The position numbers and the translations under genes are program-made. A stretch of DNA of 64,000 nt from Gammaproteobacteria bacterium (lineage in GTDB: Bacteria > Pseudomonadota > Gammaproteobacteria > Steroidobacterales > XN24). Location of the stretch: contig JAHEFR010000013.1 in assembly GCA_024640085.1 (NCBI GenBank), forward strand, positions 1 through 64,000, in the 5' to 3' direction. Below, in pieces: positions 1 to 64,000 of the stretch (position 1 is the stretch's first letter; the number at the start of each line of letters is the position of its first letter). The notes beneath the pieces were generated by a model. The model was not told where the DNA came from. It saw only the letters and a list, made by a program, of their open reading frames with translations, and made no database searches.

Positions 1-488
1 GCACATCCGTATACGTTGCTGGCGTGCTTCAGCAGACCGCCGTTGCCCGCCATGAGCGCGGGCGCCGCAAACCGAAAAACCTGCCAAAGCGGAAAATTCC
101 AGGGCATGACCGCCAGCACCAGGCCCAGCGGCCGATAAGCCACGTAACTCTTGGCGGCGTCGGTGGCGACTGGCTCCGGCGCCAGGAAGGATGGTGCCTC
201 GTCCGCATAGAACCGGCAGACCCATGCGCATTTCTCTACCTCGCCCCGCGCCTGGCCAACGGGCTTGCCCATCTCGGCGGTCATCAGGCGTCCCAGAGCG
301 TCCTTGCGTTCCTCCAGCAGATCCGCGGCGCGGCGCATCGGTCCGGCACGTTCCTCGAAGGTACTCCCGCGCCACCTGGACCACGCATCATGAGCCAATG
401 TGAGAGTTTCCTCGATCTTGTCCGCCGACATTTCCTGGTACTCGGCGAACCTCTCGCCAGTGGCCGGATTGATGCTTTCCATTGTCAT
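1..488 (-). CDS. aldehyde dehydrogenase, N-terminal part (succinate-semialdehyde dehydrogenase-like), runs off the left edge
   Basis: The first 162 codons of an NAD(P)-dependent aldehyde dehydrogenase are visible on the minus strand, beginning MTMESINPATGE. The motif MPWNFPLWQVFRFAAPAL is the cofactor-binding segment typical of succinate-semialdehyde dehydrogenases. The catalytic Cys and Glu lie outside the window, so activity cannot be judged. The ATG at 488 has a purine-rich ribosome binding site (GGAAGG, about 6 bases away); a second in-frame ATG lies at 482. The gene is divergent from the polyamine-type importer at 726-4711. This fits a role in oxidising the aldehyde or semialdehyde made when putrescine or GABA is broken down, but the substrate is inferred from context. 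Confidence 0.9.
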   Translation of the reverse strand, partial: MTMESINPATGERFAEYQEMSADKIEETLTLAHDAWSRWRGSTFEERAGPMRRAADLLEERKDALGRLMTAEMGKPVGQARGEVEKCAWVCRFYADEAPSFLAPEPVATDAAKSYVAYRPLGLVLAVMPWNFPLWQVFRFAAPALMAGNGGLLKHASNVYGC

Positions 489-608
489 GATCCCTTCCTT
501 CCCGAGGAGCGTGGTTGGCCTTGCCGGGCGGCGGCCACAGAGCCGGTACAAGGGTACGGCGAGTGCGCGAACAACAGAAGCGTCTTTGCCGGCCGAAGCC
601 GACGATGC

Positions 609-637
609 TTGATTTGTCGGGGGGCCGTACCGATACT
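609..637 (+). promoter_or_regulatory. candidate sigma-70 promoter for the polyamine ABC operon
   Basis: TTGATT at 609-614 and GATACT at 632-637 are separated by exactly 17 bases, each matching consensus at 4 of 6 positions. A start point near 644 would leave a leader of about 80 bases before the ATG at 726. The match is modest and unproven. Confidence 0.3.
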
Positions 638-725
638 TGCCTGCACTGCCGCGGCGCCAACGACAAGCATAACGCCGCTCGGGAGAGACCACCTCACAAC
701 ACGATTTCCAGAGGGGAGAGGGCTG

Positions 726-1802
726 ATGAATAGACCGAAGACCGGCGGGGTCTCCCGTCGAAAGTTCCTGGCGGGCATGGGCGCAGTCGCGGCCGGCCTG
801 AAATTCGCCCCCAGCTCGGTCCTGGCGGCCGAAGAGAAGAAACTCAACTTCTACAACTGGGACACCTATATCGGCGAGACCACGCTGGATGACTTCAACG
901 CCGCCTCTGGCGTCGAAGTCTCCATGGACCTGTTCGCGGACAATGACGAACTGTTCGCCAAGCTCAAGGGGGGCAATCCCGGTTACGACGTGATCGTTCC
1001 CACTAACGACTTTGTGGAGCGCATGATCACCGCCGGCATGTTGATGCCGCTGGATCATGCCTTGATCCCCAACATCGCCAATATCGATCCGACATTCCGC
1101 GATGCCGCCTTCGACCCGGGCCGCAAGTACAGCCTGCCCTATATGTGGGGCACCATCGGCATCGGCTACCGGAAATCGAAGATAGACGGCGTGCCCGACG
1201 ACTGGAAGTGGGTGCTCGACTCCGACCGATACGCCGGCAAGATCGCGCTCATGGGCGACGGCACCACCATGATCCAGATGACCATGAAGTATCTGGGCTA
1301 TCCGCTCAACGAGACGGACCCGGCCAAGATCAAGCAGGCCGAGGCCGTGCTGATCAAGCAGAAGCCCTACGTGAAGGTATTCGCGGAGGACAACGGCCAG
1401 GATCTCCTGCTGTCCGGCGAAGTGGACATCTGCATGGAATGGAACGGCGATATCCTGCAGGTGATGGAGGAGGACGACGACATCGGCTACGTCGTCCCGA
1501 AACAGGGCGGGCTGTTGTGGCAGGACTGCCTCTGCATCCCGACAGGGGCTCCACACCCGGAGAACGCACACGCGTTCATCAATTTCCTGCTGGACCCGGA
1601 GGCCGGCGCGGCCATCGCGGACTTCATCCAGTATGCCACGCCGAATATGGCGGCCAAGAAACTGCTGTCCGCCGAGTACAACAGCAATCCCGCCATCTTC
1701 CCGCCCCAGGAGACCATCGAGCGGTGCGAGGTCGCCACCTACAATGGCGCCGAGTACACGCGGGAGGTGGACGAGGCCTGGACGCGGATCATGGCGTCCT
1801 GA
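726..1802 (+). CDS. spermidine/putrescine-type ABC transporter substrate-binding protein (PotD/PotF family)
   Basis: This 358-residue periplasmic protein should bind polyamine-like solutes and deliver them to the permeases encoded downstream. A twin-arginine signal (SRRKFLAG, residues about 9-16) and a hydrophobic stretch ending in VLAAEE precede the mature start, so export by Tat is likely. The mature protein opens LNFYNWDTYIGE, a hallmark of PotD/PotF, and keeps GYDVIVPTNDF and MEWNGDI segments of the family. The ATG at 726 follows GGGGAGAGGG. The open frame extends far upstream, but that part lacks family similarity and is antisense to the aldehyde dehydrogenase. Substrate specificity (putrescine, spermidine or another amine) cannot be read from sequence. 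Confidence 0.93.
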   Translation: MNRPKTGGVSRRKFLAGMGAVAAGLKFAPSSVLAAEEKKLNFYNWDTYIGETTLDDFNAASGVEVSMDLFADNDELFAKLKGGNPGYDVIVPTNDFVERMITAGMLMPLDHALIPNIANIDPTFRDAAFDPGRKYSLPYMWGTIGIGYRKSKIDGVPDDWKWVLDSDRYAGKIALMGDGTTMIQMTMKYLGYPLNETDPAKIKQAEAVLIKQKPYVKVFAEDNGQDLLLSGEVDICMEWNGDILQVMEEDDDIGYVVPKQGGLLWQDCLCIPTGAPHPENAHAFINFLLDPEAGAAIADFIQYATPNMAAKKLLSAEYNSNPAIFPPQETIERCEVATYNGAEYTREVDEAWTRIMAS

Positions 1803-1819
1803 CCGTACCGTAATGAGCG

Positions 1820-1842
1820 ACGGGCGGCCCCTGGCCGCCCGT
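1820..1842 (+). promoter_or_regulatory. intercistronic GC hairpin between binding protein and permease genes
   Basis: CGGGCGGCC (1821-1829) and GGCCGCCCG (1833-1841) form a perfect 9-base stem, extended by an A-T pair, around a 3-base loop. It is followed by TTCTCTT, which is only weakly U-rich. Position and form fit a partial terminator or an RNA 3' end stabiliser that keeps the binding protein in excess of the permeases, as known for other ABC operons. Function is inferred. Confidence 0.6.
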
Positions 1843-1864
1843 TCTCTTGCGAGGATCCCCCTCC

Positions 1865-2785
1865 TTGGAAAGCTGGCGCAGGAACCCCCTGACGTTCTGG
1901 GTCTTCGCTCTTCCCCCGAGCCTGTGGCTCGCGGTGTTCTTCCTGGCGCCGCTGGCACTGGTCTGGATGATGAGCTTCGGCGAGAAAGTCGGGCTCATCG
2001 ACATCGTCATATCCTGGCGACCCGACAACTACCTGCGGGCGATGGATCCCCTGTACCTGCAGATCTTCCTGAAGTCGTTCTGGTTTGCAGGGCTCACCAC
2101 GGCAGTCTGCCTGGTCATGGGGTTCCTGGTGGCGGTGGCCATCACCTTCGCCCCGCCCAGGCGGCGACCGTTGCTCCTGCTGCTGGTGATGCTGCCGTTC
2201 TGGACCAACCTCCTGATCCGCACCTATGCGCTCATCGCTGTCTTCCGGACCAAGGGACTGGTGAATTTCGGGCTGGAACAGATGTGGGAATGGAGCCAGT
2301 CCGTTCTCCAGGGGGTCGGCCTGGGTGACCTGGGGTTGCTGGGGCCCGAGTTCGAACCCCTGCAACTGCTCTACAACAATTTCGCCGTCGTCGCCGGACT
2401 GGTCTACGTCCACCTGCCTTTCATGGTGCTGCCCCTGTACGCTGCCCTGGATCGCATGGACCGGTCATTCATCGAGGCCAGTCTCGACCTGGGCGCGGGA
2501 CACATTCGCACTTTCTTCTCGGTGGTCATTCCGCTGGCGATGCCCGGTATCGTCTCCGGCATCATCATCACGTTCGTGCCGGCCCTGGGTTCGTTCCTTA
2601 CGCCCGACCTGTTGGGCGGCACTGACAGCCAGATGATAGCTAACGTCATCGAGCGGCAATTCAAGTCCGCCAACGACTGGCCGTTCGGGGCGGCCCTGTC
2701 GTTCATCCTGATGTACGTGACTTTCATCGCCATCGCCCTGCGTTCCCTGTGGGCGGGGCGCGCCAGACGGGGGAGCGCGGCATGA
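1865..2785 (+). CDS. polyamine-type ABC transporter permease (PotB family)
   Basis: This is an inner-membrane permease of about 306 residues with about six hydrophobic helices. It carries the conserved cytoplasmic coupling loop, seen here as EASLDLGAGHIRTFFSVVIP (the EAA loop that docks on the ATPase). The N-terminal part RNPLTFWVFALPPSLWL matches PotB-type proteins. No ATG is available. TTG at 1865 is preceded by GAGGA with 9 bases spacing and is my preferred start; TTG at 1847 is the in-frame alternative. The gene overlaps the next permease by an ATGA. Confidence 0.9.
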   Translation: MESWRRNPLTFWVFALPPSLWLAVFFLAPLALVWMMSFGEKVGLIDIVISWRPDNYLRAMDPLYLQIFLKSFWFAGLTTAVCLVMGFLVAVAITFAPPRRRPLLLLLVMLPFWTNLLIRTYALIAVFRTKGLVNFGLEQMWEWSQSVLQGVGLGDLGLLGPEFEPLQLLYNNFAVVAGLVYVHLPFMVLPLYAALDRMDRSFIEASLDLGAGHIRTFFSVVIPLAMPGIVSGIIITFVPALGSFLTPDLLGGTDSQMIANVIERQFKSANDWPFGAALSFILMYVTFIAIALRSLWAGRARRGSAA

Positions 2786-3609
2786 GCCGGAGAGCGCCGC
2801 CGGGGCCACTGGATTACGGACGCCGCCTGTGGCTCCGATTCAGCCTATGGGCCACGTTCCTTTTCCTGTATGCGCCGATCCTGATGCTGGTGGCGTTCAG
2901 CTTCAATGACAGCCGGAGGAACATCGTCTGGCGGGGCTTCACGTTGAAGTACTACGAGAAGGCCTGGAACAACGACAGCCTGATCGAAGCCTTCACCAAC
3001 AGCCTGACCATCGCTCTTGTCAGCACGGTGGCGAGCGTCATCCTGGGGATGATGACGGCCGTGCTGCTGTGGCGGTTCCGGTTCCCCGGGAAGGCCCCCT
3101 ACGAGGGAGCCATGTCCCTGCCTATCATCATCCCCGAGATCTGCATGGGCGTGGCCATGATGGCCTTCTTCGCCAGGATCGGCTGGCCTGCCAACCTCCC
3201 CTGGCCGCTGAACCTGGGAGCCATCACCATCGCCCATATTTCCTTCAGCTTCCCCTTCGTGGCCATGGTGGTGAGGGCGCGGCTCGCCCGCTTCAACCCG
3301 GAACTGGAAGAAGCCGCGCGAGACCTGGGCGCGAGTCAGTGGCAGAGCTTCCGCGACGTACTCCTCCCTTACATGCGGCCGGGCCTGGTGGCGGGCGGCC
3401 TGCTGGCGTTCACCTTGTCCCTGGACGATTTCGTCATCACCTTTTTCACCTCCGGGCCGGAGACGGTGACATTCCCCGTCAAGGTGTATTCGATGATTCG
3501 CTTCTCGGTCACCCCGGAGGTCAACGCGGCATCCACGGTGCTGATTGCAATCACCCTGTTTCTGACTACCATCGCGCTCTGGCTGCAGAACAGGGCACAG
3601 TCGAGTTGA
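2782..3609 (+). CDS. polyamine-type ABC transporter permease (PotC family)
   Basis: This second membrane subunit (275 residues) pairs with the preceding permease to form the transport channel. It has about six helices. The N-terminal FLYAPILMLVAFSFNDS and the EAA loop (EEAARDLGASQWQSFRDVLL) are typical of PotC. The motif LDDFVITFF near the C-terminal helices is also characteristic. The start overlaps the upstream stop (ATGA at 2782-2785), indicating translational coupling. An earlier in-frame GTG at 2749 is less likely. Confidence 0.92.
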   Translation: MSRRAPPGPLDYGRRLWLRFSLWATFLFLYAPILMLVAFSFNDSRRNIVWRGFTLKYYEKAWNNDSLIEAFTNSLTIALVSTVASVILGMMTAVLLWRFRFPGKAPYEGAMSLPIIIPEICMGVAMMAFFARIGWPANLPWPLNLGAITIAHISFSFPFVAMVVRARLARFNPELEEAARDLGASQWQSFRDVLLPYMRPGLVAGGLLAFTLSLDDFVITFFTSGPETVTFPVKVYSMIRFSVTPEVNAASTVLIAITLFLTTIALWLQNRAQSS

Positions 3610-3613
3610 ATTC

Positions 3614-4711
3614 ATGGTGAGGGATCCGCACGGCAGACCGCCAATCATTTCGATCAACGGCGTCAGCAAGTCGTTCCCCGGCGGCGTCCAGGCCCTTGCG
3701 GACATATCCATCGAGGTCGCCGAAGGAGAATTCTTCGCCCTGCTCGGCCCGTCCGGTTGTGGCAAGACCACGTTGCTTCGCATCCTGGCTGGATTCGAGA
3801 CGCCGTCGAAGGGGGACGTGTTCATCGACGGTCGCAACATGAGCCGTGTGGCCCCCAATCACCGGCCGGTGAACATGGTCTTCCAGTCTTACGCCGTATT
3901 CCCTCACATGACGGTGGCCGAGAACGTGGCCTATGGCCTGAAAGTCGGTGGTGGCGACCGCAGTGGCATCCCGGCCAGGGTGGAGGAAGCACTGGAGCTG
4001 GTGCGCCTCGCCGGTTACGGAGACCGCAGTCCGCAACAGCTGTCAGGAGGCCAGACTCAACGCGTGGCGCTGGCCCGGGCGCTGGTCAAGAAGCCGCGGG
4101 TCCTGCTCCTTGACGAGCCACTGTCGGCCCTGGACGCGAAGTTGCGGGAGGCCATGCAGCTGGAACTCGTCCGGCTACAGGAGACGGTGGGCATCACCTT
4201 CGTCATCGTCACCCACGACCAGAACGAGGCCCTGTCCATGGCCGACCGGATTGCGGTCATCGAGCAGGGCCGACTGCTCCAGGTGGCGAGCCCGCTGGAA
4301 CTCTACGAGTATCCCACCAGCCGGTTCGTGGCGGACTTCATCGGCAAGATGAACCTGTTCGAGGGGACCAACCTGGGCTGCGCGGGTGGCGTGCTGAGCG
4401 TGAACGTCAACGGCCTGGGGCGCATGGATATCCCCTGCGAGGACAATATCGAGGGGGATGTCGGCCTGGCGGTCCGTCCGGAGAAGATGCTGCTGTACGA
4501 CCATCGGCCCGACGATCGCCTTGCATATGAGGCTATCGTGGACAAGATCGCCTACCAGGGCAGCGAGACCCGGGTCTTCCTGTCCACCGGCGACGGCATC
4601 AACTTCGAGGTCAGCGTCAGGAACGCAAGCCGCAGAGCAGCGGCGGAATCGGCCAGCGGCTCCGTCTGGGTCGCCTGGCACCCGGCCGATACCCTGATCC
4701 TGAGGGACTGA
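3614..4711 (+). CDS. polyamine-type ABC transporter ATP-binding protein (PotA/PotG family)
   Basis: This 365-residue ATPase energises the importer. Walker A is GPSGCGKTT (residues about 42-50), the signature is LSGGQTQR, Walker B is VLLLDEP and the switch histidine lies in VTHDQ. A C-terminal TOBE-like regulatory domain follows the nucleotide-binding domain after DFIGKMNLFEG. The gene starts 4 bases after the permease stop and completes the four-gene operon. Length and domain order agree with PotA. The TOBE part is divergent, so regulation by substrate is uncertain. Confidence 0.93.
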   Translation: MVRDPHGRPPIISINGVSKSFPGGVQALADISIEVAEGEFFALLGPSGCGKTTLLRILAGFETPSKGDVFIDGRNMSRVAPNHRPVNMVFQSYAVFPHMTVAENVAYGLKVGGGDRSGIPARVEEALELVRLAGYGDRSPQQLSGGQTQRVALARALVKKPRVLLLDEPLSALDAKLREAMQLELVRLQETVGITFVIVTHDQNEALSMADRIAVIEQGRLLQVASPLELYEYPTSRFVADFIGKMNLFEGTNLGCAGGVLSVNVNGLGRMDIPCEDNIEGDVGLAVRPEKMLLYDHRPDDRLAYEAIVDKIAYQGSETRVFLSTGDGINFEVSVRNASRRAAAESASGSVWVAWHPADTLILRD

Positions 4712-4724
4712 CGCGCGCGCCGCC

Positions 4725-4744
4725 GGCCTGCCCCGGCGCAGGCC
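4725..4744 (+). other. GC hairpin after the importer operon
   Basis: GGCCTGC (4725-4731) and GCAGGCC (4738-4744) can pair around a 6-base loop just after the ATPase stop codon. No T-tract follows, so it may be a 3' end stabiliser or Rho-assisted stop rather than an intrinsic terminator. Confidence 0.35.
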
Positions 4745-4773
4745 CCGCCAGACCCGCGGCGCGACCGCGACCC

Positions 4774-4802
4774 TTGACAGACCGGCGTGGAGACAAGATA
4801 AG
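4774..4802 (+). promoter_or_regulatory. sigma-70 promoter placed almost on the start codon
   Basis: A perfect TTGACA (4774-4779) is 17 bases upstream of GATAAG (4797-4802; 4 of 6 matches). The expected transcription start (about 4809) is only 1-3 bases before the ATG at 4811, so the transcript would be leaderless or nearly so. In agreement, no clear Shine-Dalgarno sequence lies in the usual place. Confidence 0.5.
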
Positions 4803-4810
4803 AACGACCT

Positions 4811-5773
4811 ATGACCACCCTGGACCAGATCATCACGTCGGCAGCCATCATGGGCCTGGCCGTCTCTGTCGTGATCTCCTACCTGAAGGTCAACAAGCTG
4901 TGGGCCCGCCGCCATATCAAGGAGGTGGCGGAGAGCATCTCCGTCGCAGCCGCGCTGTTGAGCCTGATCACCACGGTCCCTTTCCTGGTCAAATTCGTCA
5001 TCATCGACCACGACTTCGTCGCCGCCGGCAAGTTCATACTCAGCCTGGCCGTGTTCTTCGTGTTCTTCCTGGTCGGTATCGGGCTGTGGGTCAGGCGGGA
5101 CGAAAAGCTGGGCTGGTGGAAGATGTTGCGGAGCGCGCTGGCCACGGAGCGGGGAGAGCTGAGCTACCTGGTGCGGTCCTTTGCGCGTCCCCGGGAGGCG
5201 CCCGCCATATTGCGGATACTCCGGCTCGTATCCATGGTTGACCGGGAGATGGACGAGCGCGAGAGCGAAATGCTGGAGTCGGTGGCCATGCCCTGGGGAA
5301 TCTCGCCGGACGACGTACGGGTGGATGGAGGAGAGACCAGCGCCGACATCGACACCGTCCGGGACGCGTTCAACGAATATCTGGCCATGAAGCCGCCCGC
5401 CTCCCAGGCGGAGAAGGTCTTCGACCTTGTGAAGTTCATGGTCCATGCCGACCGCAAGGTCACCGAGGAGGAGCGTCTGATCCTCGAAGAGGTCGGGGCG
5501 GTAGTCCGGGTCTATCTGAGCGAGGGCGCCAATCCCCCGGACGTCTACGAGGTGCTGCTCGTTCCCCAGAACGAGCAGCAGTTGCAGAAGATGCGGGATG
5601 AAGTCGCGGACGCGTCCCTCGAGGATCGCGCTGGCGGCCAGGCCGTGGTAGCCGGCAGCTATTACTCGGAGCCGTTCGCCCGCGCGATCTGCCTGCGCTA
5701 CCGGCAGAAGCAATTCTTCTGCACCGTGGAGCACCTCACCTCGGGTGGGGAGCGGATCCAGTTGTCTGGCTGA
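4811..5773 (+). CDS. membrane protein with C-terminal TerB-like domain
   Basis: This 320-residue protein has two or three N-terminal membrane helices: about residues 9-24, 44-63 and 76-95. A soluble part follows. It contains two similar segments, VDREMDERESEMLESVAMPW and VHADRKVTEEERLILEEVG, matching the acidic helical repeat of TerB/DjlA-type domains. Such domains are thought to act at the membrane in stress responses, often with metal ions, but the role here is unknown. The gene appears monocistronic, with its own promoter directly upstream and a long gap downstream. Confidence 0.7.
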   Translation: MTTLDQIITSAAIMGLAVSVVISYLKVNKLWARRHIKEVAESISVAAALLSLITTVPFLVKFVIIDHDFVAAGKFILSLAVFFVFFLVGIGLWVRRDEKLGWWKMLRSALATERGELSYLVRSFARPREAPAILRILRLVSMVDREMDERESEMLESVAMPWGISPDDVRVDGGETSADIDTVRDAFNEYLAMKPPASQAEKVFDLVKFMVHADRKVTEEERLILEEVGAVVRVYLSEGANPPDVYEVLLVPQNEQQLQKMRDEVADASLEDRAGGQAVVAGSYYSEPFARAICLRYRQKQFFCTVEHLTSGGERIQLSG

Positions 5774-6358
5774 GGGACTGCGGGCGGCCATGCCGATGCC
5801 GGGAGGGCCACGGATGCTTCAGCGAGCGCCATCTCCCGAAAAATCAACCACCCACCGTGGCGCTGACAACTTTACATATGGCAATCCGGTTTTACTTAAT
5901 GCAGTTTCCGGAAGAAGTCCACGATGACTTTTTGAGTCGCCCGAAGCGACTGCAAAACCAGCGAGCAGCTCAGTGGGATTGATATAACGCATTGTTGCAC
6001 TTGGGGTTTTTTTGATCTCCCGGAATGCGGTCGGCCTGCGCATGGGAGACCGGGGACATTTCCGGCCAGAAAACAACTGTGACCCGGTTCTCGTTGGGGG
6101 GCGTTTTGCGCTATAACTGAAGCCCTCGTACGCCCGGCCCGCCCGGGCGTTCGTGCCCGCCCCGCGGGGGGAGTGAGTTCAAAAAGAAGGGTTCGGAAGA
6201 AACCATCGGGTCACCCAGTGTTGGGGCCCGCGGTACCACGGATGGACTTCTTTGATTCCGGCTATACGGCCGGATGCCGGCCGGCCCGAACTTTGCCCCC
6301 CTCCGCCGGGTTTTAAAAGAGCGACTGACGTTCCCACAAATTCGGAGGGGGGAAAATA
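5774..6358 (+). promoter_or_regulatory. 585-base intergenic region and structured leader of the subtilase gene
   Basis: No credible gene is present. The left half (about 5840-6010) is clearly more AT-rich than its surroundings. A possible -10 box TATAAC lies at 6112-6117 without a convincing -35. From about 6125 the sequence is packed with GC inverted repeats, for example CGGGC-GTTC-GTGCCCG and CCCCGCGGGG, and then a purine-rich stretch. The leader ends in the strong ribosome binding site GGAGGGGGG (6344-6352). I tested it by eye against c-di-GMP, SAM and T-box patterns and found no match. Confidence 0.45.
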
Positions 6359-9300
6359 GTGAACAAGCGACTTTCGACGGTACTGCTGTCAACAGCATTC
6401 GCCGTATATGTAGGGATCGCTGCCGGTTGCGGCGGCGGTAGCGGGGACTCGGCCACAGCCGTTTCCAACGCAGCCGCCAGCGCAAAGCCGTCAACCAATG
6501 CGAATGGCAATAACGGCAACGCGTTCGGCAAGAAGCGGGGCAGCACCTACGCTGGTGTCCAGCTTCAGGCAACAGGCGACTCGACGGCGGCCAGCAAGGG
6601 CGGCGTCTACGTCATCCAGATGAAAGGCGATCCGACCGTCATGCTGGAGAACGAGGGCCGCAAGGGACGCTACAACCCCAACAGCGCCGCGGCCAGAAAG
6701 TACGCGCAGAACCTGGAGACCAAGCACAATCGTGCGCTGAACAAGGTCGGCGCAGGCAGCAAGAAGCTGTACTCCTATGTTCACAGTTTCAACGGTTTCG
6801 CCGCCGAACTCTCCGCGGCCCAGGCCGTGGCCCTGTCCAAGGACCCGGACGTGGCGCGGATCTGGAACGACGAAGTCCGTGAACTGCATACCAACTATTC
6901 GCCCGAGTTCCTCGGTCTCGACGCCGCCAACGGTCCCTGGGACAGCGGCGTGGACGGCGAAGGCGTGATCATCGGTGTCATCGATACCGGTGTCTGGCCC
7001 GAAGTCCCGAGCTTCTCCGACGCCGGCGACACCGACTACAACAGTTACGGTCCTCCGCCAGCCCAATGGCGGGGCACCTGCGAGTCCGGCGAGCAGTGGT
7101 CCCAGCAGGACTGCAACAACAAGCTCATCGGCGTCCGTTTCTTCCCGTACGGCTGGGGCGCAAGCGTCCAGGGCAAATCACGCAACGGCGTGCTGCCCCA
7201 GGGCTACAATTCCGGCCGTGACGACGACGACGTCGGCCACGGTAGCCATACCACCAGCACCGCCGGCGGCAACCGGGGCGTGACCATGACCCTGGCAGGC
7301 GAGCCTGTGCTGGGCGACTCCGACGGCAGCGGCGTGGCGCCGCGGGCCCGCGTCGCCCACTACAAGGCCTGCTGGAATGCCGGGGGTTGCGTGGGCTCCG
7401 ACCTGGTGGCGGCCATCGACGCCGCAGTGGCTGATGGCGTGGATGTGATCAACTACTCCATCGGTTCCGCGTCGACCAACATCTACCAGCCGGACGACGT
7501 GGCCTTCCTGTTCGCGGAGGCTGCCGGCGTGTTCGTGGCCACCTCCAACGGCAACGACGGGCCGGATCCCGCGACCACCGGATCGCCGGCGGGCGACCCC
7601 TGGGTCACCTCGGTCGGCGCCGCCACCCGGGATGGCGTCCAGACGACCCTGGCCGCCAGGATCAATTCACCGGAATCCGTGGCCGGCGACTATTCTGCTA
7701 TCGAAGGCGCGATCACCAAGCCCCTGTCGGTCACTGGTCCGATTACGGCAGATCTGGCGGCCGCCGACCCGATCGAGGCCTGCGAACCGCTGGCCGGCGA
7801 TCTGTCTGGCCATATCGCCCTGATCGCCCGTGGCGTCTGTGCGTTTACGGACAAGGTCACCAACGCCGTCAACGCAGGCGCCATCGCCGTCCTGATGTAC
7901 TCGGACGCCCGTCCGAAGACGGCCATGGGCGGAGACGCGACCTCGGTTACCAAGAGCGTGCCAGGCGTGATGATCGACAATGCCGAGGGCCTCGCCATCC
8001 AGGCGGCGCTGGGCGACGGTCCCGTCAACGCCACCCTGAGCCCGACCCTCTTCCTGCCGGAAGAGGACGTGGGCAACATCATCGCGGGCTTCTCGTCCCG
8101 TGGTCCCAACCTGGGGGCGATCAACATCATCAAGCCCGACGTGGCTGCACCGGGTGTCAACATCCTGGCCGCGACCACGGCGACCCCGCTGCCGGACGGC
8201 ACGAAGCAGAACATCGGCCAGCTGTTCAAATACCTGGGCGGCACGTCCATGGCCAGTCCCCACGTGGCGGGCTCCCTGGCGCTGATCCGGCAGGCTCATC
8301 CCGACTGGACGCCTTCCATGGCCAAGTCGGCCCTGATGACTACCGGGCGTCAGAACGTGGTCAAGGAAGACGGCGCGACAGATGCGGATCCCTTCGATAT
8401 GGGCAGCGGTTACATCCAGCCCGGCTCGTCGCTGGATCCGGGCCTGGTCTATGACGTGGATACCATCGGCTATGGTTCCATCTATGCCTATGGCGCGTAT
8501 ATCTGCTCGGTGAATCCGAACTTCTGGGTTCCGGGTCTTTGCGAAGACCTGTTCGCGGCCCTGGGCTACGACACGGAAGATCCGACCCAGCTGAACTATC
8601 CGTCCATCGGCGTCGCCACCATGGTGGGCACCAAGACGGTCAACCGGACGGTGACCAGCGTCACCCCGGGCACGGTTGAGTACTGCGCCACGATCGAGGC
8701 ACCTCCCGGCGTTGACGCTTCCGTCGACGAGGAGTGCTTCGAGATCTCCGAAGGCGAGACCCACACCTATGCCCTGACGCTGTCGGCCACCGAGGCGGTG
8801 GAGACCGGCAGGTTCCTGTTCGGCGCCATCACCTGGGACGACGGCACCCATGCCGTGCGCAGCCCGATCGCGGTGCGTGCAGTAGGCTTGGCCGCTCCGG
8901 CGCAGGTCAACGGCGCCGGGACCGAGGGCCAGATCATGTTCGATGTCGAGTTCGGCTTCGCCGGCGAGTACACCGCCGGGGTCCACGGCCTCAATCCGGC
9001 CACGGAGTTCGAGCAAAGCGTCGACGATGATCCCGGCAATTCCTACGACTTCCCCAGCGGACCAGGGATCACGAGGACCTTCTGGGAGTATCCCGAGGAC
9101 ACCGCGTTCTCCCGCTGGCAGTTACGGGACGACTACACCGACGGTAACGACGACCTGGATCTCTACGTCTGGGAGTGCGATGAAAACGGCTCGTGCAGTC
9201 TGGTCGGCAACAGCGGTAGCGGGACCTCCGATGAAACGGTAGATCTCCTGCTGCCCAAGCCGGCGCCGTTCTTCTATGTCGTCGACGTCCACGGCTGGCA

Positions 9301-9529
9301 GACTGACGGAGCCGACTCGAACTACACCCTGTTCGAGTGGGAGTTCGGGCTGGTCGATGACGCCGGCAACATGACGGTCGACCCGAATATGGTCGATGCG
9401 GTACTGGGCGCCACCCAGACGCTTACCGTCGACTACTTCGGTCTCGATCCGGCCGCCAAGTATCTCGGTGCGATCTCGCACTCGAGCCTCAGCGGTCTGG
9501 AAGGGCTGACCCTGGTCAGCGTCGAGTAA
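6359..9529 (+). CDS. subtilisin-like serine protease (peptidase S8), lipoprotein with plant-type subtilase architecture
   Basis: This 1056-residue secreted protease has a lipoprotein signal (lipobox IAAGC, Cys at about 24). An inhibitor I9-type propeptide follows (about 83-177, ending FNGFAAELS...DVARIW). The S8 catalytic domain has Asp in VIDTGVW (about D209), His in GHGSHTTSTAGG (about H294) and Ser in GGTSMASPHVAG (about S630). A PA domain is inserted at about 465-530. A fibronectin-like domain follows (about 745-840), then a C-terminal region with repeated beta-type segments. The order I9-S8-PA-Fn3 resembles plant subtilases. The start is a GTG with a near-perfect ribosome binding site six bases away. 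It probably acts at the outer membrane or is released. Substrate is unknown. Confidence 0.93.
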   Translation: MNKRLSTVLLSTAFAVYVGIAAGCGGGSGDSATAVSNAAASAKPSTNANGNNGNAFGKKRGSTYAGVQLQATGDSTAASKGGVYVIQMKGDPTVMLENEGRKGRYNPNSAAARKYAQNLETKHNRALNKVGAGSKKLYSYVHSFNGFAAELSAAQAVALSKDPDVARIWNDEVRELHTNYSPEFLGLDAANGPWDSGVDGEGVIIGVIDTGVWPEVPSFSDAGDTDYNSYGPPPAQWRGTCESGEQWSQQDCNNKLIGVRFFPYGWGASVQGKSRNGVLPQGYNSGRDDDDVGHGSHTTSTAGGNRGVTMTLAGEPVLGDSDGSGVAPRARVAHYKACWNAGGCVGSDLVAAIDAAVADGVDVINYSIGSASTNIYQPDDVAFLFAEAAGVFVATSNGNDGPDPATTGSPAGDPWVTSVGAATRDGVQTTLAARINSPESVAGDYSAIEGAITKPLSVTGPITADLAAADPIEACEPLAGDLSGHIALIARGVCAFTDKVTNAVNAGAIAVLMYSDARPKTAMGGDATSVTKSVPGVMIDNAEGLAIQAALGDGPVNATLSPTLFLPEEDVGNIIAGFSSRGPNLGAINIIKPDVAAPGVNILAATTATPLPDGTKQNIGQLFKYLGGTSMASPHVAGSLALIRQAHPDWTPSMAKSALMTTGRQNVVKEDGATDADPFDMGSGYIQPGSSLDPGLVYDVDTIGYGSIYAYGAYICSVNPNFWVPGLCEDLFAALGYDTEDPTQLNYPSIGVATMVGTKTVNRTVTSVTPGTVEYCATIEAPPGVDASVDEECFEISEGETHTYALTLSATEAVETGRFLFGAITWDDGTHAVRSPIAVRAVGLAAPAQVNGAGTEGQIMFDVEFGFAGEYTAGVHGLNPATEFEQSVDDDPGNSYDFPSGPGITRTFWEYPEDTAFSRWQLRDDYTDGNDDLDLYVWECDENGSCSLVGNSGSGTSDETVDLLLPKPAPFFYVVDVHGWQTDGADSNYTLFEWEFGLVDDAGNMTVDPNMVDAVLGATQTLTVDYFGLDPAAKYLGAISHSSLSGLEGLTLVSVE

Positions 9530-9555
9530 AGCCAGCCTCTGGCTGGTAGACATCA

Positions 9556-9590
9556 AGCCCCGCAGGGTCCGCCCTGCGGGGCTTTTTCTT
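9556..9590 (+). terminator. intrinsic terminator of the subtilase gene
   Basis: AGCCCCGCAGGG (9556-9567) pairs perfectly with CCCTGCGGGGCT (9572-9583) around the loop TCCG, followed by TTTTTCTT. A smaller hairpin, CCAGCC-TCT-GGCTGG, lies just upstream after the stop codon. Confidence 0.93.
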
Positions 9591-9781
9591 TGGCACCAGC
9601 CGGCAACCCCGAGCCGTGATCGGACCGGCAACTGACATGTGTATACCTGCCGGCAGCCGGAACGTCCCGACAGAAGGATCGAGGCACCAGCTAGCCGTTG
9701 CGTGGCAGGCGACGGGTTACGGCATCGGGCCAGGCGGCTCCGTGGCCGCCGGATGCCGTCCGGGCCTGTCTGGGTGCCCCG

Positions 9782-10216
9782 TCAATCCACGGAGTACGGG
9801 ACGGGCGGCTCTGCCTGTCGGGGATGGCAGGTGAAGGGAGGACCGTCTTCTCCGGAATGGTATCGGTACTCGGCCCGCCCGACAGTCAGGCGGATCAGCC
9901 AGCCACGGGTCAGCACCTGTTGGTAGGCCTTGTCGGGATCGGGGCAGCCCAGGGCGGATGTCTTCCAGTACACGGGACGGTCTTCCAGGACTTTCACGTC
10001 CTCGATTGGGTGATTCAGACGCCTGGCGAGATCCTCACGGGCCGCCTCGACGATGGCTGATCCATCCGGCCTTGACTCCGCCGCGGACGCTGCCTGGCCT
10101 GCACCTGAGGCCGGTGGTTCCCCGCTCTCGTTCTTGGCCTGGCAACCGCCCAGGGCCATCACCAGGGACAATGCGGCGAGACCGATCCCCGGCCGCACTC
10201 GTTCAGCTCTGCTCAT
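9782..10216 (-). CDS. lipoprotein of unknown function with an ALGCP...Y.QVL...YRYH motif
   Basis: This is a 144-residue protein with a lipoprotein signal (MSRAERVRPG..., lipobox ALGGC). The mature domain contains TSALGCPDPDKAYQQVLTRG, followed by IRLTVGRAEYRYHSGE and FTCHP. I recognise this pattern from small uncharacterised bacterial proteins, but no function is attached to it. The ATG at 10216 has GGAG seven bases upstream. The open frame continues upstream but that part has no signal peptide and unlike composition. It lies just downstream of another lipoprotein gene on the same strand and may be co-transcribed with it. Confidence 0.75.
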   Translation of the reverse strand: MSRAERVRPGIGLAALSLVMALGGCQAKNESGEPPASGAGQAASAAESRPDGSAIVEAAREDLARRLNHPIEDVKVLEDRPVYWKTSALGCPDPDKAYQQVLTRGWLIRLTVGRAEYRYHSGEDGPPFTCHPRQAEPPVPYSVD

Positions 10217-10326
10217 ACAGGTACTCCGTTTTGGGCAATGGGTAATCAGCGAATCGGTCATGGGGGCTCCCGGCAAAGCACGCGCCCAGGTCCGGAGCGC
10301 ACCGCCACGAACGACCCCTGCCCCGG

Positions 10327-11064
10327 TCAGCTCCCTTCTTCGGTATCCGGGACATCGACATCCATCGACCCATCCGGCCCGGGACACTCAATCTCCGGAT
10401 TTGACTTGCACGGATGTGGCATGCGGGCGATCAGGTCGCTGGCGACTTCTCGCACCATGGACTCGAAGGTGACGACCTGTTCCTTGACGGTATCGAAAGC
10501 CAGGGTCAGCTCCTGGTTTGCCTCCCAGGCGATGGATGCCGTCTCGGTATCCCAGACCTGGTAGAACACCCGCAGAGTGGCGATCTTTGTCGTCACCAGC
10601 CGGAAACTGAACAGCCCGAAACGCCGTGACGATTCCGATACGAACGACGCGAGCTTCAGCATCACCACGTAGCGGGCTCCCGTAACCTCCCCGACCTTGG
10701 TCAGAAAGCTGCCCGGAAGGACACCGGTGGCGTCCATGTGCTCCAGCATGTCCCGGTACTCGATGGCCAGACCCGCAGCGTTGATACGGCTGAGCGTCTC
10801 GGCCAGGGTCACGACCGGGATCTCCGGCCGCTCCTCCCTGAGGACCTGGGCAAACAGGAACGCCACCGTCTGCCGGTCCTGCTCGTGGCCGGTGATCGAG
10901 GACGGGGTGATGAAGGCTATGCCGTGATCCGCGAGATCGCCGGGTGAGAGGGTGAAGTCCTCGTAATCCAGTGACCGCTGGACCTGGGGGGACGAACTGC
11001 AAGCGGCAAGCGTGAGCAGGACGGCGGCAATCACGGCCGGGAAGCGGAAGTGGGGAAGGTTCAT
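10327..11064 (-). CDS. lipoprotein of unknown function
   Basis: The 245-residue product starts MNLPHFRFPAVIAAVLLTL and has the lipobox LAACSSS, so it should be membrane-anchored in the periplasm. The mature domain has alternating alpha/beta character with a GARYVVMLKLASFV strand. The latter resembles periplasmic proteins that sense or assemble at the outer membrane (TolB-N or CsgG-like folds), but I cannot assign a family. The acidic C-terminus carries two cysteines (HPCKSNPEIECPG). The ATG at 11064 is chosen because it begins the signal peptide; an upstream in-frame start at 11169 is less likely. Confidence 0.72.
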   Translation of the reverse strand: MNLPHFRFPAVIAAVLLTLAACSSSPQVQRSLDYEDFTLSPGDLADHGIAFITPSSITGHEQDRQTVAFLFAQVLREERPEIPVVTLAETLSRINAAGLAIEYRDMLEHMDATGVLPGSFLTKVGEVTGARYVVMLKLASFVSESSRRFGLFSFRLVTTKIATLRVFYQVWDTETASIAWEANQELTLAFDTVKEQVVTFESMVREVASDLIARMPHPCKSNPEIECPGPDGSMDVDVPDTEEGS

Positions 11065-11390
11065 TCGAGGGTCGCAGCAGATCAGGGAATCACATGCTAC
11101 CGCCTTTGGCGGCCCGCTGGCCATGCGGTGGGGCCCCCAGGCCCATGCAGAGGTCAGATGACGTGCCAAAGCGTGAGACTCCCTCCCGCCCCGGCCGCAT
11201 CGCGCCGCGGCCGTGAGTCATGGAGACGCTGAACCAGACGGGCTAACTGACCCAAATCAATGTCAATCTGCCGGCTTTGTTCTAAAAATAGGGCTGGTTT
11301 CCGCCCCACCGAATCGATGCGGGCGTCTGTTCGACACGTGTACGGGGTCGTGGCCTGGTGGCATACGCATCTCGGACAAGGGAGTTCCCC
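11065..11390 (+). promoter_or_regulatory. divergent control region of the cytochrome genes with an FNR-type site
   Basis: No gene is present. CTGAC-CCAA-ATCAA at 11247-11260 matches the FNR/ANR consensus TTGAT-N4-ATCAA at 8 of 10 positions, with the right half perfect. An AT-rich block TAAAAAT (11283-11289) lies where a -10 box would sit. This would give a start near 11296, with the FNR box centred about 42 bases upstream, the class II activator position. The resulting leader would be about 95 bases. A ribosome binding site GGGAG precedes the ATG at 11391. Confidence 0.4.
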
Positions 11391-13376
11391 ATGAGCGCCG
11401 CCACCACAATGGTCCGGCCCGCGAGGTCCCTCGTGGGACTGGGCATTTCGCTCGCCGCTCTGTTCCTGCTGATGCCGCTCAGCATCGGGGCACAGGAGGC
11501 GCCGGCGGCGATCGACTGCTCCGCCTGTCACGACGAGATCCAGCCTACGTCTACGGTCCACGGGAACCTGGCATGCCAGGACTGCCACACGAATATCAAG
11601 ACCCGGCGCCACAGGGATACTGCCCTGGAGAAGATGTCCAGCCGGGAGATCTGCTCCCGGTGTCACGAGGCCGAGGAACAGGATGTCTCTGCCAGCGTGC
11701 ACAAGAAGACCTGGGGGTGCCTGGACTGCCACGGCGACCAGCACGACATCAGGAAGGTCACCGACCTGGTCTCTCCCATGTCGCCGTTCAACCAGGTCAA
11801 GGTCTGCGGTGGTTGCCACGAGAACGACAGCGGCCTGATCGCCGGCTACATGGAAAGCGTGCACGGCAGGGGATTGCTCAAGTCGGGCCTGATCAATGCG
11901 CCCTCATGCAGCGACTGCCATGGCGGACACACCGTGGTGATGACGGACTCCCCGGAGTCGCCGACCTCACACTCAAACTCGCCGGAAATGTGCGGCGCCT
12001 GCCACGTGGGCGTGCTCGAGACCTGGACTACCCAGAGCGCTCATGGCTTTGTGTGGGTTGCGGGCGATCCCGACGGCCCGGTGTGCACCACCTGTCACCA
12101 CTCCCATCGCATAGGTGACCCACAGTTCGGGGCGGAAAGACTACATTTCCCGGACGAGTGCGGTAACTGCCACGGCGACCTGTACAGCAGCTATCGCCAC
12201 ACATTCCATGGCAAGGCCACCAATCTGGGGATGGCGGTCTCTGCCACCTGCTCGGACTGCCACACGCCCCACGCGAACCTGCCGCAGGACGATCCGCGTT
12301 CGAGCGTCAACCCCGCCAATCTCGAACAGACCTGCGGGGCCTGTCATCCCGGAGTACCGGCGAATTTCATCCAGATCGATCCCCACAACGATCCGACGAA
12401 TCCCGACGACAACGCCTACGTCTACTATGTATACGTCTTCATGATGGCGCTGCTGATCGGCGTTTTCGCCTTCTTCGGCATCCACGACCTGCTCTGGCTG
12501 CAACGGACATTTGTCGGGACGCTGCGAGGCGAGTTCCACGGACTGGCGATCACGCGTGAGAAGGGACCGTACGTCCGGCGTTTCCCGGGGATCTACATCT
12601 TCATGCACGTCACGGTGATACTCACTTTCCTGCTGCTCGCGATCACCGGCCTGCCGTTGAAATTCGACAACGCCCCCTGGGCCCAGACCATCATGAACGT
12701 CATGGGGGGGGTGGATGCGGCCCGCATCATCCACAGGATCGCCGCCGTCGGCACCTTCGGCTACATGATGTTCCACCTGGTCCACCTGGCCGTGCGGATC
12801 ATCTTCAAGCACGAGCGTGGCCTGTTCTGGGGACCGAACTCCATGGTGCCCCAGTGGCAGGACGTCAAGCACATGGTCGGCAACATCCGCTACTTCCTGT
12901 ACCTGGGACCGCACCCGGAAGGCGATCGCTGGGAGTACTGGGAGAAATTCGACTACCTGGCAGTGTTCTGGGGCGTGATGATCATCGGCCTGTCCGGCCT
13001 GATGCTCTGGTTCCCGGAATTCTTCACCTTGTTCCTGCCAGGCTGGGTCATCAATGCTGCCGCCGTCATCCACAGTGACGAAGCGTTGCTGGCGACCGGC
13101 TTCATCTTCGTGTTCCACTTCTTCCACACCCATCTCCGGCCGGAAAGCTTCCCCATGGACCCGGTCGTGTTCACTGGCCGCATGCCCCTTGAGCGATTCA
13201 AGGAAGAAAGGCAGAGGGAATACAAGCGCATGGTGGAGAACGGCACCCTTGAGGGCGCGCTGTGCGATCCGCCCACCAGGGAAGAGATGGCGTGGATCGT
13301 TGTGTTCGGATTCACCGCCCTGTCCATCGGGCTGGCCCTGGCGGTTGGGATTTTCTGGGCGCTGCTCAGTCACTAG
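11391..13376 (+). CDS. multihaem cytochrome c fused to a membrane cytochrome b domain (CbcL-like quinol oxidase)
   Basis: This 661-residue fusion has a Sec signal peptide (cleavage near SIGA-QE) and a periplasmic part with eleven CXXCH haem c motifs (CSACH, CQDCH, CSRCH, CLDCH, CGGCH, CSDCH, CGACH, CTTCH, CGNCH, CSDCH, CGACH). From about residue 344 there are six membrane helices with paired histidines (for example FHLVHLAVRII and FVFHFFHTHLRPE). They match the HydC/FdnI-type dihaem cytochrome b that oxidises quinol. This order is that of Geobacter CbcL, an inner-membrane menaquinol oxidase needed for low-potential extracellular electron transfer. The likely role is to pass electrons from quinol to periplasmic acceptors. 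The terminal acceptor is not encoded here. Confidence 0.9.
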   Translation: MSAATTMVRPARSLVGLGISLAALFLLMPLSIGAQEAPAAIDCSACHDEIQPTSTVHGNLACQDCHTNIKTRRHRDTALEKMSSREICSRCHEAEEQDVSASVHKKTWGCLDCHGDQHDIRKVTDLVSPMSPFNQVKVCGGCHENDSGLIAGYMESVHGRGLLKSGLINAPSCSDCHGGHTVVMTDSPESPTSHSNSPEMCGACHVGVLETWTTQSAHGFVWVAGDPDGPVCTTCHHSHRIGDPQFGAERLHFPDECGNCHGDLYSSYRHTFHGKATNLGMAVSATCSDCHTPHANLPQDDPRSSVNPANLEQTCGACHPGVPANFIQIDPHNDPTNPDDNAYVYYVYVFMMALLIGVFAFFGIHDLLWLQRTFVGTLRGEFHGLAITREKGPYVRRFPGIYIFMHVTVILTFLLLAITGLPLKFDNAPWAQTIMNVMGGVDAARIIHRIAAVGTFGYMMFHLVHLAVRIIFKHERGLFWGPNSMVPQWQDVKHMVGNIRYFLYLGPHPEGDRWEYWEKFDYLAVFWGVMIIGLSGLMLWFPEFFTLFLPGWVINAAAVIHSDEALLATGFIFVFHFFHTHLRPESFPMDPVVFTGRMPLERFKEERQREYKRMVENGTLEGALCDPPTREEMAWIVVFGFTALSIGLALAVGIFWALLSH

Positions 13377-13415
13377 ACGCCCCGGGCCGACATGATTGGG
13401 GTCTGGCCCTAAACG

Positions 13416-13440
13416 CCCCGCTGCGCTTTGCGCAGCGGGG
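13416..13440 (+). other. strong hairpin after the multihaem cytochrome gene
   Basis: CCCCGCTGCGC (13416-13426) pairs perfectly with GCGCAGCGGGG (13430-13440) around TTT: an 11-base stem with no T-tract after it. It may be a Rho-independent-like stop of low efficiency or a processing/stabilising element between the two cytochrome genes. Confidence 0.55.
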
Positions 13441-13502
13441 TCGTCCCTGACTCGAACCGGTTCGGCGGAGGCGGGTCGGGTGTTAATATAGGTCCCGAGA
13501 CA

Positions 13503-13527
13503 TGCGGCCCCTTTCACCGGGGCCGCA
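13503..13527 (+). other. hairpin in the leader of the NapC/NirT-family cytochrome gene
   Basis: TGCGGCCCC (13503-13511) pairs with GGGGCCGCA (13519-13527) around the loop TTTCACC. It lies about 65 bases before the start codon, after a short AT-rich patch (TTAATATA) that could contain a promoter -10. Confidence 0.45.
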
Positions 13528-13592
13528 AAGCTGTTGAACGGGGCCGGGTCCTGCCCGATCGCATCGATCGCTGACGCAGTAGAGGATGGAAT

Positions 13593-14981
13593 ATGGCCAG
13601 ACATTTCTTCGCCGCGCTCGTCCGGAACACGATCAGCCTGATCGGCACCGCGCTCGCGGTCGCCACCCTGACTCTTTTCATCACCCTGTTCGTGGTCCAG
13701 TCTCTGGGCCTGGAAGGCGGCGCCTATCTCGGCATCTTCACCTTTATCCTGCTGCCGCTGCTGTTCGTGACCGGGCTCATCCTGATACCGATCGGCATAC
13801 ACAGGGAAAACAAGCGGCTGGCGGCCCATACCGGCGACGGGGCCCACTTCCCCGTATTCGACCTCAACTCGGAGAAGACCCGCAAGGGCCTGATCATCTT
13901 CGTCGCCCTCACCCTGTTCAATATCGTGGTCCTGGCCGCGGCCACCTTCGAGGCGGTGGAAGTGATGGACTCCACGCCGTTCTGCGGCACCGTGTGCCAC
14001 ACGGTGATGCAGCCGGAATACACCGCCCACCAACGCTCACCGCACGCCCGGGTCGACTGTGCCGACTGCCACATCGGCCCCGGGGCCGAGTGGTTCGTGA
14101 AAGCGAAGATCTCCGGGTCCTGGCAGCTGGTCGCCGTCGCCCTGAATCTGTATCCGACGCCGATCCCGACGCCCATCCACAACCTGCGCCCCGCCCGCGA
14201 GACCTGCGAGCAGTGCCATTGGCCGACCAACCATGTCGGTGATCTGCTGCGGGTGAAATCCGTCTACCAGCCGGACGAAGCGAACTCGGAGTACAAGACC
14301 GCCGTCCTTCTGAAGGTGGGTGGCATCGCCGGTCGGGAGTATTCGGGCATCCACTGGCACGTCAGACAGGATGTCCAGATCAACTATCTCTCCGACGAAA
14401 GCCGGGAGAAGATTTACGAACTCGAGATGACCGCGCCCGACGGTACCGTAACCGTGTACAAGGGCAGCGAGGAAGCGCCGGAGGACGCGAACCACCGCCG
14501 GGCCATGGACTGCGTCGACTGCCACAACCGGCCGACCCATCGCTACCAGTTGCCGGGAGACGGGATCGACAAGGCCATGTCCACCGGACTTATCGACAAG
14601 ACCCTGCCGTTCATCAAGCGGGAGGGGCTGCGCGTACTGCAGACGAGCTACGATTCCCACGAGCAGGCCCGGGCGCAGATCCAGCAGGACATCACCGATT
14701 TCTACCGCGAGCAGTACCCCGGGATCGACGACGACAAGTCGGCGGAGATCAACGCCGCCGCAGCCGAACTGGGTGACATCTACTCGGTCAATGTCTTTCC
14801 AGCCATGAAGGTCGATTGGGGCACCTACCCGGACCACAGCGGCCACGACGGGTGCTTCCGCTGCCACGGTCGCCTGAAAACGGCGGAGGGCAAGGGGATC
14901 CCCCGGAACTGCGGATTCTGTCACACGGTCCTGGCCTGGGAAGAGCAGGATCCGGAGATCCTGAAGACCATCAATCCCTAG
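13593..14981 (+). CDS. NapC/NirT-family multihaem cytochrome c with three membrane helices (ImcH-like)
   Basis: This 462-residue protein starts with three membrane helices (about 8-35, 45-68 and 95-118). The first haem site is an unusual CGTVCH (CX3CH) in the context STPFCGTVCHTVMQPEY. Five CXXCH motifs follow: CADCH, CEQCH, CVDCH, CFRCH and CGFCH. The segment HIGPGAEWFVKAKISG is characteristic of NapC/NirT quinol dehydrogenases. The three-helix form with a longer C-terminal domain is closest to Geobacter ImcH rather than to the single-helix NapC. It probably oxidises quinol and hands electrons to periplasmic carriers. The ATG at 13593 has AGAGGATGGA directly upstream. Pairing with the CbcL-like gene suggests a shared respiratory pathway. 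Confidence 0.88.
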   Translation: MARHFFAALVRNTISLIGTALAVATLTLFITLFVVQSLGLEGGAYLGIFTFILLPLLFVTGLILIPIGIHRENKRLAAHTGDGAHFPVFDLNSEKTRKGLIIFVALTLFNIVVLAAATFEAVEVMDSTPFCGTVCHTVMQPEYTAHQRSPHARVDCADCHIGPGAEWFVKAKISGSWQLVAVALNLYPTPIPTPIHNLRPARETCEQCHWPTNHVGDLLRVKSVYQPDEANSEYKTAVLLKVGGIAGREYSGIHWHVRQDVQINYLSDESREKIYELEMTAPDGTVTVYKGSEEAPEDANHRRAMDCVDCHNRPTHRYQLPGDGIDKAMSTGLIDKTLPFIKREGLRVLQTSYDSHEQARAQIQQDITDFYREQYPGIDDDKSAEINAAAAELGDIYSVNVFPAMKVDWGTYPDHSGHDGCFRCHGRLKTAEGKGIPRNCGFCHTVLAWEEQDPEILKTINP

Positions 14982-15105
14982 GACTGTAGCCAGAAATCCG
15001 ACGGGCGCCGGGCGTCCGGGTCGGAGGACAGCGCGAAGTCGTCACGGCCTTCGGGGATCGCCAGCACTCCCTTACCCATGCCGGTAGCCCAGACCCAACG
15101 CTGGC

Positions 15106-15720
15106 TCAGGACGTGCCAGGATCCTTCCACTCGGACAGGGCCGTCGCAATGTCCCGGCTCCATCGCGCCAGCGCCCGACTCATGGCAGCGACCATGGCGT
15201 CGAAATCTCCGGCGGCGGCGGGCTCCCGGTATTCGCCGGTGTGGACCTCGCCGACAGGAGAGCCTCCGGGCGCCTGTATCAGCCACCGGACCCGCAGCAG
15301 CACCTCGCCATCGGGGCCGGACTCGAAGGCGTCGATCTCCCCCATTACCCGTCGGTCGGGCCGGAAATCTGAAGGCCATGGGTAGGGCACCACCCGCTTG
15401 GACTCGCTGAGGCCGACAAGATCCTCCATCAACACCCTCATGACGCGGCCCTTGAGGGGATCGGCCCAGCGATCGAATTCGTGCACGACCAGACGATGAC
15501 CCTCGCCCCGTGTCACGATCTGGGGCCGGTCCAGATAGGCCGGCAGTCCGATCGGGCCAACGCCGACCCAGGCGCTCCCGATGGCAATCGAGCCGGCGTC
15601 TTCAGACGACTCGCCGGCGTGGAGGGTATAGAACCGGGCCGGCGGAGATCTGGACAGGCAGGCCGCCAACGAGGCCGCCAATGCCGCGATCAGAATCAAA
15701 TACAGCGGCGTCCGTCTCAT
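15106..15720 (-). CDS. ABC-type transport auxiliary lipoprotein (PqiC-like) of the MCE operon
   Basis: This 204-residue lipoprotein (lipobox LAAC) has the RFYTLHAGE start and the GVGPIGLPAYLDRPQIVTR segment typical of the PqiC/auxiliary lipoprotein family. Those proteins sit at the outer membrane and partner with MCE proteins in lipid transport. It is the last gene of the operon and overlaps the upstream MCE gene by an ATGA (15717-15720). Confidence 0.88.
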   Translation of the reverse strand: MRRTPLYLILIAALAASLAACLSRSPPARFYTLHAGESSEDAGSIAIGSAWVGVGPIGLPAYLDRPQIVTRGEGHRLVVHEFDRWADPLKGRVMRVLMEDLVGLSESKRVVPYPWPSDFRPDRRVMGEIDAFESGPDGEVLLRVRWLIQAPGGSPVGEVHTGEYREPAAAGDFDAMVAAMSRALARWSRDIATALSEWKDPGTS

Positions 15721-16724
15721 CTGCCTGCCTCCTTCTTGCCTTGCAAGAATGCTTCGGGATGTCTCTCCAGATAGTCCGCCAGGATCCGGACAGAACGGGC
15801 AGCTTCCGCCACCTCCTCCATGGCCTCGACCGCCCTGACGCGCAGGTCCGAGTTGTCGCTCAGGGAAGACTCGATCGATTCGAATACACTGGACGCCTCC
15901 TCCAGCAGCTTGCCCAGATCCGCCGACGCCTTCTGCAGACCTTCCGAGAGCGGCACGATCCTTTCGTCCGCGTTGTCGGCGAGTCGGCGGACGCTGCGCA
16001 TCGCGCTGTCGGCATTCTCCAGTGCGCGCCTCAGGCTCTTGAGAGAAGCCTCAAGATCCGGCGAATTGACCAGTCGGTCCGCACCTTTGATGGCATCATC
16101 GAGCTCAGGCGAAGACACCAGCTCCTTCATCGAAGTCAGGAGCTCCAGCATCTCGTCCGCGATTTTGTCCACCGGAACATCCTGCAAGCGTGACACGAGC
16201 TTTTCGGCAAGATCACGTAATTTCTCGACTTCCGAGGGCACCGTCGGGAATTCCTGCAAACCTTTGTATCCACCGTGCGACACGGTCTTCGAGTCCGGGA
16301 AGAAATCCAGGTTCACGGCCAGCTGGCCGGTCACCATGCTGCGCATCTGCAACTGCGCCCTGATGCCCCTCTTCACCAGGACGCTTTCCTCCCCGCGCGC
16401 TCCGGATTGCGCTGCATCGGCGGCACCGTCCCCAACTATCTCGAGCCGGTCCATATCGATCTCGAAGATAACTGGAATCTTGAGGTCGCTCTTGGCCACG
16501 TCGTAGACCACCTGCAAGCCTGTGACCGTGCCGATTCGGACTCCCCGGAAGGAGACCGGAGCGCCGACCTCCAGGCCCTTGAGCGAGCCGTCGAAAAACG
16601 CTACGTAGGTCTCCGTGGTGCGGAAGAACTTGCCGCCCCCGAAGAAGAACAGACCCCCGACGGCGAGGGCGATGGCGCCGATGACGAAGCCGCCGACCAC
16701 AGCCGGGTTCGCTTTCCTGCTCAT
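15717..16724 (-). CDS. MCE-domain lipid transport protein (MlaD/PqiB family)
   Basis: This 335-residue protein has one N-terminal membrane helix (about 9-30) and an MCE domain (about 38-135, beginning ETYVAFFDGSLKGLEVGAPV with FRGVRIGTVT). A long helical C-terminal part follows, probably forming the needle or tunnel of a hexamer. It ends ADYLERHPEAFLQGK, a PqiB-like signature. The ATG at 16724 has GGGAGGT seven bases upstream; an in-frame ATG at 16802 would overlap the ATPase gene and is rejected. It should carry lipids between inner and outer membranes with the permease and ATPase encoded upstream. Confidence 0.9.
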   Translation of the reverse strand: MSRKANPAVVGGFVIGAIALAVGGLFFFGGGKFFRTTETYVAFFDGSLKGLEVGAPVSFRGVRIGTVTGLQVVYDVAKSDLKIPVIFEIDMDRLEIVGDGAADAAQSGARGEESVLVKRGIRAQLQMRSMVTGQLAVNLDFFPDSKTVSHGGYKGLQEFPTVPSEVEKLRDLAEKLVSRLQDVPVDKIADEMLELLTSMKELVSSPELDDAIKGADRLVNSPDLEASLKSLRRALENADSAMRSVRRLADNADERIVPLSEGLQKASADLGKLLEEASSVFESIESSLSDNSDLRVRAVEAMEEVAEAARSVRILADYLERHPEAFLQGKKEAGR

Positions 16725-16758
16725 GTCGCTACCTCCCGGCATCGCGGGCGTCGTGATC

Positions 16759-17547
16759 TCATCTGGCCTGGTCTCCTGTTTCCATGTGGGCGTCGAGTTC
16801 ACCCCGGAGGAGGAAGTTGCGCACCTTTGGATCCGGAGACTCGTCCCGCAACGTCTTTGGATTGCCGCGGGCGAGCATGGTCCGGGTGTCGGGATCGAGG
16901 AACACGCTATCGTCCCCGATGGTGAAAATGCTGGCCAGTTCGTGGGTGACCACGACCACCGTCTTGCCCAGGGCGTCGCGTAACTCCAGTATCAGGTCGT
17001 CCAGCAGTCGCGAGCTGATGGGATCGAGGCCGGCAGACGGCTCGTCGAAAAACAGGATCTCCGGATCCAGGGCCAGCGCGCGGGCCAGTCCCGCCCGCTT
17101 CTTCATGCCGCCGCTGATCTGGTTCGGATAGTAATCCTCGAATCCTTTCAGCCCGACGAGCGCCAGCTTCAGGGCCGCGTTTTCGCGGATCTCTTCCGGG
17201 CTCATGTCGGTATACAACTGCATGGACAGGCCGATGTTCTCCGCCAGGGTCATGGAGCTGAACAGGGCACCGCTCTGGAACAGTATCCCGAAGCGCCTCT
17301 TCATCTCCTCCTGATGCCCGTCGTTGGACGACCAGAACGGCTCACCGCTGTAGAAAATCTCCCCGGTGGCGGGCGCCTTGAGACCGATCATGATCTTCAG
17401 CAGGGTGCTCTTGCCGCAGCCGGATCCGCCCATGATGATGAAGACGTCGCCCCGCTTCACGGTGAAGTCGAGGTCCTTCTGGAGAACGAAATCACCATAG
17501 GCCATGGTCAGATTCTCGACCCGGATGTGCTCTGCGGAAGCTGCCAT
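16759..17547 (-). CDS. mlaF: MCE transport system ATP-binding protein (MlaF family)
   Basis: This 262-residue ATPase powers the MCE lipid transporter. Walker A is GGSGCGKST, the signature is QISGGMKKRAGLARAL (the MKKR form is typical of MlaF) and Walker B is ILFFDEPSAGLDP. The switch histidine is in VVTHEL. The C-terminal extension (NPKTLRDESPDPKVRNFLLR) matches MlaF proteins. It lies between the permease and MCE genes in the usual order. No MlaB- or MlaC-like gene is adjacent. Confidence 0.92.
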   Translation of the reverse strand: MAASAEHIRVENLTMAYGDFVLQKDLDFTVKRGDVFIIMGGSGCGKSTLLKIMIGLKAPATGEIFYSGEPFWSSNDGHQEEMKRRFGILFQSGALFSSMTLAENIGLSMQLYTDMSPEEIRENAALKLALVGLKGFEDYYPNQISGGMKKRAGLARALALDPEILFFDEPSAGLDPISSRLLDDLILELRDALGKTVVVVTHELASIFTIGDDSVFLDPDTRTMLARGNPKTLRDESPDPKVRNFLLRGELDAHMETGDQAR

Positions 17548-17557
17548 GAGTAGATCC

Positions 17558-18700
17558 CTACAGGCCCAGGACGTTCAGGATGACGGCGAACAGACCATCG
17601 GTGACGATAATCAGGACGATGCTGGTCACGACGGCGGAGGTTGCGGCCAGGCCGACGGCCTGGGAGCTGTTGCCGCATTGCATGCCGCGCAGGCACCCAG
17701 CCACGGCCACAAGGACGCCAAAGATGACGGCCTTGACCAGGCCGATGTTGATCTGTGCGAGGGAGACGGATCGCCGGGTCTGCTCCACGTATTCGAATAC
17801 GCTCAAATCCAGCATGCCTACACCGACTACCATGCCACCCAGCATACCGAGGACATCGGCGTAAAGAGCCAGCAGGGGCATCATCACCATCAGCGCCACC
17901 ATCCTGGGAACGACCAGGAATTCCATGGGATCGAGGCCCATGGACGAGAGCGCGTCGATCTCCTCGTTGACCCGCATGGTACCTAGCTGGGCCGCGAAAG
18001 CGGCGCCGGTGCGGCCTGCCATGATGATGGCGGTCATCATCGGCCCCATCTCCCGGGCCATCGCCAGACCCACGAGGTTGGCCACGTAGATACCGGCCCC
18101 GAACTGGGCAAGCTGGACGGCGCCGACGAATGCCAGGATCATTCCCACCAGGAAGCTGATCAGGCTGACGATCCCGAAGGCGTTGGCCCCGGTGTCCTGG
18201 ATTAGCAGCATGAGTTCGGATTTCTGATAGCGCGCCTGCCCCTTGAGGAGCCGACTGAACGCCAGGGTCGCGCTACCCAGGAACGCGAGTCCGTCGCCCA
18301 TCCGATCCGCCGCCTCCAGGCCCCAGTTTCCCAGCCTGACCAGGAGTCCGCTCCGGGTATCCGCCTTGCGCGCGCCCGCGCGCTCGCCGACGGCAAAGGC
18401 AAGGCGCAGCAGCCCCTGTGCCCCCTTAGGCAGGCCGGTGGAGTCGAATTCTCTCGGGCCGCCCTCGCCGGTCTCGATGAGCTTCGCGAGGAAGGCGATC
18501 AGCGCTGTGTCCCAGCCCCCGAGGTTGTCCCCTCTTATGACCAGGCGGGCTCCGGGTTGGGAGGCGAGAACCGTCGCGTAACCCGCCGGTGCCGGCAACA
18601 CGGCGCCCAGGCGCCAGTCTCCCCCGACGGTCACCAGGATGGTGTCACCCTCCGGACGGCACTGGCACTGAGCCGGATGGCTGTTGTTATTGTCCGTCAT
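17558..18700 (-). CDS. MCE transport system permease with N-terminal STAS-like domain (MlaE family)
   Basis: This 380-residue protein has an N-terminal soluble part of about 120 residues with a STAS-like pattern. It ends near AQGLLRLAFAVG and is followed by the MlaE/YrbE permease domain. Conserved features are GMILAFVGAVQL, EMGPMMTAIIMAGRTGAAFAAQLGTM, the EEIDALSSMGLDPMEFLV loop and GCLRGMQ. The fused STAS part may replace a separate MlaB. It is the first gene of a four-gene minus-strand operon. The ATG at 18700 is chosen; an in-frame ATG at 18718 is possible and neither has a strong ribosome binding site. Confidence 0.9.
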   Translation of the reverse strand: MTDNNNSHPAQCQCRPEGDTILVTVGGDWRLGAVLPAPAGYATVLASQPGARLVIRGDNLGGWDTALIAFLAKLIETGEGGPREFDSTGLPKGAQGLLRLAFAVGERAGARKADTRSGLLVRLGNWGLEAADRMGDGLAFLGSATLAFSRLLKGQARYQKSELMLLIQDTGANAFGIVSLISFLVGMILAFVGAVQLAQFGAGIYVANLVGLAMAREMGPMMTAIIMAGRTGAAFAAQLGTMRVNEEIDALSSMGLDPMEFLVVPRMVALMVMMPLLALYADVLGMLGGMVVGVGMLDLSVFEYVEQTRRSVSLAQINIGLVKAVIFGVLVAVAGCLRGMQCGNSSQAVGLAATSAVVTSIVLIIVTDGLFAVILNVLGL

Positions 18701-18823
18701 ACAGCGGCCACCGGGCATCGTTCAGAGGATATCCGACGGCAAGCAGGATTATAGCCCGCGGGAACCCCGGTGGGTCGCCGGCGGTGCCCATGCCGCTTGC
18801 CCCCGTGACGCCGGGGGTTGCCC

Positions 18824-19069
18824 TTACCTGGAGTTTCGAAGGCGCATCTTCCGGTGCTGCTCGCTGATGTGGCCACGCACACGCCCGAGAAACCTTCGAG
18901 CCCAGGAGAATTCAAGGCCCAGTATGGCGAGACCCAGGGGTATGACGACAATGGCCGGCCCCGGCAGGACCAGCAAAGCGATCCCGAACAGCAGGACCGA
19001 TCCGCCGATCACGAGCACCGCCAGCCTGCGTGCCTGGCGATAGGTGAGGTCGATCAGCGTCTTGAACAT
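18824..19069 (-). CDS. small PGPGW-family membrane protein
   Basis: This 81-residue protein has two close membrane helices (about 15-33 and 38-52) joined by LPGPAIVVIPLGLAILGLEF, the core of the PGPGW family. It ends in a basic tail (WARRFLGRVRGHISEQHRK). Function of the family is unknown. It lies upstream of the MCE operon on the same strand with a gap of about 120 bases. Confidence 0.8.
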   Translation of the reverse strand: MFKTLIDLTYRQARRLAVLVIGGSVLLFGIALLVLPGPAIVVIPLGLAILGLEFSWARRFLGRVRGHISEQHRKMRLRNSR

Positions 19070-19162
19070 CCTGGGATCCAGTCAATACCGCAGGTCTTCA
19101 CGGTTAGATCAGCCATCCTAAGCAGAGGGTTCCCGTGTTCACCGGACAAGAGTCTGAACTGA

Positions 19163-19168
19163 TATGAT
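19163..19168 (+). promoter_or_regulatory. candidate -10 box overlapping an upstream start codon
   Basis: TATGAT (5 of 6 matches to consensus) overlaps the first in-frame ATG of the following lipoprotein gene. TTCACC at 19138-19143 is the best -35 but is 19 bases away. If used, transcription would begin near 19175 and the ATG at 19176 or 19188 would be the true start. Confidence 0.3.
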
Positions 19169-19175
19169 CGGAACC

Positions 19176-19583
19176 ATGAGCCGTTCAATGAAAATCCCTC
19201 TGGCCGGGGTGATTTCCGCCTATCTGGTGATCACCGGATGCCTGTCCCCGACCCCTTGGTGGGAGAAGGATCTCAGGACCTGGATCGGCGCGGACGCTCA
19301 GGAACTCGAGACCGTGTGGGGGCCTCCCGCGAGGGCCATCGTGGGCAAGTCCGGTCATCCGGTCATGGTCTATGAAAGCCATACCACTATCAACCTGCAG
19401 GAAGAGGCTCTGCGGGACCCGAGCAAGATGGTTTCCGACCGTATGCCCGATCCGGGCACCCGTATCGAGGACCTGGACTGCGAGATGTACTTCGAACTCG
19501 AGAACGACAAGGTCGTGGATGTCTGGTTCGACGGCGCCGGCTGCCAGGTCATCCCCAGGCCGACCAGGTCACCCGGCCCCTGA
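19176..19583 (+). CDS. small lipoprotein of unknown function
   Basis: This 135-residue product has a lipoprotein signal (MSRSMKIPLAGVISAYLVIT, lipobox ITGC). The mature part begins SPTPWWEKDLRTWIG and has conserved-looking segments TVWGPPARAI and MVYESHTTINL and a YFELENDKVVDVWFDGAGC tail. It may belong to the small lipoproteins with a BamE-like fold (SmpA/OmlA type), which also end in a strand with a GxGC motif, but this is only a resemblance. Possible starts are at 19164, 19176 and 19188. It converges with and overlaps the next gene by 15 bases. Confidence 0.7.
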   Translation: MSRSMKIPLAGVISAYLVITGCLSPTPWWEKDLRTWIGADAQELETVWGPPARAIVGKSGHPVMVYESHTTINLQEEALRDPSKMVSDRMPDPGTRIEDLDCEMYFELENDKVVDVWFDGAGCQVIPRPTRSPGP

Positions 19584-20147
19584 TCCCGCTCGGAACGGGT
19601 ATCTCTGAAACAGCATGGCCACGGCGCTCCTGGCACGGGCGTCGGTATCCTCGGTCAGCGCCTTCCTTAGACGCCCGGTGCCTGCCGCCTCCCACACGAG
19701 TTGCTGACGTTTCGAGTCCACTACGTCGATCAGCAGCGTCCCCTCGTCGTACTCCCGGACCCACGTATCGTAGTTGTAGCTCGGCCAGGTGCCGTAGTAT
19801 GGGCCGCGATAATAATAAGGCGCGGGCGGCCCCGCCGCCGGGACCTGTGAGACTTTCTGGACCGATCGTACCGTAACCGAATAGTTGACCAGCAGGTCAG
19901 GGTCGGCGTCCTTGACGTAGCCCCGGGACTCCATCTCTTGCTCGACGGCGGCGCGTATGCTCTGGCCCACCAGGGTTTCGTAACCTTCAGCGTTCCGGCC
20001 CGCGCTCTCCATGATGTTGTAGGTCCGGTACTGGGCGAAGTCCACGGAGCGGTCGAAATTGGATCGAATCTCCGGCTGCGGCGCAGCGCAGGCAGTCAGC
20101 AACAACGCTACCGCACCGACCACGGATCTGAAGGTCACTGTCTCCAT
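19569..20147 (-). CDS. DUF4136-type lipoprotein
   Basis: This 192-residue lipoprotein (lipobox LTAC) has the DUF4136 pattern. The mature domain begins IRSNFDRSVDFAQYRTYN and includes the segment DADPDLLVNYSVTV. A Tyr/Gly/Pro-rich loop (PYYYRGPYYGTW) comes next. The domain then continues EGTLLIDVVDSKRQQLVWEAAGTG. Function is unknown; such proteins are widespread outer-membrane-associated lipoproteins. It overlaps the convergent lipoprotein gene at its 3' end. Confidence 0.85.
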   Translation of the reverse strand: METVTFRSVVGAVALLLTACAAPQPEIRSNFDRSVDFAQYRTYNIMESAGRNAEGYETLVGQSIRAAVEQEMESRGYVKDADPDLLVNYSVTVRSVQKVSQVPAAGPPAPYYYRGPYYGTWPSYNYDTWVREYDEGTLLIDVVDSKRQQLVWEAAGTGRLRKALTEDTDARARSAVAMLFQRYPFRAGSGAG

Positions 20148-20280
20148 CTCGTGCTCCCGCTAGGATTCTGTCAGCAGATTCACCGTGCCCGGAATCTCGA
20201 TTCTGTGCAAGGGTTCGGCGCCTGCCGGTCGTGAGATTCAGGCGGCGACCGCCATCGACCGGAAACACAACCGCACCAGC

Positions 20281-21141
20281 CTATCCCTCGCCATCCATGA
20301 AGTCCCGCTGCCCGGTCCGGTCGCGAGCCGCCCAGATTGTGGTCACGCCTGCAGAGGACCCTGCTCTGGCCTGGCCGTCTCCATCGACTGCGATGAGACC
20401 GTACTCCAGTCGTCGTCGGTCAGCCTCCACCAGGGTGCGCCTGATCGCAGCCTCCAGATCCATCCCGTCGGCGACCCGGACAGCGACCCGCGTCGCCGCA
20501 GCATGGTCCACGATGTCCTCGCCGACGCCGGTGCAGGAGACGCCGACGCCGGCGTCCGCATAGGTACCCGCTACGGTGGCGCTGTCGCTGACGCGCCCGG
20601 GCGCCTCGAAGCCGACGCCCCCGGTGGAGGTCGCCGCCCAGATCCGGCCCTGTCGGTCGATGGCCACCGCTCCCACCGTCCCGGTATCTCCGGCCAGCCG
20701 CCTTTGATGCTCGGCCATCCGGTGCGGGGTCACGGGGTCGAAATCCTGCATCCCCAGTGAATGCGCGTAACGGGTCGCATGCTCCCCGGCCAGCACCCGG
20801 TGCCGTTCCCCTCCCAGCGCTGCCGCCACATCGATGGGATGTCGGACGCGCTCCACGTTGATCACGCCGGAAAAACGCCCGGCAACGCCATCCATCAGCG
20901 CCGCCGACATTCGGGCGATGCCGTCCATCTGCAGTCGCGACCCGAATCCTGCATTGAACAACGGATCGTCCTCCAGCAGTCTGACTGCCTGCAGCACGGC
21001 TGCCCGGGCACCATCTTCCGCGAGGACGTCCCAGGCTGCCGGCAGGATCTTGCGCAGGCTTCGCGCGTAATCATCCTTGCCGGAATGGATGCCCTCCCTT
21101 GCGCCAGCGCCGCCATGGATAATCAGAGCCGTTCGGTTCAT
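20281..21141 (-). CDS. isoaspartyl peptidase/L-asparaginase (type III Ntn hydrolase), cytoplasmic
   Basis: This 286-residue Ntn hydrolase should cleave itself before the Thr in GTVGAVAID (about residue 160) to make alpha and beta subunits. It then hydrolyses L-asparagine or isoaspartyl dipeptides. Family motifs are LIIHGGAGA at the N-terminus, NAGFGSRLQMDG, ATSTGGVGFEAPGRVSDS and GTYADAGVGVSCTG. No signal peptide is present, unlike the paralogue at 24324-25322. The ATG at 21141 has AGG seven bases upstream; starts at 21147 and 21159 are alternatives. Confidence 0.9.
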   Translation of the reverse strand: MNRTALIIHGGAGAREGIHSGKDDYARSLRKILPAAWDVLAEDGARAAVLQAVRLLEDDPLFNAGFGSRLQMDGIARMSAALMDGVAGRFSGVINVERVRHPIDVAAALGGERHRVLAGEHATRYAHSLGMQDFDPVTPHRMAEHQRRLAGDTGTVGAVAIDRQGRIWAATSTGGVGFEAPGRVSDSATVAGTYADAGVGVSCTGVGEDIVDHAAATRVAVRVADGMDLEAAIRRTLVEADRRRLEYGLIAVDGDGQARAGSSAGVTTIWAARDRTGQRDFMDGEG

Positions 21142-21233
21142 CGCCATACCTGCTTGCACCGATGGATCGACGTATATTAGCCGCGGTTGCGACGTGAGCG
21201 GGGAGTCCGGATGAAGCCCAGAGGTCGCCAGGC

Positions 21234-22106
21234 ATGAGTAACAGACTCAAATCTGTATTTATTGCGGTCTATCTGCCGCTGGTAATCCTCATCGGCGTGT
21301 CCTCGATTTTCGGTCTGGTGTTCTCCCAGGCAAAGATAGCCTGGGCTGGCGCCGGGCTGACGGTCCTGCCGTTCGTGGGCCTCTTCTTACGCGCGACCCT
21401 GTCCAGGACTCTGGCTCGCACCAGCCGCAACCTGCCGCTGCTGTCCCTGGTTGCCGTCGCGGGCGGGGTCTTGGCGGTGTACGGCTTCTGGCGCAGCGGC
21501 TTCCCGGCCACGCTGCCGCTCGCCGCCGCAGTGTCAGGCGTTATCGGCTTCTTCCTCTTCGACTTCTGGTACTCCAGCTTCGGACGGAGAGTGAACGACC
21601 GGCTCGACGAGGGACGCATCCTGCCGGATTTCCGCGCCGCCGACGCAGCGGGAAACGTAGTACGGCCATCGACTCTTCGCGGCCGACCTGTGCTCTTCAT
21701 GTTCTATCGTGGCAACTGGTGTCCGTTCTGTATGGCGCAGGTCAACGAGATCACCCAAAGGTACCGGGAGTTGGCAAGCCGGGGCGTGGATCTCGTGCTG
21801 ATCAGCCCCCAGCCGACCGACCTGACGCAGCGCGTGGCGGAGATGTATGAAGTTCCGTGCCGGTTCTGGGTAGACAAGGACCTGTCCGCCGCTGGCGAAC
21901 TGGGCCTCGTCCATGACGAGGGTGTCCCGCCAGGCGGCCTGCGGCGCAAGTACGGGCCCGACACGGTGTTGCCCACCGTGGTGATCGTCGATCCGGATGG
22001 GCGGATCCTGTTCGCGGATCAGACTGAGAACTACCGTGTCCGGCCCGATCCCGATATCTTTCTGCGGGTTCTGCAGCATCACGGATACCGGCCGGCTGAC
22101 CCATAA
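21234..22106 (+). CDS. membrane-anchored peroxiredoxin-like protein (AhpC/TSA fold)
   Basis: The 290-residue protein has about four N-terminal membrane helices (residues about 8-110). An AhpC/TSA thioredoxin-fold domain follows (about 128-285). The active site is RGNWCPFCMAQVNEI, with two cysteines in a CPFC arrangement. VLISPQPTDLTQRVAEMYEV and LPTVVIVDPDGRILFADQTENYRVRPD match peroxiredoxin-like proteins. The soluble domain probably faces the cytoplasm or periplasm as a thiol peroxidase or disulfide reductase; topology is not certain. It is divergent from the isoaspartyl peptidase gene. Confidence 0.82.
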   Translation: MSNRLKSVFIAVYLPLVILIGVSSIFGLVFSQAKIAWAGAGLTVLPFVGLFLRATLSRTLARTSRNLPLLSLVAVAGGVLAVYGFWRSGFPATLPLAAAVSGVIGFFLFDFWYSSFGRRVNDRLDEGRILPDFRAADAAGNVVRPSTLRGRPVLFMFYRGNWCPFCMAQVNEITQRYRELASRGVDLVLISPQPTDLTQRVAEMYEVPCRFWVDKDLSAAGELGLVHDEGVPPGGLRRKYGPDTVLPTVVIVDPDGRILFADQTENYRVRPDPDIFLRVLQHHGYRPADP

Positions 22107-22218
22107 TGCCGCGGACTGATGCGCGTGGTACACGATACAGGTAGCGACCGAGTCTCGGGAGGCAACTCCAAGATATCCAGGAGCAACCCATCGGTAAACC
22201 GACCGGGAGTTCCTGCCC

Positions 22219-22419
22219 TCAGGATTCGTACAGGTCTTCCAGCTGCCTTTGGAGCCGACGGCGGTCTGCCAGCGCTTCCAGGGCACGCCTGGCCGGGGTG
22301 CCGGGCCCGCTCCGTTGCCGTTCCCGGGCGACCAGCCTTTTCAGTTCCAGGCCTGAGTCGAATTCGGCAGCCGTATCCGGCTCCGCCGTAACTAGGTAGG
22401 GTCGTCTCTTCCTGCCCAT
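22219..22419 (-). CDS. small basic/acidic protein, PA3496-like
   Basis: This 66-residue protein starts MGRKRRPYLVTAEPDTAAEF and ends ARRALEALADRRRLQRQLED. The latter is a charged helix resembling the short PA3496-type family of gammaproteobacteria. The ATG at 22419 has GGAG six bases upstream, which supports translation. The open frame upstream is longer but loses that ribosome binding site. Function unknown. Confidence 0.62.
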   Translation of the reverse strand: MGRKRRPYLVTAEPDTAAEFDSGLELKRLVARERQRSGPGTPARRALEALADRRRLQRQLEDLYES

Positions 22420-22524
22420 AAGATCTCCGGCAACAGCCAGGTTTCGCGTAACACTGGTTTCGAATAGCCGATGCAGTCGGATGCAGTCGTGCCTCCATGG
22501 CTGGCTGGACGGGTCGGATTGACC

Positions 22525-22530
22525 TATATT
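22525..22530 (+). promoter_or_regulatory. candidate -10 box of the kinase gene
   Basis: TATATT (5 of 6) would place the start near 22537, about 35 bases before the GTG at 22571. No convincing -35 is visible at the right distance. Confidence 0.25.
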
Positions 22531-22570
22531 GCTGCGGCGGCCGGCGGGCGCCGCGGGTTGGCGGGACAAG

Positions 22571-23377
22571 GTGGAGTCTGTGCTCAAGGCACGCCAGAAG
22601 CTCGGGAAATACCGCATCGAGAAACGGCTGGCGAACGGTCCGCTGGCCGCGGTCTATCGCGCCTACGACTCCATCCACGGTCTCCGCGTCGCGCTCAAGA
22701 TTCCCCATCGGCGCATCATGGACGACTACTTCCTCGCCGACTTCAGGAAGGAGGTCCGACTGACCGCGAAGCTCGACCACCCGAATATCCTCTCTATCCA
22801 GAATGCCGACTTTAACAGCGGCTATTTCGTCATCTCCATGCCCCTGGGGGACGAAACCCTTGGCGACAGACTGACTCGCAGGATCGCGACCTCAAAGGCC
22901 CTGGCTTTTACTGAGCAGATACTTTCGGCGGTCGCGCACGCCCACAGCCTGCGCATCATCCACTGCGACATCAAGCCGGAGAACTTCATCCTCTTCGGCC
23001 CGGATTATCTGCGCCTCACGGACTTTGGCTTCGCCAAGCTGGCACGTGGAAGGATCGATGCGTCGGGCTCCGGCACCGTCGGGTACATCGCGCCGGAACA
23101 GGCCATGGGAAGGCCGATGCTGCAGTCAGACGTATTCTCGCTCGGTCTTGTGCTTTATCGCATGTTCTCCGGGACGCTGCCCCGCTGGCCATACGAATGG
23201 CCCGCAGCCGGGAATCAGCGTCTCCGCCAGAAACTTCATCCGGATATGGTGGACCTCATCCGCCGCGCCATCGACGTACGACCAGCGCGCCGTTTTCGCG
23301 ACGCGATCCATATGTACAACGTCTTCAGTCGTATCCGACAACCTGCCGTCCGGGCCGGTCAGGTCAAGCGTAAATGA
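22571..23377 (+). CDS. serine/threonine protein kinase (short, Hanks type)
   Basis: This 268-residue cytoplasmic kinase consists almost only of the catalytic domain. The glycine loop is degenerate (LANGPLAAVY). The ATP lysine is in VALKIPH (about K43). The catalytic loop reads IIHCDIKPENF, with HCD in place of HRD (about D133). DFG is at about 151-153 and APE is in YIAPEQ. No membrane helix or sensor domain follows. No ATG exists at the right place: GTG at 22571 is preferred, with GTG at 22580 and TTG at 22529 as alternatives. The stop overlaps the phosphatase start (ATGA), so kinase and phosphatase are coupled. Confidence 0.88.
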   Translation: MESVLKARQKLGKYRIEKRLANGPLAAVYRAYDSIHGLRVALKIPHRRIMDDYFLADFRKEVRLTAKLDHPNILSIQNADFNSGYFVISMPLGDETLGDRLTRRIATSKALAFTEQILSAVAHAHSLRIIHCDIKPENFILFGPDYLRLTDFGFAKLARGRIDASGSGTVGYIAPEQAMGRPMLQSDVFSLGLVLYRMFSGTLPRWPYEWPAAGNQRLRQKLHPDMVDLIRRAIDVRPARRFRDAIHMYNVFSRIRQPAVRAGQVKRK

Positions 23378-24231
23378 GGTTACTGCCGATCCTGCCCGGG
23401 AACCTGATGCGCTGCGAGGGAGCCGAAGCTCCTGTTTCCGGCGTGCTGCCGCTCGCGGAGGGCGCCGCCGCGTTCTACAGCGCTCCTAGCCCTGACCGGA
23501 ACGGCCGCAGTCAGGATGCAGTCCTCATCATGCCCCTCGGGCCGGACCGCGGTGTCATAGCGGTGGCGGACGGCATGGGCGGCTTGCCCGGAGGCAGGGA
23601 GGCCGCGTCGATAGCCATCGACGCCCTGGTGGAAGGTCTGTGCGCTGAGACGCCGGAACCGATCCCGGTCCGCATCCGGATCATGGATTCCATCGAGCGA
23701 GCGAACGAGCGCATCCTTGCCGCTGGTATCGGGTCTGCGACGACATTGGCGGTCGCCGAGATCGGACCGGGCAGCGTTCGCGCATATCACGTCGGGGATT
23801 CCGAGATCCTGGCCTTCGGCCAGCGCGGCCGGGTGAAAATCCAGTCCGTGCCCCATTCCCCCGTCGGCTTTGCCTACCATGCGGGCATGCTGGACGAGAC
23901 CCAGGCCATCTCCCACGAGGATCGGCACCTTGTCTCGAACATGCTCGGGACCCGTGACATGCGTATCGAAGTCGGGAGCTCCATACCGATGGCCCCCCAC
24001 GATACCGTGATAGTTTGCAGCGACGGGCTGGTGGACAACCTGCAATTCGAGGAAATCTGCCGCGGATTGAGGCAAGGCCGTCTTGACCGATCCGTCCGGA
24101 GCCTGGCAGCTACCGCCGTGGACAGGATGACCCGACCGGTCGCCGGCAGACCCAGCAAGCCGGACGATCTGAGCCTCGTCGCCTATCGGCGCTCCCCGGG
24201 GCAGGCCCTGATGCGGCGCCTGTCCTCCTGA
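23374..24231 (+). CDS. PP2C-family serine/threonine phosphatase
   Basis: This 285-residue metal-dependent phosphatase keeps the full set of PP2C residues: Asp in GRSQDAVLI, ADGMGGLPGG, the VGDSEIL strand, the VCSDGLVDN motif and the final Asp in KPDDLSLVAY. It should reverse phosphorylation by the kinase encoded just upstream, with which it overlaps by 4 bases. No transmembrane segment is present. Targets are unknown; genes close by encode a peroxiredoxin and two isoaspartyl peptidases. Confidence 0.92.
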   Translation: MRLLPILPGNLMRCEGAEAPVSGVLPLAEGAAAFYSAPSPDRNGRSQDAVLIMPLGPDRGVIAVADGMGGLPGGREAASIAIDALVEGLCAETPEPIPVRIRIMDSIERANERILAAGIGSATTLAVAEIGPGSVRAYHVGDSEILAFGQRGRVKIQSVPHSPVGFAYHAGMLDETQAISHEDRHLVSNMLGTRDMRIEVGSSIPMAPHDTVIVCSDGLVDNLQFEEICRGLRQGRLDRSVRSLAATAVDRMTRPVAGRPSKPDDLSLVAYRRSPGQALMRRLSS

Positions 24232-24323
24232 TCTCCCGCAGGGGCCACCGCGTCCGCCCGCCACGGGCACAGGACTCCGGGGAGGGGGATAATCGGGACA
24301 CCCGACACCCTTATTCCGCGGAC

Positions 24324-25322
24324 ATGTTCATGCACCACCCAATCCGTCTGCTCCTCGTGACCATCATCCTGTCTGGCGCTCCGGCGGTCCCGCTCCGGGC
24401 GGACACCGCACCGATCCTGCTGATCCATGGTGGCGCCGGCGACATTTCCAGAGAGGAGTTGACCCTGGAGCGGGAGACCGCGTTCCGGGCCGCGCTGGGG
24501 GCCGCCCTGGAGGCTGGATACGCGGTGCTCGACGACGGCGGAAACGCGCTGGATGCCGTCACCACGGCGATCGTGATGATGGAAGACGACGACCTGTTCA
24601 ACGCGGGACGGGGAGCAGTCTTCACTCACGAGGCCCGTAACGAGATGGATGCATCAGTGATGGACGGGGCGGACCGCTCGGCGGGCGCCGTGGCGGCGGT
24701 CCGGCTGGTCAAGAATCCCATCCTGCTGGCCCGGGAAGTCATGGAGCATTCACCGCACGTGATGCTGATCGGCGCCGGTGCGGAGGAATTCGCAATCGAG
24801 CGCCGTATGGAACTGCGGCCGCCCGGTTATTTCCGTACCGAGCGCCGCTGGCGACAGTTACTCGAGACCATGGACAAAAGTGCGTCTGCCGAGAAGCCGT
24901 TCGGTACGGTGGGAGCGGTCGCCCTCGACCGGCAAGGGAACCTGGCGGCGGGCACGTCCACCGGCGGGATGACCGACAAGCGCACGGGGCGTGTGGGCGA
25001 TTCGCCCATCATCGGCGCCGGCACCTATGCCGACAACGAGAGCTGCGCCGTGTCGGCGACAGGCCATGGCGAGTATTTCATCCGGGCGGTCGTCGCCTAC
25101 GATATCTGCGCCCGGGTCCGCTACCGGGACGAGTCCCCGGTCGAATCGGCAAAGGTAGTGCTGATGGAGGAACTGGCCGCCCTCGGTGGCGACGGCGGCG
25201 TCATCGTTCTGGATCGACGGGGCCGGCACGGATTCGTCTTCAATACCGGCGGGATGTACCGCGGCGTGATCGAGGCGCGGGGCCGGCCGAGAGTGGCGAT
25301 CTTTGCCGACGACGACACCTGA
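24324..25322 (+). CDS. isoaspartyl peptidase/L-asparaginase (type III), exported
   Basis: This 332-residue paralogue of the enzyme at 20281-21141 carries an N-terminal signal peptide (HHPIRLLLVTIILSGAPAVP, likely cleaved after LRA before DTAP), so it should act in the periplasm. Motifs are LLIHGGAGDISRE, DDLFNAGRGAVFTHEARNEM, the self-cleavage Thr in FGTVGAVALD, and AAGTSTGGMTDKRTGRVGDS with GAGTYAD. In-frame ATG codons at 24324 and 24330 are both possible. It may salvage damaged (isoaspartyl) peptides or asparagine. Confidence 0.9.
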   Translation: MFMHHPIRLLLVTIILSGAPAVPLRADTAPILLIHGGAGDISREELTLERETAFRAALGAALEAGYAVLDDGGNALDAVTTAIVMMEDDDLFNAGRGAVFTHEARNEMDASVMDGADRSAGAVAAVRLVKNPILLAREVMEHSPHVMLIGAGAEEFAIERRMELRPPGYFRTERRWRQLLETMDKSASAEKPFGTVGAVALDRQGNLAAGTSTGGMTDKRTGRVGDSPIIGAGTYADNESCAVSATGHGEYFIRAVVAYDICARVRYRDESPVESAKVVLMEELAALGGDGGVIVLDRRGRHGFVFNTGGMYRGVIEARGRPRVAIFADDDT

Positions 25323-25346
25323 GCTGCGGCCTCGCGGGAAGCAGGA

Positions 25347-26303
25347 TCAGGCAGTCAGGGCCCGGTCCGCCAGCGACCCGATATAGCCCGCGTAGCAGAG
25401 CAACAGGAACAGCCCCTCCCGTCGCCCGATCCGGAATCCGGTGAACATCATAGGGACCAGCAGCCCGGTGATCCCCGCCATCACATAGAGGTCCATGGGC
25501 CGCACGTCCCCCATGTGAAGAGGCCGGACCATTACCGTCAGGCCGAGGATGCAAAGCAGGTTGAAGAAATTGGAGCCGATGACGTTGCCGGCGGAGATGT
25601 CGCCTTCTCCACGCAAGCTCGCCACGACGGACGTGGCCAGCTCGGGCAGGCTGGTGCCGACGGCGACGATGGTCAACCCGACGAGACCGGTGCTGACGCC
25701 CATCCGCAGCGCCAAGTCCACCGCGCCTTCCACGAACAGGGCGGCGCCACCGACGAGGGCGGCGACTCCCACGACGATAAGCACCCAGCTTCGCCGGCGA
25801 CTCACCGATTGCTCCCTGGCGGCTCTGCTGAATTCCTCCAGCACGGAGGCCCGCTCGTGCCGGGCCACCCGCACGTTCTGGACCACGAACAGGATCAAGC
25901 CGACGACAAGGATCGCGCCCTCGACGCGGCCGATGCCGCCGTCGGAGAGGCACCAGACCACGAAGAGTGTAGTCAGCAACAGCCAGGGCATGTCGCCGCG
26001 GAGGACGCGGGCTTCGATCCGTATCGGCCGCATGAGCGCCGACAGACCGAGAACGAGACCGATATTGGCGATGTTGGATCCGATGACATTTCCTATCGCC
26101 ACGTCATCGACTCCCGACAACACAGAATCGATGCTGACTGCCAGCTCGGGGCTGCTGGTCGCGAAAGCCACGACGGTCATGCCGACGACAAAGGGCGAGA
26201 GACCCGCCCGTAATGCCATGGCGCTGGAGCCCTTGACCAGCCAGTCGCCGCCGAAATAGAGGAGGAGCAGCCCTGCCAGCAGGAAGACCGACGAGGTCAA
26301 CAT
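25347..26303 (-). CDS. calcium/sodium antiporter (CaxA/YrbG family)
   Basis: This 318-residue membrane protein has about ten helices in two homologous halves. The alpha repeats are clear: VAFATSSPELAVSI with GNVIGSNIANIGLVLG, and VAVGTSLPELATSV with GNVIGSNFFNLLCILG. It exchanges Na+ or H+ for Ca2+ across the inner membrane. The ATG at 26303 begins MLTSSVFLLAG; the longer frame to 26345 adds a residue stretch unlike the family. It converges with the exported isoaspartyl peptidase gene. Confidence 0.92.
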   Translation of the reverse strand: MLTSSVFLLAGLLLLYFGGDWLVKGSSAMALRAGLSPFVVGMTVVAFATSSPELAVSIDSVLSGVDDVAIGNVIGSNIANIGLVLGLSALMRPIRIEARVLRGDMPWLLLTTLFVVWCLSDGGIGRVEGAILVVGLILFVVQNVRVARHERASVLEEFSRAAREQSVSRRRSWVLIVVGVAALVGGAALFVEGAVDLALRMGVSTGLVGLTIVAVGTSLPELATSVVASLRGEGDISAGNVIGSNFFNLLCILGLTVMVRPLHMGDVRPMDLYVMAGITGLLVPMMFTGFRIGRREGLFLLLCYAGYIGSLADRALTA

Positions 26304-26489
26304 CCCAGGACAGCGCCCCGGGCGTGCGATCGGCCGCCATGCCACATCTGAGGCAACAGACTCTCCGCGAGAATTTGACCTATGGGGATTCTATCCACGA
26401 TCGAGCCCGCGCTCACACCTCATTTCAGCTTGCCGGGATGTCCGCGCCCGTTTACTTTCAGCGGTTAGTCATGCCAAGACGGAGAGTCC

Positions 26490-27209
26490 ATGACCCGGAG
26501 AGTCTGCATGTGGTCGGGCCCGCGTAATGTGTCCACCGCCCTCATGTACAGCTTCGCCCAGCGCAGCGATACGCAGGTCGTGGACGAGCCTCTCTACGGG
26601 CACTACCTGAAGGAGAGCGGGGCTGGGCATCCAGGTCGTGACGAGGTCCTCCGGGCCATGGATACCGACGGCAGTAACGTAATGCGGCGACTCGCCACCG
26701 AACCCGCAGACAGAGGGATGCTCTTCGTAAAGCAGATGGCGCACCACTGGGTGGGGCTCGACGATCGGCTGCTCGATCCCTTCGAGCATTTCCTGCTGAT
26801 ACGCGATCCGCGGGAGATGCTCCCGTCCCTGGAGGAGATCCTGGATGATGTCCGCCTGCGGGATACCGGTTTGCCGGATCAGGTCCGCTTGCTGGAATGC
26901 CTGCTGGCCGCGGGACGACAGGTGTTCTGCGTGGATTCCCGGGACCTGCTGCTGGATCCGCCGCGGCTGCTGGCGGCAATCTGTCTGCGTCTGGGGGTCG
27001 ATTTCCAGGCTGAAATGACCGCCTGGGAACCGGGACCGCGACCGGAGGACGGGGTATGGGCGCCATGGTGGTACGCCAACGTCCACCGGTCCCGGGGGTT
27101 CCGGCCCTGGCGCCCTGGCCGGAAGATCCTGTCGCGGGATCGCAAGGAATTGCTTGCCGAATGTCTCGGCCTCTACGAGCGGCTGAGCGAGCACAGAGTT
27201 CAGGCCTGA
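26490..27209 (+). CDS. sulfotransferase-like P-loop protein
   Basis: This 239-residue protein has a PAPS-type 5' phosphosulfate-binding loop (WSGPRNVSTALMYSFAQR, about residues 8-25) and a 3' phosphate motif (FLLIRDPREMLPSL, about 102-115). It belongs to the sulfotransferase-like family found fused in front of aminotransferases in plants. The next gene, 10 bases away, encodes just such an aminotransferase. The acceptor is unknown. The ATG at 26490 has GGAGAG upstream. Confidence 0.82.
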   Translation: MTRRVCMWSGPRNVSTALMYSFAQRSDTQVVDEPLYGHYLKESGAGHPGRDEVLRAMDTDGSNVMRRLATEPADRGMLFVKQMAHHWVGLDDRLLDPFEHFLLIRDPREMLPSLEEILDDVRLRDTGLPDQVRLLECLLAAGRQVFCVDSRDLLLDPPRLLAAICLRLGVDFQAEMTAWEPGPRPEDGVWAPWWYANVHRSRGFRPWRPGRKILSRDRKELLAECLGLYERLSEHRVQA

Positions 27210-27219
27210 GGAGAGCCGC

Positions 27220-28125
27220 ATGACTGTCAATCTTCCCGATCCCCGCAACGCAAGCATCCTCGTACACGTGGGAGGTCGCCTGGTTCCTCGGGCGGAGGCC
27301 CGCGTTTCGGTGTTCGACAGCTCGGTACAGGGAGGTGACGCGGTTTGGGAGGGACTCAGGGTATACGACGGCCGCATCGCCGAGTTCGAGGCGCATCTGG
27401 ATCGGCTGCTGGCCTCGGCTCACGCGCTCGCCTTCACTGATCCGCCGACGCGGGACGAAGTCAGGCAGGCCGTTTTCGAGACCCTGCGAGCCAACGGCAT
27501 GCGCGACGGCGTGCATGTCCGTCTGACACTCACCCGGGGAGAAAAAGTCACGTCCGGCATGAATCCGCGCCTCAATCGCTCCGGACCCTGCCTGATCGTG
27601 CTGGCCGAGTGGAAGCCGCCCGTCTACGGCAACGACGGGATCAGGCTCATTACCGCCTCGATCCGGCGCAACAGCCCTCAATGCCTGGATTCGAAGATCC
27701 ACCACAACAACCTGCTCAACAACATCCTGGCTTGCATCGAAGCTAACGTGGCGGGAGCCGACAGCGCCCTGATGCTCGATCTCAACGGTTTCGTATCCGA
27801 GACCAACGACACCAACGTTTTTCTTGTCAGCCGCGGCCGGCTGGCGACGCCCCATGCCGACAGCTGCCTGCCCGGAATCACCCGTCGCCTGATCATCGAT
27901 CTCTGCCGCAGCAATCAGCTGTCCTGCGACGAGGGCAATCTTTCACTGACCCAGATGTATACCGCCGACGAGGTGTTCACCACCGGAACCATGGGCGAAC
28001 TCACGCCGGTGGTCGAGATCGACGGCCGGCAGATAGGAGACGGCAGGCCGGGCCCGGTGACACGGCGCCTCGCCAGGCTGCATGTCGAATGGGTTGCCCG
28101 GCATGGAGAGCTATTGCCCTCCTGA
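27220..28125 (+). CDS. class IV aminotransferase (branched-chain/D-amino acid aminotransferase-like)
   Basis: This 301-residue PLP enzyme of fold type IV has the PLP lysine in DSKIHHNNLLNNILA, followed by GFVSETNDTNVFLV and TADEVFTTGTMGELTPV. It transfers amino groups between an amino acid and a 2-oxo acid; branched-chain-like substrates are most likely, but D-amino acid or aminodeoxychorismate types cannot be excluded. The ribosome binding site GAGGAGAG precedes the ATG. It is 10 bases downstream of the sulfotransferase-like gene and almost surely co-expressed. Confidence 0.88.
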   Translation: MTVNLPDPRNASILVHVGGRLVPRAEARVSVFDSSVQGGDAVWEGLRVYDGRIAEFEAHLDRLLASAHALAFTDPPTRDEVRQAVFETLRANGMRDGVHVRLTLTRGEKVTSGMNPRLNRSGPCLIVLAEWKPPVYGNDGIRLITASIRRNSPQCLDSKIHHNNLLNNILACIEANVAGADSALMLDLNGFVSETNDTNVFLVSRGRLATPHADSCLPGITRRLIIDLCRSNQLSCDEGNLSLTQMYTADEVFTTGTMGELTPVVEIDGRQIGDGRPGPVTRRLARLHVEWVARHGELLPS

Positions 28126-28134
28126 GGAGGAAGT

Positions 28135-29343
28135 TCATCCCGCCTCGAAGACGCCGGTCTTGATATGGACATCAGCGATGGTCTCAACCGTCACGCGATT
28201 CCTGCCCTGCTGTTTGCTCTTGTACAGCGCCTGGTCGGCAAGCTGGATCACTCCCTCCGGGCTATGAGTCGTATCCCAGGGCTCCACCACGGCGCCGCCG
28301 ATGCTGAGGGTGACCACCGGTCCCGTCCCTGCGGATCGATGGGCAATCCTGAGTTCCTCGACATGATTGCGAATCCTCTCGGCGATCGCGGTGGCTGACT
28401 CCGGGTCGACGTTGAACAACACCAGGATGAACTCTTCCCCCCCGTACCGGCCGGCGAAATCCAGGGGTCGCCGGGCGGCGGCGGACACGATGCCTGCCAC
28501 CTTTTGCAGACACTGATCGCCGGCCTGGTGGCCGTGCGTGTCGTTATAAGCCTTGAAGTAATCCAGGTCCGCCATCAGCACCACGATGGGCTTTTTCTGC
28601 CTCCGCGCCACCGCCCACACCCGGGTGAGGTATTTGTCGAAGGCGCGACGGTTGTACAGGCCGGTCAGCCCGTCGCGCTCCACCATCTCCGACAGTATCT
28701 GCCCTTCCAGGTAAGCGGACCGCAGAGCGTGCTCGAGCATATAACTGCCGATGCCGCAGACGAAGTTTGCGACGATGAGGACACCCAGGTTGTGGGCGAG
28801 CTGGTCGGCGGGAACGCCGACCAGCAGGGCACCGATCACGTAAAGGGTCGTAATGCCCAGCACGAGAACCATGGCGGTCTGCATGAACATGCCCATGGTG
28901 AAGTAGACAAAGGCGATCACGACCGGCAGGCCCGAAAAGCTGCTCTGCAACGTCTCTTCGGGGGCGGTCAGATGAAGGACGACGTATCCCGAGCCGATGG
29001 CCAGTGCGGTCATCGCGATCAGGACCCGGAAGGTCCGCCGATGTTGCGGGAGGTGGCTGGCGACGATAGCCGCCACGAACGCCGGCAGCAGCAATCCGAA
29101 ACGCACGAAACCGGCGAGCCAGTCGACAGGGTACCCACGGACGAGGCTGATGGCGAAAAACAGGATCATCAAGCCGAGGCCGATATACAGGGCGCCCCGT
29201 ACAAAGGGCAGCGTCCGGTTGAAGTGCGCCTCGTCGAACCCCGGCTCGAGGTCGGCCCGGAACTTGAGCCAGGGAAACCCTTCTTCCAGTTGCCTGGCGA
29301 ACGGGGACTCGAAGCCGAACTTGGGAATCAGGTTCGCGGGCAT
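28135..29343 (-). CDS. membrane diguanylate cyclase (GGDEF)
   Basis: This 402-residue protein has about six membrane helices (about 48-205) and then a GGDEF domain. The domain begins VERDGLTGLYNRRAFDKYL and keeps ADLDYFKAYNDTHGHQAGD and an active GGEEF site. An inhibitory RxxD site (RPLD) sits five residues before GGEEF, so product inhibition is expected. It should make c-di-GMP in response to an unknown membrane signal. Confidence 0.92.
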   Translation of the reverse strand: MPANLIPKFGFESPFARQLEEGFPWLKFRADLEPGFDEAHFNRTLPFVRGALYIGLGLMILFFAISLVRGYPVDWLAGFVRFGLLLPAFVAAIVASHLPQHRRTFRVLIAMTALAIGSGYVVLHLTAPEETLQSSFSGLPVVIAFVYFTMGMFMQTAMVLVLGITTLYVIGALLVGVPADQLAHNLGVLIVANFVCGIGSYMLEHALRSAYLEGQILSEMVERDGLTGLYNRRAFDKYLTRVWAVARRQKKPIVVLMADLDYFKAYNDTHGHQAGDQCLQKVAGIVSAAARRPLDFAGRYGGEEFILVLFNVDPESATAIAERIRNHVEELRIAHRSAGTGPVVTLSIGGAVVEPWDTTHSPEGVIQLADQALYKSKQQGRNRVTVETIADVHIKTGVFEAG

Positions 29344-29586
29344 GCTCTTCCGGGAAGCGGCGGGATTAGCCTTCCGGAGACAAGCTTATCCCCGCCGGGT
29401 CGTGCATGCCTAGCCCGAACGGTGAATCCGGACCCTGGCGTTCCGCCCCTGACCTGGCCCGGACCGGGCAGAACGCGGCAACACGTGGCCTCCGGCCACC
29501 GCAGGTCGGGTGAGTCACCGCGCAGCAGTGGACGGCCCTTTCAACGCTCGCGCCGGGTCGTGACGACGGCCATCCCGTCGAACCTG

Positions 29587-29925
29587 TTACTGCGATCCGG
29601 TCGGGTCTCCTACCAGACCGCGGCCCGCACCCATCGCATCCTGGGCGGCCCTGCGCTCGTCGTCAATCTCCCCCTGGGTTTTGCACACGGTCTTCCTGAA
29701 GTGGCTCCCCAGGACTTCCTCCCGGCGGCACACGACCTTGTTCTTCTCCTGGCTCATGGACTCGTTGTACAGCGCCACCTTCTGCTCCTCGGTCATGGCG
29801 TCCTTCTCTTCCTGGGTGTACACGGGCGCCACGTCGAGATCCTTCGTGGTCTGCGAGGTGGGCATGCTGCTGCAGCCCGCGGCCATCGCCAGAGCGAGCA
29901 CAGCCGGGATCGGTATGATCTTCAT
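29587..29925 (-). CDS. small lipoprotein with a CR...GS...C motif
   Basis: This 112-residue lipoprotein (MKIIPIPAVLALAMAAGC) has a mature part with the segment VVCRREEVLGSHFRKTVCKT, two cysteines framing a GS pair. A charged helix with DDERRAAQDAM comes after it. This motif occurs in many small proteobacterial periplasmic proteins of unknown function. A related motif closes the M56-TonB protein encoded just upstream on the same strand. The ATG at 29925 begins the signal; the frame extends to 29961. Confidence 0.75.
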   Translation of the reverse strand: MKIIPIPAVLALAMAAGCSSMPTSQTTKDLDVAPVYTQEEKDAMTEEQKVALYNESMSQEKNKVVCRREEVLGSHFRKTVCKTQGEIDDERRAAQDAMGAGRGLVGDPTGSQ

Positions 29926-30003
29926 TGCTGGTTTGTCCTTCGTGTCTGACCGTTCGGCCATCCGAGACCGGTAGAGGCGGGATTATGATCCCGTGCGAGA
30001 GCG

Positions 30004-31944
30004 TCAGTCGAGTGCGCTGTTATATACGATGACCACGCCTAGATCGTCGTAGGCCGGCCGGGGGCGACACAGGCGGCTGCCGGTGATCTTCCTGCAGCGC
30101 CCGCTGTCTTCGGCGAGGGGGGCCTGGCCTGCCTCGAGTTCGAACTGGAACGTGTGTGAAACTCTCGCCCGCACGGGCTCGTTGTCCAGCAGGAAGGGCT
30201 CGTAGCGCCATTTCTTCAACGCCTTCAGCACCGGCCCCTCGAACATCGGCGACGTGCTGTCCACAACGGTCACGTCCTCCAGCCTGCCGGCTTCAGTGAC
30301 ATCGAAGCTCACCGTGACCACACCCACGATGCCGCTGATTCGTGCCCGTCGCGGGTAGGCCGGTTGGCGGGCCTTCACCAGCCGCCCGCCGGAGATGCGT
30401 TCCGGGGCTACTCGTGCGGGTTCGTGGCTCGGGGTCGTCGTTTCCGCGGAAGCCGCCCCGACAGGCGCCCTGGGCGGAGACGCGGGCGCCGGCGTCCCCG
30501 CCGCGTCGACCGGGGCGGTGGGGGTCGTCGAGTCTGGCGCGGGCGGCCGATTGGCGGGCGCTGGCGGGGCTGGCGGGGCTGGCGGTGGCCCGACTTCCTG
30601 GATGCCGGCGGGTGCCGGCGGCCCATCGGGAGTACTCGCAAGGCTCCGCGCATCGACCGGCACGGGGGTCCCGGTTGCGTTTTTTGGTACTTCCGGCCAC
30701 CGGGCTGAGTCGGCCGGCGCATGGACGGTCTCGATCTCACCGCGCGGCGGCACGGCGCTCGACGGTGGTGCCTCGGCGGCCCGCGGCGGTGGCACGGCCT
30801 CTGGTGCGGGCGTCGCCGACACAGGCCGGGGGGCAGCCACCTCAAGCATTGGTGCACGATTCTCCGGCGGCGCCAGAACTTCGGCGACCGTCATCGCCGC
30901 ATCAGCAACTCGCCTGTCCTGGGCCACCGGATCGTCGGAGACCAGACTTGCTCCGGACAACGCCACGACGATGGAGATGGCCAGTATGACCAGGCCGCCT
31001 GCCCAGTCCACGGCACCGCGCTGTTCGGCTGGCGCGGCCACCAGGCGGCGGACTCTCCCCATCAGTTGACCGCCGGTCGCGGCCAGGGTCAGCTGCATGC
31101 CGGATGAGCAGCGCAATCCCTCCACCTCCGTCAGCGCCCGCGCATAGGCCAGGGAGTCGCCTGTCTCGGCGACCACCAGGTCGTCACAGCAATTCTCTCG
31201 TTCCTGCCGCACCCGGATCGACACGGCCCGGACCATGGGATGGTAGAAGAGCAGCGTCTCGATGACGATCTGGACGAGGTTGAACAGATAGTCCAGGCGC
31301 TTCACGTGGGCGAGTTCGTGACTGATGATCAGTTCCAGTTGCGCCGGGCTGAGCCCCATGAGCGCGCTCGGTGGCACGAGGACCACCGGCCGGAGACACC
31401 CGATGACCATCGGGACCGTTACGCGGGTGGTCTCCAGGACCCGGACCACAAAGGGGATCGCCAGCGATACCAGCAGCCGGTCCACGACTGCCTGGACGCC
31501 GGGCTGCAGGGGCCTGACCCCTTCGACGGCGAGCTTCCTGACGCGCAGATAGTCGAGCGCCATCCCACCCGATATCAGCAGCACGCCGGACAGCCACGCC
31601 AGGACCGCCCACGGCAGCCACTGTTGCACGTGCGGCACCATGCCCGCCCAGAACCCTGCCAACGCAGAAGTTTCGGCGGTGACTAAGGTCCCCGTCACCG
31701 GACCCGGGATTGCTGCTGTTCCCGGCGCAGCACCGTGGTAGACGCAAAACGTCGCCACCGCAGCGGCGAGCATGGCCACGAGGCAGGTCATGCCGGCCCG
31801 GTACCGGGCATTGGCGCTCGCTCCGCTCATCAGCGACATGGCGCCGAAGAACAGCGCGCCGAGAACCGCTCCCTGCCAGATAAAGTGGATCAACGTCCAG
31901 CCGACCGCGGTCACTAGGCCGTTCAATGTGGTTCCATCGATCAT
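30004..31944 (-). CDS. BlaR1-like M56 metallopeptidase fused to a TonB C-terminal domain
   Basis: This 646-residue inner-membrane protein has about three or four N-terminal helices and an M56 zinc peptidase domain. The site is HELAH (about 209-213) and the third ligand is in ERENCCDD (about E250). Another helix follows at about 318-338. A long Pro/Ala-rich stretch (about 350-520) could span the periplasm. A TonB C-terminal domain comes next (about 525-612, with RQPAYPRRARISGIVGVVTV and LKKWRYEP). The C-terminal tail has CRKITGSRLCR. The fusion suggests a peptidase that signals to the adjacent BlaI-type repressor and also contacts outer-membrane partners. The start overlaps the repressor stop by 4 bases. 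Confidence 0.88.
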   Translation of the reverse strand: MIDGTTLNGLVTAVGWTLIHFIWQGAVLGALFFGAMSLMSGASANARYRAGMTCLVAMLAAAVATFCVYHGAAPGTAAIPGPVTGTLVTAETSALAGFWAGMVPHVQQWLPWAVLAWLSGVLLISGGMALDYLRVRKLAVEGVRPLQPGVQAVVDRLLVSLAIPFVVRVLETTRVTVPMVIGCLRPVVLVPPSALMGLSPAQLELIISHELAHVKRLDYLFNLVQIVIETLLFYHPMVRAVSIRVRQERENCCDDLVVAETGDSLAYARALTEVEGLRCSSGMQLTLAATGGQLMGRVRRLVAAPAEQRGAVDWAGGLVILAISIVVALSGASLVSDDPVAQDRRVADAAMTVAEVLAPPENRAPMLEVAAPRPVSATPAPEAVPPPRAAEAPPSSAVPPRGEIETVHAPADSARWPEVPKNATGTPVPVDARSLASTPDGPPAPAGIQEVGPPPAPPAPPAPANRPPAPDSTTPTAPVDAAGTPAPASPPRAPVGAASAETTTPSHEPARVAPERISGGRLVKARQPAYPRRARISGIVGVVTVSFDVTEAGRLEDVTVVDSTSPMFEGPVLKALKKWRYEPFLLDNEPVRARVSHTFQFELEAGQAPLAEDSGRCRKITGSRLCRPRPAYDDLGVVIVYNSALD

Positions 31945-32348
31945 GTCTCACCCCGCTCCAACTTATCCAGCAGCTCCCGGATCTCCGCCAGTTCCGCCGG
32001 GGTTGCGGGACCGGAATCACCGAGGGCTGCCATCACCAGCTTCGACATGGAGCCGTCGAAGACGCCATCGACCAGTTGTGACGTCATCAGCCTCTGGGCC
32101 TGCCGCTGAGCCAGTCTCGCCTTGTACACGTGGGCCCGGCGGGTCTCGTCCCGTTCGACCAGACCCTTCCCGTGCATGATCTGGAGGAACTTCAGCACGG
32201 TCGTGTAGCCGGTCTTCTCCTCGGCGGACAGCGCTTCATGTACCTCTCTGACGGTGCACGGCCCCAGCCGCCAGAGCACGCGGAGGATGCCAAGCTCGGA
32301 CGGGGTGGGACGAAGAAAAGCGGTCGGAACTCGATCCCGTTGGTTCAT
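31941..32348 (-). CDS. BlaI/MecI-family transcriptional repressor
   Basis: This 135-residue winged-helix protein begins MNQRDRVPTAF and has TPSELGILRVLWRLGPCTVREVHEAL, YTTVLKFLQIMHGKGLVERD and a C-terminal dimerisation helix set. BlaI proteins bind promoter operators and are inactivated by proteolysis triggered by their M56 partner, here the next gene. The ATG at 32348 has GGAG about 9 bases upstream. A much longer upstream frame is antisense to gshA and is not used. Confidence 0.9.
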   Translation of the reverse strand: MNQRDRVPTAFLRPTPSELGILRVLWRLGPCTVREVHEALSAEEKTGYTTVLKFLQIMHGKGLVERDETRRAHVYKARLAQRQAQRLMTSQLVDGVFDGSMSKLVMAALGDSGPATPAELAEIRELLDKLERGET

Positions 32349-32379
32349 TTGACAACGCTCCAGCCACGTGGTTTCAGCG

Positions 32380-32408
32380 AGTATAACCCAAAACACGAAA
32401 GGCTTCGT
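32380..32408 (-). promoter_or_regulatory. promoter of the blaI-type operon with an inverted repeat on the -35 region
   Basis: On the minus strand TATACT (32385-32380) is a good -10 (5 of 6). The inverted repeat ACGAA-N4-TTCGT (32395-32408) covers the -35 position 17 bases away, which otherwise lacks a consensus hexamer. This is a plausible autoregulatory operator, though it differs from the classic TACA/TGTA BlaI site. Confidence 0.4.
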
Positions 32409-32478
32409 AGTTCTTCGATCAGGTCTTTGCCTGGTTCCTGAAAGCGGAGACAGCGATCCCGGGAGTCGGCAGCCGGGC

Positions 32479-34062
32479 TTAGTCGGCGTAATAGCGGCGG
32501 ACGAACTCCTCGAACGGGATGTCGTCCGCTGCCTCCATCTCTCGCTGTCGCCGATGGGACTCTCCCACTTCCTGATCGAACCGGGCGAGCAGCTCCGGAG
32601 CGATAGGTGGCAGCTCGAGGAAGTAGGTTCGGTATCCGCTTGAGAGCTCCCGGGCGAAATCGAAAAAAGAAGATTCCTGCCCGGCCATGGCATCCAGCAA
32701 TCGGGCTGATGGCGTGGCGGTCGGATCGAGAACCTTCTCCATCTGCAGGCTCAGGCTGGCCTGGTAGCTTTGCTCGGGCTGCCCGGTATCGAGCAGCTCG
32801 CAGATCGGCTGGAGTTGTTCGAGGATATCCCTGCCCCACTTCACCAGGGGTCGCCGGGTACCGCCGATGGTCAGTTCCAGACCGGGCTCCCGGCCCCGCA
32901 GCGCTACCTGGACGTGATTCGCATCACTGGCGTTGGCTTCCGCCTGGTCCATGGGCGGGCTCTCGGTCAACAGGCAGAACAGCAGAAAAGCTTCCAGGAA
33001 CCGCATCTCGTTCTGGCTGACCCCGGCGGGATCGAGCGGGCTCACATCCAGGGAACGGACTTCGACGTAAGCCACGCCCCTGCTGGTGAGCGCTCGTGAC
33101 GGCCTTTCTCCCGATCGGGTTGGCTGCTTGGGCCGGATAAAGCCGTAGTACTCGTTCTCGATCTGCAGGATGCTGGTGTTGAGCTGTCGCCATTCGCCGT
33201 CCGCGCCCGAGCCGATAGCTTCGTACGGCGGAAACGGCGTGCGGATGGCGTGATCCAGTCCCGCGACATAGGCCGCCAGGCTGTTGTTGCTGACGTCGAC
33301 TGCCTCCTGATTGGAATTGCGATAACCGACGTCACTCATACGTAACGTGGTGGCATGGGGCCCGTAGACCGTCCACGGGTCCCACTCGTCCAGCCCGCTG
33401 CTCCTCCCGCCCAGGAACGACTTGCAGATGGCAGGCGACGCACCAAACAGGTACAGGACGATCCAGCCGAAGCGCCGGTAATTCCGCAGCAGGTCGAAAT
33501 GGGCGCGATCCCGGAAATCCCTCTCGCCCTCGGCCGCGCCCTCCGCTGACTGGTAGGCAGGCCAGAACGACCCGGGCAGGGAATAGTTGAAATGAACTCC
33601 GGCGATGGCCTGCATGACCCTGCCATACCGGTTGCTGAGGCCCTGGCGGTAGACGTGTTTCATGCGCCCTGAATTGGAGGACCCGAAGGCGGCGATGGGG
33701 ATGCTCTCGTCGCCCTGCACCGCGCACGGCATGCTCGTAGCCCAGAGCATCTCGTCGTCGATCCTGGCGTAGACGAACTGGTGGAGATCACACAGGAACT
33801 GCAGCGTCTCCCAGCTGTTCTCGAATGGCGGCGTGACCAGTTCCACCAACGCCTCGGAGAAGTCGGTCGTGATCCAGGGATGGGTCAGGGCGGAGCCGAG
33901 AGCGGGCGGATGGGGCCGGGTAGAGATGGCACCGTCCGCGGTCACGCGCAGGGACTCCTTCTCGATCCCCTTCCTGCCTCCCTGGAGCACACCATCACCC
34001 GCCCGCCCGACGAGCGCGGAGAGCCGATCCTGGAGGAGTCTGAACATCCCGTTTTCCGCCAC
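32479..34062 (-). CDS. gshA: glutamate-cysteine ligase
   Basis: This 527-residue enzyme catalyses ATP-dependent joining of glutamate and cysteine, the first step of glutathione synthesis. It matches proteobacterial type 1 GshA in length and motifs: RKGIEKESLRVTADGA, ITTDFSEALVELVTPP, FGSSNSGRMKHVYRQGL and AGVHFNYSLP. TSRGVAYVEVRSLDVSPLDP and the ETEXQ-like C-terminal part are also present. It is transcribed towards the blaI-type operon, about 130 bases away, and is probably independent. Confidence 0.95.
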   Translation of the reverse strand: MAENGMFRLLQDRLSALVGRAGDGVLQGGRKGIEKESLRVTADGAISTRPHPPALGSALTHPWITTDFSEALVELVTPPFENSWETLQFLCDLHQFVYARIDDEMLWATSMPCAVQGDESIPIAAFGSSNSGRMKHVYRQGLSNRYGRVMQAIAGVHFNYSLPGSFWPAYQSAEGAAEGERDFRDRAHFDLLRNYRRFGWIVLYLFGASPAICKSFLGGRSSGLDEWDPWTVYGPHATTLRMSDVGYRNSNQEAVDVSNNSLAAYVAGLDHAIRTPFPPYEAIGSGADGEWRQLNTSILQIENEYYGFIRPKQPTRSGERPSRALTSRGVAYVEVRSLDVSPLDPAGVSQNEMRFLEAFLLFCLLTESPPMDQAEANASDANHVQVALRGREPGLELTIGGTRRPLVKWGRDILEQLQPICELLDTGQPEQSYQASLSLQMEKVLDPTATPSARLLDAMAGQESSFFDFARELSSGYRTYFLELPPIAPELLARFDQEVGESHRRQREMEAADDIPFEEFVRRYYAD

Positions 34063-34133
34063 CGCTGTTGACCCGGTTCAGGCTTGCGCCCGGCTCCCCG
34101 GGATCGGCGGTGCCGATCCGCGGTCTCGCGGGA

Positions 34134-34964
34134 TTATACGACGGGGTCCTTCTGGCAACGCCCGCAATAATACAGGCGCCGCCCGGCCATGACGACGCGC
34201 CGGATCTCACCTCCGCAGCCATGGCACGCCTGCCCCTGGCGTCCGAAAACCGCAAACCGGAATTCGTCCCGGGACCACCCCCGGGACTTGAGGCGCCGGA
34301 CGTTGTCGGGCGTGTTCGTGATACCGGCGGTCCGATACGAGCGGCGAGTCACTGCCATCACCGCCCGCGACAGCCGGCGGATGCAGGCGTCGCTGCAGTC
34401 GGCCGGACTGGCCCTGGGATCGATCCGCGCCGAGAAGAGGATCTCGCTGCGCAGGTAGTTGCCGAGACCTGCGAGGAATGACTGGTCAAGCAGCAGGCCG
34501 GCCAGACCCCGTCGGAGAAAAGCCCTGTCCGTCATGCGCTCCGCCACCAGGGCGGCATCGACCCCGGGGTGGAGCGGATCCGGGCCGAGCGATACGAGGC
34601 GGGGATAGGCGCCCAGGTCTTTCTCGCGGACAACGTCTATGTCGGACGCGCTGTAGAGCAGGGCTGAATGGGTGGCCGAGTGCAACGCCATCCTGAGACT
34701 ACGCCGGGTATCGGGCAGTGCTGGCCGGCGGATCACCCACCAGCGACCGTACAACTGATTGTGGCTGTAGATCCGTGTGCCGTCCTGGAAGCGGCAGAGC
34801 ATGTGCTTGCCGATCGTATCCACTGACCGAAGTTCCAGTCCCCGGAGACGGGCCTCCCAGGGCTTGAGAGTTGCAGCAGAGAAATAGACGTCCTCGACGG
34901 CCCGCCCCGCGAGGGCCTTTTCGACGCTGTCTGCGGCGCGACGGATCTCCGGTCCTTCCGGCAA
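34134..34964 (-). CDS. nei: endonuclease VIII-like DNA glycosylase
   Basis: This 276-residue Fpg/Nei-family enzyme removes oxidised pyrimidines and cuts the backbone. The N-terminal MPEGPEIRRAAD supplies the catalytic Pro2 and Glu3. The helix-2-turn-helix segment is LLDQSFLAGLGNYLRSEILF. The C-terminal zinc finger is CHGCGGEIRRVV...YYCGRCQ. The Nei rather than Fpg assignment rests on the HNQLYGRW segment and overall pattern. It lies between gshA and an Mpo1-like gene on the same strand. Confidence 0.92.
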   Translation of the reverse strand: MPEGPEIRRAADSVEKALAGRAVEDVYFSAATLKPWEARLRGLELRSVDTIGKHMLCRFQDGTRIYSHNQLYGRWWVIRRPALPDTRRSLRMALHSATHSALLYSASDIDVVREKDLGAYPRLVSLGPDPLHPGVDAALVAERMTDRAFLRRGLAGLLLDQSFLAGLGNYLRSEILFSARIDPRASPADCSDACIRRLSRAVMAVTRRSYRTAGITNTPDNVRRLKSRGWSRDEFRFAVFGRQGQACHGCGGEIRRVVMAGRRLYYCGRCQKDPVV

Positions 34965-34979
34965 GGGGATTCTCCCGTC

Positions 34980-35285
34980 CTAGAATCGGATGCGGCCTGT
35001 CAGGATATCCCTGAACATGACGAAATCGGCGAGCAGACTGTAGAAGGGGGACCTGAATGTCGCCGGCTTGTTCCGCTCGAAGAAGAAGTGACCGACCCAG
35101 GCGAAACCATACCCCAGCAACGGCAGAAGCCAGAGCAGGGCGTAGGTGCCCGACGCCAGGGCGACGATGCATGTCAGGATCACCAGCCCGGTACCTGCGA
35201 CATGCAGCCGCCGGGAAGTCCGGTTGCTGTGCTCTTCGAGGTAATGCGGATAGAAATTCCGGAATGTATCGAACTGCTCGGACAC
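34980..35285 (-). CDS. Mpo1-like (DUF962) membrane protein
   Basis: This 101-residue protein has FYPHYLEEHSNRTSRRLHVAG at the N-terminus and GHFFFERNKPATF after two helices, the conserved histidine motifs of the DUF962/Mpo1 family. Yeast Mpo1 is an iron-dependent dioxygenase of 2-hydroxy fatty acids; bacterial roles are less clear. It ends 15 bases upstream of nei on the same strand and is probably co-transcribed. Confidence 0.88.
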   Translation of the reverse strand: MSEQFDTFRNFYPHYLEEHSNRTSRRLHVAGTGLVILTCIVALASGTYALLWLLPLLGYGFAWVGHFFFERNKPATFRSPFYSLLADFVMFRDILTGRIRF

Positions 35286-35487
35286 ACTCGCCCCGCCTGC
35301 CGGCGCCGACTCAAGTCATGGAATCGGTATGTTACATGGGCAGCAGCCACCCGGCAGCCGGGGCCTGCGCGTGAAATGTGACAAACGCCTCGGATTGGCC
35401 GAAACTGCACCGCTAGTGTGACTCTGCATGTTTGGCAGAGCGCGATGTCACGGTCCGGTGGCGACAGATCGCACGGTTGACAACACG

Positions 35488-36540
35488 ATGCAGGAATCCC
35501 CGGCTCAATCCGATTCAGGAGAGGTCTCCCTCCCGGCCACCGGGGATGAGAGCGCCACGTCTCCTCCGGACGAGGCGTTCGAGCCCGCGGTGAAACCACC
35601 CGACCCGGTAGCGCAAATCGGTGCTGCCTCGCAAACGGATGGGGGGATTTCAGGCAGCGACGCCCTGCTCGCGGTCGTCCTGGTATTGCTGGTGGCCCTG
35701 ACGCTGCTCGGGATCCGGGTCCTGCGTATGAGGGACCGGCTGAGGGAGGCGCGGGACGATCGTGACTCCGCCCGGGAAGAGGCGAACCACCTGAGATCCC
35801 TGATGTCGCAGATGCAAAAGGCGTCAGAAGTGAAGGCCAGGCATCGGGTCACCCGTCTCCTGCAGCGCAGCCAGCAGACCGAGAGGGAGAAAGAGGCCCT
35901 CGAGCAGAGCAACACGCGCCTTCGCCGTCTGATCCAACTCGACGACCTGACAGGCGTGGCGAACGCCCAGGAGCTGGGTCACGGCCTGGACAGGGAACTC
36001 AGGAGAGCAAGGCGTTCCGGCCGGCCGGTCTCGCTGGTGATCGCCGATCTGGACGGCTTTCGGAAATTCAACCGGCTCTGCGGCCATGACCGGGGTGACG
36101 ACTTGCTGAAACGGGTGACCCATCTGGCCGAGTCCATCTTCCGCCGGGGCGGCGACCTCGTGGGCAGGATCGCCGGGGATCGGTTCGCGATCATCGTCCC
36201 CGAAGCGGATTACGAGTCGGTGCTGGGGCAGGCGGAGCGCCTGCGAGCCGCCATCGCCGCATCCAGAATCCCTGTTGGCGATCCCGCCGGAGGCGAAACC
36301 GTGACGATCAGCATCGGCGTGACCTCCATCGTTCCGGATAGGGAATTCCGGCCCTACCAGGTATTCGAACGAGGGGTACTTGCCATGCAACTCGCCAAGA
36401 AACGCGGCGGCAACCTGGTCCGGAGTGACCGGGCCGGACCACGCGCGCCCGGCGACGCCGGCGCAAGGCCGGCTGGTGGAGCGGTGGCCCAGACTGTAGA
36501 CCTTTTCCCGGATGACGCCGGAGAAGCCGGGTCCCGGTGA
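35488..36540 (+). CDS. membrane-anchored protein with degenerate GGDEF domain, likely c-di-GMP sensor
   Basis: The 350-residue product has an acidic N-terminal segment, one membrane helix (about 58-80) and a long coiled coil (about 80-150). A GGDEF-type domain follows (LDDLTGVANAQELGHGLDRE). The active-site motif is AGDRF instead of GGDEF, so cyclase activity is unlikely. The RxxD inhibitory site (RGGD) five residues earlier is kept, which suggests it binds c-di-GMP. The start is uncertain: ATG 35488 is preferred, ATG 35428 is possible, and neither has a good ribosome binding site. The gene overlaps the REC-EAL gene by GTGA. Confidence 0.82.
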   Translation: MQESPAQSDSGEVSLPATGDESATSPPDEAFEPAVKPPDPVAQIGAASQTDGGISGSDALLAVVLVLLVALTLLGIRVLRMRDRLREARDDRDSAREEANHLRSLMSQMQKASEVKARHRVTRLLQRSQQTEREKEALEQSNTRLRRLIQLDDLTGVANAQELGHGLDRELRRARRSGRPVSLVIADLDGFRKFNRLCGHDRGDDLLKRVTHLAESIFRRGGDLVGRIAGDRFAIIVPEADYESVLGQAERLRAAIAASRIPVGDPAGGETVTISIGVTSIVPDREFRPYQVFERGVLAMQLAKKRGGNLVRSDRAGPRAPGDAGARPAGGAVAQTVDLFPDDAGEAGSR

Positions 36541-37733
36541 CCATCATGGGGATGCCGCATTCGGTGCTGGTGGTGGACGAGGACCTGGAACAGGCCCGGG
36601 ACCTCGCCGGCCGGCTGGAGACCATGGGATTCGAGACCTTCATCGCCTGCAGCGACGACGACGTCCACGATCTGCTGTCCAGCGGCTTTGACTCCGTCGT
36701 TCTCGACCTGATGATGACCAGGGAGGACGGTATCCAGGTCATCCGGCACATGGGCCAGGAAAGGAGCGATGCCAATCTGGTCATCGTCGGCGACGCGGAC
36801 CGGCGGATCCTGAGCGCAGCCGAGCGCCTGGCGCGCGCCCGCGGTCTGAGGGTTGCCGGCTCCCTGTCCAAGCCAATCGATTTCAGTGTGCTGGGACGGA
36901 TGCTGGAGCGGGGGGTCACCCGGGCGGGCGCTGGCAGTCGGGGCATCAACGTCCAGGTGGCCCAGACAGAACTCCTGCAATGCATGGCGGACGGATGCAT
37001 CGACGTGACGTACCAGCCGAAGATCGACGTCCGGACATTGGAGTTCATCGCCGTCGAGGCCCTCGTCCGACTTAACCACCCCACCCACGGCCAGCTCCTG
37101 CCGGCGGCCTTCCTGGCCATGGCGGAAGAGTCGGGATTGATCAGCCGCCTGACCCGCTCGGTGTTCCTCAAGGCGCTGGCGCAGACGTCACGGTGGCTCG
37201 AGAGCGGGCTGGCGCTGCAGATCGCCGTCAACGTCTCGCCTCTGCTGCTCACCGACCTGGATCTGCCGGAAGCCTTTGCCGACCTGGCCGACAAGCACAA
37301 CGTTGCCCGGGACAACATCGTCCTGGAGATCACCGAATCGTGGATCAATGAGGAACCGGTCTCGGCTCTCGATATCCTCACGCGGCTGCGGGTCAAGGGA
37401 TTCAACCTGTCCATCGACGACTTCGGCACCGGTTATTCCACCATGCTCCAGCTCAACGAGATGCCCTACAGCGAGATGAAGCTGGACCAGAGCTTCATAC
37501 GCAACGCGACCCGTGACAGGGAAACCCGGGCCATCGTGGAATCGAGTATCGAACTCGGGCACAAGCTCGGCCTCAAGGTGGTGGCCGAGGGCATCGAGAA
37601 GCAGGAAGACTGGGACCTGATCTCGGACCTGCATTGCGACGAGGGGCAGGGATTCTTTATCGCCAGGCCCATGCTGGCCGAGAAGATCCCCCCCTGGCTC
37701 AATCACTGGAACAGTTGTCTCGGGCGAGGCTGA
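36537..37733 (+). CDS. response regulator with EAL phosphodiesterase domain
   Basis: This 398-residue protein has a receiver domain (phospho-acceptor Asp in VVLDLMM, Lys in SLSKPI) followed by an EAL domain. The catalytic residues are all present: EALVRLNHP, NVSPLLL, LEITES, IDDFGTGYS, MKLDQSF, EGIE and QGFFIARPM. It should hydrolyse c-di-GMP to pGpG under control of a histidine kinase not found nearby. The start is GTG at 36537, overlapping the previous stop, or ATG at 36546. It is coupled to the degenerate GGDEF gene. Confidence 0.92.
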   Translation: MTIMGMPHSVLVVDEDLEQARDLAGRLETMGFETFIACSDDDVHDLLSSGFDSVVLDLMMTREDGIQVIRHMGQERSDANLVIVGDADRRILSAAERLARARGLRVAGSLSKPIDFSVLGRMLERGVTRAGAGSRGINVQVAQTELLQCMADGCIDVTYQPKIDVRTLEFIAVEALVRLNHPTHGQLLPAAFLAMAEESGLISRLTRSVFLKALAQTSRWLESGLALQIAVNVSPLLLTDLDLPEAFADLADKHNVARDNIVLEITESWINEEPVSALDILTRLRVKGFNLSIDDFGTGYSTMLQLNEMPYSEMKLDQSFIRNATRDRETRAIVESSIELGHKLGLKVVAEGIEKQEDWDLISDLHCDEGQGFFIARPMLAEKIPPWLNHWNSCLGRG

Positions 37734-37742
37734 GCCGGATCT

Positions 37743-38231
37743 TCACTCCTCGTCCGGGAGGCCGTAGATCGGCAGGTTGCCGCTGCGGGCAAAGTCGAAA
37801 ATCAGGCCGGTCTCGATGTGGGCGACATCCGGGCTCTCGGTGAACGCCTCCATGGCCAGGTGGCGGAGGTGCTCCGAATCCCGGGCCGCCACGTGGACCA
37901 GAAAATCGTTCGCTCCGGCGACGTGATACAGCCCGATCACTTCCTTCCTTTTCAGCATTCTCGCGCGGAAATCCTCTACCGTCTGACGGCGGTGCCGGGT
38001 GAGCCTGACGGCCACCATCGCCTGGATGCCGATGCCGAGGGCGAGGGGGTTCATGTCGGCGTGGTAGCCGGTGATAACGCCGCCCACCCGCAGACGGCGG
38101 ACCCGCTCCAGGCATGTCGACTGGGCGATACCCGCGCGTTCGGCCAGGTCCTTGTTGGAGATCCGCGCATTCTTTCTCAAAGCCCGAAGGAGAGCGCAAT
38201 CGATTCGGTCAAGAGCCAGATTTTCCTTCAT
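37743..38231 (-). CDS. Lrp/AsnC-family transcriptional regulator
   Basis: This 162-residue regulator has an N-terminal helix-turn-helix (ALDRIDCALLRALRKNARIS and AERAGIAQSTCLERVRRL). A RAM ligand-binding domain follows (IQAMVAVRLTRH, VIGLYHVAGANDFLVHV). Such proteins sense amino acids. It is divergent from a PLP trans-sulfuration enzyme, so control of that gene in response to methionine or another amino acid is likely. Inverted repeats fill the shared promoter region. Confidence 0.93.
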   Translation of the reverse strand: MKENLALDRIDCALLRALRKNARISNKDLAERAGIAQSTCLERVRRLRVGGVITGYHADMNPLALGIGIQAMVAVRLTRHRRQTVEDFRARMLKRKEVIGLYHVAGANDFLVHVAARDSEHLRHLAMEAFTESPDVAHIETGLIFDFARSGNLPIYGLPDEE

Positions 38232-38233
38232 AT

Positions 38234-38266
38234 TTAGAATTATCTTCTAATTCATCGATAATTGTC
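38234..38266. promoter_or_regulatory. operator cluster between the Lrp-type regulator and the PLP enzyme gene
   Basis: The gap is strikingly AT-rich. TTAGAA-N5-TTCTAA (38234-38250) and, shifted, GAATTA-N5-TAATTC (38237-38253) are both perfect inverted repeats. CGATAATTGTCG (38256-38267) is a 10-of-12 palindrome one helical turn further. Lrp-family proteins bind such phased AT-rich repeats as octamers. Confidence 0.55.
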
Positions 38267-38310
38267 GAATAAGAAGTAAAGTTTTCCTCACTATCATGGA
38301 GGAATTTCTG

Positions 38311-39513
38311 ATGGCGAGACAGCTTCATACCCGTGCCGTTCATGCCGGGCGGGACGATCTGCGGACCCTAGGCGTCCATGCGCTGCCCATCGACCTGTCC
38401 ACCACCTATCCGGTCGAGAATCTCGAGCAGGCGACCGCGGACCTGGATGCGGCCGTATCGGGGATGATCCCCCGGGGCAGCCCCGTCTATGCCCGGCTCC
38501 ATAACCCGACCGTCGGCCGGTTCGAGGCCGCCGTCGCGGACCTGGAGGGCGCCGAGACCGCCGTGGCGTTCGCCTCGGGCATGGCGGCGTTCACCGCCTG
38601 CCTGATGTCCCGCCTGCCCCGGGGCCGCCACGTGGTGGCGGTCCGCCCGGTCTACGGCACCACGGACCACCTGCTGGAAAGCGGACTGTTGCCGGTGGAT
38701 GTGACCTGGGCGACCCCGGCCACCGTCGGCTCGTCTGTGCGCGAGGATACCTGCCTGGTGCTGATCGAAACGCCGGGCAACCCGACCCTACAAGTCGTCG
38801 ACATTGCGTCGGTGGTGGCTCAGGCCGGAGCCGTGCCGGTGCTCGTGGACTCCACCTTCGCAAGCCCCGCACTCCAGCAACCGCTGCGCCACGGCGCCGC
38901 ATTCGCGCTTCACAGCGGGACCAAGTTCCTCGGCGGCCACGGCGATGTGGTCGCAGGAGTCGTGGCCACATCAGAGGTCCTCGCCCGGCCCCTGCGCCAG
39001 GTCCGTGTCGCCACCGGAGGACTGCTGCATCCCCTGGCTGCATACCTGCTGCACCGTGGTCTCGCCACGCTGCCGTTGAGGGTGGAGAGGGCCCAGCACA
39101 GCGCCGGTGTGCTCGCTCGCCGGCTCCAGGGCCATCCGGCCGTGAGCCGGGTCCTCTACCCCGGCCTGGACAGGACCGGCCGGCCCTGTCGGCCGCATCC
39201 CCAGATGGCAGGTCCCGGTGCCGTGCTTGCCTTCGAACTGAAAGGGGGATACGAGGCGGCGCGGGGCGTCATGGAGTCGGTGAAGCTGATCGTCCCCGCG
39301 GTCAGTCTCGGGTCCACGGACACCCTGATCCAGCACCCCGCGGGCCTGACGCATCGCGTCGTCGATCCCGTTGCCCTGGCCGTGTCCGGCGTCAGCCCCG
39401 GCCTCTTGCGGCTATCCGTCGGCCTGGAGGATCCGGCAGATCTCTGGGCGGACCTCGGCCAAGCCGTGGACCGCGCTATTGCACCGCGCCGCGTCGTCGC
39501 CGCCGGGGCTTGA
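38311..39513 (+). CDS. PLP-dependent trans-sulfuration family enzyme (cystathionine/methionine gamma-lyase-like)
   Basis: This 400-residue Cys/Met-metabolism PLP enzyme has the PLP lysine in LHSGTKFLGGHGDVVAG. It also has YARLHNPTVGRFEAAVADLE, VYGTTDHLLESG and the C-terminal LRLSVGLEDPADL. GHGD after the lysine and the divergent Lrp-type regulator resemble the mdeA-mdeR pair for methionine gamma-lyase. However, the active-site Cys of that enzyme is not seen (YGTT instead), so a cystathionine lyase or gamma-synthase role is equally possible. The ATG at 38311 has GGAGGA seven bases upstream; an ATG at 38296 lacks one. Confidence 0.85.
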   Translation: MARQLHTRAVHAGRDDLRTLGVHALPIDLSTTYPVENLEQATADLDAAVSGMIPRGSPVYARLHNPTVGRFEAAVADLEGAETAVAFASGMAAFTACLMSRLPRGRHVVAVRPVYGTTDHLLESGLLPVDVTWATPATVGSSVREDTCLVLIETPGNPTLQVVDIASVVAQAGAVPVLVDSTFASPALQQPLRHGAAFALHSGTKFLGGHGDVVAGVVATSEVLARPLRQVRVATGGLLHPLAAYLLHRGLATLPLRVERAQHSAGVLARRLQGHPAVSRVLYPGLDRTGRPCRPHPQMAGPGAVLAFELKGGYEAARGVMESVKLIVPAVSLGSTDTLIQHPAGLTHRVVDPVALAVSGVSPGLLRLSVGLEDPADLWADLGQAVDRAIAPRRVVAAGA

Positions 39514-39543
39514 CATGGAGCGTTTACTTACTTATAAGTAAGT
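39510..39543 (+). promoter_or_regulatory. near-consensus promoter with an 18-base palindromic TetR operator on its -10
   Basis: TTGACA (39510-39515, overlapping the previous stop codon) is 17 bases from TATAAG (39533-39538), an 11 of 12 match to consensus. The perfect palindrome ACTTACTTATAAGTAAGT (39526-39543) covers the -10, so bound repressor would block polymerase. This indicates self-repression of the TetR gene at 39564. Confidence 0.82.
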
Positions 39544-39563
39544 CAACATCTCGAGGCGACGAC

Positions 39564-40154
39564 ATGACCAGGACAGACACTCGCGAGCGGATTCTCGACG
39601 AAGCAGAGCAGCTCATGGGCGCTCGCGGTTATTCGGGATTCAGTTACCAGGACATCGCCAGGCCCCTGGGAATCCGCAATGCCGCCATCCATTATCACTT
39701 CCCAACCAAGGCCGATCTCGGCGTCGCGGTCATCCAGCGATACCGGGACATGCTAGCCGCAGCCTGGAAGGATTTCCGCGCCGGGCGGACCTCGCCACGG
39801 CAGCAGTTTGACGGATACCTGCATATTTTCACTCACGAAGCCGTACGCAATCAGACCCTCTGCCCCATGGGGGTGCTGACCGCGGACTATTTCAATCTGC
39901 CGGATTCGATGCTGGAGGCCGGGACCACGCTTAAGCGGGAGGTCCTCGAATGGTTGGCCGAGATCCTGGCATCGGGCCGCGACAGCGGCGACTTCCGGTT
40001 CGAGGGTAACCCGGAGGACGAGGCGCTGATGGTGATGGCGACCCTTCAGGGGGCGCGCCAGATGGCGCGGATGATCGGCACAGACGCCATGATGGCCATT
40101 GTCACCCGACTGCGCTCGGATCTGGTGGCCGACGCCGGGGACCGTGCAGCCTGA
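39564..40154 (+). CDS. TetR-family transcriptional repressor
   Basis: This 196-residue regulator has the N-terminal DNA-binding domain RERILDEAEQLMGARGYSGF, with SYQDIARPLGIRNAAIHYHF. A ligand-binding helical domain follows, with LCPMGVLTADYFNLP typical of the AcrR/YcdC-like C-terminal group. It probably represses itself and the next gene through the matching operators at 39526-39543 and 40174-40189. The ATG at 39564 lies about 20 bases after the predicted transcription start. The inducing ligand is unknown. Confidence 0.9.
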   Translation: MTRTDTRERILDEAEQLMGARGYSGFSYQDIARPLGIRNAAIHYHFPTKADLGVAVIQRYRDMLAAAWKDFRAGRTSPRQQFDGYLHIFTHEAVRNQTLCPMGVLTADYFNLPDSMLEAGTTLKREVLEWLAEILASGRDSGDFRFEGNPEDEALMVMATLQGARQMARMIGTDAMMAIVTRLRSDLVADAGDRAA

Positions 40155-40173
40155 TATTTTTTTGCCCATAGTG

Positions 40174-40189
40174 CTTACTTATCAGTAAG
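40174..40189 (+). promoter_or_regulatory. second TetR operator, before the membrane protein gene
   Basis: CTTACT-TATC-AGTAAG has the same arms as the operator at 39526-39543, differing only in the central four bases. It lies about 40 bases before the ATG at 40229. No strong promoter hexamers are visible around it. Confidence 0.7.
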
Positions 40190-40228
40190 TCACTTTTGAC
40201 CTGAAACCACTCCGAAGAGGACACGACA

Positions 40229-40696
40229 ATGCAGACCATGGAATTGAATTCGATCGACCTTGCTGCGGGTGAGGCCTGCTCCCTGCCCGAACCGGGCATC
40301 GGTGTCTCGGCTGCCTGGCGGCGGCTGGTCTGCCGGCTCACCCGGGTCGTGCCCGGCATGGCGGCTGCGGTGGCGGTCTATTCCCTGGTCCAGGCCACCG
40401 GGTCCGCGTTCCTGCCCCTGGCCGCCCTTGGCGGCACGGCCGCGCTGGTCTACCTCGGCACCGCCACCCTCTCGACCAGTCCCACGATCGCCCTGGTAGA
40501 CATCACCGCTGCCGTCGTCACCGTGGTTCTGGCCTGCGGCGCCACCGACGCCGCCACGCTGGCGGTAGCCTTCCTGGGCCATGCCCTGTGGGGGATCCTC
40601 AGGACCGCCCTCGACACGGACCCGCCCCACGGCCTGACCGGCAACTGGAGCACGTTCAGCACCGCAACCGCCATCCTGGTCCTGCTGGGAGCCTAG
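40229..40696 (+). CDS. TetR-controlled small membrane protein of unknown function
   Basis: This 155-residue protein has a short polar N-terminus and four hydrophobic stretches (about 46-65, 67-82, 86-112 and 137-155). It has little charged sequence and no motif I recognise. Its ribosome binding site GAGGAC is clear. The TetR operator upstream and the TetR gene before it suggest a local efflux, stress or envelope function, but nothing in the protein shows which. Confidence 0.72.
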   Translation: MQTMELNSIDLAAGEACSLPEPGIGVSAAWRRLVCRLTRVVPGMAAAVAVYSLVQATGSAFLPLAALGGTAALVYLGTATLSTSPTIALVDITAAVVTVVLACGATDAATLAVAFLGHALWGILRTALDTDPPHGLTGNWSTFSTATAILVLLGA

Positions 40697-40914
40697 ACCT
40701 CGGGCGCGGCGAAGGTCGCCGAGCGCGCTGATCGCATCGGACTGATGCTCCCTGGGCCGGGCATTCAGGCCGTTGATATGTCCGGGCATCTAGGCGTAAT
40801 CGGTGGAACCCGTCTACGGTTCGCCCCTGCGTATCAAGGTGACGAAAAGCCCGACTGGCAGGACAGACGAAATAGCCAGGATCGTGGACGGCCCGGAAAA
40901 GCCTCACAGAAAGA

Positions 40915-40969
40915 CAAAAAAAAGAAGGCGCCGTTTAACGATTCGCTTTGTAGGCGAATCACGGCGCCT
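40915..40969 (-). terminator. intrinsic terminator of the sigma-54-driven small gene
   Basis: Read on the minus strand, AGGCGCCGT (40969-40961) pairs with ACGGCGCCT (40934-40926). An inner GATTCGC/GCGAATC stem (40960-40954 and 40946-40940) is separated from it by a one-sided 5-base bulge. The hairpin is followed by a run of eight T residues (40923-40916). The rest of 40697-41027 holds no gene I can support. Confidence 0.85.
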
Positions 40970-41027
40970 GAGGGGGGAGGGGGAATCGAATTCTGTCGCT
41001 AAACCGTCCTGGCGTTGTGTATTGGCG

Positions 41028-41270
41028 TCATCCGGCCGCTTTCGCAACCGGCTCCATCTCGTAACCGATGACCTCGCGGGTCTCCGGGTCCTTGATCGCG
41101 AGGGCCCGGCGGAATCTGGCCACGTCCTCGCCTTTGAAGATCCCGGTATCGGCCACGTCTTCCACCGCGAATTGCCCGTCCTCGAGCCGGATCAGCGCCT
41201 GGATGCCCTCGCCGGCGCCCTGGTGGCGCTTCTTGCTCGGCATCAACACTGCAATCACTTCTCTGGACAT
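41028..41270 (-). CDS. 80-residue protein of unknown function under sigma-54 control
   Basis: This small soluble protein begins MSREVIAVLMPSKKRHQGAG and contains IQALIRLEDGQFAVEDVADT, GIFKGEDVARFRRALAIKDP and a final ETREVIGYEMEPVAKAAG. It has no signal peptide, membrane helix or cysteines. I do not recognise a family. The ATG at 41270 has AGAGGA about 8 bases upstream. The gene stands alone between a perfect sigma-54 promoter (41317-41301) and its own terminator. A stress, nitrogen, motility or respiration-linked role is possible, but the sequence does not decide. Confidence 0.75.
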   Translation of the reverse strand: MSREVIAVLMPSKKRHQGAGEGIQALIRLEDGQFAVEDVADTGIFKGEDVARFRRALAIKDPETREVIGYEMEPVAKAAG

Positions 41271-41300
41271 GAACGGTTTCCTCTGGCCTGTATGTGTATA

Positions 41301-41317
41301 TGCAACCCCCGTGCCAG
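41301..41317 (-). promoter_or_regulatory. sigma-54 (-24/-12) promoter
   Basis: On the minus strand CTGGCACG-GGGG-TTGCAT matches the RpoN consensus YTGGCACG-N4-TTGCW at every fixed position, with the required 10 bases between the GG and GC pairs. Transcription should begin near 41291, about 20 bases before the ATG at 41270. Confidence 0.85.
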
Positions 41318-41334
41318 ATTTGATAAACAAATAA

Positions 41335-41347
41335 AATCAATGGGTTA
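41335..41347 (+). promoter_or_regulatory. IHF-type binding site upstream of the sigma-54 promoter
   Basis: AATCAA-TGGG-TTA fits the IHF consensus WATCAA-N4-TTR exactly and has an adjacent A/T-rich flank. It lies about 50 bases upstream of the predicted start, between the promoter and the palindrome at 41372-41388, where IHF bends DNA to bring an activator to RpoN polymerase. Confidence 0.6.
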
Positions 41348-41371
41348 TATCGCCTCTGACGGGACTCCGGG

Positions 41372-41396
41372 GTGACGAATTTCGTCACATTGTGAC
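41372..41396. promoter_or_regulatory. palindromic enhancer-like site (three GTGAC half-sites)
   Basis: GTGACGAA-T-TTCGTCAC (41372-41388) is a perfect inverted repeat with 8-base arms. GTCAC-ATT-GTGAC (41384-41396) shares one arm with it. It is centred about 90 bases upstream of the sigma-54 start, the usual place for an activator of the NtrC class. It lies equally about 75 bases before the divergent gene at 41463, so it could serve that gene. Confidence 0.6.
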
Positions 41397-41462
41397 TGTG
41401 GCAGGAGATCCTGGCCGGACCCGTGGTAAAAAGACCGCCTCATCGAGGGCGGGGGAGCGCAG

Positions 41463-42206
41463 TTGGAGCCCGATTCCTGCAGGAACTGCGGAGCGGCCAT
41501 GGATACGCCGTACTGTGGCGCCTGTGGCCAGGCTGCCTACCGCCGCCTCAGCTTCCGCTCAATGTTCCGGGATTCGCTGATCAGGATCTTCGATCTGGAA
41601 GGCGGTTTCCTGCACACCCTCATCGCCCTGTCGGTCCGGCCGGGGCCGACCATCCGTGAATACGTCGCCGGGCGGCGCGGGCCCCTGACCCATCCGGTCA
41701 GCTACTGTTTCCTGCTGGCTACCCTTTATGCGCTCACTATCAACCTGCTGGACGTGGAAATCTCCCTCGGCGGGGCACTGGAATTTACCGACATCGAGCG
41801 ACGGGTCTATCACGTCCTGCACGGGATCCTGGCCTACCTGATCTTCCTGGCTCTTTGGCCAGCGGCCGCGATCCAGCGGCGGCTGTTCCGCGCCTCGGGA
41901 TTTTCTTTCGCCGAGACCTACGCCTTCTGCCTCTACGCGTTCGGCCACCTCAACCTGGTCGGAACGGCTTTCGCCGCATCGGGACTGCTTGCGACCAGCG
42001 CGGGATTGACCGCCCTCGGCCTGATCCAGGTCGTCTACTCAGTCTGGGCCATGAAAGGGTTCTACCGTCTCGCCCGCCCGCCGATCCTGCGGGCACTGGC
42101 CGTCTCCACCGCCAGCTTTGTCACCACCAATATCCTGTCGTTGATCGTCGGCAACCTGATCGTTGCCACCGGGCTGCTGGAACAAGTCGAGTCAATCCTT
42201 GCCTGA
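41463..42206 (+). CDS. DUF3667-type membrane protein with N-terminal zinc ribbon
   Basis: This 247-residue protein has an N-terminal zinc ribbon (CRNCGAAMDTPYCGACGQ) and then about five membrane helices. The segment LSFRSMFRDSLIRIFDLEGG followed by RPGPTIREYVAGRRGPLTHP is the DUF3667 signature. Function unknown. No ATG is available; TTG at 41463 has GGGGAG six bases upstream. It is divergent from the sigma-54-driven small gene and shares its upstream palindrome. Confidence 0.82.
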   Translation: MEPDSCRNCGAAMDTPYCGACGQAAYRRLSFRSMFRDSLIRIFDLEGGFLHTLIALSVRPGPTIREYVAGRRGPLTHPVSYCFLLATLYALTINLLDVEISLGGALEFTDIERRVYHVLHGILAYLIFLALWPAAAIQRRLFRASGFSFAETYAFCLYAFGHLNLVGTAFAASGLLATSAGLTALGLIQVVYSVWAMKGFYRLARPPILRALAVSTASFVTTNILSLIVGNLIVATGLLEQVESILA

Positions 42207-42263
42207 TAGCTTTATGGGGACAGTGACTTTATATTCGCAACCGTTATCGAGGGGACTCCGCAG

Positions 42264-43067
42264 ATGCCGTTTCGCCGTATCCTGATCGTTCTCGCCACTG
42301 CAATAATCGCTGCCGCCGCCTGCTCGACCTCGCCGACGGGCCGCTCCCAGCTCGCGTTCATGTCGGAGAAGGACATGCAGCAGATGGGGGAGCAGACCTT
42401 CTCGCAGATAAAGGCCCAGACGCCCCTGTCCCGGGACGCGCAGTCCATCCAGGTCATCCTCTGCGTCGCCGAGGCCATCACCTCCAGGCTGCCGGCCGAC
42501 CAGCGTGGCGCCGGGTGGGAAGTGCTCATCTTCGACGACAACGCAGTCAACGCATTCGCCCTGCCCGGCAACAAGATCGGCGTATACGAGGGCATATTCA
42601 GGGCAGCCCGCAACCAGGACCAGCTCGCCGCTGTCATCGGCCACGAGGTGGCCCATGTCATCGCTCATCACGCCAACGAGCGCGTATCCACCACGACTGC
42701 AACCCAGATGGGCGTCAACGTGGCCCAGGCCGCCGCAGGCGGCACCGGGACCTATGGCGGCCAGGTCGCCGGGCTGCTCGGCGCCGGCGCTGCAGTGGGG
42801 GTCATCCTGCCGTTCAATCGCAAGCAGGAGAGCGAAGCTGACGTGGTCGGACTGGATTTGATGGCGAGAGCCGGGTTCAACCCGTCACAGGCCATCCCGC
42901 TGTGGGAGAACATGAGCCGGATCGGCAAGGAAAAGCCACCCGAGTTCCTGTCTACCCACCCCTCGGACGAGGCGAGGCTGAAGGGGCTCAAGAAAGCGCT
43001 GCCGGAAGCGGAAAAGCTGTACGCGCAGGCACAAGACAAGGGCTTCCAGCCGACCTGCGGCTTCTAG
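42264..43067 (+). CDS. M48-family metalloprotease lipoprotein (LoiP/BepA-like quality control)
   Basis: This 267-residue periplasmic lipoprotein (lipobox AAAC) has the zinc site HEVAH in AAVIGHEVAHVIAHHANER and the third ligand in ESEADVVGLDLMARAGF. The C-terminal FLSTHPSDEARLKGL is typical of the family. Related E. coli proteins degrade or help assemble outer-membrane proteins. It has no TPR domain, so it is closer to LoiP than to BepA. It converges with the hydrolase gene downstream. Confidence 0.92.
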   Translation: MPFRRILIVLATAIIAAAACSTSPTGRSQLAFMSEKDMQQMGEQTFSQIKAQTPLSRDAQSIQVILCVAEAITSRLPADQRGAGWEVLIFDDNAVNAFALPGNKIGVYEGIFRAARNQDQLAAVIGHEVAHVIAHHANERVSTTTATQMGVNVAQAAAGGTGTYGGQVAGLLGAGAAVGVILPFNRKQESEADVVGLDLMARAGFNPSQAIPLWENMSRIGKEKPPEFLSTHPSDEARLKGLKKALPEAEKLYAQAQDKGFQPTCGF

Positions 43068-43123
43068 GGCCTGTCGACGTTCGCCCGATCAACGCGGCGA
43101 CCGCGTAATTATTGACAGGCCCT
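43066..43123. repeat. 58-base nested inverted repeat between convergent genes
   Basis: AGGGCCTGTC (43066-43075) and GACAGGCCCT (43114-43123) are perfect 10-base inverted arms. Inside them ACGCGG-CGA-CCGCGT (43092-43106) makes a second hairpin. The left arm includes the M48 gene stop codon. It could be a bidirectional transcription barrier or a small MITE-like insertion. No T-tracts flank it and no second copy was seen in this window. Confidence 0.55.
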
Positions 43124-43128
43124 GAGCC

Positions 43129-44088
43129 CTACTCGGGCACGCCGATAAATTCCAGATATCGACGGGCCACGGCCTCGGGGGACTCCAGCATGGGCAGATG
43201 GCCGGTGTCCGGCATGATTTCAACCTGGGCCTGCTCCATGACCGCCGCGAGGAGATCTGCCCCGGAGACGTCCAGGACGCGGTCTTCCTCCCCCCATACG
43301 ATCAGGGTGGGGATCGCCAGACCGGAAAGAAATGGCTGTAGCGGAGTCGCCGGCCCCGGGCCGTCGGGTCCGACGGCTCGTATCTGGCCGTATATCCAGG
43401 TGTAGTGGTGATAACGGGCGGCCGCCTGCCGCGCCATGTATCGCCTCGTGGGAGTCGGAATCCAGGGACGATTCTCGAAGACCAGATCCAGTACCCTGCC
43501 GTACTCCTCGGGCCTGCGGATGATCAGGGGCGGCGGCTGACCGGCCGCGACCATGCGTTCCACTTCGCTGGGCGCCGCGCCTTGCACGCCCAGGGGCGCG
43601 ATCAGCCACAGGCTTTTCACCGAATCGGGGAACATGCCCGCGTAGACCCCGGCGATGTTTCCGCCGGTGGAACTGCCCCCCAGGTGGAAGCGGGTCAGTC
43701 CGATGGTCGTGGCGAACTCGTGAAGGCGCCGTGCCTGGGCCTCGACGGAATAGTCTCCGCCGTCCACCAGGCCACTCTCCCCGAACCCCGGCAGGTCAGG
43801 CGCGATGACTCGCACGTGAGGCGTGAGGAAGCGGGCGACGCGGGTCCAGTGATCCTTGTTGGCCGTAAACCCGTGCAGGAGCACGACGACCTCGCCGTCC
43901 CCCCCCTCCAGGTAGGCGATCGGGGTGCCGCTGACCGTCGTCTCCATCGGATACAGGCCCGAGTGTGCCCTCTGGGCCGTCATCAGGACGCTGTAGCTGA
44001 AGCCCGGCAGCAGAAACCACGCCAGTCCCGCCGCGACGACGGCCAGAAGGAGCAGACAGAGGAAGAGGTGGCGTCGGACGAACGGCAT
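43129..44088 (-). CDS. membrane-anchored alpha/beta hydrolase
   Basis: This 319-residue hydrolase has one N-terminal hydrophobic helix or signal (about 8-28). The domain begins VVVLLHGFTANKDHW. The nucleophile elbow is GGSSTGGN, the acid is in VWGEEDRVLD and the catalytic His in PDTGHLPMLESPE. The fold resembles lipase and haloalkane dehalogenase-type hydrolases; substrate is unknown. The periplasmic side is likely. Confidence 0.85.
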   Translation of the reverse strand: MPFVRRHLFLCLLLLAVVAAGLAWFLLPGFSYSVLMTAQRAHSGLYPMETTVSGTPIAYLEGGDGEVVVLLHGFTANKDHWTRVARFLTPHVRVIAPDLPGFGESGLVDGGDYSVEAQARRLHEFATTIGLTRFHLGGSSTGGNIAGVYAGMFPDSVKSLWLIAPLGVQGAAPSEVERMVAAGQPPPLIIRRPEEYGRVLDLVFENRPWIPTPTRRYMARQAAARYHHYTWIYGQIRAVGPDGPGPATPLQPFLSGLAIPTLIVWGEEDRVLDVSGADLLAAVMEQAQVEIMPDTGHLPMLESPEAVARRYLEFIGVPE

Positions 44089-44481
44089 GGAGCACAGACC
44101 AGAGACACACTGTGCCGGGATAATACGTTATGCGGGGGAGGGGCTGCAGAAAGACGCCCTCCGGCCGGCGCCGCCTCGATGACCCTTCCTCGGGAGGCCA
44201 GCGCCCTGGAATGTGAAAGGGGGCCGTGCCCCGAACCGGACCAGGGTCCGGGCATCTCGGGTCAAGACTGGTAGCCGTGCGGCCGGCCGGAATGGGTCGC
44301 CACGGGCGCAATGGGCCAGGATCAGTCGATCAGGAGAGACGCGGGCCGATGAGCCCATCCGGCCGCCCGATCGTCGCGATCCGCCGAAGGCCGGTCCCCG
44401 CCTCCGACGATTGATCGGCAGCCTTTCGGAAAACAGGCAGCGGGCCGCGACCCCTCGTCCGGGCCGGTCCGGTGTACCGGG
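44089..44481. other. 393-base gap between the hydrolase and the pilin operon
   Basis: I see no gene here. The sequence is GC-rich on both strands. A tight palindrome CCGGACC-AG-GGTCCGG (44236-44251) is the only clear structure. No T-tract terminator for the pilin operon is visible. Confidence 0.4.
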
Positions 44482-44964
44482 CTACCAGCAGTCGGTGCTC
44501 GAGCCCGACACGGACTTCACGCCCGTATGAGTGATGCTGAGGGTCCCGCAATGGGTGTGCTTGGTGTCGTTGGTGGCCTGGCTCAACTGGGGCACCGCCT
44601 GTGCGGTGAAGGCCGTGGCCGAAGCGCCGCCCGCCAGCGAGATAATGTAGATCCTGTCTGTCGACGTCGACGCGACTTCCTTGCCGGACTTGTCGATAGC
44701 AAAGCCGTTCTCGCCAAAACCCAGGGTCGTCAGGTCCGTGGCGAAACCCTTGTTGTCCACGTAGAACTGGGCCTGCCGGTCCATCACCTGCACCAGGGCC
44801 GATTTCGCAAGCCCCACCTTCGAGCGGGTGACGTATTGCTGATAGGACGGGAACGCGATCGCCGCCAGGATGCCCACGATACCCACGGTGATCAAGAGTT
44901 CGATGAGGGTGAACCCGCTGACACGCGCCGGTGATCGTCCTCTCTTGTTGCCGTCATCTCGCAT
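44482..44964 (-). CDS. pilE: type IV pilin-like protein (PilE family), last gene of the minor pilin operon
   Basis: This 160-residue prepilin has a basic leader ending in Gly before [20 protein letters not shown], with Glu5 present, and the [20 protein letters not shown] helix of PilE-type minor pilins. Two C-terminal cysteines (HCGTL and TDCW) can form the D-loop disulfide. It is processed by prepilin peptidase and built into type IV pili. The ribosome binding site GAGGGAAG is clear. It lies about 50 bases after pilY1. Confidence 0.92.
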
Positions 44965-45017
44965 AATTCTTCCCTCGGGATGCGGGGCAGGGCGCCGGGG
45001 CGCCCTGCCCGATCCGG

Positions 45018-48000
45018 TTACTGTGTCTGGTCCTCTTCCTTGTACCAGAATGTGCGCCAGCGCTGCCGGCCGGGGTAGGACTGAACCGTCAGGTCAGGTC
45101 TCAGGATGAACTTGGGCGGCAGGGCCACCACCTCGGCCGGGATGCCGGCCGAGGAAAGCGTCTCCCACCGGTCCTCCGGATCCCCCGGCTGCTCCTGCTC
45201 GTCGATGGGCTTGTCCCGGTTGACCAGGGCATTGCCCTCCGCCAGACCGACGGCATAGAGACGACCCTGACCTTCCGGAGGAATGCATTGATCGTCTATA
45301 TCCGCTGATCCGGGGGGGATGAACGTGGTGAAGAACACGATGCCGGACAGGGTGATCGGCGTCGACAGACTCTTCTCCCCACCGCCCTCGAGTTCCAGCT
45401 TCCAGCCCTCTGCGAGCCCGGTCGCGGCGCAACTGGTAGCCAGGGTGCAATTGGTGATGTCCGCCAGTTCGTCGATGGTCTTCGGAACCACGGAGCCCGA
45501 TGCCGGAGCGACCAGGGTCGAGGTCTCCCTGTCCTTGATCACGAACATGAAGTTGTCCGTTGTGGTTCCCAGGGGGGTCGCCCGATTACCTGAACCAATA
45601 ACAACTCCGTCATAGTCGCCACTGCTGTCCCTGAAGGGCACGATGTCGGGGGCGTGGAAGAATCGCCGATCCTGGCCGCACTGGCCGCTTGGATCCGGGC
45701 TCGGGCAACCGCCGTCCCGCCGTCCCAGGGACGCCAGCTGGTTGATGGCCCAGTCCGCGGTGCTGGCGGCCGTCGCCGGCATGTCCATCCGCCAGACGTT
45801 ACCGCCCATGTCGCCCACCACCAGCCGATCCAGCAGACCGTCACCGTTGAGGTCCGCACCGGCAACGGTAGAGGGGATCGAATCGACCATCCCGGCGGCG
45901 CTGAACTTGTGGATCAGGGCGCCAGTCTCAGAGTTGACCACGAAGACAGCGTTGCCGCTGGCGGTGGCTGGCGAGCCGGTATCATAGGCCGTGTCGTAAC
46001 CGCCCCCGAAGACAAGCACCGGGTAGTTCGTGCCGCCGATCTTGACCTTGCCGGCCACCGGAGTCGAGAAGGTATAGGCCAGATCGGCGAAAGCGCCGGA
46101 ACCGCCATCGATGCGCCACATCAGATCCGGGTTCTCCGGATCCGAGATGTCGATCCCGTAGTAGGACTTGCCGCCGCGGCGCAACCCGAAGTACAGGTGG
46201 ACTTTCTCACCGGACTGAATGGTGCCGTCGCCGTCCTCCTCGATGTAGATCACCGGTGCCCCGTCGACGCCGTAGGGGGGCTTGATACCGAAGCTGCCCA
46301 ACCCGCGGTAGGCCCGTGTCAGCTTCTCGGTGGTGGCCATGGTGGCCCGGGGTGCGAAGGCCCAGACTTCCTCTCCATAGGTGGCGGCAGTCTGCGGGTT
46401 ACCCTGGGTATGGCCAGTCGGCGTATTGCGGATGAAGCGCATCATGCCGTCGTTGGTGCCCACCGCCACGTAGATCTCGGGGTTTGTGCTGCTGTACGAA
46501 CCACGGGCGCCGTAGTTGACCGGGATCGGACGAGAATGCAGTGCCGAGGCCATGTACCAGCGCCGGCCCTCGGCCACATCCAGGTTGGTGTTCTCGTCGT
46601 ACACGTCCCGGCCGCGCAGCCACCCGATCAGATCCTTGGCCTCGGTCGTGTCCGCCGCGTTGAAATCGCTCTGCAGGGCCGCCGCCACGCCGTCTGTGAC
46701 ATCCAGGTCCGCTAGTTGGCTGGCGGTGGAATCGTAGAAAATCTGTCGCCTATTGTCGCTGTTCTTCTCGCCGGGTGAACCGCTGGCGAACCCTAGCTGC
46801 TTGTGGCCAGCCCCGCCACGATTAACCGACCGCCCATCCTTGAGGGGCACTTCTCCCAGGTCAGTGTTGAAATCGTCCTTGACGTCGTAAATCGTGGGGT
46901 TGGTCCAGAAACTCAGGGCGTCGAAACGGATACGGCCGTCGGCGGCGATGGCCGGGTCGCCGTCGGCGTCTTCCAGGAAGACGTTGCCGCCGCTGTTCAG
47001 GCCCTCGAGGCGCAACTTCTTGACGTTGCCGTACCAGTAGGGCTCCTTGTCGGGACTCGGCTGGAACAGGGCCAGGTAGACGTTGTCCAGCACCTCTGCC
47101 CGGTTGAAGGAGTTCACCGGTATGGAGGCGGCCACGAAAGTCGTGCTGACCGACAGGATCTGCTTGAAGATGTCCGTCAGGTTGGCGATCAACTCATCCG
47201 GGTCCTCGGACAGCAGCAGCGGCGCTCCGGTGCCCCCGGCCAGGGCGTACTGCCCTCCGGTGCGGTTCTTGACGAAAGGATCTGCCAGCAGGAAGTAGGA
47301 CTTCACGCCCTGGTCACCGGGAATGGTGGACTGGTCGTTGTCCTTGAGCTCGCGGATCACGTCGACGAAAGTGATGTTCTTCTTGTTGAAGCCCATGCCT
47401 TCGTCGACGATCGCTTTCTTGATTTCTGGGTCGGAATCGTCTTCCTGGTTGGACACCTGGAACATCATGTTGACGGTGTAGATCGCCGTGCACTTGCCGT
47501 CCGCGAAAGGATCGATGTACTGGTGCCAGGTGCCGCTGTCCTGCTCGATGGACGTATCCCAGGCATAGCGGTCCTCGCGCATGGCCACCTGATCGGCCGC
47601 CGTGTTCGCGCCGGGATCGTAGGTCACGTGCAGGGGGTCGGCGTTCAGGTTCCAGTTGTTGGCATTCTCGTTGTCCGCCTGCTGCTGGGCGTTCGTCGGA
47701 TTCGGATACGGCGCGTCGGAGGGCAGCGGATTCGGCAGTAAATCGGGGTTGCCGTCACCGGTGGTGTCGTAACCGTCGTTGCCGTCATAGCTGGTGAAAC
47801 CCGTGTGGCCGTTGTAGACGTGGAATCCGCGCAGGTAGCGGTAGAGCTCGAAGAACAGTTCCTTGCCCTGGTAGGAATGGGTCCGGTCGCCAGTGGATAC
47901 GGGGATGCTCCAGAGAATTTCGTGGATCTTCTGGCGCGTCGTGTCGGCACAGGTGCCGTAGCTCCGGTCCGTGTTGGCTTCCGGCACTACGCCCCCCTGG

Positions 48001-48506
48001 AAGGGCCCGCAGGACTTGCGGCCGCCGACATAACTGCCGTCGGCCGCCCGCTGGTTGATAGCAGGCAGCAGCGTGAAGCCCAGGGCGATGTAGCCGCCGT
48101 TGCTGCATCCCTCGTCCGTGGAACCGGAAGGTCCCTCGCAATTGTTGATGTTATCGTGGTTGAACATCAGCCCGAGACGGACGCCGCCGACCTCGTCCAG
48201 TACCTTGCCGAAGGACCCGCGGATGAGATCGAAGAAATCGTAGGCCTCGCCGGCGCCCTTGTCGGGCATATAGCCGTCATCCACCAGCGCGTCGCAGGAG
48301 GCGTCGCCCCGGCGGCAGACCACGGAGCCCAGGTTGGGCCGGTAGTCGATGCTGAACATGACCATCGGCTCGCTGCCTTCCGGCGGATCGTCGTCACGCA
48401 GGTAGAGATCAGTGTCGTCGGCCTGGACCTGGGGCGCGCCGCTAAGAAGAATCGCTGCGGCGCCTGTCAGAATGATAAGTGTCTTGCGAAACATGGCGAA
48501 CTCCAT
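45018..48506 (-). CDS. pilY1: type IV pilus tip adhesin/assembly protein
   Basis: This 1162-residue protein has a Sec signal ([19 protein letters not shown]). The N-terminal region is von Willebrand-like ([15 protein letters not shown]...). The C-terminal part is a beta-propeller typical of PilY1 ([48 protein letters not shown]). DLNGDGLLD is a calcium-binding loop like the one that controls PilY1 in Pseudomonas. The start ATG at 48506 overlaps the pilX stop by one base (TGATG), with GGAGGA eight bases upstream. It caps minor-pilin complexes and can act in surface sensing. Confidence 0.93.
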
Positions 48507-49063
48507 CAGAAATTCCTCCCCGACCCCGATGTCACGAAGACCAGTACGCCTTCGTTGATCTCGACCCGGCCACCGCCGTTTTGCGGATTGCATTCGGTGC
48601 AGTCATAGACCACTGTTACCCGGAAGGGCGCGCAGCCGGTGCCTACCGCCGTGGTGCCGATGCCACGCGGGCACGGCGCCTCCTCCGAACCCGTGCGCTG
48701 TATCGCCACGCTGAATTCGCTGTTGGCCCAGCCGTCCCCGTTGACCACGTTCATGGCGTTGATAATCGCCGCCTCGGTAACGAAGTTCTCGGATACGTCG
48801 CAGTCGGCGTTGTCGATGACATCGGTCGAGCAGCGCTTGAAATCCTCGTCGCCTACCACCGGTGTCGCCGCCGGCGTGGCCGCGACCCAGTCCGCCAGGG
48901 ATTGCGCCTGCTGGAAGGCGCTGACGCGGATCTCGTCGTTCAGGGACATGCGCAGTTCCAGCACCCCGGAGCGGATGGAAGCCAGGGCGATGAAGGTCAC
49001 GACGATGAGGAACATCAGGGCCGTGAACAGCACTGCGCCTCGTTGTGATCTGTAGCTCGACAT
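48506..49063 (-). CDS. pilX: minor pilin PilX
   Basis: This 185-residue minor pilin has the leader MSSYRSQRG followed by AVLFTALMFLIVVTFIALAS. As in other PilX and GspK-like proteins, the residue at position 5 of the mature form is not Glu. The region SAFQQAQSLADWVAATPAAT matches PilX. Four or more cysteines occur in the C-terminal domain. GAGGTG precedes the ATG at 49063. It is coupled to pilY1. Confidence 0.88.
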   Translation of the reverse strand: MSSYRSQRGAVLFTALMFLIVVTFIALASIRSGVLELRMSLNDEIRVSAFQQAQSLADWVAATPAATPVVGDEDFKRCSTDVIDNADCDVSENFVTEAAIINAMNVVNGDGWANSEFSVAIQRTGSEEAPCPRGIGTTAVGTGCAPFRVTVVYDCTECNPQNGGGRVEINEGVLVFVTSGSGRNF

Positions 49064-49073
49064 ATGGGTCACC

Positions 49074-50177
49074 TCAGAATGCCAGCGCGTTGAGACCCTG
49101 GACGTTACGCACGACCACCGTGGTGGAGAGCACCCGGCGGTAGAACCTGTCGTCGGGATCGATCGGGGCCGGCAGGTCACCGATGGTGTAGGTCTTGTCG
49201 TTGGTGTAGGTCGGATCCGGCCGCAGGCTCCTGGCCAGCACGGTGATCCTGGCCGAGACGACCTCGTTCGGGTCGGCGATGGCGGCGTTGTTCAGACCCG
49301 CATCCAGGACTGAGACGTAGGCGTTGGCGTTGCCGTCGCCGTCGGTGTCCACGCCCCACTCGACCTGGAAGTTCTCGATGCCCTGGGCGACGCAATCCTC
49401 GCCGAAGGCCGGACCGGGATTCAGCACCATGCGGCACAGTGTCGGGATCGTCTCCGCGACGCCGTCACCGTTGATGTCCTGGGTGATGTCCCGGACATAG
49501 TAGACCTTGGGCTGGAACTCCCAGTCATTTTCCAGCGGATCGCCCACGGCCTTGGGGATCGACGCCGTGATGGTGGACCCCAGGGCCAGCACGCCCACGG
49601 CCGAGCCTCTCCGCGCCACGTAAACGCGATTGGCCGTCAGGGCCGTGGCCGGCGCGCCGGCCACCCGCTTTGAGAAGAACACGTCCGACCCGGCCCGGAT
49701 GTTTGCGAGCCCGGCCAGGCACGGGAACTCGAGCGCGGCATTCGCCGCCGTCGCGTTATTTGCAACGGCGATACCGCCCTGCTCGGCAGTGAAAGCTTCT
49801 GCCGACCGCGGGAACATGGCATAGGTCCAGGTAACCGCCGGGGGCCCGGCGCTGACCTTCAGACCGGGGTTGGCCCAGTTGGTGGTCACGGCGCTGGCGG
49901 CCCGGCAGCCAGGCGCGCCGTTCAGGTTCATGTCCACCAGCCAGGTAGGGGACGAGAGTTCCGCGTAGAAACCGGCCATGGAGATGTCCCTGGCCAGCTC
50001 CTCAAGGGCGTAGCGGCCGTCCTCGACCATCCGCGCCAGGTCCTCGTTCTGATAGAAACTGCGCTTGTTCTGGGAGAACAGGGTCGCCAGCCCGATGGCG
50101 ATCAGCAGCCCCAGCAGCAGGGAGATCATCAGCTCGACCAGCGTCACGCCCGATTGCCTGTTGATTTGCGATTTCAT
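49074..50177 (-). CDS. pilW: minor pilin PilW
   Basis: This 367-residue minor pilin has the leader MKSQINRQSG before VTLVELMISLLLGLLIAIGL, with Glu5. It continues YALEELARDISMAGFYAE, a PilW hallmark. It belongs to the minor pilin complex that primes type IV pilus assembly with PilV, PilX and FimU. ATG at 50177 is preferred because GGGAGGG lies 12 bases upstream; ATG at 50189 sits directly on that site. Confidence 0.9.
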   Translation of the reverse strand: MKSQINRQSGVTLVELMISLLLGLLIAIGLATLFSQNKRSFYQNEDLARMVEDGRYALEELARDISMAGFYAELSSPTWLVDMNLNGAPGCRAASAVTTNWANPGLKVSAGPPAVTWTYAMFPRSAEAFTAEQGGIAVANNATAANAALEFPCLAGLANIRAGSDVFFSKRVAGAPATALTANRVYVARRGSAVGVLALGSTITASIPKAVGDPLENDWEFQPKVYYVRDITQDINGDGVAETIPTLCRMVLNPGPAFGEDCVAQGIENFQVEWGVDTDGDGNANAYVSVLDAGLNNAAIADPNEVVSARITVLARSLRPDPTYTNDKTYTIGDLPAPIDPDDRFYRRVLSTTVVVRNVQGLNALAF

Positions 50178-50198
50178 GACTTTCCGCATCCCTCCCGA

Positions 50199-50801
50199 TC
50201 AGGTCGCGTCGATGAACGCGCTGATGACGAGAACCCGCCGGAACTCGTTGTCGTCGCCGTACAGACCGGTGTCGTCGCCGCAATCGTCGGCGGCCGGATC
50301 GGTCAGCTCGGTCACGCCGCGCCAGGCGATGGCCACGGTGTAGACGCCGGAGCCACCACCACCCACATTGCTGTCGAGACACGCCGTGGGAGACACCAGG
50401 CCGCCAGTGGCCGTCCCACCCAGGTCCTCGGCGACTCCATCCAGCAGCTGCTCCCACAGGTAGAGGTCGGCCCGCGCAATGTCGATGCCATCGCAGTTAT
50501 CAGCGAGGGAGTTGCAGAGGCTTCCGGGCACCGCCCGCGTGCCGCCGCCCAGCTCCATGTTGCCCTGAACGTAGAAGTTCAGCCGCCCTTTGTTCACCCG
50601 CATCCGCTCCAGCATGTCCATGGCCAGGAACGACGCGGTGGTCCGCTGCAGGGCCTCGTAGTTGGCCCGCTTCGAGACACTCTGGAGACCGGCGACGGTC
50701 AGCAGTCCGACGCCGAAGATCAGTAACGCGATCATGACTTCCAGCAGCGTGAAGCCCCGCTCGCGCCGGTGTGCGCGCCCGTTTGCGACGAGGCCGTTCA
50801 T
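50199..50801 (-). CDS. pilV: minor pilin PilV
   Basis: This 200-residue minor pilin has the leader MNGLVANGRAHRRERG before FTLLEVMIALLIFGVGLLTV, with Glu5. It then has AMDMLERMRVNKGRLNFY, typical of PilV. GGGAG lies six bases before the ATG at 50801, which overlaps the fimU stop by 4 bases. Confidence 0.92.
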   Translation of the reverse strand: MNGLVANGRAHRRERGFTLLEVMIALLIFGVGLLTVAGLQSVSKRANYEALQRTTASFLAMDMLERMRVNKGRLNFYVQGNMELGGGTRAVPGSLCNSLADNCDGIDIARADLYLWEQLLDGVAEDLGGTATGGLVSPTACLDSNVGGGGSGVYTVAIAWRGVTELTDPAADDCGDDTGLYGDDNEFRRVLVISAFIDAT

Positions 50802-51310
50802 GGGCAACTCCCGCTGAGCTTCTGCACGCGTGGCCGGCCGGACAGATCCATCACCACCACCTTGCCGTGGGAGGAACCTCTGACATCGCACATGGTGAAG
50901 TTGCCGGTCGCGGTGGATCGGCCGTTACGCCGGTAGACGACTGCGTTGGTGATGCCGCCGTCGCTGACAAAATCGATGCGGTTCAGGGCCTCGACCCGGC
51001 GCAGGACGGTATCCCCGGCGTCGACGGAGCCATCACCGTCCTGGTCGCCGAATACGATCCAGCCCACCGCCCATTCGCTGCCGGAACAACTGGTGCCGTT
51101 CGAGCTCGGGCACAGAGATACGTTCCGGTTGCGGCTGATCGCCTCGGTGCGGGCGTACTGCAGGCTGGCCACCATCTCGTTCACTGCCGAGACCTGGCGG
51201 TTGTTGAGCACGAAATCCCGCAGCCCCGGCACGCCGACGCCGAGCAGGATGGCGAGCACCGTGATGGTGACCAGCAACTCGATGAGAGTGAATCCTCTCT
51301 GTTCAGGCAT
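50798..51310 (-). CDS. fimU: minor pilin FimU/FimT (GspH-like), first gene of the operon
   Basis: This 170-residue protein has a short leader MPEQRG before FTLIELLVTITVLAILLGVG, with Glu5. The GspH/FimT domain follows (NNRQVSAVNEMVASLQYART, EAISRNRNVSLC, VDAGDTVLRRVEALN). It starts the six-gene operon fimU-pilV-pilW-pilX-pilY1-pilE, in the order known from Pseudomonas and Xanthomonas. GGGAGGA lies seven bases before the ATG at 51310. Confidence 0.92.
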   Translation of the reverse strand: MPEQRGFTLIELLVTITVLAILLGVGVPGLRDFVLNNRQVSAVNEMVASLQYARTEAISRNRNVSLCPSSNGTSCSGSEWAVGWIVFGDQDGDGSVDAGDTVLRRVEALNRIDFVSDGGITNAVVYRRNGRSTATGNFTMCDVRGSSHGKVVVMDLSGRPRVQKLSGSCP

Positions 51311-51775
51311 TCGAGTCCTCCCGTTATCCGCCCCGGCCCCATGGAGGACCGCGGCGACAACAATCCTAGACATTGGCAAGCCGGGAAACCTTGAACCAGT
51401 TCACGCGACCTCCGGGGGCCCGGACCCGGAATGGCGGGGACCTGGAAACCGTTATACGTCCGCCGGCACAAGCCTTATGGGATATAACCTGCTGATTAAA
51501 CTATTGTTTTTTTCGACGATCGCGAAGGGGCACCGACGGCAAGAATACCCCGGCAACCCTCCGGGCAGTGCGGGATGAGCGGACACACCACCCGACGGGC
51601 GGTTCTCCACACCGGATGAACGGGAGCGAGTCCGGCCTGATTTTTCAGTGGCTTGCGCGACATTCCTGCTATTCGATCCTTTGCACGACCCCGGCGTGGG
51701 GTTGAAAACCGGCGCGTCGCCCCGAGACATTGGTTATCCTCCGGGCCCCGCCCGATTCGAGCCAGGGACACGCTG
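51311..51775. promoter_or_regulatory. 465-base divergent region between the pilin operon and the DUF2333 gene
   Basis: No gene is supported. An AT-rich island at about 51470-51520 contains TATATC and CATAAG on the minus strand as possible -10 boxes for the pilin operon, with no good -35 at standard distance. The rest is GC-rich and featureless. Confidence 0.35.
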
Positions 51776-52822
51776 ATGCACAATCTGCTCCTAAGGATTC
51801 GCGGCTGGTTTTCCGGTCTCGGCAGCCGCCTGGCCGGTCTCCTGCCGGAAGCGACCGGCGTCGCGGCCCGGGTCGGCGCCGTCTTGCTCGGACTATTCAT
51901 CCTGCTGCAGATAGGGCTGGCCTGGTACTGGTCACGGGAACCCGACCCCTTCTGGGTACGCTGGGAAGCCCAGGACCACCCGGCCGTGAAGGGCTACGCC
52001 ACCACAGACACGCTGATACAGGTAGCGCGGACGCTGCTGGACAAGCCCGGCGGCTACCTCTCCAACGATATCGGGCCGCCGGGCGTATTCCTGGACAACA
52101 TCCCCAGTTGGGAATTTGGCGTGCTGGTGCAGACCCGGGACATGGCGCGGACCCTGCGCAATGACTACAGCCGATCCCAGACCCAGTCCCTGGAGGACTC
52201 GGATCTGGCGGTGGCGGACCCCGCCTTCCATTTCGACAGCGAGCGCTGGATCCTGCCGAGCACCGAGAAGAAGTACCGGCAGGCGATCCATTCTCTCGAG
52301 CGTTACCAGGCCCGGCTGGCGGACCCGTCCGATCAGGACGCCCAGTTCTTCGCCCGGGCCGACAACCTGCGGGACTGGCTCTCCATCGTCGAGAAACGGC
52401 TCGGAGATCTTTCCCAGCGGCTCAGCGCCAGTGTCGGGCAGCGACGGGTCAACACCGACCTGGCGGGGGACCCTTCCGCCGTCGGCGCCACCCCGAGGCC
52501 GGGAAACATCGAGGTCAAGACGCCGTGGCTGCAGATCGACAACGTGTTCTTCGAGGCCCGGGGCGCCGCCTGGGCACTGGCCCATTTCCTGAGGGCCGCC
52601 GAGTACGACTTCCACGACGTCCTCGAGGACAAGAACGCGAGCATCAGCCTCAGGCAGATCATCAGGGAACTCGAGGCGGCCCAGGGCCAGGTATGGAGCC
52701 CCATCATCCTCAACGGCAGCGGCTTCGGACTGACGGCCAATCACTCGCTGGTCATGGCCTCCTATCTCTCGCGGGCCAATTCGGCGGTGATCGACCTCCG
52801 GGAGTTACTGGGCGAGGGCTGA
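51776..52822 (+). CDS. DUF2333-family membrane protein
   Basis: This 348-residue protein has one N-terminal membrane helix (about 28-50). A large soluble domain carries the DUF2333 pattern WRPS-like start (WYWSREPDPFWV), GYATTDTLIQVARTLLDKPG and GGYLSNDIGPPGVFLDNIP. SWEFGVLVQTRDMARTLRND and the C-terminal AANHSLVMASYLSRANSAVI-like segment complete it. Function unknown; it is common in gammaproteobacteria. The ATG at 51776 has AGGGA eight bases upstream. Confidence 0.88.
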   Translation: MHNLLLRIRGWFSGLGSRLAGLLPEATGVAARVGAVLLGLFILLQIGLAWYWSREPDPFWVRWEAQDHPAVKGYATTDTLIQVARTLLDKPGGYLSNDIGPPGVFLDNIPSWEFGVLVQTRDMARTLRNDYSRSQTQSLEDSDLAVADPAFHFDSERWILPSTEKKYRQAIHSLERYQARLADPSDQDAQFFARADNLRDWLSIVEKRLGDLSQRLSASVGQRRVNTDLAGDPSAVGATPRPGNIEVKTPWLQIDNVFFEARGAAWALAHFLRAAEYDFHDVLEDKNASISLRQIIRELEAAQGQVWSPIILNGSGFGLTANHSLVMASYLSRANSAVIDLRELLGEG

Positions 52823-52841
52823 GTCGGGTCTCCGCGCGTGT

Positions 52842-53339
52842 TCAGAGGCCGTCCAGGTATCCCTGGATAAATTCGTATTCCGCGTCCAGCTGTTCCGCCG
52901 TGCTGTGCGCGACGAATTTCTCCAGCTTCCGGCCCACCAGCGGGATCCGGCAATCGATGTCCATCACGACCTCGTTGATGCAGCCGTCATCCGTTGGGAT
53001 CAGGGTCATGGTGCCGGTGATCAGCGCCGGGACGCCCTCCGAATTGATCTCGATCTCGTTCAGGTATTCGCCGTCCTCGCCTTCGACCCACTCCTCGTTC
53101 TGCAAGATCGTGGTCCACGAACCGAGGATCGTCTTCAGGGCGCCGGGCACGTCCAGCGGCACCTCCCGCCGGGTCTCGACGGTGAACACGCCGTCCTCGT
53201 CGCTGCTGGCCAGCACCTCCACGTTGCGCGCGCCGACGCCCCCGAACTTGTCGAGATAGAACTCGGGATCGGTAAAAACGCCGATGACGGTCTCGATCGG
53301 GTGCTCGTACTCGTGGCTGGCTTCCACTGTCGTGCTCAT
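52842..53339 (-). CDS. DUF2505 (SRPBCC-like) protein
   Basis: This 165-residue protein has the DUF2505 pattern: HEYEHPIETVIGVFTDPEF at the N-terminus, VFTVETRREVPLDVPGALK, and IDCRIPLVGRKLEKFVAHST. A final helix follows. The fold is expected to be a START-like hydrophobic pocket. No signal peptide is present, so it is cytoplasmic. Function unknown. Confidence 0.88.
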   Translation of the reverse strand: MSTTVEASHEYEHPIETVIGVFTDPEFYLDKFGGVGARNVEVLASSDEDGVFTVETRREVPLDVPGALKTILGSWTTILQNEEWVEGEDGEYLNEIEINSEGVPALITGTMTLIPTDDGCINEVVMDIDCRIPLVGRKLEKFVAHSTAEQLDAEYEFIQGYLDGL

Positions 53340-53400
53340 AGGGCTCCCTCCGGCAGGATTGGGGCTGCGGCAAGGATTATCCCCGGCCTGCGGGGTCGGC

Positions 53401-53913
53401 TCAATCCGAGATCAGCAACGTGCCCGCGGGCCCGTCCACCCTGGCCATGGCGAGTTCCGCCGCGTCCAGCCAGCCGAGGAAAGCGACCAGTTCTTGACTG
53501 TCGACCCGGTCCAGGAAAGTCATCTGGCTCTGGAATACCAGAGCCCCCCCTTCGACGCTGAATACGCCCACGTTGAGGGTGTCGTTCAGCGCCAGAGCCA
53601 ATGCAGCGAGGTCTTCGTCGCTGTGACCGGGCGCCGGCGCATAACGCCGGGTCGATACGATCCGGTCCAGCCCGGCGGTCTGGACGATAGGGGTCAGGAG
53701 GGTGGCCATGCCGCGACGATAGACGAACACGGACACCCCGTCGGATGCCTGCTCCACGGCGACGCCCGCCGTGGCCAGCAGGTCCCGGATCGAATCCGCG
53801 GCTGCCCTGTCGTCGCTGCCGGAGACCTCCCGGCCGGCATCGCGGCCCTGGACAGAAGCGCATCCGGCCAGCGCCAGCGCGACGAAAATGACAAGCAGTC
53901 GATGCAGTACCAT
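53401..53913 (-). CDS. lipoprotein with YbjN-like domain
   Basis: This 170-residue lipoprotein (MVLHRLLVIFVALALAGC) has a mature domain of strands and helices. ALALALNDTLNVGVFSVEGG with LVFQSQMTFLDRVDSQELVA and LGWLDAAELA resemble the YbjN/type III chaperone-like fold, which is used for protein or ligand binding. Assignment is by pattern only. The ATG at 53913 begins the signal; it is 50 bases from the divergent dehydrogenase gene. Confidence 0.7.
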   Translation of the reverse strand: MVLHRLLVIFVALALAGCASVQGRDAGREVSGSDDRAAADSIRDLLATAGVAVEQASDGVSVFVYRRGMATLLTPIVQTAGLDRIVSTRRYAPAPGHSDEDLAALALALNDTLNVGVFSVEGGALVFQSQMTFLDRVDSQELVAFLGWLDAAELAMARVDGPAGTLLISD

Positions 53914-53963
53914 AAGTGTTTGCCCGTGATCCGGATCCAAGCTTAACCGGATGGAGTTCGAAA

Positions 53964-54635
53964 ATGAGCACCTATCTCGTCACCGGAGCCAGCCGCGGCA
54001 TCGGGCTGGAATTCTGCCGCCAGCTGCGTGACCGGGGGGAAGACGTCATCGCCGTGTGCCGCGCTTCCACCACGGCGCTCTCCGATCTGGGCGCCGAGGT
54101 CGTCGACGGTGTGGACGTATCGGACCCGGTCGGAGTCACGTCCATGGCCACGCGCCTGCAAGGCCGTCCCATCGATGTGCTGATCAACAATGCCGGCGTC
54201 CTCAGGCGGGACCGCCTCGGGGCTCTGGGCAGCGAATCCGTGGACGACGTCCTGCTCCAGTTCAGGACCAACAGCCTGGGCCCGATCCTGGTCACCGAGG
54301 CCCTTCTTCCCAACCTGGCCGAGGGTTCCAAAGTGGGGATCGTCACCAGCAGGATGGGATCGGTCGCGGACAATACCTCCGGCGGCTATTACGGCTACCG
54401 CATGTCCAAGGCCGCCGTAAATATCGCCGGTGTATCCCTCGCCCGGGACCTGGCCGAGCGCAAGATCGCCGTCGCCCTGCTCCATCCGGGCTACGTGCGC
54501 ACGGACATGACCGGTCATGAAGGATTCTGCGACGTAGACGAAGCCGTCAGCGGCATGCTGGCGAGAATCGGCGCCCTTACCATGGAGACCACCGGCGGTT
54601 TCTGGCACGCCAACGGGGAAGCCCTGGCCTGGTAG
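53964..54635 (+). CDS. short-chain dehydrogenase/reductase
   Basis: This 223-residue SDR has the cofactor loop TGASRGIG, DVLINNAGVL, a Ser in VTSRMGS and the catalytic pair in YYGYRMSK. It resembles small sniffer-type carbonyl reductases. Substrate unknown. GGAG lies seven bases before the ATG at 53964. Confidence 0.9.
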   Translation: MSTYLVTGASRGIGLEFCRQLRDRGEDVIAVCRASTTALSDLGAEVVDGVDVSDPVGVTSMATRLQGRPIDVLINNAGVLRRDRLGALGSESVDDVLLQFRTNSLGPILVTEALLPNLAEGSKVGIVTSRMGSVADNTSGGYYGYRMSKAAVNIAGVSLARDLAERKIAVALLHPGYVRTDMTGHEGFCDVDEAVSGMLARIGALTMETTGGFWHANGEALAW

Positions 54636-54654
54636 AAGCATCACGAAACCCGCC

Positions 54655-55362
54655 TCAGAAGCCCGGCATCGCGCCCTCGTCGGCGAAGACATCGATCCCG
54701 GCCGTGGGCCGGAGGCGACCGACGGGCATGTCAACGCCGGACCGCCAGGCGGCAATCGAATCCTGCTTGCCCTCTCCCGTCACCAACAGCGCGACCTGAC
54801 GGGCCTGTCCGAGACGCTCCGCGGACAGGGTCACCCTTGCGTGGGGCGGACGGGGCCCGTGGACGGCCAGGACATCAGGAGCGTCTTCGAATTCGGCCAG
54901 CCCGTACCCGGGAAACAGGGCGGCGATGCTGCCCTCGGCACCGACCTCCAGCACCACAAGATCGAACGGGCCGACGCCATCGAGCAGGTCGGCGTACCGT
55001 CCGGCGGCGTCCTCCGGTTCCAGTCCCGCAGGTACCGGGTGGATGTTGTCCGGCGGGATCGCGCTGTGATCCAGCCAGAGATCTCTCGCTGCCGTTTCGT
55101 TGCGGTCGCGATGACCGGCAGGCAGGCAGGCCTCGTCACTGAACCAGATATGCCATCTTTCGTCGCCGGCGCCACGATCCCTCAGGCGACGGCACAGCTG
55201 CTCCAGGGCGACACCCCCTGAGATCACCAGATCGAACCGGTCGCGCTGTGTCACTGCCTCGGCCGCTGCCCCGAGCACCGCCCGTTCCGCATGGCGCATC
55301 AGGTCCCTGGGATCATGGTAGATATGCCATCGCCGGGTCTGTCCGGAATCCGCCGTCGCCAT
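54655..55362 (-). CDS. divergent 6-phosphogluconolactonase-like protein
   Basis: This 235-residue protein has the 6-phosphogluconolactonase layout: FDLVISGGVALEQLCRRL, WFSDEACLPAGHRDRNE, LVVLEVGAEGSIAALFPG and VTLSAERLGQARQVALLVTG. Key positions differ from typical enzymes. The DGHTASLFPG motif, which carries the catalytic His, reads EGSIAALFPG here, and DER reads DEA. It may have lost lactonase activity or act on another sugar phosphate. No zwf or edd gene is adjacent; the threonine synthase-like gene is 60 bases upstream on the same strand. Confidence 0.78.
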   Translation of the reverse strand: MATADSGQTRRWHIYHDPRDLMRHAERAVLGAAAEAVTQRDRFDLVISGGVALEQLCRRLRDRGAGDERWHIWFSDEACLPAGHRDRNETAARDLWLDHSAIPPDNIHPVPAGLEPEDAAGRYADLLDGVGPFDLVVLEVGAEGSIAALFPGYGLAEFEDAPDVLAVHGPRPPHARVTLSAERLGQARQVALLVTGEGKQDSIAAWRSGVDMPVGRLRPTAGIDVFADEGAMPGF

Positions 55363-55422
55363 CCCGCTGTCTCCTCATCCGTTTCAACGTACCCATGGGA
55401 TCGGTTTTCGCGCCGTCCCCGA

Positions 55423-56685
55423 TCATCGCGCCAAGGACTGCATATCGGAAAAGTACTTGTCGGCGGATCCGGTGTTAACCACCACCACCGAAACGCCGGC
55501 GGCGAGGAGCCCGGAATCCCGGAGCAGCGGCAGGGCCGCCAGGGTGGCCGCACCTTCCGGCGCCAACTGCCAGCCCCGGTCGCGGAGACATCGCCGCATG
55601 ACCTCTCCCATCGCTTCCTCGCTGACGCTGACCGCGCCGCCCCCGCTCTTCCTGAGGATCTCCAGCACCCTGAAATGTCCAACCCCCGACGGCACGTTGA
55701 GGCCCACCGCCATGGTGCTGCCGGCCTCGAGGCCGTCGGTGTCCGCCGCGCCCTGGTGGAAAGCCCGGACGATGGGCGCGGTCGCCTCGCTCTGCACCGC
55801 TATCATCCGCGGGCGCTCCGGGCCGACCACGCCCAGGGCCTCGAGTTCGGCGAAGGCCTTCCACATCCCCAGCAGTCCGGTCCCGCCGCCGGTGGGATAG
55901 ACGATCACATCGGGCAGGCGCCAGGCGTCTCCGGGCCGGGCCGGCTCGGCAATCTCCAGTCCCAGGGTCTTCTTGCCCTCGATCCGCCAGCCAGGTTCCT
56001 GGAAGGTGGCGACATTGAAATATCCTCGGGGTATCCAGTGCGTCTTGACCCGGGCGCCGGCCTCCCGGATGGTGCCCTCCACCCGTTCCATCGATACCCG
56101 CGGGTCCCTGGCGGCCAGGGCCGCGACCCGTCCCTGGATGGGCATCGGGGTATCGCCTGGCATTACCACGACGACCTCCAGGCCCGCCGCCAGCGCATAC
56201 TCCACCAGGGAGTCTCCCGCGTTGCCCTGGGTCGGCACCGCCAGCTTCCCGATGCCCAGGCGGCGGGCCATGGAGACGACTACCGCCATGCCCCGGTCCT
56301 TGAAGCTCCGGGTCGGGTTGGCGCCGAAGCCCGGCTCGGGCCAGCCCTCCTGCTTCAGGGAGAGACGGATCCCGAGGGAACGGGCCTCCGGCGCGGCGGA
56401 CAGCTCTGTCAGGGGTGTATGACCTTCCCCGAGAGTGAGGATCCATGGCCGGTCCGAGGGATCATCCATGTCCAGCGGCAGGAGCCCGCCAAACCGCCAC
56501 ATATTCGGCCGATCCGGCCGGTACCAGCCGTCCCTCCCCCTCTCGCGCTGCAAGCGATCCAGATCAAGCACCATCTGCACCGGCCGCTGATCTCGCGGGC
56601 ACAGGTTCATGATCGAATCCGGCGGGTAGATGACGCCGGAGCTGATGCCCTGAAGATGACTCACAAACCCCATGGTGGACGACAT
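55423..56685 (-). CDS. threonine synthase-like PLP enzyme
   Basis: This 420-residue fold type II PLP enzyme has MWRFGGLLPL, TLGEGHTPLTEL, the PLP lysine in NPTRSFKDRGMAVVVSMA, TQGNAGDSLVEYALAAGLEV and the phosphate-binding loop PTGGGTGLLGMWK. This pattern belongs to threonine synthases of the Thermus/archaeal type, which convert O-phosphohomoserine to threonine. The usual N-terminal zinc ribbon cysteines are missing. ATG at 56685 is the first start; ATG at 56673 is possible. It is divergent from the glycerophosphodiesterase gene. Confidence 0.82.
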   Translation of the reverse strand: MSSTMGFVSHLQGISSGVIYPPDSIMNLCPRDQRPVQMVLDLDRLQRERGRDGWYRPDRPNMWRFGGLLPLDMDDPSDRPWILTLGEGHTPLTELSAAPEARSLGIRLSLKQEGWPEPGFGANPTRSFKDRGMAVVVSMARRLGIGKLAVPTQGNAGDSLVEYALAAGLEVVVVMPGDTPMPIQGRVAALAARDPRVSMERVEGTIREAGARVKTHWIPRGYFNVATFQEPGWRIEGKKTLGLEIAEPARPGDAWRLPDVIVYPTGGGTGLLGMWKAFAELEALGVVGPERPRMIAVQSEATAPIVRAFHQGAADTDGLEAGSTMAVGLNVPSGVGHFRVLEILRKSGGGAVSVSEEAMGEVMRRCLRDRGWQLAPEGAATLAALPLLRDSGLLAAGVSVVVVNTGSADKYFSDMQSLAR

Positions 56686-56788
56686 TCTAGCCCGTACATC
56701 TCACAGGTATCTCACGCCCCTTCGCGCCTCCCCCTGTCCACCCGGCGGAGCCTCTGTCACACTGGAATCCTGTTCGAACTGGACTGCG

Positions 56789-57550
56789 ATGATGGCCGAC
56801 GCAATCCCTGATCTGATCGCTCACCGGGGCTGGGCGTCCCGTTTTCCGGAGAACACACTGGAATCCCTGGAAGCCGCCCTGGAGGTCGGGGCCCGATACC
56901 TCGAATTCGACGTCCAGTTGTCTGCCGACGACGTCCCGACCCTGTTGCACGACTCCACCCTGAGCCGGACAGCCGGAGTCGTGGGATGCGTCCACGATAT
57001 GACCTGGGATGTCCTCGCGGAAACCCGGGTCGGCGAGACCGGCCGGCTGGGGCCGGGGTTCTCTGCGGTCCGTCTTCCTTCCCTGGAGCAGGCGATGGGT
57101 CTGCTGGCTCGCTGGCCCGGCCGCCGCGCCTTCGTCGAGATCAAGACGGAGAGTCTGCAGCGGTTCGGTCTCGACCGCGTGCTGTCCCCGTGCCTGGAGG
57201 TCATGGCCCCGGCGGCGGGGCAATGCATCGTTACTTCCTACAGCGACGAACTACTCGAGCATGCAAGAAGGTTGGTCGGATCCCCTATCGCCTGGGTCCT
57301 GACGGATCATGACGAGGACACCCTGGCCCGGGCGCGGGAACTGGCGCCGGAGTACTTGTTCTGCAACGTGACCAAGCTTCCCGCCGGATCGCCCCTGGTG
57401 GCGGGTCCGTGGCGATGGGCGATCTATGAGATCACGGACCCGGCGGCCGCCGTCAGGCTCGCCAGGCGCGGCGCCGCCATGATCGAGACCATGGCGGTGG
57501 GAGAGATGCTGGAGGACCCGAGGCTAAAGAAGGCGGCCGCCGTTGACTGA
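56789..57550 (+). CDS. glycerophosphodiester phosphodiesterase
   Basis: This 253-residue cytoplasmic enzyme hydrolyses glycerophosphodiesters to glycerol 3-phosphate and an alcohol. Catalytic motifs are AHRGWASRFPENT (His), EFDVQLSADDVPTLLHD (Glu, Asp, His) and FVEIKTES. No signal peptide is present, as in UgpQ rather than GlpQ. Start codons at 56789 and 56792 are adjacent. It overlaps the next gene by 8 bases, forming an operon that oxidises the product. Confidence 0.9.
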   Translation: MMADAIPDLIAHRGWASRFPENTLESLEAALEVGARYLEFDVQLSADDVPTLLHDSTLSRTAGVVGCVHDMTWDVLAETRVGETGRLGPGFSAVRLPSLEQAMGLLARWPGRRAFVEIKTESLQRFGLDRVLSPCLEVMAPAAGQCIVTSYSDELLEHARRLVGSPIAWVLTDHDEDTLARARELAPEYLFCNVTKLPAGSPLVAGPWRWAIYEITDPAAAVRLARRGAAMIETMAVGEMLEDPRLKKAAAVD

Positions 57551-58739
57551 GCGGGTGGACCTGCTGGTCGTGGGCGGCGGGATCCACGGTGTCGGAGTGG
57601 CCCAGGCCGCTGCGGCAGCCGGCCACTCGGTCCTGCTGGTGGAGAAGACCGCGCTCGCCGCCGGCACATCCAGCCGTTCCAGCAAGCTGATCCATGGCGG
57701 GCTGCGGTACCTGGAGACTTACCAGTTCGGCGTGGTCCGGGAATGTCTGCGGGAACGCAGCATACTGCTGCGGATTGCGCCGGATCTCGTTCGCCTGGAA
57801 CCCATCCATCTGCCGATGTATCGGGACGGCAAGCGACGGCCGTGGGTGATATTCGCGGGCCTGAGTCTGTACGCCCTCCTGGCGAGATTCGGACCAGGGT
57901 CGGCGTTCTCGAGACTGAAGCCCGCTGAACTGGATCGGCTCCCGGGCCTGAAACGGGAAGGACTCCGCTGCGTTTTCCGATTCCATGACGCCCGTACCGA
58001 CGACCTGCTGCTGACCCGGGCGGTGATGTCGTCCGCCATGGACCTGGGGGCCCGGCTCTGGCAGAAAGCCGAGTGCCTGGGCCTCAGGCTGACACAGGAT
58101 GAAGTCGTGGCCAGCATCGGCCACCGGGGCGAGCAGCGCGAGATCGTGGCCCGGGTGGCGATCAACGCCGCCGGTCCCTGGGCGGCACAGATGCTTGACC
58201 GCGTGACGCCGACGGTGGGGCGGCCGGCCATCGAACTGATCCAGGGTGCTCACATCGTCCTGACCGACCCGGTTGTCGATCGCTGCTACTACCTGGAGAA
58301 CCCGCGGGACGGCCGGGGCGTGTTTGCGCTGCCGTGGCATGGCGGGACCCTGGTGGGGACCACGGAGACCCGGTTCCATGGTCATCCCGACAAGGTGTCT
58401 CCGCGAAAGTCCGAGGTCAGGTATCTCCGCCGGGTCATGACCCATTTCTTTCCCGAGCCGATGCGTTCATTTTCCGGGACCACCGGGTCGTTTGCCGGGC
58501 TCCGGGTCCTCCCGGCCAGCGGCGAGCACGCGTTCAGGCGCAGCCGGGAGACCATGTTGGCGGTGGACCGGGAGACCGGGCCGAGACTATTGACCATCCT
58601 CGGCGGTAAGCTCACCGCCTACCGGGCCACGGCGCTCAAGGTAATGGAAAGAATCGGCCATCGACTCCCGGATCGGCGGGCACGGGCCGACACGTCTGTA
58701 CTGCCCCTGAAGCCGCCGGAGAACCTGCCGGATGCCTGA
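57543..58739 (+). CDS. glycerol-3-phosphate dehydrogenase-like FAD oxidoreductase (short form)
   Basis: This 398-residue flavoprotein has the FAD loop LLVVGGGIHGVGVAQAAAAA and the GlpD signature SSRSSKLIHGGLRYLE. LLLTRAVMSSAMDLGARLW and TILGGKLTAYR also fit. It should oxidise glycerol 3-phosphate to dihydroxyacetone phosphate and pass electrons to quinone. It is about 100 residues shorter than E. coli GlpD and lacks the C-terminal cap domain. The start is TTG at 57543, overlapping the upstream stop; GTG at 57555 is an alternative. It overlaps the kinase gene by 8 bases. Confidence 0.85.
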   Translation: MTERVDLLVVGGGIHGVGVAQAAAAAGHSVLLVEKTALAAGTSSRSSKLIHGGLRYLETYQFGVVRECLRERSILLRIAPDLVRLEPIHLPMYRDGKRRPWVIFAGLSLYALLARFGPGSAFSRLKPAELDRLPGLKREGLRCVFRFHDARTDDLLLTRAVMSSAMDLGARLWQKAECLGLRLTQDEVVASIGHRGEQREIVARVAINAAGPWAAQMLDRVTPTVGRPAIELIQGAHIVLTDPVVDRCYYLENPRDGRGVFALPWHGGTLVGTTETRFHGHPDKVSPRKSEVRYLRRVMTHFFPEPMRSFSGTTGSFAGLRVLPASGEHAFRRSRETMLAVDRETGPRLLTILGGKLTAYRATALKVMERIGHRLPDRRARADTSVLPLKPPENLPDA

Positions 58740-60150
58740 GGTGTTCCTCGCCATCGACCAGGGCGGCCAGTCCACCCGGGTGATCGCCTTCGACCGGGGC
58801 GGGCAGTCCGTCGCCAGCGCCGCCGTCCCGGTGCCCACTGCTCACCCCGCACCGGCCCGGTATGAACAGGACCCCGAAGTCCTGGTGGAATCGATACACC
58901 GGGCGCTTCGACAGGCAGTCGGCGCTCTGCCGGGGGGAACCGCGGTCCGCGCGGGTCTCGCCACCCAGCGATCGTCCATCGTCTGCTGGGATCGGACCAC
59001 GGGCAGGGCCCTGACTCCGGTGCTGTCCTGGCGGGACACGAGGAACGCCGCCTGGCTGTCTTCGCTGGGCCTGGACGAAGCACGGGTGCGGGGGATCACC
59101 GGGCTGCGACCGTCGGCCCATTACGGCGCCAGCAAGCTTCGCTGGTGCCTGGACCACGCTCCGGCGGTCTCGGCCGCCCTCGGCGACGGCCGCCTGGCAT
59201 GGGGGCCCCTGGCGAGCTTCCTCGTCTTCCGTCTGACCAGAGAGAGGACGCTGGCCGCGGATCCGGTCAATGCCTCACGAACGCTGTTGATGGATCTGCG
59301 CACGGGAGACTGGTCGCGCGACATGGCCGGCCTGATGGGCCTGTCGACCGATGCCCTTCCCGCCGTCGTCCCCGAGAACTCCGCCTTCGGCACCCTCGCC
59401 GTCGACGAGCGTTCGGTGCCCCTGATCCGGTGTACCGGCGACCAGGCGGCAGCCCTGTTCTCGGACGGGCTGCCCGGCCCCTCGACGGTTTTCGTCAACG
59501 CCGGCACGGGCGCCTTCGCCTTGCAGCGGGCCGATTGGCCGAACGGCGCAAGGCGCCTTCTCACCAGCGTGATCCGGGGAGACGACGGACTCGAATTCGC
59601 CCTGGAGGGGACGGTGAATGGTGCGGGCACGGCGCTGGCGGCCGAGGCCGACGCCCTGGGCATCCAGGACTGGGCCAGGGCCGTCGAGGACATTGATACG
59701 AGCGTCGATGTGCCCATCTTCCTGAACGGCCACTCCGGCCTCGGATCGCCCTGGTGGCGGGAATCATTCAGATCCCGATATATCGGTGACGGGACACCGG
59801 CGGCCAGGATCACGGCCGTCCTCGAGAGCATCGTGTTCATGCTCACGGCCAACCTGGAGGCGATACGCGGTCGTACCGCCAGTCAGCGGGCGGTCCGGAT
59901 CAGCGGCGGTCTGAGTCTGATGGGGGGTCTGTGCCAGCGTCTGGCTGATCTTTCCGGGTTGCCGGTGACGAGGCCGGCGCAGATCGAGGCGACGGCGCGC
60001 GGACTGGCGTGGCTCGCCACCGCCCCCGGGGACGGATGGGGACCGACAGATGTGACCGATTTTCTGCCCCGCTCCGCGCCCTCCCTGCAATCCCGCTACG
60101 AGCGCTGGAGCCGCTCAATGAGCCGGGCCCTTGCCGATGATGACGTATAA
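58732..60150 (+). CDS. FGGY-family carbohydrate kinase (glycerol kinase-like)
   Basis: This 472-residue kinase has the N-terminal LAIDQGGQSTRVIAFDRGG and WDRTTGRALTPVLSWRDTR. FVNAGTGAFALQ and the C-terminal ISGGLSLMGGLCQRLADL with EATARGLAWLA complete the ATPase fold. It resembles glycerol kinase but is divergent, so another polyol may be the substrate. With the two upstream genes it forms a tightly coupled set feeding glycerol and glycerophosphodiesters into dihydroxyacetone phosphate. Confidence 0.85.
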   Translation: MPEVFLAIDQGGQSTRVIAFDRGGQSVASAAVPVPTAHPAPARYEQDPEVLVESIHRALRQAVGALPGGTAVRAGLATQRSSIVCWDRTTGRALTPVLSWRDTRNAAWLSSLGLDEARVRGITGLRPSAHYGASKLRWCLDHAPAVSAALGDGRLAWGPLASFLVFRLTRERTLAADPVNASRTLLMDLRTGDWSRDMAGLMGLSTDALPAVVPENSAFGTLAVDERSVPLIRCTGDQAAALFSDGLPGPSTVFVNAGTGAFALQRADWPNGARRLLTSVIRGDDGLEFALEGTVNGAGTALAAEADALGIQDWARAVEDIDTSVDVPIFLNGHSGLGSPWWRESFRSRYIGDGTPAARITAVLESIVFMLTANLEAIRGRTASQRAVRISGGLSLMGGLCQRLADLSGLPVTRPAQIEATARGLAWLATAPGDGWGPTDVTDFLPRSAPSLQSRYERWSRSMSRALADDDV

Positions 60151-60151
60151 T
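60146..60151 (+). promoter_or_regulatory. consensus -10 box before the ABC exporter gene
   Basis: TATAAT is a perfect -10 at the end of the kinase gene and would start transcription near 60158, 16 bases before the ATG at 60174. No good -35 is visible at 16-18 bases. Confidence 0.35.
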
Positions 60152-60173
60152 CCGCGCCCGCTGATTCAAGCCC

Positions 60174-61979
60174 ATGAAAGCCCATAGTTCCACATACGAC
60201 ACCGGTGCGCCCGGGACGCGGAACCTGCGTCCCCTCAGGGCCCTGGTGCCGTTCCTCTGGCCCTACCGGCGCATGATGTCCCTCGCGGTAGTTGCGCTGC
60301 TGGTGGCTGCCGGGGCCACACTGAGCCTGCCGGTAGCTGTCAGGCAGATGATCGATCTGGGGTTCTCCAGGGCCAATGCGGATTCCGTGGACCGGTATTT
60401 CCTCGGCCTGTTCGGAATCGCCGCCATCCTGGCCGTTGCTACTGCCGCCAGATACTACTTCGTGACCTGGCTGGGCGAACGGGTGGTGGCGGATATCCGC
60501 AGCCGGGTCTTCGACCACATGCTCAGCCTGAGCGCCAGCTTCTTCGAGAGCGCGCGCACCGGTGAAATCCTCTCCCGACTCACCACGGACACCACCGTGC
60601 TGCAGTCGGTAGTGGGGTCCGGCGCCTCGGTGGCCCTGAGGAACGTGCTGTTGCTGGTCGGCGGGTTTTCCATGCTCGTGATCACGAGCCCCAGGCTCAC
60701 CGGGATGATCGCCCTGGCGATCCCGCTGGTCCTGCTGCCCCTGATCCTGTTCGGCCGCCGCGTTCGACACCTGTCGCGCCTGAGCCAGGACCGGATCGCC
60801 GATACCAGCGCCATCGCCAGCGAGGCCCTGGGCGCGATCCAGATCGTGCAGGCCTATGTCAGCGAGCGCTGGGAGGCGGCACGGTTCCGGGCGGCCACGG
60901 AATCGGCGTTCACGACCGCCCTGAGGCGATTGCGGGCCCGCGCCCTGTTGACCGCCGTGGCCATCCTGGTGGTCTTCGGCTCCATCGTCGCCGTGCTCTG
61001 GTTCGGGGGGACCTCTGTGATCGAGGGGCGGATGAGCGGCGGCCAGTTGAGCCAGTTCGTGCTCTACTCGGTGCTGACGGCCGGTGCCTTTGCAGCTCTC
61101 AGCGAGGTCTGGGGCGAGGTCCAGCGTGCGGCCGGCGCGATGGAACGCATATCGGAACTTCTCGACACCCGTCCCGACATCGTCGACCCGCCCGATCCGG
61201 AGGCCATGCCCGCGGGAGGGGGGCACATAGAGGTCGCCGACGTCAGCTTCTCGTATCCGTCGCGACCGGGACAACGGGCGCTCGATGGAGTGAGTTTCGC
61301 AGTCCAGCCTGGAGAGACCGTCGCCCTTGTGGGTGCATCGGGAGCGGGCAAGACCACCGTGTTCCGGTTGCTGCTGCGCTTCTACGATCCGGACAGCGGT
61401 TCCATCCGTCTCGACGGCACGCTCATCGACAGGGCAAGACTGGGAGACGTGCGCGAGAGGATCGGCATCGTGCCCCAGGAGACGGTCGTGTTCTCGGCGA
61501 GCGCGCGGGAGAACATTCGTTACGGCAGACCGGAGGCCACGGACGATGAAGTCGTGGCCGCCGCGAGGGCGGCCCTGGCGGACGAATTCATCCGGCCCCT
61601 GGCGGGTGGGTACGACGCTCATCTGGGCGAGCGCGGCGTGCGGCTGTCGGGTGGGCAGCGCCAGCGAATCGCCATCGCCAGGGCGATACTGAAGAATCCT
61701 CCCGTCCTGCTGCTGGACGAAGCCACCAGCTCCCTGGACGCCGAAAGCGAGAGGAAGGTCCAGGAAGCTCTCGATCGCCTCATGGAGCAACGCACCACCC
61801 TGATCATCGCCCATCGCCTGGCGACCGTGGTCAAGGCCGATCGAATCATCGTCATGGACAACGGCCGCGTCGCCGCCACGGGCACCCATGCCGAACTGCT
61901 GGCTCAGGGCGGTCTGTACGCGCGCCTCGCCGAACTGCAATTCGGTCACGACGCTGCCCCGGCGTCCCGGACCGGCTAG
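60174..61979 (+). CDS. ABC transporter, fused membrane and ATPase domains (MsbA-like exporter)
   Basis: This 601-residue half-transporter has six membrane helices (about 35-320) and an ATPase domain. Walker A is GASGAGKTT, the signature is VRLSGGQRQRIAIARAIL and Walker B is PVLLLDEATSSLD, with the switch His in IIAHRLATV. It would dimerise to export lipid, lipopolysaccharide or drug-like molecules. Substrate cannot be told from sequence. Confidence 0.92.
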   Translation: MKAHSSTYDTGAPGTRNLRPLRALVPFLWPYRRMMSLAVVALLVAAGATLSLPVAVRQMIDLGFSRANADSVDRYFLGLFGIAAILAVATAARYYFVTWLGERVVADIRSRVFDHMLSLSASFFESARTGEILSRLTTDTTVLQSVVGSGASVALRNVLLLVGGFSMLVITSPRLTGMIALAIPLVLLPLILFGRRVRHLSRLSQDRIADTSAIASEALGAIQIVQAYVSERWEAARFRAATESAFTTALRRLRARALLTAVAILVVFGSIVAVLWFGGTSVIEGRMSGGQLSQFVLYSVLTAGAFAALSEVWGEVQRAAGAMERISELLDTRPDIVDPPDPEAMPAGGGHIEVADVSFSYPSRPGQRALDGVSFAVQPGETVALVGASGAGKTTVFRLLLRFYDPDSGSIRLDGTLIDRARLGDVRERIGIVPQETVVFSASARENIRYGRPEATDDEVVAAARAALADEFIRPLAGGYDAHLGERGVRLSGGQRQRIAIARAILKNPPVLLLDEATSSLDAESERKVQEALDRLMEQRTTLIIAHRLATVVKADRIIVMDNGRVAATGTHAELLAQGGLYARLAELQFGHDAAPASRTG

Positions 61980-62176
61980 CGACGGCGTTCCAGCGCCCCC
62001 GGATCCGGTCACGGGCATCCCGTCAGATGACGGGATTGGCGGCCGCCAGAGCGAGATGCTGCCAGACCATGGATAGGCCAGCGGCGAGAGCAAGGCGCTG
62101 CCACCGGATTTGGGAGTCCCCCTCCTTGACTGCCGGTGACCTGAATCTCAGCCGCCAGCCGGTGGGACTTCCGGGC

Positions 62177-62518
62177 TCAGTCCCTCAGCTTGTCGAGCAG
62201 CAACACGGCGAGCGCCAGGGCGACCAGGCTTAATCCTTCCAGAGCGGTTCCGGGCTCCCTGTAGGCAAGGCTGAGTACGGACCCGGCCAGCATGACGGCG
62301 GCCAGCACGACTGCTGCCCTTGCCCGGACCGGACGGTGGAGGAGCAAAGCGCCCGCGGCGATTTCCGCGACCGCGGACGCGTAGACCGGCCACCCGGGCA
62401 TGCCCAGCGTCGCCAGCCGAAGTATCGCCGTCTCCGGATATCGCAGCGCAATCACGCCGAGGCCCATGAACAGTACGGCCGCCCCCAGCGACACCCAGTC
62501 CGCGACCTGCTTTGTCAT
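62177..62518 (-). CDS. DoxX-like four-helix membrane protein
   Basis: This 113-residue protein has four hydrophobic segments and the MGLGVIALRYPETAILRLAT start and AEIAAGALLLHRPVRARAAV centre of DoxX-like proteins. Function unknown. ATG at 62518 follows GGAG; an ATG at 62536 would overlap the upstream hydrolase stop as TGATG. It is probably co-transcribed with that gene. Confidence 0.72.
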   Translation of the reverse strand: MTKQVADWVSLGAAVLFMGLGVIALRYPETAILRLATLGMPGWPVYASAVAEIAAGALLLHRPVRARAAVVLAAVMLAGSVLSLAYREPGTALEGLSLVALALAVLLLDKLRD

Positions 62519-62535
62519 CGCGCCCCGCTCCGCCA

Positions 62536-63552
62536 TCACTCCCCGGCCTTGTCGAACAGGCTAGCGATCTGCCTCTCGGCCCAGGTCCCGGCCGCGAAGG
62601 ACTCCATGTACCCGCAGTGACCCCCATGCTCGGTCAGAGTGATCGTCAGTGATTCAGGGCGGGCGATTCTCTCGATGTCTGCGGAAGGGATGATCGGGTC
62701 GTCCCGGGCCGAGATGATCTGGCTCGGCACCTCCAGCGGCTCGAGTGCATTTCCCGTCAGGGCATATCCCCGCAGATAGGATTCCAGGTCGGGGAATCCC
62801 GAGTAATGGTCCACGAAGTGCGCGGTAAGCCCGGTCAGGGTTCGGATCCGGTCGATATCGTCAAACTCGTAGAGGTCAGGGAATGCCTCCTGCTTCCTCC
62901 GCAGCGAGCGACGCCACTTGGCCAGAAAGTACGTCCGGTAGACCGCCCAACCGGCCTCCAGCGCCGCCAAGGTATGAGCGGGCTCGAGCACCGGACTCAC
63001 GGCGACCACCTGGCGCAGGCGGATGCCCCTGGCTGGTGCCCGCAGCGCCACCCGGAGAGCGAAGTTCCCCCCCAGGGAGAACCCTGCGAGAAACAACGGC
63101 AGGTCGGGGAACATATCCTGGATGCGGCGGACGGCGCCGACCACTTCGTGTAACCGGTTGGAGTGAAACAGTTCCGGGTTCAGGTGGTGGCTCGGTCCGT
63201 GATCCCTCAGGTTGAGCCGGAACACGTCGTATCCCCGGGACTGCAGGTACGCGCCGGTGGACAACAGGTAGATGGAGTCCGAACTGCCCTCCCAACCATG
63301 GATCAGGACGGCGAGGCCCTTTCCAGGCTGTTCCCCGTCGCCGATCCTCGGGGAAAAGTAGCCGTGCAACCTCACGCCACGGCCACAGTCCAGAATCACG
63401 TCGCTGGCCGAGGACACCAGGTCCCGCGCGCGGCGCCGGATCAGCGGTCTCCGCAACGGGATGCTTGCGGCGACGGACTGGACGTGGCCGCCCCGCCACA
63501 CCCTGGGCGGCTGGAACGGGCCCGTGTCGATTGCGGCGCTGTTCACAGCCAC
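62536..63552 (-). CDS. YheT-family alpha/beta hydrolase
   Basis: This 338-residue hydrolase has LAVLIHGWEGSSDSIYLLS, NLRDHGPSHHLNPELFHSNR and the nucleophile elbow LAGFSLGGNFALR. The acid is in ISARDDPIIP and the His in TEHGGHCGYME. These match YheT-type hydrolases; substrate unknown. The start is GTG at 63552 with GGAGG eight bases upstream. The partial SDR gene lies just upstream on the same strand. Confidence 0.92.
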   Translation of the reverse strand: MAVNSAAIDTGPFQPPRVWRGGHVQSVAASIPLRRPLIRRRARDLVSSASDVILDCGRGVRLHGYFSPRIGDGEQPGKGLAVLIHGWEGSSDSIYLLSTGAYLQSRGYDVFRLNLRDHGPSHHLNPELFHSNRLHEVVGAVRRIQDMFPDLPLFLAGFSLGGNFALRVALRAPARGIRLRQVVAVSPVLEPAHTLAALEAGWAVYRTYFLAKWRRSLRRKQEAFPDLYEFDDIDRIRTLTGLTAHFVDHYSGFPDLESYLRGYALTGNALEPLEVPSQIISARDDPIIPSADIERIARPESLTITLTEHGGHCGYMESFAAGTWAERQIASLFDKAGE

Positions 63553-63598
63553 GAGGCCAGCCTCCGGGCAGATCTGCGGGGCAGGTCAGGCCGGGCAC

Positions 63599-64000
63599 TC
63601 ATCGGCCGCGATCCGCCGGACCGCCCAGGTCGATGATGTTCGACAGCATCTTCTGTGCCGCCCGGCCCATGGTCCAGTAGAACGCGCCGGGCAGCAGTCG
63701 TTTGAAATGATAGGCAAGGCTGGCTTCCCCGTGTCCAAATGCGAAGAAGGCATTGCGGTCCGCGGCCCGGATGGCGGCTGCCGCGATATCGTCTGCCGTC
63801 AGGCGGGAACGTGACATCAGCCGGGTCGCCAGATCCTGGCCTGGCGCGGGCCCGCGGTAGGACTCCAGGAGACGTGTGGTGAAAAAGGATGGGCAGACGA
63901 CGGTCACGCCGATGCCGAAACCGGCCACTTCGTTCCTGAGCGTCTCGGACAGAGCGATCATCCCTGCCTTGGTGACGTTGTAACTGGCCATCCCTGGCGA
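63599..64000 (-). CDS. short-chain dehydrogenase/reductase, C-terminal part, runs off the right edge
   Basis: The last 133 codons of an SDR are visible. It has the catalytic pair in SYNVTKAGMIALSETL, the VVCPSFFTTRL loop after the active site and a C-terminal extension AYHFKRLLPGAFYWTMGRAA typical of SDRs with a membrane-associated tail. The cofactor-binding end is outside the window. Confidence 0.85.
   Translation of the reverse strand, partial: SPGMASYNVTKAGMIALSETLRNEVAGFGIGVTVVCPSFFTTRLLESYRGPAPGQDLATRLMSRSRLTADDIAAAAIRAADRNAFFAFGHGEASLAYHFKRLLPGAFYWTMGRAAQKMLSNIIDLGGPADRGR

Follow-up and report, generated by a model that had tools for sequence, protein, structure and literature searches.

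A conserved sigma-54 unit for a small TsaP-like protein and its probable place in the PilS-PilR regulon of Steroidobacterales

Introduction

Sigma-54 promoters with a full enhancer are usually thought of as drivers of large operons. The locus described here raises the question of why such an architecture should stand before a single gene of 80 codons, which activator it answers to, and what its product may do. The unit lies in a window of 64,000 nucleotides, the whole stretch of DNA analysed, and is composed of the following features.

41031..41270, (-) strand: coding sequence of the 80-residue protein, by translation; stop codon 41030-41028
41317-41301, (-) strand: sigma-54 -24/-12 promoter CTGGCACGGGGGTTGCA, exact match with full score
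41335..41347, (+) strand: IHF-type site AATCAATGGGTTA, exact, between enhancer and promoter
41371..41396, (+) strand: predicted PilR-type upstream activating sequence (UAS) with three GTGAC/GTCAC half-sites, from model R1
40969-40915, (-) strand: intrinsic terminator of the single-gene unit, a stem-loop followed by eight T

Anatomy of the unit

The palindrome GTGACGAATTTCGTCAC occupies positions 41372-41388 and is followed by a third half-site, GTGAC, at 41392-41396; the genome has a single copy of the combination GTGACGAA-N-TTCGTCAC. A ribosome-binding site, AGAGGAAA, precedes the ATG of the gene. The terminator has a folding energy of -25.7 kcal/mol, computed for an 80-base stretch, and is absent from the output of a simple terminator scan. 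Screening against Rfam gave one snoRNA match far below the gathering score, which was taken as chance. An earlier sequence-only reading had named four elements, the palindrome, the IHF site, the RpoN promoter and the gene with its terminator, and all four were recovered where it had placed them.

With the hand-weighted scores used here for sigma-54 and UAS sites, the promoter reaches the full score of 15.2, and the next best site in the window 13.2. Only two places in the genome (3.19 Mb, 95.8% complete) show the exact pattern TGGCAC-N5-TTGCW. It is not enriched when up to one mismatch is allowed (59 matches vs 88 for a backwards control), so the argument relies on the match being exact, on its context and on how well it is conserved. 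The rpoN gene itself is present (Sigma54_AID, C64:125579-125716, E = 2.6e-16). The IHF consensus WATCAANNNNTTR at 41335-41347 is the sole exact match on both strands of the window, where 0.27 are expected from 30 Markov-1 sequences.

Conservation at homologous loci

A profile of the protein family found a match in 48 of 396 genomes of the order. Fifty-one places were examined, comprising 37 with the short form (35 genomes), 13 with a lipoprotein-like form, and one (L214 of genome G169) which we considered spurious and excluded from all counts. The short form is distributed over families f1, f3, f6, f10 and f11, and its occurrence in just 35 of the 396 genomes denotes that it is no essential part of the pilus.

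The best sigma-54 site was sought in up to 220 bases before each gene (only about 150 for L202, a lipoprotein-like locus). Lack of the promoter and palindrome at orthologues, which the sequence-only reading had named as evidence against itself, is not what was found: at 35 of the 37 short-form loci the sigma-54 score is no lower than 14.2, the maximum being 15.2 (weak or none at L186 and L187), and 33 have a UAS score of at least 10, a threshold that takes in L196 at exactly 10.0 (weak or none at L186, L191, L192 and L193). The gap from the UAS to the -24 box measures 53 to 55 bases at 19 of the 37. Among 266 neighbouring control ORFs, called by a simple custom ORF caller, one has a sigma-54 score of at least 14.2 and none combines sigma-54 and UAS. 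Six of them do have a UAS score of at least 10; each scores the same as the element of the nearby small gene, so that most likely this element was seen from its other side. IHF-type sites are conserved as well. In the 35 spacers with a sigma-54 score of at least 14, five exact sites were found vs 0.08 expected, and sites within one mismatch in 20 vs 1.5 expected, the expectations being derived from mononucleotide shuffles of 60-base spacers. A complete and conserved sigma-54 enhancer unit for one small unrecognised protein, as the sequence-only reading had proposed, is thereby upheld in anatomy and at the homologues.

The lipoprotein-like relatives (L201-L213), mostly from family f7, carry conserved cysteines (CFK...TTCL) and stand without the promoter, none having a sigma-54 score above 12.0. 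At two of them, L201 and L210, the UAS scores 11 to 12, with the sigma-54 site absent.

The conservation also bears on the gene that diverges from the unit in the window, a DUF3667 gene at 41463-42206. The palindrome might serve this gene, with the sigma-54 unit being incidental, and a DUF3667-type gene (cluster c44) is indeed found beside the small gene in four locus sets of family f1. However, the DUF3667 gene of the window has no sigma-54 site before it (score 10.7), and families lacking such a neighbour retain the element, which makes this explanation highly improbable.

The PilS-PilR-pilin locus of the same genome

The second of the two exact sigma-54 sites is located on contig C19 before a pilin gene (Pfam Pilin, 2.3e-17; N_methyl). 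Directly upstream of this gene are encoded a PilR-type regulator, in which receiver, sigma-54 activation and Fis-type domains are recognised, and a kinase that carries the 6TM_PilS domain (5.5e-29). The palindrome of this pilA, GTGACAATTTTTGTCACTAAGTGAC, lies upstream of the -24 box at a distance of about 106 bases. When its other strand is read, the element in the window displays the same three GTGAC-type half-sites in the same register as those of pilA. The two promoters thus share a sigma-54 site and a three-half-site element but differ in that the element of the small gene is inverted, stands only about 54 bases from its -24 box, and precedes a gene whose product is no pilin. A published PilR half-site consensus in P. 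aeruginosa is C/G-TGTC.

Two earlier views have to be revised in this light. The activator site had not been assigned to any familiar site, yet the same element precedes pilA beside pilR, and the activator of the palindrome is most likely PilR, judged from the site. Use of sigma-54 for one small gene had seemed odd, and it is less so in view of the pilin gene, which shares the element and likewise has a sigma-54 site of its own. A PEP-CTERM response regulator was also considered and set aside because pilA explained the site.

A close PilR is encoded in 12 of the 13 homologue-bearing genomes, the exception being G040 (81% complete); in the eleven other than the window's own, PilR is 62 to 76% identical to that of the window's genome. 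In 11 of the 12 genomes the pilin gene directly follows pilR and has the palindrome before it, with a sigma-54 score of at least 14.7 in ten of these and 13.2 in G003. In the twelfth, G029, the pilin and its element are found about 2 kb further on.

A model from pilA sites as an independent test

Model R1 is a sequence-only model built from ten pilA upstream elements of other genomes, with the window's genome left out; the third half-site is degenerate in the training sites from G006, G058 and G041. Its E-values are rough. Searched over both strands of the window with filters off, R1 ranked the element of the small gene first (19.6 bits, E = 8.4e-5), ahead of the reverse strand of the same element (9.6 bits) and of the next unrelated place (4.9 bits). 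Among the 150 candidates scored in the whole genome, this element was again the best (E = 0.004), and the genome's own pilA was second with a lower score (13.0 vs 19.6 bits; E = 0.56).

The search covered 13 genomes, in each of which 150 of 514 to 1294 first-look candidates were scored. The matches listed are mainly pilA and small-gene promoters, the remaining ones being G029 C15, G058 C259, G008 C246, G041 C2:105127, G015 C30 and G041 C8; the small-gene site is not among the matches listed for G041, G051 and G058. Over 147 genomes of the order, with 50 first-look candidates scored in each, 84 gave a match at E of 0.3 or below. Further best loci from other genomes of the order, 21 in number, stand before a type IV pilin in 20 cases, in 19 of which the sigma-54 site scores at least 14.2. 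The exceptions are L290, without pilin and sigma-54 site, and L300, with the pilin only. The UAS of the small gene is the same as that at pilA, and a PilS-PilR type pair stands beside a pilin gene in the same genome, the two marks by which a place in the PilS-PilR regulon was judged. The kind of regulation, a PilR/RpoN regulon, is already known.

Since the genome holds four other matches to enhancer-binding proteins, another activator could bind. A different NtrC-family protein with a similar half-site, the likeness to pilA coming from overlapping motifs, would fit the simplicity of GTGAC/GTCAC as a half-site and the spacing and orientation unlike those at pilA. It fits less well with a three-half-site register found by a model trained on pilA sites alone, with the pilin promoters that make up nearly all further best R1 loci, and with the close PilR in 12 of 13 carriers. 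We therefore consider a different activator improbable.

The 80-residue protein and its likeness to TsaP

Neither Pfam nor NCBIfam gave a match to the 80-residue protein at E = 1, LysM included, and only weak scattered Pfam matches were obtained for 16 relatives (best 0.014). The homologues are 29-53% identical. Subsets of the available members were used in alignments A4 (23 members), A5 (16), A6 (13) and A7 (11); in the 23 aligned members R28, G32, I59, D61-P62 and G69-Y70-E71 are invariant. The short and lipoprotein-like forms are related, with a profile-profile probability of 98.0%.

Searching 369 genomes of the class with a 23-member profile yielded 34 matches, 31 of them outside the order. 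All 27 of the out-of-order matches that were translated are TsaP-like proteins, 342 to 435 residues long (measured partly start to stop and partly stop to stop), and 26 contain the LysM motif GDTLW. One of them, compared with PDB sequences, gave E = 3.3e-20 with TsaP (3jc8 chain Ta) and E = 1.8e-81 with a LysM domain-containing protein (6ve2 chain O), the latter entry being a PilQ-TsaP complex. Direct comparison of the small-protein and TsaP profiles by hhalign gave a probability of 96.4% and a score of 63.3 over 62 columns around the motif FRxGxxxxDPxTxEvLGYE, which reads FRxGxPIxDPxTxEVIGYE in the 80-residue protein. In 100 column shuffles the probability did not exceed 4.0% or the score 22.3; the reversed TsaP profile gave 0.1%, and TsaP without residues 185-262 gave 2.8%. 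The likeness was found in one direction only: the small genes were not listed at E = 1e-4 in the reverse search with the TsaP profile, and with the small-gene profiles none of the TsaP proteins from the order itself attained E = 1e-3.

The small protein differs from TsaP in having neither LysM nor the C-terminal part. Its N-terminus, read by eye, has a charged start and a short EVIAVLMP stretch, apparently without a signal peptide. It seems to be cytoplasmic, whereas TsaP is an envelope protein. Lacking LysM, and apparently a signal peptide, the protein is not itself a TsaP; full-length TsaP is also present in all 23 genomes searched, 20 of which have the short form. An AlphaFold2 model has five strands and a mean pLDDT of 75.5. 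A fold assignment was withheld because the best Foldseek match in the PDB has E = 0.44 and the best VIA row Z = 3.4, with unrelated rows. The protein may be a regulator or adaptor, as the sequence-only reading had suggested; the TsaP-like domain, as judged by its residues, points to a function in type IV pili.

A second member of the pilus programme

Based upon these results, we think it likely that PilS-PilR and RpoN, the switch for the major type IV pilin, have in this unit a second, conserved target, and that its product would serve type IV pilus assembly as an accessory or a regulator in the cytoplasm. In this scheme the three GTGAC half-sites would be occupied by phosphorylated PilR, IHF would introduce a bend between enhancer and promoter, and PilR would activate the sigma-54 polymerase at 41317-41301. 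The 80-residue protein would then be made in step with PilA, whose level PilS-PilR sets, and our best guess is that it helps to assemble or regulate pili from the cytoplasm. The pilin switch appears to turn on a TsaP-like small protein too, and the type IV pilus programme of this lineage therefore probably has an overlooked second member.

Comparable arrangements are described for other bacteria. According to PMC2725144, the pilA that PilR regulates in Geobacter lies immediately behind the pilR gene. The pilE gene of commensal Neisseria is driven via RpoN, IHF and the Npa upstream activating sequence, according to PMC6528607; activator, IHF and RpoN sites follow the same order as here, though the gene is a different one and the likeness concerns the order of parts. 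For P. aeruginosa, PMC6058289 reports ten PilR-dependent genes whose expression increases at low pilin levels, with three exceptions hypothetical or unannotated. Similar dysregulation, at least twofold in pilA and pilR mutants, is given there for tsaP and minor pilin genes, and PilR-controlled genes were termed poorly characterised in 2018. By these descriptions the pilin-responsive PilR genes resemble the small gene in being mostly hypothetical and co-regulated with pilA.

The same paper states that the six available mutants of pilA-co-regulated genes twitched normally, which raises an alternative: the small gene may be controlled by PilR while its product acts elsewhere than in pili, for example in surface adaptation or cyclic di-GMP signalling. 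In 6 of 17 short-form locus sets (blastp cluster c12; families f1, f6 and f10), relatives of the window's GGDEF and REC-EAL proteins are encoded close to the small gene, which would agree with this alternative and makes a cyclic di-GMP link thinkable. The TsaP-like segment, however, is a separate link to pili, and we regard a product acting elsewhere as possible but doubtful. A more specific idea, which we hold to be unlikely, is that the free-standing cytoplasmic TsaP-like domain, made in step with pilin, is a signal or adaptor which passes the state of pilin on to the motor of pilus assembly or to the REC-EAL cyclic di-GMP proteins encoded nearby, with its lipoprotein sister as the equivalent in the periplasm.

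Among the open-licence papers listed for PilR sites, PilR targets and TsaP, we found none that describes the unit, this family of targets or a TsaP-like domain standing by itself. A DNA element learnt from pilA alone leads here to one more family of genes, spread over five bacterial families within a single order, and this gene family resembles a pilus protein independently of the element. The small protein is a concrete new pilus-linked candidate which is open to testing, and the PilR site model can be used for reading PilR regulons of uncultured Gammaproteobacteria.

Neighbouring genes and other small genes

In the window, minor pilin (ComP_DUS, N_methyl) and PilY1 genes are located at 44485-48593 on the (-) strand, about 3 kb from the unit, and a GGDEF protein followed by a REC-EAL protein is encoded at 35428-37733 on the (+) strand. 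In two genomes of family f6 (L222 and L223), the small gene has a divergent neighbour that looks like a bactofilin gene (cluster c27, by eye).

Among the other R1 matches, the one at G041 C2:105127 (L165) has no sigma-54 site above 12.2. Another (L162, G029 C15:77058-77162) combines the R1 element and a sigma-54 site before a peptidase-like gene (by eye), and no small ORF was recognised behind the element. It may be a lost copy of the small gene, as the small gene of G218 sits beside a similar peptidase-like gene. A second family of small proteins was found behind R1 matches at L160 (1637-1915, (+) strand) and L164 (1445-1765, (+) strand), with sigma-54 scores of 14.2 and 14.7, respectively. 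These proteins, 93 and 107 aa as called, are 35% identical over 85 residues and have no Pfam match. As called, the ORF at L164 starts within the promoter and so probably has its true start further downstream, and at L160 a type IV pilin is encoded on the other strand.
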